From: Bdellovibrionales bacterium | GTDB taxonomy: Bacteria; Bdellovibrionota; UBA1018; JADZFF01 | DNA: 37,862 nucleotides | Reading direction: 5' to 3' | Assembly (NCBI GenBank): GCA_020850015.1 | Contig: JADZFF010000110.1 | Span: forward strand, 1 to 37,862 | The notes under the pieces: generated by a model | Databases searched by the model: none | What the model saw: the letters and a program-made list of their open reading frames with translations, nothing else | Told to the model about the DNA's origin: nothing | Program-made: the position numbers and the translations under genes | Part shown: piece by piece, positions 1 to 37,862 of the stretch | How the letters are laid out: the number at the start of each line of letters is the position of its first letter | How positions within the stretch are numbered: the stretch's first letter is position 1

Positions 1-95
1 GCGGGGCCGGTTCGATTATTGGTGGCTCCACAGATGTCTACGCCGGAGAGGGGGCTGCGACCTGGGGAGGGATTTCAATGTGGGAAGATGTTGAA

Positions 96-170
96 TGGTG
101 GAGCCACCAAGAATCGAACTTGGAATTAGTCTTTAGGAAAGCCTCGTTATATCCATTTAACTATGGCTCC
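96..170 (-). tRNA. tRNA-Arg (anticodon CCT), CCA encoded
   Basis: Reverse complement reads GGAGCCA-TA-GTTAAATGGATATAAC-G-AGGCT-TTCCTAA-AGACT-AATT-CCAAG-TTCGATT-CTTGG-TGGCTCC-A-CCA. Acceptor and T stems pair fully; anticodon stem has one G-A mismatch; loop TT-CCT-AA. Confidence 0.9.
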
Positions 171-232
171 GCCGGAAGGCGTGACGAGCCCAAGCTAACC
201 CGAAATCGCCGCCGAATAGAACCGCAAAAAGC

Positions 233-268
233 GAAGAGGGCCGCCCCCTCGCGGGGACGGCCCTCTTC
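233..268 (-). terminator. Intrinsic terminator hairpin downstream of the minus-strand small lipoprotein gene
   Basis: gaagagggccgccccctcgcggggacggccctcttc is a near-perfect inverted repeat; plus-strand aaaaag before it gives a U-tract on the minus strand. Confidence 0.7.
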
Positions 269-289
269 ACGAAATCGGCTATCCGAGGC

Positions 290-490
290 TCAGGCGTCGG
301 TTTCAGCGGCGCTGTCCGCGCCCTCTTCGTGCTCTTGGTCGTGGTCTTCGGCCGGCGGGGCGGATTCCGCGGGCGGAGCGGCTTCGGTGGTTTCAGCGGG
401 AGCGGCGGCCTCATCTTCCTTTTTACAGGCGGAGAGGGCGCTCGCGAGCGCGATCATCATAGGAACCAACAGCAACCATTGCTTCTTCAT
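290..490 (-). CDS. Small acidic lipoprotein (Ala/Glu-rich)
   Basis: MKKQWLLLVPMMIALASALSACKKEDEAAAP: signal peptide with lipobox (LSAC) and acidic low-complexity tail; terminator follows. Confidence 0.7.
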   Translation of the reverse strand: MKKQWLLLVPMMIALASALSACKKEDEAAAPAETTEAAPPAESAPPAEDHDQEHEEGADSAAETDA

Positions 491-636
491 GAATTCATCC
501 TCAGTGAGTTAGGGGACCTACTGAAAATCGTAATCCCGCTTTTTCGGACGTGCAAGCGTCAACCTCTCGGAAGGATTCGCCTAGCGACTCTGCCGGACAA
601 GCGGTCACTGGAAAAGCGCGTTACACTGAAGATGAA

Positions 637-1332
637 ATGTCGGAAGTCTTCCTGGCGAATATGACGCTCGAAGTCATCGTCACCTCGGTGCTCCCCAAGG
701 TGTTCCTCTCGCTCCTCTGCGGCGCGATGGTGGGATTCGAACGGCAGCTGAAGCGCAAGGCCGCCGGGATGAAGACCCACATGCTCATCTCCATGGGCGC
801 CTGCCTCTACACCCTGGCCTCCGCGATGATCTGGGACAATCACCGCGCCGCGGGAATGCCGGGCGATCCCTCGCGCGTGGCGGCGCAGATCGTGTCGGGC
901 ATCGGATTCCTGGGCGGTGGCGCGATCATCCATGCGCGCGGCACGATCACCGGCCTCACCACGGCGGCTACGATCTGGGCCTGCGCGGCGCTGGGAATCT
1001 GCGTGGGCGTAGGCGAGGGGCTTCTCGCGCTGCTCGTGACCATCGTGGTGGTGGGCGCGCTCACCGCGGTGAGCTTCTTCGAGGTGAAGATTCTCGGTCA
1101 CGCCATGGTGTTTCGGATGCGCGTGTCCATGCAGGGCGTGCGGGAGGAGTGCCGCACGAAACTGGCCGAGCATCTGGAGCGCAACGGGCTCGTGCTTGAG
1201 CAGATGCAGACGCGCCTGGACTCGGGGAAAACCACGGTCTCGCTCCGCTACCGGGGCCTCGCCGAGGACCATCGCCAGTTCCTCCAGGACATCTGGGGCA
1301 CGACCGGCGTGGAAGAGGTCACCGGCGAGTGA
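637..1332 (+). CDS. MgtC/SapB family membrane protein
   Basis: GAMVGFERQLKRKAAGMKTHMLISMGACLYTLAS and IVSGIGFLGGGAIIHARGTITGLTTAATIWACAALGICVGVG are typical MgtC/SapB motifs. Start chosen at MSEVFLANM. Confidence 0.9.
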   Translation: MSEVFLANMTLEVIVTSVLPKVFLSLLCGAMVGFERQLKRKAAGMKTHMLISMGACLYTLASAMIWDNHRAAGMPGDPSRVAAQIVSGIGFLGGGAIIHARGTITGLTTAATIWACAALGICVGVGEGLLALLVTIVVVGALTAVSFFEVKILGHAMVFRMRVSMQGVREECRTKLAEHLERNGLVLEQMQTRLDSGKTTVSLRYRGLAEDHRQFLQDIWGTTGVEEVTGE

Positions 1333-1613
1333 CCTGCCTCCGCGTGCTCATCCGGGGCCGCGTGCAGGGCGTGGGGTTTCGGGCTTCGACGGTCGAGGCG
1401 GTGCGCGCTCAGGGAAACCGCGTGCGCGGCTGGGTGAGGAACCTTCCCGACGGTTCAGTGGAAGCCTGCTTTTGCGGCGCGCCCGAAGCGGTGGCGGAGA
1501 TCCTGGCGTGGTGCCGCGCTGGGCCATCGCACGCCCGAGTGGATTCCGTGGAAACACACGAAGGAGTGCCGCCCAGGGAAGAGGGGTTTCAGGTGCGGCG
1601 TGATCCGTTCTGA
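1329..1613 (+). CDS. Acylphosphatase
   Basis: LRVLIRGRVQGVGFRASTVEAVRAQGNRVRGWVRNLPDGSVEACFCG matches the acylphosphatase signature; GTG start overlaps the upstream stop. Confidence 0.9.
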   Translation: MTCLRVLIRGRVQGVGFRASTVEAVRAQGNRVRGWVRNLPDGSVEACFCGAPEAVAEILAWCRAGPSHARVDSVETHEGVPPREEGFQVRRDPF

Positions 1614-1633
1614 GGACGCGTTCTGAAGAGGTG

Positions 1634-1662
1634 TTGTCTTTGAAGTCTTAAGTGTTTAGACT
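1634..1662 (+). promoter_or_regulatory. Sigma70-like promoter for the HU/IHF gene
   Basis: TTGTCT - 17 nt - TAGACT, 27 bp upstream of the ATG at 1690. Confidence 0.5.
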
Positions 1663-1689
1663 CATTGAGAGAAACCAAGGGAGACTCCC

Positions 1690-1989
1690 ATGACGAAGGC
1701 AGACCTGATCAACATCATCGCGGACAAAGCCAAGCTGCAGCACAAGCAAAGCGAGATGGTGGTGAACCTGGTGTTCGACATGATGACCGACGCGCTCAAG
1801 CGCGATGACCGGATCGAGATCCGGGGCTTCGGGTCTTTCGTCAATCGGAGCTATGGCAGCTACCAGGGACGCAACCCGAAGACGGGCCAGGTCGTTCAGG
1901 TTCCGCCGAAGCGCGTTCCCTTCTTCAAGGTCGGCAAGGAGCTGAAGGAAAAGGTCGACGGCCCCGAGGCCACCGCCAAAGGCCGCTAG
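1690..1989 (+). CDS. HU/IHF family DNA-binding protein
   Basis: MTKADLINIIADKAKL...DRIEIRGFGSFVNRSYGSYQGRNPKTGQVVQVPPKRVPFFKVGKELKEKV, canonical HU/IHF family. Confidence 0.95.
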   Translation: MTKADLINIIADKAKLQHKQSEMVVNLVFDMMTDALKRDDRIEIRGFGSFVNRSYGSYQGRNPKTGQVVQVPPKRVPFFKVGKELKEKVDGPEATAKGR

Positions 1990-2807
1990 AGCCCGCCCTT
2001 CCAGAACGCCAGGTACAATACCGCGCCACCCGCCAGCAGCAGGCGGTACACGAGGTAGCCGCCCAGCGCGCGCCCTTGCCTAAGTCCCTTGTGAACGGCC
2101 CCCAGCGCGGCCAGTCCCGTCAGGCAGGCGATGATGGCCACCGTCGCGTCATGCCACCAGGGAGCGCCTTCCGAGAGCGCGCTCAGGGGATTGAGGCGGA
2201 TCAGGTCGAGGGTCAGCAGCGGAAGCAGGGCATAGCAGGCGAATGGATAGGCGGCTTCCCGGGTGTAGCTCCGAAGTGAGGCCGCGAGCCACACCGCCTC
2301 GATTCGTCCAAATCCTGGGACGAGCGCAAGGCCCTGCGCGAGCCCGGCGATCAGGGCGTCGATCCAGTTCCAGTCCACCCAGCGACGGTTCTTGCGGCTG
2401 GCGCGATCCGCGAGCGCGAGCAGGCCGGCGCCGCCCGCCAACACCCCGAGCCAGGCCAGGGGCGGCCAGGAGGGGGAGTTGATCAGGTGCGCCAGCGTGG
2501 GGCCGAGGGCGATCACCGGCAAGGTCGCGATGACGAGGAAGAATGGCATGCGCTCGTCCAGAGTCATGGGCTTGCGCCGGAAGACGAGGATCTGGATGAA
2601 GGAGGAGATCACGCTCGACCAGTCATGCCGGTAGAAAAGCAGCAGCGCGGCGAGGATGCCCCAGGCAGCGGCGGCCTGGGTGGCGGCGTCGGGAAGCGGG
2701 AGGCCGGCGAGCTCGGTCAGGAGCCAATGGTGGGCGGAGGCGCTGATGGGGAGGAAGGTGGAGAGTCCTCGCGCGGCGGCATGAGCGAGCGCATCAAAGA
2801 GCGTCAT
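1986..2807 (-). CDS. UppP/BacA-like undecaprenyl-diphosphatase family membrane protein with altered active-site motifs
   Basis: GLSTFLPISASAHHWLL and AQGLALVPGFGRIEAVWLAASLRSYTREAAYPF align by eye with UppP motifs (QGLTEFLPISSTGHL; PGxSRS). Confidence 0.75.
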   Translation of the reverse strand: MTLFDALAHAAARGLSTFLPISASAHHWLLTELAGLPLPDAATQAAAAWGILAALLLFYRHDWSSVISSFIQILVFRRKPMTLDERMPFFLVIATLPVIALGPTLAHLINSPSWPPLAWLGVLAGGAGLLALADRASRKNRRWVDWNWIDALIAGLAQGLALVPGFGRIEAVWLAASLRSYTREAAYPFACYALLPLLTLDLIRLNPLSALSEGAPWWHDATVAIIACLTGLAALGAVHKGLRQGRALGGYLVYRLLLAGGAVLYLAFWKGGL

Positions 2808-2896
2808 AGGGTGAGAGCGATCGTATCATGGCCGGCGGCGCGTGAGGAACGACACTTGTTGATCGACCTCTGCGGCGGAGGCATAACGGAAGTTCA

Positions 2897-4969
2897 ATGA
2901 AGTACTCTGGCATCATCACGCGGTGGGGGGCCGCGGCCTACTTCGCGCTGCTCGCCTCCTCCGTCGCAATCCGGCATCAGCTCGTCGGGGATTTCGGAGT
3001 GAGCTACGCCCAGCTCACGGAGTTCAAGATCTGGGTGGGCTGGATCTATGATGCCACCGTGGCGTTGATTCCCTTCGCTCTGGCGCGGCTGCTCCGCCTG
3101 GCGCGGGTTCCGCCCTTTCCCGCATGGATCACCGCGGCTACGGCCATCTGGGTGGTCCTGGTGGCGAACGCATCGTTCTTCCGCTATTTCGGCGCCCGGC
3201 TGGATTGGTGGACGGTCAAACACCAGTGGGCTTCCGTGGGCGACGTGGAGCAGAGCGCGGGGGCGCTCGCGGCCACCGGGCCGGTGGCGCTGAGCCTCGT
3301 GTTCCTGGTGCTCGCGCTGGCCGCCGCGTGGAAGGCTTACGGCGATCGGCCGCTTTCGGGTCCGGGCTGGATCCACGGCGCGCTCGGGATCAGTTACTTG
3401 GTCCTGATCGTGCTCGTGCGCCAGTCTCCGGTCTGGATGAACGTGGTGAACCTCGGGGAACAGAATCGCCTGCCGGTGGTGTCTGAGCACGCTCTGTTCG
3501 CCTGGTGGGCCGAGGCGTCTTCCGATACCGAGACGGTGGGTGAGCGGGTGCGCGGGGATCTCGAATCCGCCCGGCGCGCGGGCCTTCCCGGGCCTGCCGA
3601 GCTGCTCGCGCGCTTTCGGGATTTTCGCGAGAGCGAGGGCCCGCCCCAAGGCGCCTCGATTCGCGCCCGCGAGAACCCTGCTTTCCCGATGCTTCGAACC
3701 TTCGAGCCCGGCCCGGAAGAAGCGAAGGCGCTTCGCGAGCGGCTGGGGCTGGACGTTTCCAAACCCGTGAAGGTTCTGGTGCTGATCCTCGAAACCGTGC
3801 GCGCCTTCGAGTACCTGCATCCCGAGACGGGGCCCGTCGTCTTCCCGCGCCTTCGAAGCTGGGTGGGCCGGCATGGGATCCTGTTTCAGCAGGCCTACAA
3901 TTCCAGTCTCGAGATGGGGCAAACCGTGCGCGGCCAGTTCTCCATTCTCTGCTCGAGCCTTCCGAACTGGGGTGCGCCGGCCGTGGTCATCCAGTACAGC
4001 ACCACGGAGGTGGCCTGTCTCCAGGGGGTATTCCGGGATGCGGGGCATGCCACGGCCTGGTTCGGCGGCGAGCGTGCGAATTTCCACAACAAGAGCGCGT
4101 TCGAGCTCACTCACGGAACCCGGGAGATGTACGGCAAGGAGTATTTCCTCGCTCGGGGGATCACCGAGAGGATCGGCGATCTTGGCGTCGCCGACCGGCC
4201 CTTCTACCAGGAGACGTTGAGAACGCTGGAGTCGCTCGCGCCCCAGGGGGGGGCGTATTTCGCGAGCGCGACCAATACCAGCACGCACTTCCCCTTCAGC
4301 GAGCTGGAGGAGGCGCCCGTGCCGGAGCCGCTCCGGAGCCGGGTGTCGGGACCGTACCGCGGATACCTCTCCAGGCTTCGCTACCTGGATTCCGCGCTGG
4401 ACGGCCTACTCAGCGCCTTCTTCCAGAGCCCCGCTTCGGACAATGCGGTGGTCGTGCTCGTGGGCGATCACAGCACCCAGGTGCGGCCGCCTTGGCCGCT
4501 CGACGCGGTCGCGGAGGAGGAGCTGGAGTATCGCGTGTTCCTGGCGCTGCTCTCGAAGGGGATGAAACGGCCTGGCGAAGTGGTTCACCGCCCCGTGCAC
4601 CAGGTCGACATCGCTCCAACGGTCGCGGCCGCGGCGGGCCTGCGGGCCCCGGTGACCTGGGTGGGGCGCGGACTGTTCGCTCCGGAGCCCACGCCCTGGT
4701 TGCTCGCGCGGGGGAATTCGCTGAGCTACCGGACACTCGGGCGGGGTTGTTATGCGGAGCTGTCAGAGTCCTCGCCCCGCTGCTTCGAGGCGGAAGGAAG
4801 GGATCTCATGATGGATCCGGAGCGAGTGCAGGTCGACGAGGATCCGCGGCTGACCGAGTTCTTCCGGGAGGTCACTCGTGCCAACCGCCAGGCTCTGGTG
4901 TTGAATCTTCTAGCCCCCCGCGGGAGCTTCGTGCGGAGCGTAGAGGGCAGGGGAGTCGTGCTCCGCTAG
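2897..4969 (+). CDS. LTA synthase-like sulfatase / phosphoglycerol transferase family membrane protein
   Basis: N-terminal TM segments, then KVLVLILETVRAFEY, YNSSLEMGQTVRGQFSILCSSLPN, NTSTHFPF and VVLVGDHSTQ, typical of the sulfatase/LtaS superfamily. Confidence 0.85.
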   Translation: MKYSGIITRWGAAAYFALLASSVAIRHQLVGDFGVSYAQLTEFKIWVGWIYDATVALIPFALARLLRLARVPPFPAWITAATAIWVVLVANASFFRYFGARLDWWTVKHQWASVGDVEQSAGALAATGPVALSLVFLVLALAAAWKAYGDRPLSGPGWIHGALGISYLVLIVLVRQSPVWMNVVNLGEQNRLPVVSEHALFAWWAEASSDTETVGERVRGDLESARRAGLPGPAELLARFRDFRESEGPPQGASIRARENPAFPMLRTFEPGPEEAKALRERLGLDVSKPVKVLVLILETVRAFEYLHPETGPVVFPRLRSWVGRHGILFQQAYNSSLEMGQTVRGQFSILCSSLPNWGAPAVVIQYSTTEVACLQGVFRDAGHATAWFGGERANFHNKSAFELTHGTREMYGKEYFLARGITERIGDLGVADRPFYQETLRTLESLAPQGGAYFASATNTSTHFPFSELEEAPVPEPLRSRVSGPYRGYLSRLRYLDSALDGLLSAFFQSPASDNAVVVLVGDHSTQVRPPWPLDAVAEEELEYRVFLALLSKGMKRPGEVVHRPVHQVDIAPTVAAAAGLRAPVTWVGRGLFAPEPTPWLLARGNSLSYRTLGRGCYAELSESSPRCFEAEGRDLMMDPERVQVDEDPRLTEFFREVTRANRQALVLNLLAPRGSFVRSVEGRGVVLR

Positions 4970-5114
4970 AATCCGAGCGTCGCCGATCCGTCTGTACCGG
5001 TGCGGATATTTTGACGATGGGAAGCGCGCTCGCCGGCGTTTTCGCCCCGAAAATCTGGAACGCGAGCTGGCGAACTGACGAGAGGGGGCCGATGAGGAGA
5101 CGGGGAGGTTTCCT

Positions 5115-5984
5115 TTGGCCCTCTTTTGGGATGGGATCGAGTCGCTGATCTATCGTCACGGCGCTGACGCGGCTTCGCGTTCGGAGCTCGCGGCTGCGCT
5201 TGCGCCCCACTTCCCTGGCATCACCGAGTTCGGCGAGTTCGGCCCCGCCTTCGATCACGCCAAGAAGCTTCGAAACGTGGGTTTGGTCTGGTTCGATGAC
5301 CGGGATGCGGTTCTCCCCCTGGACGGCATCCTGACCCAGTTGGGGAAGCCCGCCGAGTCCAAGGGATGGCCCTGCTTCGGAGTTCTCATCCGTACGGGGG
5401 CGCCGCTGAGTCCTGAGGCCTGCCTGGCGCTCCAGGGCACGGGGCGCCTGCTGATGACGGTGGAGGAGGGCGAGCTCGAAAATCCGGGCCGCCTGCTTCG
5501 CCTGATGATCGAGCTTCGTGTGCTCTATCTCCATGCGCTGGGCGAAGAGCTCTTCCCGCGTGCGCTCCAAGAGAGTTTCGAGGCCTTCGCGGCGACGGAG
5601 CTGAGTCGCGTCTCGATCCGATTCCGGGAGCGGCTGACCCATCTCATCCTCGCACCGGGTTCGGAGGTGGGACTCTCCGCCCTGGAAACGCTGGGCGCCC
5701 TCTGGGCCCCGGTGCTGGAATGCGTGGAGCGAAAGGCGCCGTCGCTCCTGGCCCCCCACCCCTTCCTCAAGGATCTCCTGCAGGGCATCCGCGGCTCGCG
5801 CATCCACACCTTGGGAGCGGAGCTCGAGGCGCTTCGTTCCGCGGGATCTCTCGGGTCATCATGCCCGCTGGGCAAACCGGAGGCAGCGGATCCGGTAGAG
5901 CGGCGCGTGGCCCGAGCCTGGGATCGGGTGACGGAACTCGCGCGTGAGGCCGAGCGCGCCGACCGCGAGGAGGACGTGGCGTGA
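5115..5984 (+). CDS. Hypothetical protein, cotranscribed with the downstream cyclase-like gene
   Basis: Long ORF with GC-rich coding character; stop overlaps the GTG start at 5981. Confidence 0.7.
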   Translation: MALFWDGIESLIYRHGADAASRSELAAALAPHFPGITEFGEFGPAFDHAKKLRNVGLVWFDDRDAVLPLDGILTQLGKPAESKGWPCFGVLIRTGAPLSPEACLALQGTGRLLMTVEEGELENPGRLLRLMIELRVLYLHALGEELFPRALQESFEAFAATELSRVSIRFRERLTHLILAPGSEVGLSALETLGALWAPVLECVERKAPSLLAPHPFLKDLLQGIRGSRIHTLGAELEALRSAGSLGSSCPLGKPEAADPVERRVARAWDRVTELAREAERADREEDVA

Positions 5985-8167
5985 GGGGCGCTTGGAAGGG
6001 CATCGTCGGCGCCTTCGTGTTCACGCTCCTGGTGTACGGGATGCGCTTCGGCGGGGAATGGCTGGGCGGCGCATTCGAGATCCCGGTCTCGCTGTCCCCC
6101 CTTGACGAGGGGTACACCTGGAACGCCGATCTGAGTGGGCTACCCGAAGGGCCGTATCTCGCGAGCTTCGGGCACCTGACGCGGCCCTGCGAGGTTCTGC
6201 TCGACGGCCGCGTGATGGACGCAACGAAGACGGCCGGAATCCCCTTCCGCACGGGTTCCAATCTCAGCGCGCCTTTCGCCGTCGGCCCCGCCGGGGGAGC
6301 GGGGGTGCTGCGCCCCCGCGAGCTCAGCATCCGCTGCGAGCGCGCCTATGTCGCGGATCGGCCCCGCACGGTGCCAAACTCGAGGATCTTGGTGCTGCCT
6401 TATCGAATCGGAGTGCTGGTGCGAGCCGTGCGCGAGCTGAGCCATTTCACCCTGGGTCCGCTCCTGAGCGTGTTCCTCGTGGTGACCTTCGGGCTCCAGT
6501 TCCTGGCCTGGAACCGCGACCGCGGCGCGCTGCGGGGGGTGAAACTCTCCCGGCTCACCGACCTCACGCGCAGCTGGCCCTTGTTGGCATTCTCGGTCTC
6601 TGGCCTCATGCACGGGCTGATCAGCGCCGATATCGGCTACTATTTCCTCAGCGAGGAGGTTTCGCCCTATCTCTACGTCTTCAGCAGGAACTTCCTGAAC
6701 TTCTCGCTTCTGGCCCTGGCGGCGGGCCACACCGCGCGCGCTCGCCCCATTCACGCGTTGATGGGGGCGAGCGTGGCGAGCGGGCTCATCGGCTGGGGGC
6801 TGCTCACCTGGGGCGACAAGCCACTGCTCGTGAAAATGTTCGCTTACCAGATGTACTTCTATACGCTTTCCACCGGAGTCGCGGCCGGGTTCTTGTTCCT
6901 GAGGCCGCGTACGCTGGAGTCCACGCGCCTGATGCAGAGCCTCGTGGGAGGCTGGTTGCTTCTGCAGATCCCGACGGTGATCTTCTGGTTCAGCGGAGTT
7001 CGCATCCTCCAGGTATCAGCGGTGCAGGGAATGATCACGGTCTCGACCGTGATCCTGATCCTGATGCGGTACCGCGAACTCGCGCGTCAGGAGCGGGTGG
7101 AGGCGGGCACGGCCCGGATCCTGGGGGCCATCGAGTCCGGATCGGACATCAAGTCGCTCCTGATCCAGATCTCGTCCATGACCGCCCGTGAGGTGCATTA
7201 CCGGCGTGTATCGGCCTACCTCGATGCCTTCGTGCTCGGGGGGCACGATCGCCCGGGCGAAGTCTTTCTGCGGGTCATGGAACAGGGTTACAGGAAGGAC
7301 ACGGTCCGCGACGGACGGGTTTCCTTCGGCGAGGGCAGGGGCGGAGTGATGCATCAGGCCCTCGTGAGCGGGGAGGTCGCGGCAGGCAAGGGCGAGCGGG
7401 ATGGGGCAGGGTACATGGTGGTGCCGATCGGGAAACACGCCTGCATCAACCTCTCCGACGAGACCGCGGTGGACGATCTGCGCCTGCAGGAGAGCCGCGA
7501 CGTGGTGATGCGCCTCGTTCCCGCGCTGCGCGTGCTTGAGGACCGCCTCGCGAGCACCGCGATCCGCCAGGGCATGGCGCTCGAGCGGATCCGCTCGGCC
7601 CGCGGCGACGGGCGCTGGGAATGCGAGGTCGGGGCCGTGTTCGCCGACGTGAACGACTACAGCGTGCTCACGGAACGATTCGGAGCGCCCTTCGTGGATT
7701 TCCTGACCACGGTCTATTTTCCAGCGCTCGTGAAGGCGGTGAGCCGGTGGGCCGTTCCCGAGTTCGTGCGTGGGGATGAGCTCTACCTCGTTTCGATCGG
7801 CGACCTGCTTCCTGAAGGGGTGTCTGTGCGAGCGGCCGCGCTCGAGGCCGTGCGCGCCGTGCGCTCATTCTCCGAGCGCGAAGGCGCCACCTTGTGCGGC
7901 GATCACGGATTCCCGGCACTGACGCTTTCCATTGGCGCGAACTCGGGGCTGGCCTGGCTCGTGTGCGATCCGATCAAGGTGCGCACCGCCGGACGCGTGG
8001 TGAACGACGCCAAGCGCCTGCAGGAGGCCGCGCCCTCCGGAGGGATCCTCGTGCACGCGGAGGGATTCGCGCTCCCGGATCTCCAGGGCTTCGACGCCGG
8101 GGCGCCGCGCTCCGTGCTCGTGAAGAAGAACTGCATCCCGGCCAGGCCGGTGAAGCTCGCCGCGTGA
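5981..8167 (+). CDS. 7TM (7TMR-DISM-like) membrane protein with C-terminal class III nucleotide-cyclase-like domain
   Basis: Several hydrophobic segments, then VFADVNDYSVLTERFG, FVRGDELYLVSIGD, IKVRTAGRVVNDAKRLQ, matching the order of class III cyclase motifs. Confidence 0.75.
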   Translation: MRGAWKGIVGAFVFTLLVYGMRFGGEWLGGAFEIPVSLSPLDEGYTWNADLSGLPEGPYLASFGHLTRPCEVLLDGRVMDATKTAGIPFRTGSNLSAPFAVGPAGGAGVLRPRELSIRCERAYVADRPRTVPNSRILVLPYRIGVLVRAVRELSHFTLGPLLSVFLVVTFGLQFLAWNRDRGALRGVKLSRLTDLTRSWPLLAFSVSGLMHGLISADIGYYFLSEEVSPYLYVFSRNFLNFSLLALAAGHTARARPIHALMGASVASGLIGWGLLTWGDKPLLVKMFAYQMYFYTLSTGVAAGFLFLRPRTLESTRLMQSLVGGWLLLQIPTVIFWFSGVRILQVSAVQGMITVSTVILILMRYRELARQERVEAGTARILGAIESGSDIKSLLIQISSMTAREVHYRRVSAYLDAFVLGGHDRPGEVFLRVMEQGYRKDTVRDGRVSFGEGRGGVMHQALVSGEVAAGKGERDGAGYMVVPIGKHACINLSDETAVDDLRLQESRDVVMRLVPALRVLEDRLASTAIRQGMALERIRSARGDGRWECEVGAVFADVNDYSVLTERFGAPFVDFLTTVYFPALVKAVSRWAVPEFVRGDELYLVSIGDLLPEGVSVRAAALEAVRAVRSFSEREGATLCGDHGFPALTLSIGANSGLAWLVCDPIKVRTAGRVVNDAKRLQEAAPSGGILVHAEGFALPDLQGFDAGAPRSVLVKKNCIPARPVKLAA

Positions 8168-8218
8168 ACCGGCAGTTCAGCGCAGGCTGGGCCCCGCGTC
8201 GCAAGGGGCGTCTGAAAT

Positions 8219-8485
8219 TCAACGCGCGGGAGCGGCGGAGCCAGCGCGGCGCTCGGGGGGAACGGGCGCGGGCGCGTTCGGGTCGGGCTTCCTGCAGTTC
8301 GGCGCGGGTTCATGGCCGTCTTTGAAGCAGGTTTGGTCCGCGTCGTCCTTCGCGAGAAGGCAGCAGAGCTCGCCCATTTTCGTGTAACACCAGCGTGCGC
8401 AGGTTGGGCTGCCCTTGCCGACTGGGATCTCATCGGCGGCAGACATCGGAAGCAGAACTGAGGCGAGCAGGGCTAACCAAGGCAT
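8219..8485 (-). CDS. Small Cys-rich exported protein with Pro-rich tail
   Basis: MPWLALLASVLLPMSAADE signal peptide; CARWCYTKMGELCCLLAKDDADQTCFKDGHEPAPNC has seven Cys in a short stretch. Confidence 0.55.
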   Translation of the reverse strand: MPWLALLASVLLPMSAADEIPVGKGSPTCARWCYTKMGELCCLLAKDDADQTCFKDGHEPAPNCRKPDPNAPAPVPPERRAGSAAPAR

Positions 8486-8559
8486 CCTGAGCCCAGTGTC
8501 GCAAACGCCACTCGAAGTGACCAGTGGCCGCGATTCCCTGCCTCAGCTAAGGTGATTTC

Positions 8560-9168
8560 ATGTTGTCGCTCAGATTTTGGCCCGCGCCGGCGGCCGTCGT
8601 ATTGATGGCGATGGGTCTGAACACGGCATGGGGCGGACCGGTGGAGCTTCAGGTCACGGGTGATGCCGAGGTGGGGCCGAAATCCCACTCTCTCAACCTG
8701 CGCGGGGGCATGGCCTCAGTCGTGGGCGAGGGCTCACGGCCGGAGATGTGCCTCGACGTGGCGCCCTGGCGCGCCTTTTCCTTCGAGGCCTGCGGCAACG
8801 GCTCGACCGTCCTGCACAGCGACCCGAACCCGACCGTGATGCACGTGCGGGGGAAGCTGCTGTTCACGACTTGGAATCAGCGCCCCGGCTGGCTTCAACT
8901 CATGGCGACAGTGGGTTTCGCGGAGCTTCAGGTCGGGGCGGACTCCCCGGGCTTCCACTTCACGTCGACGGGGCCGGAGGGTGTGGAGACGGCGGGGCCG
9001 GAGGCCGGGATGTCGGCGCGCTGGCTCGTGCCGCTCAAGGATTCGGGATTCGAGGCCGTGGTGGAGGCCAATGTCTCCCTGGCCTACCTGCCGCATGCAC
9101 CTGAACTCGTGAAGCCTCAGAGCGGGTTGCAGCCCTCGGTGGAGCTCACCGTGGGCATCGGGTTCTAG
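8560..9168 (+). CDS. Hypothetical exported protein
   Basis: N-terminal signal-like sequence MLSLRFWPAPAAVVLMAMGLNTAWG; followed 2 nt later by the next ORF. Confidence 0.65.
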   Translation: MLSLRFWPAPAAVVLMAMGLNTAWGGPVELQVTGDAEVGPKSHSLNLRGGMASVVGEGSRPEMCLDVAPWRAFSFEACGNGSTVLHSDPNPTVMHVRGKLLFTTWNQRPGWLQLMATVGFAELQVGADSPGFHFTSTGPEGVETAGPEAGMSARWLVPLKDSGFEAVVEANVSLAYLPHAPELVKPQSGLQPSVELTVGIGF

Positions 9169-9170
9169 GG

Positions 9171-9509
9171 ATGTCGAAACGGATGACGGGAATATTCTCA
9201 GCGCTCTGCGCCGTCGCTGTTCCTGTCGGTGGCCCGCTCCAAGGCCGGGCTGAGTTCGTCGGCGTGCCTTCGGCGCTACGCATACTCGTGTTCCCTCACA
9301 TCGGGCCCTACGTTACGCCCCACGGGCGCCTATCCCAGTGGGCGGGTCCGCGACGTGGCGCTCAGGCTGGCGTCGGGCACGGCGTGGGCATGAGCCAGTG
9401 GGGGGCGCAGACTTTGGCCCTCCATCTGGGGTGGGAAGACCGAGAGATCCTGACTTTCTACTACTCGGGCGTGGAGATCGTGCCCGAGCGTGATATTCCC
9501 GGGGTATGA
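9171..9509 (+). CDS. Short protein with SpoIID/LytB C-terminal motif (truncated SpoIID-like)
   Basis: GHGVGMSQWGAQTLALHLGWEDREILTFYYSGVEI is the characteristic SpoIID/LytB C-terminal motif; total length only 112 aa. Confidence 0.7.
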   Translation: MSKRMTGIFSALCAVAVPVGGPLQGRAEFVGVPSALRILVFPHIGPYVTPHGRLSQWAGPRRGAQAGVGHGVGMSQWGAQTLALHLGWEDREILTFYYSGVEIVPERDIPGV

Positions 9510-10102
9510 CGCAATCCTCGCTGCAATCATCCCTGGTGTCACTGACGATCGACCGCCGCTACAGCGCGCCCGCCGTCGCTGAGGGCCTGGCGCTTCTCGG
9601 GGGTGTTGCGCTCCTGGCCGGGCTCGCGCAGATCCAGTTCCCGCTGCCCTTCTCGCCGGTCCCGATCACCGGTCAGACCTTTGGGGTGGCGCTGATCTCG
9701 CTCCTCTGGGGGCGCCGGGCCTATCGGGTGGTGGGCGCCTATCTTATTGTGGGCTTCCTGGGCGCTCCCGTTTTCGCGGGCGGGCTTTCGGGGCTCAGCT
9801 TTGGCCCGACCTTCGGGTACCTCGTGGGCATGATGGCCGCATCCGTGGCCGTGGGGCGTCTGGCCGAGCGAGGCGCCGCGCGGACCTTCTGGAGGGCGCT
9901 TGGAGCGGCTTACGTCGGCAGCGCGCTCATCTTCGCCTGCGGGCTCGTGGGCCTCTCGCAGTTCGTGAGCCTCGATCAGCTGCTCGTGGCGGGCTTGCTG
10001 CCCTTCTTGCCGGGCGATCTCTTGAAGAACGTCTTGGCCGCGGGATCAGCCTCGCGCGCCACTCGGCTCGGCGGCGGCTCCGGCACTTCCACGATCGCGT
10101 AG
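9506..10102 (+). CDS. bioY: BioY-family biotin transporter
   Basis: AQIQFPLPFSPVPITGQTFGVALISLLWGRRAYRVVGAYLIVGFLGAPVFAGGLSG, GPTFGYLVGMMAAS, LLPFLPGDLLKN. Confidence 0.92.
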   Translation: MTQSSLQSSLVSLTIDRRYSAPAVAEGLALLGGVALLAGLAQIQFPLPFSPVPITGQTFGVALISLLWGRRAYRVVGAYLIVGFLGAPVFAGGLSGLSFGPTFGYLVGMMAASVAVGRLAERGAARTFWRALGAAYVGSALIFACGLVGLSQFVSLDQLLVAGLLPFLPGDLLKNVLAAGSASRATRLGGGSGTSTIA

Positions 10103-10803
10103 GGCGCGGGCCCCAGCTTCTTCCGCGGATCGAGCGGCGTACCGCCGTCGCGGATCTCGAAGTGGGTGTGCGGTCCGGTGGACTTTCCCGTGCTTCCGAG
10201 CAGCGCGATCTTCTGCTGGCTCTTCACCTTCTGGCCAACGGCCACGAGGTTGCGCGTGTTGTGGGCGTAGAAGGTGGTGTGGCGGTCGTCGTGGCGGAGG
10301 ATCACCACGTTGCCGTAGCCGCTCATCTTGTTGTCCGAGTAGAGCACCACGCCGTCCGCGGCGGCAAGAATCGGCTCGCCCGTCTCGGCCGCGACGTCGA
10401 TGCCTTTGTGCATCTTGCCCCAGCGCGCGCCGTATTCCGAGCTGACCACTCCAGCGGCCGTGGGCCAGCGGTACTTTCCTTTGTAGGCGCTCACGGGCGG
10501 GGGCACGCGCTTGGGGGCGGGGCGCCCAGGTGCCGAGCTGGGGCCTCCCTCGATCACTCCAGTGTCGCGCAGCACGTCCAGGATATCCCCGTCGTCGAGG
10601 TTTCCGGAGTCATGGTACTTCATGAATTTCGCGGAGTACTTCCGGTACATCTCGAGCTTGGCCTTCGTCTCGGGCGAAAGCGGCACGGAGTCCACGATCT
10701 GGTTGAGCGTGGGATCCTGCGTGACCTGGAGAGTCTTCATCACGGAGGCGCAGCCGGTGGCCAGGAATACGATTCCAAACAGGAGGGTAGGGAGGTACCG
10801 CAT
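9976..10803 (-). CDS. M23-family peptidoglycan endopeptidase lipoprotein
   Basis: Lipobox FLATGCAS; WPTAAGVVSSEYGARWGKMHKGIDVAAETGEPILAAADGVVLYSDNKMSGYGNVVILRHDDRHTTFYAHN and TGPHTHFEIRDGGTPLDP. Confidence 0.92.
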   Translation of the reverse strand: MRYLPTLLFGIVFLATGCASVMKTLQVTQDPTLNQIVDSVPLSPETKAKLEMYRKYSAKFMKYHDSGNLDDGDILDVLRDTGVIEGGPSSAPGRPAPKRVPPPVSAYKGKYRWPTAAGVVSSEYGARWGKMHKGIDVAAETGEPILAAADGVVLYSDNKMSGYGNVVILRHDDRHTTFYAHNTRNLVAVGQKVKSQQKIALLGSTGKSTGPHTHFEIRDGGTPLDPRKKLGPAPYAIVEVPEPPPSRVAREADPAAKTFFKRSPGKKGSKPATSS

Positions 10804-10817
10804 TGCAAAAGGGTACC

Positions 10818-11948
10818 CTAGCGGCCCAGGAGCATCCAGTCTTCGCCGGCCAGGATCCGGCCGTTAACCTGGATCTCCACGCGGTGCCGGCCGGGGTGGT
10901 AGGCGCGAACCGTTACGGGCTTCAGGCGGTGGTTTTTCTCGATGGGGAGATTCTGGCCCGGCGCGAGCGTCAGAGTTTTGAGCTTGAACACCTTGGGCGT
11001 GGTGTGGCCCCGCGCCTTCGCGTGATGAATCACGTAATCCACGATCAGCTTCTGAGGCTTCTTCGAGCGTGAGCGGAGCTCAAAGCGAAAGCCGAGCGAC
11101 TCGCCTACTGAGACACGCCTCTTCGAGAGCGTCAGACGAAGGGGCGCCAGGGCCGCGCGCCTGCGCGTGTCCACTCCGAGGAGCGCCAGGGCCTCGGGCC
11201 TGCCGGCCTTCACGAGAGTCCGCGCCGCGTGCTTCACGAGAGGGATCATCGTCGCGCGCTCAGTGGCGCTCGCTTCGCGGAGCCAGCGCTTCAATACGCG
11301 AAGGGTCACTTCCGGGTGATCCTTGCTGATGTCGTTCAGGTGGTTCGCCACGCTTCGGCGCACATACTCGGAGGAGTCGTGTTTCAGCCGATCGAGCAGG
11401 GGCAGCGTGGGCGAGGGATCTTTCACGAATGCCGGAATGCGTTCACCCCAGGGAAGCCGCGGGCGTGAGCCCTCCGAGACGAGCCGGCGAACATGCTCGT
11501 CCGAATCTCCGGCCCAAACGGCGAGAAGCCTGAGCGTGCGCTCCGGATGCCGGATCAGGAAGGGCCGAACGGCGAACTCGGCCGTGAAGCGGCGGGTGAG
11601 CGCGTGTAGCGCCCGCATCGCCGGCTCGAAATGCTCGGGGGCGAGCCCCTGCGTCTGCACCCATTCGGTATAGGGCCAGAGGTCGAAGCCCTTGAGGGTG
11701 CCTGCGTTCAATGACTTCAAGAGCACGCCGACGCCCCGGGGAAAGGGCTCGGGCAGGAGCCGCTGAAGCTCAGCGGCAACGAGCTTCACCCGATCCTTGA
11801 GCTCGAGCGGCGCCAGGTGGGGAGCCAGGGCGTGAAGGGAGGCCGAGTCGAACGGCGGATGCGCCTCGCGCAAGGCCGCGCCCATGCGGCTGAGAAGCTC
11901 GGGGCTGATCCAATGTTTGAAGGCGGTGGGTTTGTCGGGGTTGGACAT
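10818..11948 (-). CDS. DNA alkylation repair protein, AlkC-like (HEAT repeats plus C-terminal Ig-like domain)
   Basis: HEAT-like arrays (EYVRRSVANHLNDISKDHPEVTLRVLKRWL) and C-terminal beta domain (LRLTLSKRRVSVGESLGFRFELRSRSKKPQKLIVDYVIHHAKARG...). Confidence 0.8.
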   Translation of the reverse strand: MSNPDKPTAFKHWISPELLSRMGAALREAHPPFDSASLHALAPHLAPLELKDRVKLVAAELQRLLPEPFPRGVGVLLKSLNAGTLKGFDLWPYTEWVQTQGLAPEHFEPAMRALHALTRRFTAEFAVRPFLIRHPERTLRLLAVWAGDSDEHVRRLVSEGSRPRLPWGERIPAFVKDPSPTLPLLDRLKHDSSEYVRRSVANHLNDISKDHPEVTLRVLKRWLREASATERATMIPLVKHAARTLVKAGRPEALALLGVDTRRRAALAPLRLTLSKRRVSVGESLGFRFELRSRSKKPQKLIVDYVIHHAKARGHTTPKVFKLKTLTLAPGQNLPIEKNHRLKPVTVRAYHPGRHRVEIQVNGRILAGEDWMLLGR

Positions 11949-12025
11949 GGGCGCACGCTAGGCTGGCGGGTGGGCCGGCGGCAACCCGGATCTTGCTGCC
12001 GGCCCCACGTGGGACTGTTCGGCGT

Positions 12026-12667
12026 CTATGCGGCATTCGCGCGTTGAGCGCCCCAACCGATCCCGAAGTTTCCGAGGAAATAGGTGACAAGAATCACGGG
12101 GAGCGCCCCCGGAAGGGGATCGACGAATTTTCCCCAGGCGATCAGCGAGTCACTGAGCGTGAAGACCAGGGCGCCGAGATAGGCCAGCGGCGGCCAGGGG
12201 CCCACGAAAACGCTCGAGACCCCCATGGCGGTGATCGCGCCGATGTAGAGGATCACGGGCACTGTCAGGGCACCCAGGCGGGGGTAAAGGATGCCGGTCA
12301 GGATGCCTGAAACGGCGATCGGGATCAGCGCCAGCAGCCCGCGCGCGAAGGAAACACGGCGGCGGTTGCGGACAAAAAACAGGACATAGCAGAGGTGCGC
12401 CACGAGGAACGAAGCTAAGCCCTGCACGAAAAGAGCCTGCCGATCCAGGTGCAGGAAAACGTCGCCCGCGGCCGAACAGAGGAATCCGACAGCAAGGACA
12501 CGCGCCAGCGGCAATCGTGGGTTTTGCCAGTAGAAAGCCGCGAAGAGAAGCGCGGGGGTCGCCTTGAGCGCCGCGCCTGCGGGGTAGTGACCGATCAGTT
12601 GCAGCCCCAGGAAGGCGAGGGCGAAGACCCAGTACAGCAGGTACGTGGAGCGCGCGGTGAGATTCAT
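12026..12667 (-). CDS. YhhN/lysoplasmalogenase family membrane protein
   Basis: KATPALLFAAFYW, FLCSAAGDVFLHLD, FLVAHLCYVLFFV and LVFTLSDSLIAW, typical of the family. Confidence 0.85.
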   Translation of the reverse strand: MNLTARSTYLLYWVFALAFLGLQLIGHYPAGAALKATPALLFAAFYWQNPRLPLARVLAVGFLCSAAGDVFLHLDRQALFVQGLASFLVAHLCYVLFFVRNRRRVSFARGLLALIPIAVSGILTGILYPRLGALTVPVILYIGAITAMGVSSVFVGPWPPLAYLGALVFTLSDSLIAWGKFVDPLPGALPVILVTYFLGNFGIGWGAQRANAA

Positions 12668-12697
12668 CCCGAAGGATTTATCACGGCGCTGGCACGA

Positions 12698-13690
12698 TCA
12701 GTAGAGATAGACTGCGGAGCCGCCCTTCGCGCGGGCGTGCCGGGGGGGGCGGGCGGGCGCCCCGCTCGCCCCCGAGCGGAACACCCAGACCGGACAGCTT
12801 GCCAGACGCGCCACCTGGCGAGCCGTTGATCCTAGAAGAAGCGCGGAGCCGGGCGTGCGCGTCGTGTTCAGGATGATCCGATCCGCCTTTTTCGCCGCGG
12901 CCGTTTTCACGATGGCCTCCGCGATCGAGCGATCCGTCGACCGCACGACGATCTCCGTCTCCACCCCGAGGCGCCGCGTGCTTTCCAGGTCCGAGCTCAG
13001 GTGGGCCTTGCGCGCCTTCAGCTCGTCCGGGTGGGCGGCGGGCGGGATGAAGCCGGGGGTGGCCACGGCCCAGCTGTGGTCGGTGGCCGCGTGGAAAGCC
13101 ACGAGATTCAAGCCGGCCGCGTGGGCGAGCCCGCCCGCGATGGGTGCGATGCGCCGGGCTCCTTCGGAGAGATCCGAGGCGAATAGGGCCAACCCCTGCG
13201 AGTGGGTTGGGGAAGGCTGGGAAGGCAGCACGAGCAGGGGAAGGGGCGCGCGGGAAAGTACCGCCTCGGCGAAGCTGCCCAGCATGAGCCTCTGAATGCC
13301 GCGGCGTCCGTGAGTCGACAGGGCAAGCAGGTCGAACTTCCCCGCGCGAGCCTGAGAGAGCAGAACCTCCACGGCCAAACGGCGGGTGCCCGTGGGGTTC
13401 GGGAGAATTTTCGGCGCCGCGAGCTTCAGGCTGGGGGCCGCTCGCTGCGCTGCCTTGCACCAACCCTGCATGGCCTTGCGCACCCCGGACAGATAGCTCT
13501 TTCGCCGGGCGCCGCTCCAAACGGCGGCCAGGGCGTCGATCTCGGCCGCAGCCAGCACCGTGACCGGCACAACGGTGCCCCGGATGCCTCGGAGCTGACG
13601 GGCCAGCGCGCGGGCCTGCTGCTCAGGGCCGACTTCAGGCGCGGAGAAGGGGTCGATGGACCAGAGGACGCGGGCGGAGGAGAGCTTCAT
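12698..13690 (-). CDS. Universal stress protein, two tandem UspA-like domains
   Basis: FDLLALSTHGRRGIQRLMLGSFAEAVLSRAPLPLLVLP and KADRIILNTTRTPGSALLLGSTARQVARLASCPVWVF. Confidence 0.88.
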   Translation of the reverse strand: MKLSSARVLWSIDPFSAPEVGPEQQARALARQLRGIRGTVVPVTVLAAAEIDALAAVWSGARRKSYLSGVRKAMQGWCKAAQRAAPSLKLAAPKILPNPTGTRRLAVEVLLSQARAGKFDLLALSTHGRRGIQRLMLGSFAEAVLSRAPLPLLVLPSQPSPTHSQGLALFASDLSEGARRIAPIAGGLAHAAGLNLVAFHAATDHSWAVATPGFIPPAAHPDELKARKAHLSSDLESTRRLGVETEIVVRSTDRSIAEAIVKTAAAKKADRIILNTTRTPGSALLLGSTARQVARLASCPVWVFRSGASGAPARPPRHARAKGGSAVYLY

Positions 13691-13832
13691 CTTTTTGGTT
13701 CAAAGCAGGGGATGTGCCAGCTGAGGCGCTCATTTACCCGGGGCCAGGCGGAAGCCTGAGACAGCTTGTCTCGGGGGCCGGGCGAAAGGACGCTTGGGGG
13801 GGCGCCACACAGCAGGGTATATTCCAGGCATT

Positions 13833-14297
13833 ATGAGGGTTGCCCGCCGCTTGATTCCCCGCTCCCTGCTTCATTCGCCGAGGTACCTGCGTCTGTTGTT
13901 TGGCGCTCTAGGGCGCCCGTTCCTTCTTTTCGTGGTGATCATGGGCAACGCGCTCTGGTTCGCCTTGAGCTACCTTTTTCTCAGCGTGGAACGTGGGGTG
14001 AACCCCCGGGTTCAACATTACGGCGATGCGCTCTGGTGGGGTCTGAGCACGCTCACCACCGTGGGCTATGGCGACATCACCCCCCAGACGGGAGCGGGGC
14101 GTCTGATCGGCGGGGCGCTCATGGTCACGGGTAACTTCTTCTTCCTGAGCGTGGGCGGCCTTCTGTTCTCGGCCCTGGCCGCCCAAACCGAGGAGGATAT
14201 TCAGCGCGAGCGTCACATCACCGAACGGGAGCTTCGGGAGGTCCTGGAAGAGATCCAGGCACTGAGGCGGGAAATCCGCGGGATGCCCAAGAGTTAA
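13833..14297 (+). CDS. Two-TM potassium channel protein
   Basis: ALWWGLSTLTTVGYGDITPQTGAGRLIGGALMVTGNFFFLSVGGLLFSALA contains the TVGYGD selectivity filter. ORF opens at 13794; ATG at 13833 preferred. Confidence 0.85.
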   Translation: MRVARRLIPRSLLHSPRYLRLLFGALGRPFLLFVVIMGNALWFALSYLFLSVERGVNPRVQHYGDALWWGLSTLTTVGYGDITPQTGAGRLIGGALMVTGNFFFLSVGGLLFSALAAQTEEDIQRERHITERELREVLEEIQALRREIRGMPKS

Positions 14298-14372
14298 TCG
14301 ATTCACGCGGTTCACAAGATCCAGGGAAAAGGGGGGGTGTTTTCCGGAAACGCCGGCGGTAGGATGCCTCCC

Positions 14373-15248
14373 ATGGAAACCTGCACTCAGATCCCTCGCG
14401 AAATGCCCAAGAACGAGCACCTGTTCCAAGACGAGTTCTTCAACCGCTTCGAGCTGCGGCATGCGCCCAACCCCATCCAGTTGGAGCCAGGGATCGAGAA
14501 GAACTACCTCTTCCCCACCTTTTACGCCGATGCGGTGAATGCGATCGCGATCTTCCTCTGCGATTACGAAGCCGCAGCCGCGCTGATGCCGCACCCCAAG
14601 ATGAAGCCGGTGCGCATGCCCGGCGGACGGGCTCTCATCACCTTTTCCGCCTACCAGTACCGGAACGTCATGAACGTGAATCCCTACAACGAACTGGTGT
14701 GGACTATTCCGGTGATTTTCGATGGGCCTTGGAGCCTGCCCGTATTGCCGATGGTGGCGGGCGGGTTGTTTCCGGGTTTCGGGTTCTGGGTGGTGGGGAT
14801 GCCCGTTACGTCCAGGGAGAACCAGCTTCGCGGGAACAAGATCTGGGGCCTGCCCAAGGTCACTCAGGCCATCGACATCGTGGAGCGCGACGGCCATCTC
14901 GTGAGCTCGGCGCGCGAGGCCACGGGAGAGACCTACGTCGAGTTCGAGGTGCCGCTCACGGGCGGGAAGCCCACGGCCTTCGACACCTCGATGAGCCTGT
15001 ACTCGCGCAAGGACGGCACCTTCCTCCAGAGCGACACCACGCTCAAGGGCAGCTTCCGCGTGACCAAGTTCATGGACCTGCTCTTCAAGAGAAACAAGCC
15101 CTCGCCGCGCCAGTACCTGAGGCTCGGAAACACCCCGTCGGCCCAGGTGCTTCGCGACTTGAAGATCGAGCCGCATCCATTCCAGTTCCGTTACACCGAC
15201 CGCCTGAACGCGGCCTTCGACCTGGCGAAGAAGGAGATCCGCTCATGA
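14373..15248 (+). CDS. Acetoacetate decarboxylase-like family protein
   Basis: MKPVRMPGGRALITFSAYQYRNV, PYNELVWTIPV, GMPVTSRENQLRGNKIWGLPKVTQAIDI. Confidence 0.7.
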   Translation: METCTQIPREMPKNEHLFQDEFFNRFELRHAPNPIQLEPGIEKNYLFPTFYADAVNAIAIFLCDYEAAAALMPHPKMKPVRMPGGRALITFSAYQYRNVMNVNPYNELVWTIPVIFDGPWSLPVLPMVAGGLFPGFGFWVVGMPVTSRENQLRGNKIWGLPKVTQAIDIVERDGHLVSSAREATGETYVEFEVPLTGGKPTAFDTSMSLYSRKDGTFLQSDTTLKGSFRVTKFMDLLFKRNKPSPRQYLRLGNTPSAQVLRDLKIEPHPFQFRYTDRLNAAFDLAKKEIRS

Positions 15249-16255
15249 ACGTCGCGATCGTCGGCGCGGGCGCCGTGGGCGCCACCGTAGGAGCCTGGCT
15301 CGCCCCACATCACGAGAATCTCTGGCTGGTGGATCTGCCTGAGGTCGCGGCGAAGCTCCGCGCGAGCGGCATCACCTCCTTCCTCGGGGAGAAGCCCTCG
15401 GAACGCGAGCCGGTGAAGGTGAAGGTGGTGGACTCGCTCACGAACGTGCCGAGCCCGGATCTGGTGATCCTCTGCGTGAAGAACTACTCGCTCGACTCCG
15501 TGGCCCGCAAGCTGCGCGAGCAACTGGGCGACTCGCCCATCGTGCTCGGTCTGCAGAACGGCGTGGAGAACCAGAAGATCCTTCCGAAGCACTTCTCCAA
15601 GGTCGTGTACGGCATCGTGGCTTACAACGCCTGGCTCGAATCGGTGGGCGTGGTGGGCTACCAGAAGAAGGGGCCCCTCGTGCTCGGAGTCGTGGATTCC
15701 GCGCTGAATCCCGATCGAGACCGCGTGGCGGCGCTGCTCGGAAAGGGGATGCCGATCGAGATCACTGACCGTTTGGCGGATGCCGCGCATTCCAAGATGA
15801 TCGTGAATCTCACGAACTCGCTCACGACTCTCATCGGGCATCCCTTCCAACCCGTGGCTGATCGGGCCGCCTTCCAGAAGCTCCTGACGAGCCTGACCTC
15901 CGAGGGCGTGGAGATCGCCCGTGCCTCTGGATTCCGCGAGGTGAAAATGGGCGGGATGCCCTCCTGGCTCCTGATGCGCGCCGCGGCCCGGCTGCCACGC
16001 TTTCTCACTCGGGGCGCCTTCGAGAAGAACGTGCGCAAGATGGTGATGAGCAGCATGGCGCAGGACATTCTGCAGCGCGGAGGCACCGACTCAGAGCTTG
16101 AGTCTCTGAACGGCTATTTCGTGAATCTGGCCGACCGCGCGGGCGTGCGCGCCCCGATCAACCGGGCGATCTACCGGCTTTGCAAGGAGCGGTTCTCCCG
16201 GCCGGGATTCAAGCCCATGGACGTCACCGAGGTCCTGCGCGAGGTTGCCCGCTAG
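15245..16255 (+). CDS. Ketopantoate reductase-like (ApbA/PanE) oxidoreductase
   Basis: MNVAIVGAGAVGATVGAWLA Rossmann motif; ILCVKNYSLDSVARKL; VLGLQNGVENQKIL. ATG overlaps the upstream stop (ATGA). Confidence 0.9.
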   Translation: MNVAIVGAGAVGATVGAWLAPHHENLWLVDLPEVAAKLRASGITSFLGEKPSEREPVKVKVVDSLTNVPSPDLVILCVKNYSLDSVARKLREQLGDSPIVLGLQNGVENQKILPKHFSKVVYGIVAYNAWLESVGVVGYQKKGPLVLGVVDSALNPDRDRVAALLGKGMPIEITDRLADAAHSKMIVNLTNSLTTLIGHPFQPVADRAAFQKLLTSLTSEGVEIARASGFREVKMGGMPSWLLMRAAARLPRFLTRGAFEKNVRKMVMSSMAQDILQRGGTDSELESLNGYFVNLADRAGVRAPINRAIYRLCKERFSRPGFKPMDVTEVLREVAR

Positions 16256-17016
16256 TTCCCGTAGCCGGCCGCGAGGCGGTGCCGGGCGATCTCATCGTCC
16301 GTGAGGATGTGGTGGTAGAACGCGATCTCGTTGTAATAGGTGGTGGCGCGGCCCGCGTCGAAGCTACCCACCCCGATTCCAAAGCCCGCGGCATAACTGC
16401 CCCCGACAGAGGAAGCCCGGAGCGTGCCGTCCACATAGAGAGAGAGCAGTCCGCCCTCCTTGACTCCCACGAGGTGGTGCCAGTTGCTGTCGTCGATCGA
16501 CACCGACGCGCTGGTGGAATCGACGGCGTGCGAGGCGCCAGAGTCGTCCGTTACCGTGAAGGTGGCGAATCCTCCTGCCATGCAGCCCAGCTCCACGAGA
16601 GCGTTGCCGTTCGCGAAGGCCACGAGGGACTCCGACCCGCTGCAAGTGTTTGCGAGCCTGACCCAGACCTCGATCGCGAGTGGGCCTCCGGGCGACACGG
16701 TGAACTCCGAAGGGACGTTGCCGGCCGAGAGGCTCATGATCCCGGTGGCGTTCGTGTAGAACGCGCGATCGTTGGGATCCGAGAGGATGCCCCCCTCCGC
16801 GCCTACGGTGCCCGCGCCGGTGAAGTCGGCGGGGGTTTGGCTTGAGCCCTTGTCGGCGGCTACGACCCCTGCGGTCTCGTCGAGCCGCCAGTAGGCCATC
16901 GGCGAGTGGAGAAGGATCAGATCCTCGTAGGATTCCAGGCCAGACGAAGCCCCAGGGGCGAGGATCCCCGGCCCGCAGGCGGAAAGTAGAAGGAGGGCGA
17001 CGATCGCGAGGCGCAT
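16252..17016 (-). CDS. LamG-domain (concanavalin A-like) lipoprotein
   Basis: Lipobox LLLSACGPG; SPMAYWRLDETAGVVAADKGSS; NWHHLVGVKEGGLLSLYVDGTLRAS; YYNEIAFYHHILTDDEIARH. Confidence 0.85.
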   Translation of the reverse strand: MRLAIVALLLLSACGPGILAPGASSGLESYEDLILLHSPMAYWRLDETAGVVAADKGSSQTPADFTGAGTVGAEGGILSDPNDRAFYTNATGIMSLSAGNVPSEFTVSPGGPLAIEVWVRLANTCSGSESLVAFANGNALVELGCMAGGFATFTVTDDSGASHAVDSTSASVSIDDSNWHHLVGVKEGGLLSLYVDGTLRASSVGGSYAAGFGIGVGSFDAGRATTYYNEIAFYHHILTDDEIARHRLAAGYGN

Positions 17017-17062
17017 TCCCCACCAGACTAGGGGGAATTCAGTGGGGCCGCAACCAGCGCGC

Positions 17063-17926
17063 TCAGGGGCAGGATTCCCAGCACTCCTGATCGGCCTGCG
17101 CCTCGATCGAGGCGAGCGTGGGCAGGGGCTGATGCTCGATGATCGCCCGCATCGTCCGCACCTGGGTTCTCAGGGTTTCCTCCTCGGTGGGAACGCATCC
17201 CGAAAGCGCGCGGAGCCAGGCCGAGGAGTCGGGAGGGGAGGGAAGCCGTGGGGAGTATCCGAAGTGCCCGGCGATGCTTTCCATCGTGCCCGCCATCCGG
17301 ATGCGGCGGCGCGCGCGCACATAGGACTCAAGCTCGTCGCGATAACGCCGCACCTCGCGCCGGTAGGTTTCGGACATCGACGAGATCCGCAGGCTCACCG
17401 CCGTTCTCAGGGCTGCCGTGGGATCGGCGGGGGGACGAATCGGAGTGGGGCGCACGACGCGGTAGGTTCCACTGGGGGCGTGCTCGTTGAAGGTCCAGCA
17501 CTGCGTACCCTTGCGGTAGATTTTCTTCCTAACGTCTTCCCAACTTCCGGCGCGCGACTGGGTTTCGCAGCGGAAGGGGTACCTGCCCGGTAGCCTCAGC
17601 TCGTACTTGAACCCGAAGGTGCGCGTTTCATGGTCCGTGGGCTCGGGGAAGAAGGAGGCGTCGCCGTCCTCGGGGTACACGAAAAGCCCGTTCCGACCCG
17701 CATGCCTCCCGGGCACCATCCAGGTGGCACGCGCGCGGGGTGAGACCGCGTCGCCCGCCCACTGTTCCCAGCGCCCGATGTCGTCGCCCGGCCCCACCGA
17801 AAGCTGGGAGATCGACTGGAGGCAGCGTTCGTGGTCGGCCCGTTCGGAGGCGCCCGCGCTTTCGCAGAAGAGCGAGCCCCAAGTCAGGGCGACGCAGAGG
17901 GCAAGGCATCGGGAAATCGCTCTCAT
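17063..17926 (-). CDS. Hypothetical exported protein
   Basis: Signal peptide MRAISRCLALCVALTWGSLFCESAGA; contiguous minus-strand ORF of 287 aa. Confidence 0.7.
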   Translation of the reverse strand: MRAISRCLALCVALTWGSLFCESAGASERADHERCLQSISQLSVGPGDDIGRWEQWAGDAVSPRARATWMVPGRHAGRNGLFVYPEDGDASFFPEPTDHETRTFGFKYELRLPGRYPFRCETQSRAGSWEDVRKKIYRKGTQCWTFNEHAPSGTYRVVRPTPIRPPADPTAALRTAVSLRISSMSETYRREVRRYRDELESYVRARRRIRMAGTMESIAGHFGYSPRLPSPPDSSAWLRALSGCVPTEEETLRTQVRTMRAIIEHQPLPTLASIEAQADQECWESCP

Positions 17927-18098
17927 CTCAGAGAGTCACCAGTGCAAAGGAGATGCCCCAACTGTTTGGGCGTATCCGACTTAACAGCAGGAAATCCCAG
18001 GTGAAATCCCATATTAAATCGGGACCTTCGGCCAAGGATTGGTCATGCGTGCTGGTCTGTGCTGTGTCGCGTCTGACGTAATGCGCTTATCGCCTTGC

Positions 18099-18396
18099 TT
18101 ACGAGGTGCTGCTGCGGTTCGCCGTGAGGTTGCCGGCTCCCACGGTGAACGGGTTCAGAAAGGTCGCGGGGGCGCCCTCCTCGAGTTCGCCTTCACGCCC
18201 ACGAGGTGGTGCCAGACGCCGTCGTTGATGGGCGTGGTGCCCTGGGTTTGGTTGGTGCTCGGGCCGTCGTCCGTGCCGCCGAAAAGTGGGTTCCGGCTGT
18301 GTAGGCGAGAGAGAGCCCCAGGCCGGAAGAGTCTGCTCCCATCGCGCCCGACGCCTCATCGAGGCGCCAGTATCCCAGAGGGCCGCGCAAGCGAAC
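18099..18396 (-). pseudogene. Frameshifted LamG-domain remnant
   Basis: Minus-strand reads YWRLDEASGAMGADSSGLGLSLAYT, then in another frame GTTPINDGVWHHLVGV, then in a third frame FTVGAGNLTANRSSTS: LamG motifs in order across three frames. Confidence 0.8.
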
Positions 18397-20079
18397 TCAG
18401 TTGCACACCGTATTGGGGTCGTGAGGATTGCCGGTGAAGTAGCAGGCGCAGTTCCCGTTGATGTAGGCCTTCTGGCGATTGCGGAAGGCCGTGGAGCTCG
18501 GCGACGCCCCGAGGCCTCCCCCGCAGATCTCCCGATTGAGAGCCTGCGTGCTGTCGGCCAACGAGGCCGGGCAGCGTTGAGCCCGTCGCGGGTGGCGCGA
18601 CACGGACTCGGTCGGGAAGCAGGCATGCTGGCAGGCCGTATGCACCGGGAGTACCCCCTCGTCGTGGGGGTAGCCGATCAGGTGCATCATCTCATGGAAG
18701 ATCACCGAGCGGAGTTTGCCGTTCTCGGGCGTGCCTGGGCGCAGGTCGTCCGGGTTGAGCGGCGTATTGAGAATCAGCACGGGCCAGCCGCTATTGCCGG
18801 GCAGAGGGGCGGCCGCGAGCACGCGCACCCTCGAGTCGGACCCCGTGGAGAGCACTCTCGAGCCGCAGGCTACCGAGATCGGGCCATTGGAACCCGAGAA
18901 GCGGGTGGAGGCCTGGGCTTTGCTGAGGCGCTCGACCCCGATGTCGAGGTCGGTCCCGTCGACCCCGCCACGCTGTTGCGAGGCGTTCCACATCTCGCCG
19001 AAGTGCGGCCCCTGGCCGTAGAGCGCTAGAAGCAGGGCGGCGTTCCTGAGCGGCAGGGCGCCGTCGGCCGAGAGGGCTCCCGCTTCCGCCTTTGAGATCG
19101 AGCCCTCGCCGGCAGCAGTGAGGCGGGCACGCCGTGTGGCCGCCGTTCCCGTGGTGGCCATGCCCGCCATGCAGGTCGCGCCTTGGAAGAGCACCTCCTG
19201 TACGATGGTCTGCAGCTGCGGCCCGATCGCCGTCCTTCGAAAGCAGTTCACCGGGTGCGCAAAAGTCATGCTGGCGTTCGGGCTCTCGCAGGTGGCGCGG
19301 TTGCGTGCCATGAAGGGCGCGCGGTTGGCTCCCTGGCAGGCCTCGGTCTCGGAGATCCAGGTACAACCCTGGACTCCGCTCGAGATCTGGCGCTCCTGAA
19401 GACAGGCGTTGTCCACGCAGAGCGGGCCTGCGGGCGTGACGCTCGCGGGCGAACTGTCCGACCAACTCGACAAGCGGCCGGCGTCGCAGGTCGTGGTCTC
19501 TTCCTCGGCCTTGCAGATCGCCTCGTCCACGGCCTTGGCAAGGTCGGTCTCGGCGGTGGGCCCAGTGGTGCGGCAGCTCTGCGCGGAGTCGAGAAGCTTT
19601 TCCTTCACCTTCGTCCGCCTGCCCGTCGCCGGGTCCAGGCGCTCGTGCACCCAGCGGGTCTTTCCCCCCGCTGTGGGCTCGTACCGCTCCCATTCGGACT
19701 CCCGCCCGCTCCTGGGATTGAAACGCACGGTTTCCGCGGGGGAGCCGAAGCGGCGGATCTCGGTGAGGCGCCCGCCGGCGTCGCGCTCCTCGGTGCGCTC
19801 CAGGCGCCCCTCGGCGTCGTAGTGGGCGGTGAGTCCGCTATGGTCCTGCCCGGGCCGGAACCGCACCTCGAGCGCGCGTCCGCGATGCACCATCGACGGG
19901 CCGCCGGGGATCAGCTCACGCTCCTGGCCGGGCGCGGGGAAGCGGCTCATCTGCGATTTCAACTCAGTCGGAGACGTCTCTTCCGGGCCTATGGAGTCGG
20001 CGAAACTGGCCCCGGCCGGACTCGCCAGCCATGGAAAGAGCAATAGAAGGAGGAGCGCGCGTTCCCCGAGGCGTCGCAT
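18397..20079 (-). CDS. Exported zinc metalloprotease (metzincin-type HExxHxxGxxH)
   Basis: VIFHEMMHLIGYPHDEG; Cys-rich flanks; signal peptide MRRLGERALLLLLLFPWLASPAGA. Start moved from 20133 to ATG at 20079. Confidence 0.8.
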   Translation of the reverse strand: MRRLGERALLLLLLFPWLASPAGASFADSIGPEETSPTELKSQMSRFPAPGQERELIPGGPSMVHRGRALEVRFRPGQDHSGLTAHYDAEGRLERTEERDAGGRLTEIRRFGSPAETVRFNPRSGRESEWERYEPTAGGKTRWVHERLDPATGRRTKVKEKLLDSAQSCRTTGPTAETDLAKAVDEAICKAEEETTTCDAGRLSSWSDSSPASVTPAGPLCVDNACLQERQISSGVQGCTWISETEACQGANRAPFMARNRATCESPNASMTFAHPVNCFRRTAIGPQLQTIVQEVLFQGATCMAGMATTGTAATRRARLTAAGEGSISKAEAGALSADGALPLRNAALLLALYGQGPHFGEMWNASQQRGGVDGTDLDIGVERLSKAQASTRFSGSNGPISVACGSRVLSTGSDSRVRVLAAAPLPGNSGWPVLILNTPLNPDDLRPGTPENGKLRSVIFHEMMHLIGYPHDEGVLPVHTACQHACFPTESVSRHPRRAQRCPASLADSTQALNREICGGGLGASPSSTAFRNRQKAYINGNCACYFTGNPHDPNTVCN

Positions 20080-20317
20080 CTCCCTTAGTGTAGTGGGCCG
20101 GGGCTGAAATTGCATCTGTGTCGGGCCCAACACGCTTCAGGTCCCGTTTCTTAGGTCGCCGTCTGGTCGAAGCGGGCCCGCTGCGTTGGATCCAATGCCT
20201 CCTCGCGAAGCGCCTTCAAGCGCCGAGATCGGGATTCGGCGGTTCATGGAACCCGAGTGCTTCAAGAGGGCGTCACAGTCTACGCTGCATTTGGTACATC
20301 CTGGTGCCCTACGAGAA

Positions 20318-23300
20318 CTAGGGCCGGCTCGCGCCCAGCCCGGGCGGTGGCGAGGTGCTGGCGTCGAGCGGGCCGGCCACCCCGTTCATGGGGTATCCGT
20401 AGAGAGCGATGTTCGCGAGGAATCCATCGGTGAAGGCGCAGCGGTTCGCGTAGAGGTCGCCCGTGCCCTGGTACGATCCGTAGTTGGGCGTGTAGAGGCA
20501 GGCCTCGTCGGATTCACAGAGCCCGTTGTCGTTGCCCTTGAAGTCGAAGGGGATCTCCACGGCCGCGCGCAGGTAAGTCGTGGAAGCGGATATGTCGGAG
20601 AGGGTGGCGCTACCGTCCACCGGGCACGCCGCGCCGTCCAGAAGGGGGGGCTCTGGAGAAGTCGGGTCCACGCCCCGGTTCAGGAGCTCAGTGTCGGCGC
20701 TGAGCAGCCTCCAGTCGTATATGCCGCAGGTTTCCCCTGTCGCGCACATGCCGTGGCTCGTCTGAGTCGAGCCGAAGGCGCGGAAGGGGTTCGCGAGATC
20801 GAACCAGTCTGTGAGCAGGTTGTAGGGGGAGTCGATCCCCTCGAACGCGAAATCGTCGTCCGCGCCGCCGAGAGGGCCGTAAAACGAGTTCGCAAGCCGC
20901 AGCGAGAGCGAGTGCACGGTATGGTCGGAAACCCCTGCGGGGGCGCAGCTTGCCGTGAACTCGGCAAAGGGGCTGCCGGAGCTGTCTCCGCAACTGGTGT
21001 CGCTGAGGAGCAGATTTCCGGTCAGCTTGAGGGAGCCCGCGGTTCCTCCGAGCTTCTGGAGGATCTGGCCCGTTCCCATGCGCGCGAAAGCGGAGTCGCT
21101 CAGCGTGGTGTTGTTCGCCGCGCCCTCGATCGAAAGGCCTCGTACGGGGCCGTAGCTCACGAGCTGGTGGAGGACGGTGTTGGTGGAGCTGCCGTTCACG
21201 ATGTAGTTGTTCGCGAACGCGCTCACGCGCCCGGTCGTGGTCATGGCCACGCGAGAGCTCGTGCCGTTGTTCACCGTGACCGCGTTGTTGGTGTGCGTGA
21301 TCGTCCCGCCGGTCAGGACGTTTCCGGGGTTCTGGAGGTTTACGCCCAGGTTCGCGTTCGAGACGCGAACCTGGTGGAGGCGCATCGGGTCCGCGCCGTC
21401 CATCGCGTAGGCAAAAATCCCGTAGAAGGTATCTGAGACGGAGGCGTTCTCGAGGATCACCCCGTAGCCCGCGAGGTTGATCCCATAGGAGCCGCTCCCG
21501 CGGACGCGCGAGATCTGAACGTCGCTCAGGATGGCGCCTCGGTTGGAGCTCAGGGTGTTGTTGACCTGGATTCCGGTACGGGTAACGGCGGCGTCGGATG
21601 GGCCGACGTACTGGAAGCGCTGCACTCGGGTCTGCGCGGCCTGCTGAAGAAGCAGGCCGAAATGCGGAAGACTGACTCCCGCGTGGAAATTCCCTTCGAT
21701 CCAGAGGAACTTGTTGGCCCCCGCCGCCAGCACGCAGCGCACGTTCGCGCCCGCGATATCGCCGGTGCCGCTCGCGCAGTTGGAGGAATCCAGGGAGTCG
21801 AACCCGTAGGAACCCCCGGGCAACATGGTGAGGCTGATGCCGTCCGCGTCGAGGTTGAATCCGCCGCCGACCTCGACGGTGTCCGGGAGCGCCCAGATCG
21901 TGCCGGCACCGGGCGTGGCGTCGAGCGTGTAGACGTTGAAGGGAAAGCTGAGCGCGCTTGGATCCAGGGGCACGACTGGATTGTTCCACAGACGGTAGGG
22001 CACGCTGTTCGTGGCCGATAGTGCGCCGCCGAATAGCTGCACGCCCAAGTCCTTGAAGCCGGTGCGGTCAGAGCGAATCAGATGACCCAGGCCCTTCCCA
22101 TGTTTGAATCCCGACGAAAGGAAAGTCGCGAAACCTCCGCGCATCTCGCAGCGCCAGATGAAGGCGTCCTCGCTGTCCAGCATGGAAAGCCCCGCGCAGC
22201 TGGGCTCTTCCGTCACCACCCTGAACATTCCGCCCGAATGCACGCAGGGGTCTTTCCCGGTTTCCGTGCCCGTGCAGAGGGTTCCCGGCTGTTGGTCGAT
22301 GGGGCTCCCCGGAGCGTTCACGCGCACATAGCTTTCCCAGCGCGCGGGCGATGCGCCGTAGACCGGCTCCACGAGGAGCACGTCCATGGTAATGGACGTC
22401 GAGATGCAGGAGGTGAGGTTCCCGGCTGGGTCGCGGAAGCGCGCGTACACGTAGTAGACCCCAGGAAGATGGGTATTGAGGTCCATTCCGAAGGGTGTGG
22501 CGTTCGCGGGCGCCCAGGTTCCGCCCGAGCCGCAGCCCGGGGTGAAGGTCACGTAGCGCTCCGCGCTCGCGTCGTCGCCGCTGTAGGCGATCACGGTAAG
22601 AGCCGGGCCGCTGGTCTCGGCGGCCCCGCCGTTGAGCTGAAGGTTCAGGCCGCTCGGGGCGAGAATGTCGTATTCCACGGAGTTGTCCGTGGCGCTGGAA
22701 GCCGTGTTCGGGTTGCCTGCCGGGTCGGTGACCATGCCCGCGGAGATTGTCGGCACGACGCCGCCTTGAGTGCCCACCCCCGTGGCTCGCAGCGTGAAAA
22801 TCTGCTGGCCGGAGACGTGGATGATGCTCCAGGAAAGGGAATCGGCGGAGCCCGCCTCCGCGATGTCAATATCCGTGAAGCTCGCCGGGTTGATGGGCTC
22901 GCTGAAAGTGGCGGTGAAGTTGATGGGCAGGGCGTTCGTGGGGTCGGGCTGGCCGCCCTCCTGGGCGATCGTCACTGTCGGCGCGGTGGTGTCGTAGGTC
23001 ACCATGGCGTCGCTGGAGGTGCCAGCGGCATTGCTGTTTCCGGCCGGGTCCTGAACTGTCCCGGAGTTTATGCCGAGGATCAGGGTGCCCGGGCTCGAGA
23101 TCGCGGTGGCCGAAATCGTCCAGATCTGGCTGTCGCCGCTCGCGAAGCTCCAGGTGATCCCGCTCGCGGTGCCCGCGTTGTTGAGGTCTGCCGAAGTGAA
23201 GGTGGTCGGGTTCACGGGTTCGCTGAACACCACGGTGAACACGATGGGGAGCGTATTGATGGGATCGAGCTGCCCTCCGGCCTGGTTGACGGTCACGCTG

Positions 23301-25009
23301 GGCCCGATGGTGTCGTAGGTCACGCTCCCGTCCACGCTCGAGGAGACCGTGTTGCCGTTTCCGGCGGGATCGCTCACCCGTCCCGGGTTCAAAACCGGGA
23401 TCAGCGTGCCGTTCGTGCCCACGGCGATCGCCCGGAGCGTGAAAACCGTGTCGTCGCCCGTATTGGTCACGCTCCAGACGACGGAGGTCGCGGTCCCCGT
23501 CTGTGTGACGTCCGCGGGAACAAAGGTTCCTGGATTGATGGGCTCGCTGAAGGCCACGGTGAACGCGATCGGCAGGACACTCTCGGGGTCGAGCTGGCCG
23601 CCATCCTGCTCGAGCGAAACGCTGGGCGCGAGGTCGTCGAAAAGCACGATGTTGTCCGTGCTGGCGGAGGACATGTTTCCGTTCCCGGCCAGGTCGGACA
23701 CGACGGATGCGAGAACCGAGGGGATCAGGGTGCCCGAAGTGGCGACTCCCGTCGCGCTCAGGGTGAAGTTGCGATCGTCGCCCGTGTTGCTGAGGGTCCA
23801 GACTACGCCCGTCGCGCTGCCGGTTTGCGTGATATCCGAGGCGTCGAAAGTTCCGGGGTTGATGGGTTCGCTGAACACCAGATCGAAGATCACGGGGAAC
23901 GAGTTCGTGGGATCGGCCTGGCCCCCGGCCTGGTTGAGCGAGATCGTCGGCGCCACGGTATCGTAGGTCACGGTGCCGTCCGCGCCCGTGGAGCCCGCGT
24001 TCAGGTTTCCCGAGGCGTCCGACACTGCGCCCGGGGGCAGGAAGGGGCGCAGCGTGCCCGGGCCGCTGGCCGCGTCCGCGTGCAGGGTGAAGTTGATGCC
24101 ATCCCCCAGGTTCGTGATTGTCCAGGTGACGCCCGGGGCGGACCCGAGCTGCTGGATATCGGAGGGAGTGAGCGTGGCGGGGGTGATGGGCTCGCTGAAG
24201 ACGAGGTCGAAGTCGGCGGAGAGGCTGTTCGTGGGATCGAGCTGAGCCGGCGCCTGCTGGAGCGTGGCGCTTGGCGCGAGCGAGTCGATGGTGAACATGC
24301 CCGGGGATTGCGAGATCGACGTGTTGCCGGCCTGGTCGCTCACGAGAATGCGTACCTCGAAGTCGGTGTCGTTGAGCATGGGGACGGTCCAGTCGAAGCT
24401 CCCGGTGTTGTCGGTTCCCGTGTGAATGGCGCTCCAGGCGCCTCCGTTGGCGCGTTCGATCCTCACGCCTCGGGCCGGGATCCCGCCCGCGTCGGACGCG
24501 CTCCATTGGATCGACGCGGTAACGCCGCCCGCGAGCAGCTCGCCGCCCAGCGGATACATGAGGCTCGCTACGGGCGCCACGGTGTCTTTTGTGAGCGGGA
24601 GATCCTGGCCCGGATCCGTCGGCTCGTCGCTCCACCGCGCGCGAAGGAGGAGGGGGCCGTCGGTGAGGCTCAGGTAGCTCGCCCCCACCGACCAGGTTCC
24701 GCCCGCGCAGTTGGTGCTCTGGTCCGGGAGGGTGCCTCCACCCGAGACGAGCGTGACGAGGAGCCCGCGCCCTTCGTCGGCGCAGGCGCCGCCCACCTGG
24801 AAGGTGGCGGCCGTGGAGGCATTCAGGAAAGAGGGGTGGGTGAGTCCCTGAAAGGAGAACTGGCCCGGCCCAAGCACCACGCCCAAGCCCGCCCCCGTGA
24901 CGTTGAATTCCGAAAGATCGGTGTTGAGGCAGCCCGAAAGCGCGAGGGAAGCCGCCAAAGCCGCCGCGGCTCCGGGTGTTGCCCAGGGTTTGAATGTCAG
25001 GCGGGCCAT
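20318..25009 (-). CDS. Giant surface lipoprotein: Ig-like repeats and C-terminal beta-helix-like region
   Basis: Lipobox LALSGC; repeated VVFSEPINPxTF...VTDPAGNxN...VTYDT units; C-terminal parallel beta-helix-like stretch (LENASVSDTFYGIFAYAMDGADPMRLHQVRVSNANLGVNLQNPGNVLTGG). Confidence 0.85.
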   Translation of the reverse strand: MARLTFKPWATPGAAAALAASLALSGCLNTDLSEFNVTGAGLGVVLGPGQFSFQGLTHPSFLNASTAATFQVGGACADEGRGLLVTLVSGGGTLPDQSTNCAGGTWSVGASYLSLTDGPLLLRARWSDEPTDPGQDLPLTKDTVAPVASLMYPLGGELLAGGVTASIQWSASDAGGIPARGVRIERANGGAWSAIHTGTDNTGSFDWTVPMLNDTDFEVRILVSDQAGNTSISQSPGMFTIDSLAPSATLQQAPAQLDPTNSLSADFDLVFSEPITPATLTPSDIQQLGSAPGVTWTITNLGDGINFTLHADAASGPGTLRPFLPPGAVSDASGNLNAGSTGADGTVTYDTVAPTISLNQAGGQADPTNSFPVIFDLVFSEPINPGTFDASDITQTGSATGVVWTLSNTGDDRNFTLSATGVATSGTLIPSVLASVVSDLAGNGNMSSASTDNIVLFDDLAPSVSLEQDGGQLDPESVLPIAFTVAFSEPINPGTFVPADVTQTGTATSVVWSVTNTGDDTVFTLRAIAVGTNGTLIPVLNPGRVSDPAGNGNTVSSSVDGSVTYDTIGPSVTVNQAGGQLDPINTLPIVFTVVFSEPVNPTTFTSADLNNAGTASGITWSFASGDSQIWTISATAISSPGTLILGINSGTVQDPAGNSNAAGTSSDAMVTYDTTAPTVTIAQEGGQPDPTNALPINFTATFSEPINPASFTDIDIAEAGSADSLSWSIIHVSGQQIFTLRATGVGTQGGVVPTISAGMVTDPAGNPNTASSATDNSVEYDILAPSGLNLQLNGGAAETSGPALTVIAYSGDDASAERYVTFTPGCGSGGTWAPANATPFGMDLNTHLPGVYYVYARFRDPAGNLTSCISTSITMDVLLVEPVYGASPARWESYVRVNAPGSPIDQQPGTLCTGTETGKDPCVHSGGMFRVVTEEPSCAGLSMLDSEDAFIWRCEMRGGFATFLSSGFKHGKGLGHLIRSDRTGFKDLGVQLFGGALSATNSVPYRLWNNPVVPLDPSALSFPFNVYTLDATPGAGTIWALPDTVEVGGGFNLDADGISLTMLPGGSYGFDSLDSSNCASGTGDIAGANVRCVLAAGANKFLWIEGNFHAGVSLPHFGLLLQQAAQTRVQRFQYVGPSDAAVTRTGIQVNNTLSSNRGAILSDVQISRVRGSGSYGINLAGYGVILENASVSDTFYGIFAYAMDGADPMRLHQVRVSNANLGVNLQNPGNVLTGGTITHTNNAVTVNNGTSSRVAMTTTGRVSAFANNYIVNGSSTNTVLHQLVSYGPVRGLSIEGAANNTTLSDSAFARMGTGQILQKLGGTAGSLKLTGNLLLSDTSCGDSSGSPFAEFTASCAPAGVSDHTVHSLSLRLANSFYGPLGGADDDFAFEGIDSPYNLLTDWFDLANPFRAFGSTQTSHGMCATGETCGIYDWRLLSADTELLNRGVDPTSPEPPLLDGAACPVDGSATLSDISASTTYLRAAVEIPFDFKGNDNGLCESDEACLYTPNYGSYQGTGDLYANRCAFTDGFLANIALYGYPMNGVAGPLDASTSPPPGLGASRP
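22665..24283 (-). repeat. Five tandem ~324-bp (108-aa) Ig-like repeat units inside the giant lipoprotein gene
   Basis: Each unit begins (A/G)PxxxLxQxxGQxDPxN and ends (D)AxGNxN...VTYDx; boundaries approximate, counted from translation. Confidence 0.8.
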
Positions 25010-25211
25010 AGGTTCCTAAAAAAGACGTCCTTCGGGGTCTATGGATCAACCAAGCAATGGTGACCACTTAAGTATACTATTGACGCTTTCTTCGGAGCGG
25101 GGAGTATTTTATTATTAAAAAACAGAAGGATATGGCTGCCCCTGTGTCAACTGGGCCCTGATTGCGGGCAGAACTCAGCTCGGACGGGATTACGCCAGGA
25201 TGAGGCGCGGA

Positions 25212-27704
25212 TTACCGTAGGGTGGCGCCGTTCAGAAGTAGCGTCAGGTCCGAATCGCGCCAGGGCCTCCGCATGGGTATGGGGAAGCGGACCGTAGCCC
25301 GGCCGGCAGAGTCGAATGCCGACTTCCTGATCGCGAGCGTGATCTGCTCCGGAGGGGCCCGCCTTTTTTCGTCCCATGCCACCAGGGTGGCGAGGAAGGT
25401 TTCGGGCAGGACGGCGGCCTCATCGGCGACGAGCTTGGCTTCAACCTGGCGCGGCCTCTTTCTCCGGGCCAGCGACTCCAGCCGGACGCCGGTGATCCGG
25501 TCTTCCGCGGCCGCCCAGTCGCGCCTTCCCTCAAGCGAGCCTTCTACCTGTACCCGGAGCCGGTGGTCGCAGACCTGGTTCAACAGGGACATGGGGAACT
25601 GGAAGGAGCCCGCGTTGGCGCGGATCGAGAGGCAGGAGGCTGTTCCGTGGAATGTGGCCTCGGACAGGCCGCCCCGATGGTCGAGCGTAGCCTCGAAGCC
25701 GAAGCGGCGGAACTTCATCTCCGCGCCCATGGCCGCGAGCCGGAAACCTCCTACGGCCCGGATCGCGCGGTCCTGGAGCGTACCTCTGAGGACGAAGGCC
25801 TTGCTGGGTTCGGACAGAATCCTTACACCGGCCTCGGTGGGCAGGGCAGGGAGCGCGAGGAGCGCGAAATCATCGTGTCCGGGCGCGCTCCCGAGGAGGG
25901 AGATTCGGAACCCCTGACCGTCGAGCGCCGCGGGAGTGTAGGTTTCGAGCGCCTCGGGCTGGTAGAGGAAGAGCGACTTCACTCCCCATGTGGCGCCCTC
26001 CAGATCCTCCGGGCCGCCGTTCAGGCCTCCGGAATGCGGAACGGTGTGGAACCGCGTCGTCCAAGCGAACGGCCTGCCCGCCCAGAAGGGCCGCAGCCGG
26101 TCGAGAAGCCAGCTCTTCTCCTGGTCGAGAACCCGTCCTCGCACTGTCAGACGGTACTCAGTGGAGGCGGAGTAGTGACGCTTCGGACGGACGTTGAGGG
26201 TACGTCCGTCCGAGGAAACCACGGCCTCGATTTCGACCTTGGGAGAAGTCTCGACTGTCACTTGATTCGGGTTCAGGACGGCTCTCGGATTCCAGCCGTT
26301 TTCGTCCACGGAGACCAGACGAAGGCGTAGGGGCTCGGCGAGGGCGAGCGCGGCGGCCGGCGCCTGGGAGTAACGGCCGAGCCGGTCCTGGACGCGGAGC
26401 ACGGGCTCGTCTTCGGCGACTCCGTCCGTGAACGCGGGAATGTCGGAGAACCCGCCGAACTCGCAGCGCGCGTCTCCGGGGTACCGCGGACAGGTCTCGA
26501 GCGGGAGGTCGTGGACCAGGCCTGAGTACGACCCGATCACCACCCTGCCGTCGGCGGTGACTGAGGCGGACGCGTCGAGATTGGCGCGGACCCCCCGATC
26601 CGTCGTTCGGAATGACCAGCGGCGCTCACCCGTGCTGAGTTCGAGCGCGTAGATTTTGCCGTTCTTCGCGCCAAAGAGCACGGCCCCGTCGCGCGTGATC
26701 ACCGGCGAACCTGCGACCCTGGACCCCGTGCGATAGACCCACAGCCGACGCCCGGTCCGCGAGTCCAGGCAGTACACCCCGCCGTCCAGGGAGCCGAAAA
26801 CGACCTTCCCGTCGTGAGTGGCGCCGGAGGAGTACACCTCGTCACCGGTTTTGTATGCCCAGGCGGGCGTCAGTCGCGCGCGTGGACCCCTGAGATCCAG
26901 ATCCACGGCGCGTATCGTTCCGTCCGAGACCCCGAAGAACAGGCGCCCATTGCCATCCGACGAAGGGGACGACTTGATGCTGTCCTTGAACTTCAGCCGC
27001 GCGAGCTCCCGGCCCGTGGACGGGTCGAGCACGTAGAGATTTCCGTCCAGGGATCCGAAGGCGAGCCAGCGGTTCGCCGGGTCCACCGCCGGGGACGACC
27101 AGATCATCATCCCCGTGCGGAAGGCCCAGCGTTCGCGGCCATTGCCGTCAAGCGCATAGAGGGTTCCGTTGTCCGAGCCGGCGTAGATCGTCCCGTCCGG
27201 CCCCACCTGCACGTTTCCCTCGAAAGAATTCACGACCGCGCCCGACTGGTGGGAGTCGTCGCTTGCGTGGTGGGCGTGGAAGAGCCACAGGCGGCGGCCG
27301 GTCACGCGGTCCACCGCGTGCAGGATCCCGTCGCCACCGGGGATGACGAGCTTGCCGTCCGGCGTGAGCGCCGATGCGGAGTCGATCAAGGAGTCGGCGC
27401 GATCCGTGAGGCGGTAAGTCCAGAGAGTGGTGCCTTCGGCGGAGATCGCGTAGAGATGCTTGTCGGACGAACCGACGTAGACGGTTCCCTCGGCGTCGCT
27501 CACGGCAGTAGCCCAGATCAGCCCAGAGGTTTCGGTCGTGCGTGGCAACCTGTGGGGATACGGCGACATCGCCTCTTCGCCGATCGACAGGGATGAGAAC
27601 CCGGTGTTCAGTGCGCCGTTTCGGAAGGTGGGCCACGCGTCAGCGGCGGTAGCGGGAGTCGAGGCGAGCACCAACAGGAGCATCGACAAAGAGTGGAGCG
27701 GCAT
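25212..27704 (-). CDS. PQQ-type beta-propeller exported protein
   Basis: Signal peptide, then repeated blades such as GTVYVGSSDKHLYAISAEGTTLWTYR, GTIYAGSDNGTLYALDGNGRERWAFR, GKVVFGSLDGGVYCLDSRTGRRLWVYR. Confidence 0.9.
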   Translation of the reverse strand: MPLHSLSMLLLVLASTPATAADAWPTFRNGALNTGFSSLSIGEEAMSPYPHRLPRTTETSGLIWATAVSDAEGTVYVGSSDKHLYAISAEGTTLWTYRLTDRADSLIDSASALTPDGKLVIPGGDGILHAVDRVTGRRLWLFHAHHASDDSHQSGAVVNSFEGNVQVGPDGTIYAGSDNGTLYALDGNGRERWAFRTGMMIWSSPAVDPANRWLAFGSLDGNLYVLDPSTGRELARLKFKDSIKSSPSSDGNGRLFFGVSDGTIRAVDLDLRGPRARLTPAWAYKTGDEVYSSGATHDGKVVFGSLDGGVYCLDSRTGRRLWVYRTGSRVAGSPVITRDGAVLFGAKNGKIYALELSTGERRWSFRTTDRGVRANLDASASVTADGRVVIGSYSGLVHDLPLETCPRYPGDARCEFGGFSDIPAFTDGVAEDEPVLRVQDRLGRYSQAPAAALALAEPLRLRLVSVDENGWNPRAVLNPNQVTVETSPKVEIEAVVSSDGRTLNVRPKRHYSASTEYRLTVRGRVLDQEKSWLLDRLRPFWAGRPFAWTTRFHTVPHSGGLNGGPEDLEGATWGVKSLFLYQPEALETYTPAALDGQGFRISLLGSAPGHDDFALLALPALPTEAGVRILSEPSKAFVLRGTLQDRAIRAVGGFRLAAMGAEMKFRRFGFEATLDHRGGLSEATFHGTASCLSIRANAGSFQFPMSLLNQVCDHRLRVQVEGSLEGRRDWAAAEDRITGVRLESLARRKRPRQVEAKLVADEAAVLPETFLATLVAWDEKRRAPPEQITLAIRKSAFDSAGRATVRFPIPMRRPWRDSDLTLLLNGATLR

Positions 27705-27951
27705 CGGGATTTTTCTCGCTTTCGCGACCCAGGTTTTAAAGACTCAAACGCCGCGCGTCAATTTGCGATCGCCAACGCGCCGTGAAGCATTTGGCCGCGG
27801 GCCCGGTGTCAGGCGCGACACATTCAGCCGGTGGTCAGGAGGCAAGACCTTGGACGCCGAGTCCGCGCATCCCTGCGAAGGGGGGGCGCTGCGGCTCCGT
27901 CCGGCTGGCACAACCCCTGCGATGGTTCCTGGAACAGTAAGGGGTTATTGC

Positions 27952-28335
27952 GTGAATCGAACCTTCGTTTCCCTCCTTTTTGGCGTGGCCTTGCCGGTGG
28001 CCTGCGCCGTGATCCCCAACGCGTCCGCCTCGTCCGCCCTGTTCTGCGGGCAGGACGCGAAGAGAGATCTCGTATCTGGTGACTGTGGTTCCTCCGGGGA
28101 GTCGGCCTCGGATCTCCTTTCGATGATGACCACGGCGCAAGAGTTGGCCTGCCTGGTGGAGAGCCAGGGCGACCGACCCCTGCGCGGCCCCATCGGCGAG
28201 GCGGCGATCCGCGCTCGGGTCGCCCAGCAGGAGCCCCCCGAGGGGGCCGGGCCGCCGATCGGTGATCCGGGGCATGCCGGCGCGGGCGACGGCGACGGAG
28301 ACGGCGGGGACCCGGAGCTCGGGTGGGAAGAATGA
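27952..28335 (+). CDS. Small exported protein (GTG start)
   Basis: VNRTFVSLLFGVALPVACAVIPNASASSALFCGQDAKRD signal-like N-terminus; stop overlaps the ATG of the next gene (ATGA at 28332). Confidence 0.5.
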   Translation: MNRTFVSLLFGVALPVACAVIPNASASSALFCGQDAKRDLVSGDCGSSGESASDLLSMMTTAQELACLVESQGDRPLRGPIGEAAIRARVAQQEPPEGAGPPIGDPGHAGAGDGDGDGGDPELGWEE

Positions 28336-29954
28336 TGCCCCCCTCAGCTCAGGCCGAGAACGGGCTCGACGCTGAGATTCGCGGGATCCGTCTTCTGATC
28401 CAGGGCGGGCGGACCGAGGAGGCCGCCGCGGCTTTCACGAAGGCGCTCAAGAGGCGCATCAAGCGCCGGCACCTCCGTTGGCTCGCCAACATCGCCTGGC
28501 GCCTGGAGATGCCCGAGAAGGCGTTGTCTCTACTGGCCAGGCACGTCCGCTCCCATGGGCGCAAGGCGGCCGCGGACAAGTTCGAGAAGATGGAATACGG
28601 CGTCGCCCTGATTGAGGCGGGCGCTTACGACGAAGGCTTTGAGCTCCTCGGAGAGCTCACGCCCTCGGATTTCCCTGAATTGCTGCTCTTCCGTTCCTTC
28701 TACCACTTCCACCGGCACGATCACGCCGCGGCAATCCCCCTCCTGGAGGAACTCATCATGATCCCGGGGCGTCCGGGGCCGAACGGAAAGCTGAACGCGA
28801 AGATCTTCCTCGCAAGCGCGCTCGAGCACGCCGATGCGGACCTCGGTCGGGCGGCTCATCTGCTCGAAGAGGTGATCGCCGCCTCCACTCCCTCGATCCA
28901 CGGTTACGCCCATCGCAACGCGCTGCTGATCCTGGCCCAGGTCAGGGTCCACCAGGGGCTTCTGGACGAGGCCGAACGTGCCCTGGCCGGGCTCGAGTCG
29001 GTCTGCCGGAGCGAGAAAAATATCTTCGGAACGCTGCTTCTCCCGAAGTGGCGCGCCATCCTCGCCCTGCGTCGGGCTTCGAGCGCCGCCGATCGCCGAG
29101 AGGCGGCGCTCGCCCTGGAGGCCATCCGGGCCGGGCTCCGCGGAACGCCCAACGAGTGGCGCGCGCGCCGTTGCGATGCCGAGCTCGCGAGGTGTGCCGG
29201 GGATCGAGACGCGTTCCTTCGGGCCTACTTCGGAACTCCCGCCCTTCGGTACCGGGAGAAGATCGCGCGGGAACTGGGGTTCGAAGTGCCGGACTCGTAC
29301 CGCTTCACCCTCTTCTCCAAGCCTGGGAGCGAGGCGCCTGTCGTCGTTTCCGCGATCGACGGGATCAACACCGCGGGCGCCGCGCGTCTCCCGACAGGAG
29401 GGGCGCCGCAGCGGCTGTTCAGGGCGCTCTGCGCCGATTTCTATCGCGGGCTTCGGATCGCGGAGATCTGCGAGGCCCTTTACCCGGGGGAGTATTTCAA
29501 CCCGCAGAGCTCCCCGCTTCGGGCCCAGCAGGTGATTCGGAGGCTCCGAGATTGGTTCCGCCAGGCGGGAGTCCCTCTCGTGTTAACCACCCGGGCGAAC
29601 GTTTACCGCCTGGAGGCCACCGCGCCCTGCGAGATCGAGGTTCCTTCTCCGTCGGTGAAGAGAGCTCCCCGGCACGCCTTGCTCCTGGGGCTGATCGAGC
29701 GGTTCGGATTGGGCTGGTTTACGGCGGGAGATCTGGCCGCCGCCCGGGGCATGTCCTCCCGTTCCTCCCTCCGGCTCCTGAAGCAAGCGCTCGAGGCCGG
29801 GTTCCTGGAGCGAAAGGGGCGCACCCGCGGAGCCAGCTACCGCGTGCAGCCTTCCCCGGAACTGCTGCGGACTCTGGCCGACGAGGAGTGGTCCGCGTCG
29901 GGAACGAGTGCGTCGAACGCTGATTGGATCCAGCCGGAAAGCGTGGGGAAGTAG
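28332..29954 (+). CDS. TPR-like protein with C-terminal tandem winged-helix-like DNA-binding regions
   Basis: Helical repeats N-terminally; C-terminal APQRLFRALCADFYRGLRIAEICEALYPGEYFNPQSSPLRAQQVIRRLRDWFRQAGVPLVLTTRANVYRLEA resembles a winged helix. Confidence 0.6.
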   Translation: MMPPSAQAENGLDAEIRGIRLLIQGGRTEEAAAAFTKALKRRIKRRHLRWLANIAWRLEMPEKALSLLARHVRSHGRKAAADKFEKMEYGVALIEAGAYDEGFELLGELTPSDFPELLLFRSFYHFHRHDHAAAIPLLEELIMIPGRPGPNGKLNAKIFLASALEHADADLGRAAHLLEEVIAASTPSIHGYAHRNALLILAQVRVHQGLLDEAERALAGLESVCRSEKNIFGTLLLPKWRAILALRRASSAADRREAALALEAIRAGLRGTPNEWRARRCDAELARCAGDRDAFLRAYFGTPALRYREKIARELGFEVPDSYRFTLFSKPGSEAPVVVSAIDGINTAGAARLPTGGAPQRLFRALCADFYRGLRIAEICEALYPGEYFNPQSSPLRAQQVIRRLRDWFRQAGVPLVLTTRANVYRLEATAPCEIEVPSPSVKRAPRHALLLGLIERFGLGWFTAGDLAAARGMSSRSSLRLLKQALEAGFLERKGRTRGASYRVQPSPELLRTLADEEWSASGTSASNADWIQPESVGK

Positions 29955-30016
29955 GGTCGGCGATCTCGCCAGGGATCTCGGTCCCTCTTGCATGAAGGAG
30001 TGGCGATACTCCCTTC

Positions 30017-30886
30017 ATGGAGCCGAAGAAACGCCTCGCTCTGCGGGCACTTCGCGAGACCCGAATCCGCCTGGCCGAAGAGGGCCCCGGGGCATTGACC
30101 CCGGACCATCGGGATAGCCTGAGGGAACAGCTGATCGCCACGGGCGAGTGGGAGCTCGCCCGCTCGTTCGATCTGGAGGTCGCGCGGGCGAGCGGCGATT
30201 CGGAGCTCTGGGCCAGGGTCTATTTCGGCACCCCGGGGCCCACGATGCGTCGGCGTCTCATTCTTGCTGCCGGCGCCCCTGTCCTGCCTGAGTACTTCGA
30301 CCGCCTGCTACGGCCCGAGGCGGGCAGGGCCAGCGTTTCCGAGGAGGAAGGAAGCCTTTCGCGCGTCTCGGTGGCCGACGGCTCGGACGGGGGCGGCGGC
30401 CCCGCTTTGCTGAGGCCAGGCCTCGGGCCCCAACGACTCCTGCAGTGCCTGGCCAGCGATTTTTACGCGCCTTTCCCACCGAGCCGGATCCAGCCGGTGG
30501 TTTTTCCTGGCGAGCGGTATCACCGCTTGTACTCGGCCGACCGGGTTCGGCATCTGGTACAGAGGCTGCGGCGAATCCTGGAAGACCGAGGCATTTCTCT
30601 GCGCGTCGTTGCGGGCTTCGGAGGCTACCGGCTGGCGGCGGGTTCTCGACCCTGCGTACTTCGGATCCCGAGGTACTGCCTGGACGCGCCCGACCTTCAG
30701 GCGATCCTTCCCGTGCAGGTGCTTGCCGGCCGCTACGGATCGCGGCGCTTCACGATCTCGGAAGCGGCGCTCGCCCTTCGTAGGCCCGTGCGTTCGGTGA
30801 ATCGGTTTCTCCATCGGGCGGCTGAGAGAGGTACGCTCAGGCGCGTCGGGTACGGTCACGAAACGCGGTTCGAGGTTCCTGGTTAA
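30017..30886 (+). CDS. Shorter paralog of the preceding winged-helix-like regulator
   Basis: GPQRLLQCLASDFYAPFPPSRIQPVVFPGERYHRLYSADRVRHLVQRLRRILEDRGISLRVVAGFGGYRLAAG aligns motif by motif with 28332-29954. Confidence 0.65.
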   Translation: MEPKKRLALRALRETRIRLAEEGPGALTPDHRDSLREQLIATGEWELARSFDLEVARASGDSELWARVYFGTPGPTMRRRLILAAGAPVLPEYFDRLLRPEAGRASVSEEEGSLSRVSVADGSDGGGGPALLRPGLGPQRLLQCLASDFYAPFPPSRIQPVVFPGERYHRLYSADRVRHLVQRLRRILEDRGISLRVVAGFGGYRLAAGSRPCVLRIPRYCLDAPDLQAILPVQVLAGRYGSRRFTISEAALALRRPVRSVNRFLHRAAERGTLRRVGYGHETRFEVPG

Positions 30887-30983
30887 GGCAAGCCCGATAA
30901 GCAGAAGCTCCGATCCCTCCACACGGCCTGCAACCATTCCTGGCCTTGCGCGGGCTCACGCAACGCACTAGCCTTTCAGAACG

Positions 30984-31142
30984 ATGCACTCCCGCGCTCT
31001 TGCCGTCCTGGTTGCCTCCACACCTCTGCTTCTGGGCTTTCCCACCTGCGGCCCCGGCCTGGTTCTTCCCGGCGACACCCCCGAGGAACTTTCCCCCTAT
31101 CACGAGCTCGTGCTCTCCCACGGTCCCATGGGATCGTGGCGG
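30984..31142 (+). pseudogene. 5' fragment of a LamG lipoprotein gene
   Basis: MHSRALAVLVASTPLLLGFPTCGPGLVLPGDTPEELSPYHELVLSHGPMGSWR parallels the N-terminus of 16252-17016 (ACGPGILAPGASSGLESYEDLILLHSPMAYWRLDE) and stops at the WR position. Confidence 0.7.
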
Positions 31143-31146
31143 ACCG

Positions 31147-31659
31147 TTAGTTTTTGGGGAGGTCGCAATCCTGCGGGAAGTAAGCCTTGCAGCGATCTCC
31201 GACCTGAATGCGGGAGAACGTCATGAAGAAGTAAACGGGTGTACTGGTAAACCGCGAGGGCGTCGGGCTTCCTTTATATTGTTTCCTCTCCTTGTCTTGG
31301 ATCGGGTGATGTCCGACGAGCCGCACGGTTTTGGCTCCCTTTACCATCTCGCGATACTCGCGTTCGATCTCTTTGCACTCTTGGAGCGGAATGAAGCGAA
31401 GATGATTGAAAGAATAAGCTGTCTTTCCATCTAGAGCGTAGAAGCTCATCATGGAGAGCGATCCGCCTGGGCCGACAGGCTTTGAGCACCCCATCCATAG
31501 GTCATCCGCTGGAACTTCGATATCCACGAAACTAGGAGTTCGCTTATGCATGATGGCCTTTGGCGGCGCTTTTTCGTTTGCATGTGAGTCGCGGATGAAA
31601 GAAAGACTCGGAACCATTCCAAGGACAAGTGCCAAGAGTGGGAATGCGACGTGAGTCAT
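31147..31659 (-). CDS. Exported protein of the Doc-fusion operon (candidate immunity/inhibitor)
   Basis: Signal-like N-terminus MTHVAFPLLALVLGMVPSLSFIRDSHA; start overlaps the upstream stop by 4 bp. Confidence 0.65.
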   Translation of the reverse strand: MTHVAFPLLALVLGMVPSLSFIRDSHANEKAPPKAIMHKRTPSFVDIEVPADDLWMGCSKPVGPGGSLSMMSFYALDGKTAYSFNHLRFIPLQECKEIEREYREMVKGAKTVRLVGHHPIQDKERKQYKGSPTPSRFTSTPVYFFMTFSRIQVGDRCKAYFPQDCDLPKN

Positions 31660-32933
31660 GGACGTGTCCTGAAGGAACTTCGCTTGTTGCGAATTTCTTC
31701 GTGAAGCCCCTTTAGTTTTTTCATGATTTCGTCCGTCTTCTCATCCCTTCCAATGTCCTTGAATATCCCTTTGTACTCTGCTGCCGCTTCGTCCCAGGTT
31801 ACCTCGCGCTTGAGGCGGCTTTTCACGAGATGCCGTTTATGGTGGAGCCAGCGGATCCCCGCCGCGAGATTGACGTCGATCTCCCGGCTCTCCTCTTTGG
31901 TCATTTGGATGAGGTGCTCCTTGAGCTCGCCTTTTGGGTCTTGAAGGATCTTACGGGTCGACTCGGTGATCTGAAGCGGTCCGCGTGCCGCGCCCGCGTG
32001 GCTTGGAGTATCGGGTAGGTCCCTGAAGCTGGTCTCGGTTGCGATCAGGACCTTGATGAGGTCCGGCGTGAGGGGATCGTCGGGATTGAGAGTTTCGTTC
32101 CAGAACTTGGTCCAACCCGCGATGCTGAGGTCGTATCGGTTTTGGTTGGGGTAGTCCCACGGGTCTGGTACAGGCATGGCTTCAGGATTGTTTCGAAGGC
32201 CTTCGAAATGCAGGCGCGCGATCTCTCTGAGTTCATCACTCGTGTAGATCTCGCGTCCGCTGGGGTTTGTGCGGCAGTGTCCCCGGCGAAGCGTCTCCCT
32301 CTCCGGAAGCTCGAGGGTCGGCGGGAGAGTGAGTTCGTGTTCGCGGACCCAGTGCATGCCAATGGGGCAGAGACGCCAAGGGTGGGACTTGGCGGAGTCT
32401 TCTTTAGGCGGAGTTTCTTGGGGAGTCTTCCGCGGAGGAGGTTCGCCGCGTTTCTTTGGGAATACTCCGTCCAGTGCTTCCTTCACGATGCGATCGATGA
32501 GGGAGGAGGCGACCTTTTTGAGGACGGCGAGCGGCATGCGAATACTGTATGGGGCGCTTGGTTTGTGGTCAAAGTGGAATTCGCAGGGGCTCAGGAGGAG
32601 GGATTCGGCCACTCCGGTTGACGCTGGCCCTTGGATTGGAGCGACCACCTTGAGCCCGTTCACCTGGAGAAAAACCGAAGCGGTCAATGCAGCAATCCGT
32701 TTGTTGCCGTCATTGAAAGCGTGATTCTTCACCAGGTGGAAAAGGTAGGCAGCCGCCATCTCCTGCAGGTCTTTGTGAAGATACTCTTCGCGGAAACCTG
32801 CCTCGGGCTGGGCAAGGGCGGAGAGCAAAAGCCCTTCATCCTTTACGCCATGAGAGCCACCAAATTGTTCAATTTGGATCTTATGCAGCGCGAGCACTTG
32901 CTCGAAGGTGAGGAATTTGGGGCTCAGACTCAT
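31656..32933 (-). CDS. Doc/Fic-family toxin fused to a C-terminal lytic-transglycosylase-like domain
   Basis: N-term FLTFEQVLALHKIQIEQFGGSHGVKDEGLLLSALAQP...HLVKNHAFNDGNKRIAALTASVFLQVNG (Doc HxFxDGNKR motif); C-term LIKVLIATETSFRDLPDTPSHAGAARGPLQITESTRKIL...NLAAGIRWLHHKR resembles SLT-fold transglycosylases. Confidence 0.8.
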   Translation of the reverse strand: MSLSPKFLTFEQVLALHKIQIEQFGGSHGVKDEGLLLSALAQPEAGFREEYLHKDLQEMAAAYLFHLVKNHAFNDGNKRIAALTASVFLQVNGLKVVAPIQGPASTGVAESLLLSPCEFHFDHKPSAPYSIRMPLAVLKKVASSLIDRIVKEALDGVFPKKRGEPPPRKTPQETPPKEDSAKSHPWRLCPIGMHWVREHELTLPPTLELPERETLRRGHCRTNPSGREIYTSDELREIARLHFEGLRNNPEAMPVPDPWDYPNQNRYDLSIAGWTKFWNETLNPDDPLTPDLIKVLIATETSFRDLPDTPSHAGAARGPLQITESTRKILQDPKGELKEHLIQMTKEESREIDVNLAAGIRWLHHKRHLVKSRLKREVTWDEAAAEYKGIFKDIGRDEKTDEIMKKLKGLHEEIRNKRSSFRTRP

Positions 32934-33169
32934 TTCGCCAGATTCTTCATCATCTTGCCGTACCGCTTATTGATGTCACCAGCCGACTTGAGCACCTCGT
33001 CGTCACTTGCGCGAGCGGGCGCCTTGTCGCGAATGAAGCGGATATTGAGCCCGTCTTCTTTAGGGGTGACTTCAACGACGGTGTTCCGGTCGAGCTGGTA
33101 GAGTTCGGCAATGGGCTTGTCGATGATGAATCCCAAGCTCGAACCAATAGCCGTTAAGTTCTTTTTCAT
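32930..33169 (-). CDS. AbrB/MazE-like antitoxin
   Basis: MKKNLTAIGSSLGFIIDKPIAELYQLDRNTVVEVTPKEDGLNIRFIRD: SpoVT/AbrB swapped-hairpin pattern; AGGTGA Shine-Dalgarno at 33175-33180; stop overlaps the Doc start (ATGA). Confidence 0.82.
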   Translation of the reverse strand: MKKNLTAIGSSLGFIIDKPIAELYQLDRNTVVEVTPKEDGLNIRFIRDKAPARASDDEVLKSAGDINKRYGKMMKNLAK

Positions 33170-33188
33170 AACAGTCACCTCATTGGCC

Positions 33189-33217
33189 ATATTATCGGAA
33201 TCAAATGATGATTGCAA
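33189..33217 (-). promoter_or_regulatory. Sigma70-like promoter of the antitoxin/Doc-fusion operon
   Basis: Minus strand TTGCAA - 17 nt - TAATAT, just upstream of the antitoxin ATG at 33169. Confidence 0.65.
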
Positions 33218-33283
33218 TAGCGGTAAAGTGGCGGTATAAGCTTTAACAAATTCAATGGGTTGAGAATGTGGCTAACTCTGCGA

Positions 33284-33490
33284 TTACCAAGAGATTTCCT
33301 CGCGATCCCGGTAAAAGCCGCCTGTAGGCCCGCCATCTGGCAAGGTTGCAAGCCACACGATTCCATTGGCGGCCTCTGCCGGCGAACGATCAGCTTCCTG
33401 CCCGCCCATATCGGTCCTAACCCAGCCGGGGCATACCGAGTTGATGAGTACGTTCGTTCCCGCCGTCTCGTCGGCAAGGATGCGCGTGTA
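33284..33490 (-). pseudogene. 3' fragment of a short-chain dehydrogenase/reductase gene
   Basis: TRILADETAGTNVLINSVCPGWVRTDMGGQEADRSPAEAANGIVWLATLPDGGPTGGFYRDREEISW* matches the C-terminus of carbonyl-reductase-type SDRs; upstream part absent. Confidence 0.8.
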
Positions 33491-33668
33491 TGTGGACGGC
33501 CAGATCGAGGATGAGGCGCCGGCCCTCTTCGGAACCACTTTCTCGGTCGGGGGAGGTTCGCTCGCGGCCACCCGTTCCTCCACCACCTACAACGAGCTGG
33601 CGTTCTACGGGGTTGCCCTCACGAGCGCCCAGATCGCCGACCACTACCGCGCAGCCGTGGGCGAATAG
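33481..33668 (+). pseudogene. 3' fragment of a LamG-domain gene
   Basis: MRVYVDGQIEDEAPALFGTTFSVGGGSLAATRSSTTYNELAFYGVALTSAQIADHYRAAVGE*: LamG C-terminal motif without its N-terminus. Confidence 0.8.
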
Positions 33669-33850
33669 CCCTTCCCGGCCCGGCCTACCTCCCGCCACAC
33701 CTCATTGTAGAGGACCGTCATGCCGCGAGTCGAAGCCGGGCTGGAAGCGGGGAGGTGCTCTGGCTGGAATTGTGCCTGTGTCGCGCGCGACCCGATGCCT
33801 AGGTTTCTTTCGGACTCCGGCAGTCGACCCAGTCCCTGGACTTCGGTAGA

Positions 33851-34618
33851 ATGAAACCAGGAGTAAGACTCGTCGTGACGGAATTTCATGCGAAGACGCT
33901 GCTGGTGGTGGACGACGAGGAGGACCTCCGCGAGATCCTTGCTTACCAGTTGAAGAAGCTTGGGCATCGGGTTCTCGAGGCCGACGGCGGCGGGGCCGCG
34001 CTCAGGATGGTGGAGCAGGAACCCGTGGACGCCATCCTTTCCGACGTTCGCATGGCCGGAGGCGACGGGATCGAGCTTCTCAAGAACGTGCGGCAGCGCG
34101 ACCCCACGACGCCGCCCATGGCCCTCATGACGGGCTTCAGCGACACCGCACCCGAGCTGTGCTTCGAGCTGGGGGCGGTGGCTTGTCTGGCCAAGCCCTT
34201 CGCGCTCGCCGATCTCGCCGAGGTGCTCGACTACCTCCTGATGCCTCCGGAGCTGCGTTGGACCCGCAAGTCTCGGAGGCGGCTGGTGGAGGCGCCGGTG
34301 GAGCTCAACCTGGTGGGGGCCGCGGCGGGCCCGGTCGCGGCGAGCACCTTCAATCTGGGGAGCGGTGGGATGTTTGTCCGCTGGGATCCGTCCGGTCTCA
34401 AGGTCGGGCAGGAGCTGGCGTTCCGGTTTGCGCTGCCGGACGAGGTCGGCGGCGAGGTGTCTGGAAAGGGGCTGGTGCGCTGGATCCGCGCGAACGGGGA
34501 TGAGCAGCTCCCGGTGGGGATCGGCGTGGAATTCCTGGAGCTTTCCCCGGCCGACGCGGCACGCCTCGGCACCTACCTGACGCGGATTTCGGCCCGTACC
34601 TTCATTCCGTCCCGCTGA
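33851..34618 (+). CDS. Response regulator receiver domain fused to a PilZ-like domain
   Basis: TLLVVDDEEDLREILAYQLKKLGH...DAILSDVRMAGGDGIELL...ACLAKPF (REC); RRRLVEAPVELNL...FNLGSGGMFVRWD...GIGVEFLELS (PilZ-like). Confidence 0.85.
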   Translation: MKPGVRLVVTEFHAKTLLVVDDEEDLREILAYQLKKLGHRVLEADGGGAALRMVEQEPVDAILSDVRMAGGDGIELLKNVRQRDPTTPPMALMTGFSDTAPELCFELGAVACLAKPFALADLAEVLDYLLMPPELRWTRKSRRRLVEAPVELNLVGAAAGPVAASTFNLGSGGMFVRWDPSGLKVGQELAFRFALPDEVGGEVSGKGLVRWIRANGDEQLPVGIGVEFLELSPADAARLGTYLTRISARTFIPSR

Positions 34619-34642
34619 AGGGGACGCGCGTCCTTCGGCGAC

Positions 34643-35113
34643 TCAGTCCAGCTTGAGTCGCTGGATCACTACCAGGCCGCCCAGGGGTTCCGCCGCGGAT
34701 ACAAAGGAAACGGTACCCGGGGTCGTGCCCATCAGTGCGCGAAGCTCCTCCATCGAGGACGCGGATCGAGGAGGATAACCGCGGCCGGTGAACACGAGCT
34801 GACTCCAGTGCGCTTTCATCTGGATCGGGGATTTTCCCACGGCCTTCTCGAAAAACTTTCGTCTCAGCTCGACGTCGAAGTTCTTCCGGTCGATTGCCTT
34901 GACCGTGGAGCCGTCCTCGAAGTGAGCCGGATATCCCAGGAACGCGTCGCGGAGCGCATCGGGCGAAAGGGGGGAGGCCGGCCGGCCGGGCCCGGCCACG
35001 AGGAGGATCTCCTCCCCGAGGGCGTGGGTGGGGGCCGCGAAATTCAGGCCCAGGAGAAAGCCCAGAAGAAGTCGCGGGAGCCGGGAGCAACGGGGAGTGC
35101 GGGATGGGGGCAT
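34643..35113 (-). CDS. Periplasmic phosphate-binding-protein-like small protein
   Basis: Signal peptide LLLGFLLGLNFAAPTHA; LSPDALRDAFLGYPAHFEDGSTVKAIDRK...RKFFEKAVGKSPIQMKAHWSQLVFTGRGYPP, PBP-like pattern. Confidence 0.7.
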   Translation of the reverse strand: MPPSRTPRCSRLPRLLLGFLLGLNFAAPTHALGEEILLVAGPGRPASPLSPDALRDAFLGYPAHFEDGSTVKAIDRKNFDVELRRKFFEKAVGKSPIQMKAHWSQLVFTGRGYPPRSASSMEELRALMGTTPGTVSFVSAAEPLGGLVVIQRLKLD

Positions 35114-35126
35114 CGTCGGGCTCCCT

Positions 35127-36305
35127 TCAGAAGACGAAATCCACCGCGGCGCGGTAGGTGTTGAAATCGAAGTCCTGCCCGCTGTCGGCATAGGCCAGAC
35201 TCGACCGGCGGAAGGCTACCTTGAGGATCACCGAATCGGAAGCCTGGAAGTTCAGGCATCCGCTGATGCTCGTGAGCGACTCCAGGGGCGTCGAGACCGC
35301 CGGAAAGTCCGGGTGCGTATAGGTGTCGCCGGCCAGGTCGCCCCGCCAGGCGAAGGTCAGGTGGGGGAACACCTGTCCGAAGCGTCGGCCAGCCGTCACG
35401 AACCCGGCCGTGGCTCGGGCCAGGGAGTTCCCTTCCGTGAGTCGACGCGCGAGCTCGGAGATGAGCACCCACTGCGCGAGCTCGATTCGGGCCCCGGCCG
35501 AGAAAAGCTGCGCGGTGCCCACGTCCAGCGGGGTTCTCAGGGTGAGTTCGGTCGGGACGGGAATCCCGGGAAGGGATCCGGCCGGGATCTCGAGCCCCCG
35601 GATGGAAACGACGTCCACCTGGGCGCGCCCGGCGCTGGCGCGCAGGAGCAGCCAGTCGTCCCACTTGTAGCGTAGATCCAGCACCAAGGCGTTCGTGTAT
35701 TTCACGATCGTGTCGCTGAGCTCGAGCCCGCTGCCGCCGGAGGAATCGGCGCGGCCGTTACCGCCCGCGAGCTCGGTTTCGAGGATGCCCGGGCCCAGCT
35801 TCACGCGTCCCAGCAGTGAGAATCCGTTCAGGGCCGTGATGGGGTTGAGTCCGTAGACCTCCGCCGGGACCGAGATCCAAGGGAAGCTGTAGCCCACCGA
35901 GAGCTGCTGCGAGTACATCCACACGGGCGCCACCACCCGTCCGGCTCGCACCGCCAAGTGCTGCGACGGGTTCCACGACAGGAACCCCCACTCGAGCTGC
36001 AGGCCGAAGTTCGAGCGGCTGATCGGAGCCAGGAACTGGGTCGACACCTCGAACTCGTCGCCCCCGATCATGTGGAGATTGATTCCGGCCCGCGTGAGTC
36101 CCGCGAAGTTGGCGCGGTCGCCGTCGTTGCCGTAGTCCTCCAGGAAGCGCGAGTCCGTGGCCTTCTCCACTCCTCCGGTGCCGAAGCCGCGGGTTTCGAT
36201 GACAATATCCGCCCAAGCCGTGCCCGCGGCGAGCGCCGCCGCCCAGAGACAACAGAGAGACAGAAGAATGACGAGTTGCCGCCAGCGGAGTTGAGATGAT
36301 GACAT
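35127..36305 (-). CDS. Outer-membrane beta-barrel (porin-like) protein
   Basis: Signal peptide from MSSSQLRWRQLVILLSLCCLWAAALAAGTAWA; alternating strands and terminal YRAAVDFVF. Start moved from 36557 to ATG at 36305. Confidence 0.75.
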   Translation of the reverse strand: MSSSQLRWRQLVILLSLCCLWAAALAAGTAWADIVIETRGFGTGGVEKATDSRFLEDYGNDGDRANFAGLTRAGINLHMIGGDEFEVSTQFLAPISRSNFGLQLEWGFLSWNPSQHLAVRAGRVVAPVWMYSQQLSVGYSFPWISVPAEVYGLNPITALNGFSLLGRVKLGPGILETELAGGNGRADSSGGSGLELSDTIVKYTNALVLDLRYKWDDWLLLRASAGRAQVDVVSIRGLEIPAGSLPGIPVPTELTLRTPLDVGTAQLFSAGARIELAQWVLISELARRLTEGNSLARATAGFVTAGRRFGQVFPHLTFAWRGDLAGDTYTHPDFPAVSTPLESLTSISGCLNFQASDSVILKVAFRRSSLAYADSGQDFDFNTYRAAVDFVF

Positions 36306-36334
36306 AACTTCATTCTTTTCCGGCTTCTGTCGAA

Positions 36335-37801
36335 ATGCAACGAGAGAGGATAGGAAGCCTGCGCACCACCACCAAGAGCATCGTGATCCTCGTCGTGGGC
36401 CAGCTTGCGGGCGTGGCGGGGTCGGCCTACCTCGTGGATCGTCACGCGCGGGGCGAGCTGCGGGCTGACTTCGCCGAACGCACGCAGCTCGTGGCCCGGT
36501 CGGTCGCGATCTCCGCGGGCGCCGTGAGGTGCGCGTCGCGGGGCGAGCTTGCGGCATTTCTGACGCAGCTCGTGAGCGGGGCTGGGTTACGGTACGCCGT
36601 GGTCCGCGACGAATCGGGCACTCTCGCCGCTGCCGGCGATACCCGGCTGGCGCTGGAGTCGGTCGATGACGCCGACAAGGTGGAGGCTTCCATCGAAAGA
36701 TCCCGGGTCTTCGCTACCTTTGCTGCGGTTCCGCCCTGCGGCGCGGTGAATGCCGAAGCCGAGTTGGAGATCGGCGTGGACTTCGGGGCCCTCGACGCGC
36801 CGTTGGCGGAGTTGGTGAGGATGGAGGGGATTCTACTGGTGGGGCAGATGGTGCTCGCGGCCTTTCTCACGCTGATCGTCGGCCGCACGATTGGCCGGCG
36901 GATCGTCGAGATCGAGCGGGGATGCGCGCGCATCGCCCGGGGTGAGTTCTCCGAGCCGATCCCTGATCACGCCGCCCGGGATGAGTTTGCGAACGTCGCA
37001 CGGGCCGTCAACGCGATGGCGGGAGCCTTGAATGGCCTGGTGGCGGAACGCGACCAACAGCGCCAGGACCTGGCGAATGCCGCGAAGCTTTCGTCGCTCG
37101 GGGAGATGGCCGCGGGAGTGGCGCACGAGATCAACAATCCCCTGATGGTCATCGGGGGGCGGCTGGAGCAGCTCCGCGACCAGGTTCGGGACGAGCCGGT
37201 GGACCGTCCGCGGGCTCTGGAAACCATCGACAAGGTGGCGAAGATGTCCGACCGGATCGCCAAGATCATCCGGGGCCTGCGCCTCTTCTCGCGCAACGGC
37301 GACAACGACGAGATGGTGTCGACGAGCCTTCGGGACATCGTGGAAGACAGCCTCGTGCTTTGCGCGGAGCGCTTCAAGCGCGTGGGAATCGAACTGAGGG
37401 TGGAGTTGGACGCGAACCGGTCGTCGGTGTGCTGTCGCCCCACTCAGATTTCCCAGGTCTTGGTCAACCTGCTGAACAACGCCTACGACGCGGTACTAGA
37501 GTCCCCGGAGAACGAGGGTAAGAAGTGGGTCGAGGTGCGACTCGAGGGCGCGGGTCCGGGAGGGAGCGTGCGTCTGGTCGTCGCCGACAGCGGCCCCGGG
37601 ATTCCCGCGGCAGTGGCCGAGAAGATCATGCAGCCGTTTTTCACCACCAAGCCAGTGGGAAAGGGCACGGGCCTTGGCCTGAGTATCTCCCGCGGGATCA
37701 TCGAGTCGCACGGCGGGCGCCTCTTCCTGGATCGTAGCGCCGCGAACACTCGATTCTGCGTGGAACTCCCGCCGGCCGAAGCCGCCGCCGCAGCCGCCTG
37801 A
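36335..37801 (+). CDS. Membrane sensor histidine kinase with HAMP
   Basis: [29 protein letters not shown] (H box), [14 protein letters not shown] (N box), DSGPGIP and [18 protein letters not shown] (G boxes). Confidence 0.95.
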
Positions 37802-37862
37802 CACAGGACGAGTCAGGCCACTGAGTACAGGAGCAGCCCGTACAGGGCCGCCCGGAAACCCA

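What the first reader, a model, noticed from the sequence alone, without database searches (positions are those of the whole stretch)
31147..33217. Three-gene operon: AbrB-like antitoxin / Doc fused to lytic-transglycosylase-like domain / exported protein
Seen: three minus-strand ORFs linked by 4-bp overlaps (TCAT at 32930-32933; 31656-31659), one consensus promoter (TTGCAA-17-TAATAT) and a Shine-Dalgarno. Known: Doc toxins act in the cytoplasm and are often small and paired with a short antitoxin; SLT-type transglycosylases act on peptidoglycan outside the cytoplasm. Inference: combining both in one 425-aa polypeptide is topologically odd and suggests a dual-compartment toxin or injected effector, with the AbrB-like protein controlling the Doc half and the exported 170-aa protein possibly an immunity factor against the muramidase half.
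Basis: partly seen in the sequence, partly recalled or inferred. Interest (0 to 1): 0.88.

Follow-up and report, generated by a model that had tools for sequence, protein, structure and literature searches.

The report
Cell-wall toxin riding behind toxin-antitoxin genes
The odd Doc–transglycosylase fusion is one copy of an apparently undescribed mobile gene set, seen in Bdellovibrionota (the phylum of the predatory Bdellovibrio) and Legionellales, in which a cell-wall-cutting enzyme with no export signal is almost always followed by an exported, probably protective, partner and usually sits behind or fused to one of many interchangeable toxin–antitoxin modules.

Summary
In detail: AbrB-like antitoxin (32930-33169), a 425-aa Doc–SLT protein (31656-32933) and an exported 170-aa protein (31147-31659), minus strand, two 4-bp overlaps, in a low-GC islet (52-58% in a 65% contig). 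The interpretation needs changing. The Doc part is cut at residue ~98; its last ~33 residues are replaced by unrelated sequence, and the SLT protein's own start is probably Met133. The two halves come from different modules: intact AbrB–Doc pairs 75-84% identical exist elsewhere, and the SLT+exported pair is a widespread family (123 of 374 genomes of this phylum; also Legionellales). In 63 SLT clusters none has a signal peptide; 53 of 54 downstream partners look exported. Catalytic Glu is kept in 114/114. The upstream or fused gene is a TA gene of many families (>=17/54 by Pfam; ~38/54 by eye) against 0/57 control genes, swapped about 26 times on the tree. Where the pair decays, the SLT core is deleted and the exported gene stays intact. 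T6SS was not found in the phylum. Best reading: a leaderless muralytic toxin plus periplasmic immunity protein, carried by exchangeable TA operons. Toxicity, inhibition and delivery route are untested.

The parts
33189..33217 (-). promoter-like TTGCAA-17-TAATAT
   Evidence: read from sequence; 8 of 12 consensus bases, not listed by the scan
33176..33181 (-). Shine-Dalgarno-like GAGGTG, 6 nt before ATG 33169
   Evidence: sequence
32930..33169 (-). AbrB-like antitoxin, 79 aa from ATG 33169 (86 aa if from ATG 33190)
   Evidence: TIGR02609 doc_partner weak; 78-84% identical to antitoxins of intact Doc pairs in L042-L044
31656..32933 (-). 425-aa fused ORF: truncated Doc + linker + leaderless SLT protein
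32640..32933 (-). Doc domain residues 1-98, motif HAFNDGNKR (residues 71-79, 32697-32723); normal C-terminal ~33 residues missing
32538..32639 (-). residues 99-132, disordered linker, not Doc in any frame, probably former 5' untranslated DNA of the SLT gene
   Evidence: (pLDDT <50)
31656..32537 (-). SLT protein proper from its probable ancestral start Met133; no signal peptide
   Evidence: Met133 onwards resembles the L022 N-terminus; SLT family
32238..32381 (-). conserved Cys/His beta domain (residues 185-232; CPxG..H..HC..N), possible metal site
32034..32036 (-). codon of predicted catalytic Glu300 (ATETSF), conserved 114/114
31147..31659 (-). exported 170-aa partner (signal-peptide-like N-terminus), predicted immunity protein

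Best explanation
The locus is one copy of a horizontally mobile module of two core genes: an SLT-fold peptidoglycan-cutting enzyme made without a signal peptide, and a translationally coupled exported protein that inhibits it in the periplasm (toxin and immunity). The pair is carried downstream of, and coupled to or fused with, the last gene of a toxin-antitoxin operon. The TA type is interchangeable and probably supplies the autoregulated promoter and/or stabilises the islet. In this window an AbrB-Doc operon plays that role; a deletion removed the end of doc and joined it in frame to the SLT gene, so the Doc activity is probably lost or impaired while SLT and its partner remain. Shown here by sequence: composition, conservation, partner identity, missing leader, coupling, partner swapping, asymmetric decay. 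Inferred: toxicity, inhibition, how SLT reaches peptidoglycan (leakage, lysis release or an unknown route), and the role of the TA.
For: SLT domain by Pfam in relatives, lysozyme-superfamily fold, catalytic Glu 114/114. Leaderless 0/63, partner exported 53/54, control 17/59. 90 of 98 partners form one homologous family and mostly overlap the SLT gene. Partner evolves faster (mean identity 22% vs 44%) and tracks the SLT, Mantel r 0.65. Asymmetric decay: SLT remnants with the core deleted or broken directly upstream of an intact partner in L212, L213, L216, L218 (partner with one stop), L221, L225, L228, L230, with in-frame deletions in L221 and L228. TA gene upstream or fused >=17/54 vs 0/57 control (Fisher 1e-6) and vs 3/47 downstream of the partner (0.002). 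TA class changes 26 times on the tree; the two Doc cases are separate. Spread: 123/374 genomes, up to 6 copies; low-GC islet. Precedent for a leaderless lysozyme-like protein damaging its own cell without its secretion system and an exported protein protecting in cis: XAC2609/XAC2610 (PMC10933484).
Against: No experiment shows toxicity or inhibition. The partner model (pLDDT 86) matches no known lysozyme inhibitor or immunity fold, nor do profiles. No delivery route found. About 30% of SLT copies have no recognisable TA upstream even by eye; many TA calls are by eye. Four of 61 SLT representatives with downstream sequence have no recognised partner. The closest relative, L022, has no same-strand TA upstream.
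Confidence: 0.62

Rival explanations
1. One reading: one dual toxin, Doc acting in the cytoplasm and SLT on the wall, perhaps injected into rivals, with one antidote for each half.
For: Doc motif intact, antitoxin intact, one open frame.
Against: Doc lacks its C-terminal quarter and residues 99-135 are disordered; most SLT copies have no Doc; no T6SS in 374 genomes; VirB4-type T4SS only in 32 of 123 SLT-bearing genomes and not in this one.
Confidence: 0.08
2. Altruistic lysis or phage defence: the TA proteins sense infection and release or activate the cytoplasmic SLT, which kills the cell; the exported protein holds it in check otherwise.
For: TA genes upstream or fused, including sensor-like ATPases, AlbA_2 and conflict-system genes; leaderless SLT resembles an endolysin held in the cytoplasm.
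Against: TA class is freely swapped, which argues against a specific trigger; no holin-like gene seen next to the pair; orphan partners persist after SLT loss, which fits protection from others or from a lost cis toxin equally well.
Confidence: 0.14
3. SLT and partner are an ordinary cell-wall remodelling enzyme and periplasmic cofactor that happen to sit in TA-rich islands.
For: SLT enzymes are common housekeeping proteins; islands concentrate TA genes; Fic, BrnT or NTase genes also lie downstream in a few loci.
Against: Patchy presence (123/374) and multiple copies, no signal peptide, TA excess on the upstream side, 4-bp couplings and fusions, core deleted while partner kept.
Confidence: 0.13
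4. The fused ORF itself is an assembly chimera or a decaying pseudogene, unrelated to the function of the family. (This concerns only the window copy and can be true together with the best explanation of the family.)
For: One contig of a 200-contig assembly; doc truncated and linker unrelated; partner short of its C-terminal YWGG.
Against: Reading frame open through all 425 codons, both 4-bp couplings intact, GC of all parts similar, the same gene order unfused in L030.
Confidence: 0.2

Closest known systems
XAC2609/XAC2610 (Xanthomonas T4SS lysozyme-like effector X-Tfe and exported immunity X-Tfi; PMC10933484)
   Same: Leaderless wall hydrolase, adjacent exported protein, protection in cis shown there
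   Different: No T4SS needed or present here in most genomes; no C-terminal X-Tfe secretion domain seen; partner not detectably related in sequence or fold search; TA genes upstream
Pesticin/Pim and other peptidoglycan-targeting bacteriocins (general knowledge; related T6SS effector PMC9927483)
   Same: Muralytic toxin without signal peptide, immunity protein in the periplasm
   Different: No receptor-binding or translocation domain recognised; SLT fold rather than phage-T4 lysozyme fold; TA operon linkage
Type II TA Phd/AbrB-Doc
   Same: AbrB-like antitoxin followed by Doc, 4-bp overlap, same residues as intact pairs up to residue 98
   Different: Doc C-terminus lost and fused to SLT
HEPN-MNT, AbiE, zeta, VapBC, HicAB, HigBA TA modules
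   Same: Occupy the same upstream position in other copies, some fused to SLT (MNT, HepT)
   Different: Followed by an SLT plus exported pair, not part of any described TA system of these types that I know
Polymorphic toxins (PMC3482391) and polyvalent proteins (PMC5512222)
   Same: Doc and lysozyme-fold domains are both recorded as toxin or effector modules; linked immunity genes
   Different: No long trafficking N-terminus, not in phages or plasmids searched, small two-gene pair behind TA operons

Membership tests
Doc toxin of type II TA (TIGR01550/PF02661) | HxFx(D/N)xNKR active-site motif | tested here: met
   HAFNDGNKR residues 71-79
Doc toxin of type II TA (TIGR01550/PF02661) | complete ~128-133-residue Fic/Doc fold including C-terminal helices | tested here: not met
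   match ends at residue 98; relatives continue with DEFEKLVL...IADFFRKN, window does not; pLDDT <50 for 99-135
Doc toxin of type II TA (TIGR01550/PF02661) | cognate antitoxin encoded immediately upstream | tested here: met
   AbrB-like, 78-84% identical to antitoxins of intact pairs
Lytic transglycosylase SLT (PF01464) | profile match | tested here: inconclusive
   window protein itself no hit; close family members hit above cut-off
Lytic transglycosylase SLT (PF01464) | catalytic Glu and GxxQ motif on lysozyme fold | tested here: met
   Glu 114/114, Gln 113/114; fold search phiKZ gp144 and lysozymes
Lytic transglycosylase SLT (PF01464) | peptidoglycan cleavage | not testable with these tools
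   needs enzyme assay
Effector-immunity pair | toxin gene with adjacent exported partner, one homologous family | tested here: met
   53/54 partners exported-like, 90/98 in one family
Effector-immunity pair | asymmetric loss (toxin lost, immunity kept) | tested here: met
Effector-immunity pair | partner neutralises toxin | not testable with these tools
   needs expression or binding assay
T6SS effector | T6SS present in carriers | tested here: not met
   VipB/TssC 0 of 374 genomes
Bactericidal T4SS effector (X-Tfe) | VirB4-type T4SS present in carriers | tested here: not met
   32 of 123 carriers; not this genome
Known lysozyme inhibitors/immunity folds | sequence or fold similarity of partner | tested here: not met
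   no PDB match E<=0.001 by fold or profile

The most novel reading that the evidence does not exclude
A two-compartment toxin-antitoxin system: a cytoplasmic TA pair and a wall-lysing toxin with periplasmic antitoxin form one selfish or defensive unit, in which loss or activation of the operon kills the cell through its wall, with the TA half exchangeable. It would be a new class of TA or defence module particular to Bdellovibrionota and Legionellales.
Probability: 0.3. Interest if true: 0.86.

Novelty: new variant of a known kind. Interest (0 to 1): 0.72.

Why it matters
It links two worlds usually kept apart, intracellular TA modules and periplasmic cell-wall toxins with immunity, in bacterial groups known for predatory or intracellular life. 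It gives directly testable pairs (leaderless SLT plus exported partner), a possible new lysozyme-inhibitor fold, and an example of TA operons serving as exchangeable carriers of another toxin. It also warns that TA annotations of fused Doc, MNT or HepT proteins can hide a muralytic domain that Pfam misses.

Tried and rejected
Phage or plasmid origin: no match in phages, plasmids or viral contigs. T6SS delivery: no VipB in 374 genomes. T4SS delivery: weak association (odds ratio 2.4, p 0.002), absent from most carriers. Frameshifted Doc C-terminus in the linker: other frames show none. Exported partner as known lysozyme inhibitor: fold and profile searches empty. My guess that the minority WTGGAHCC partner family is XAC2610-like: not supported. 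TA hotspot as sole cause: TA excess is upstream, not downstream. RNA element in the islet: none. Papers describing such a set: none found; the library lacks many subscription journals.

Full report
What is in the window. On the minus strand lie an AbrB-like gene, a 425-aa fused gene and a 170-aa exported-protein gene, joined by two 4-bp ATGA overlaps. The three genes have 52-58% GC in a contig of 65%, so they look like a foreign islet. Doc is certain by family models and PDB sequence matches. The C-terminal half has no Pfam match on its own but belongs to a family whose members match SLT PF01464. Its model is confident for residues 185-425 and resembles lytic transglycosylases and lysozymes (probability up to 0.99, E-values weak). 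The antitoxin probably starts at ATG 33169; the proposed promoter is only 8 of 12.

Two modules joined. Intact AbrB-Doc pairs 75-84% identical to the window stand alone in three other genomes; all stop matching at Doc residue ~98, where they go on for another ~33 residues that the window lacks. SLT relatives start matching at about residue 140-180 and are separate genes or carry other N-termini. The closest SLT relative, L022, has an N-terminus that resembles the window from Met133 on, and is followed by a homologue of the exported protein, 44% identical. So the fusion most likely arose by a deletion that joined doc codon ~98 to the leader of the SLT gene. Another genome, L030, has the unfused order AbrB, Doc, SLT, exported, but its SLT is not the window's nearest relative and its Doc is only 41% identical, so the Doc association probably arose twice.

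A family-wide pattern. The SLT family occurs in 123 of 374 genomes of the phylum, up to six copies each. Named records are Bdellovibrionales, Bacteriovoracaceae, Oligoflexia and Legionellales MAGs. It was not found in viral contigs, phages or plasmids. I collected 114 distinct SLT proteins, 63 clusters at 70% identity. None of the 63 has a signal-peptide-like N-terminus; 53 of 54 downstream same-strand proteins do, against 17 of 59 control genes (a simple hydropathy rule). The gap is mostly -4 to -16 nt. Ninety of 98 partners form one family by BLAST linkage. Seven of 61 representatives with downstream sequence were not counted as having a partner: L022 has one by tblastn, L061 and L120 have exported-like ORFs called on the other strand, four have none recognised. 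The partner diverges faster than the SLT but in step with it.

TA linkage. The gene just upstream, or the domain fused to the SLT N-terminus, falls in TA families: MNT nucleotidyltransferase, HepT, AbiEii, HigB, zeta, HicB, Fic (17 of 54 by Pfam), plus AlbA_2, DUF4325, DUF4143 and HVO_A0114, and by eye about 38 of 54, including degenerate MNT domains, PIN, ParE and DUF4258. The same test upstream of other genes in these contigs gave none in the families shown (0 of 57, with short proteins inspected by eye; two control entries that lay in SLT operons were removed), and downstream of the partner 3 of 47. Caveats: one search lists only the 25 commonest families, the by-eye figures are mine, and MNT fusions share descent; counted as one event the contrast remains (12/43 vs 0/57, p 1.5e-5). 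On the SLT tree the TA class changes 26 times for 15 classes. The nearest rows to the window carry MNT-like, AbiE, VapBC and DUF4143 partners.

Decay. Of 91 strong partner hits, 68 lie directly behind a listed SLT. Of 20 others fetched, eight have SLT remnants with the core missing or broken directly upstream of the partner, which is intact in seven of them and has one stop in L218; two of the remnants are in-frame deletions that keep the start and the overlapping end (L221, L228). In L227 and L223 a TA or HEPN gene precedes the partner with no SLT left. This is what toxin loss with retained immunity looks like, and it suggests that translation of the partner depends on the upstream reading frame.

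How it most likely works. Every SLT keeps the catalytic Glu, so activity is under selection. A leaderless wall enzyme is harmless in the cytoplasm and dangerous if it crosses the membrane. The Xanthomonas pair XAC2609/XAC2610 shows that such a protein can damage its own cell without its secretion system and that the exported partner protects in cis (PMC10933484). I infer the same logic here. No T6SS sheath gene was found in the phylum and T4SS is not required, so if the toxin also acts on other cells the route is unknown. The TA operon may lend an autoregulated promoter, stabilise the islet, or both; free swapping argues against a specific signalling role.

Verdict. The sequence observation is right, the dual-toxin interpretation is not supported, and the immunity guess is supported by independent comparative evidence. 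The window copy may have lost Doc function and carries a slightly shortened partner; it is the family, not the Doc-SLT fusion, that is of interest. No paper describing the set was found in the library, which does not cover many subscription journals.

Noticed in passing
window 33284-33480 (-): Fragment of a short-chain dehydrogenase C-terminus (PF13561/PF00106, E about 1e-4) directly upstream of the antitoxin, a likely insertion or deletion scar of the islet.
   Followed up: partly
window 30984-31143 (+) and 33477-33668 (+): A signal-peptide-bearing N-terminus and a LamG-like C-terminal stretch (RVYVDGQ...) flank the islet on the plus strand; they may be the two ends of one gene interrupted or partly replaced by the islet. 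Pfam did not confirm either piece.
   Followed up: partly
L123:5704-6672, L130:5701-6660: SLT fused to a STAS-like DUF4325 domain, preceded by a partner gene with 4-bp overlap: DUF4325 pairs occupy the same slot as TA modules.
   Followed up: partly
L182, L186, L188, L191, L176, L063, L065 SLT N-termini: About 100-aa domains resembling MNT nucleotidyltransferases that lost the GSR...DxD active site but stay fused to SLT.
   Followed up: no
L182:4445-5413, L186:4656-5624: In two copies the exported partner slot holds a GH18-like exported protein (PF00704 in L186) instead of the usual partner.
   Followed up: no
L033, L078, L082, L102, L134 partner genes: A second, unrelated exported partner family of 266-291 aa with WTGGxHCC and DxDxDxxPE motifs replaces the usual partner; no known structure matches.
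   Followed up: partly
L091, L139 upstream of SLT: TOTE conflict-system primase/helicase genes lie next to SLT pairs in Gammaproteobacteria or Legionellales MAGs.
   Followed up: no
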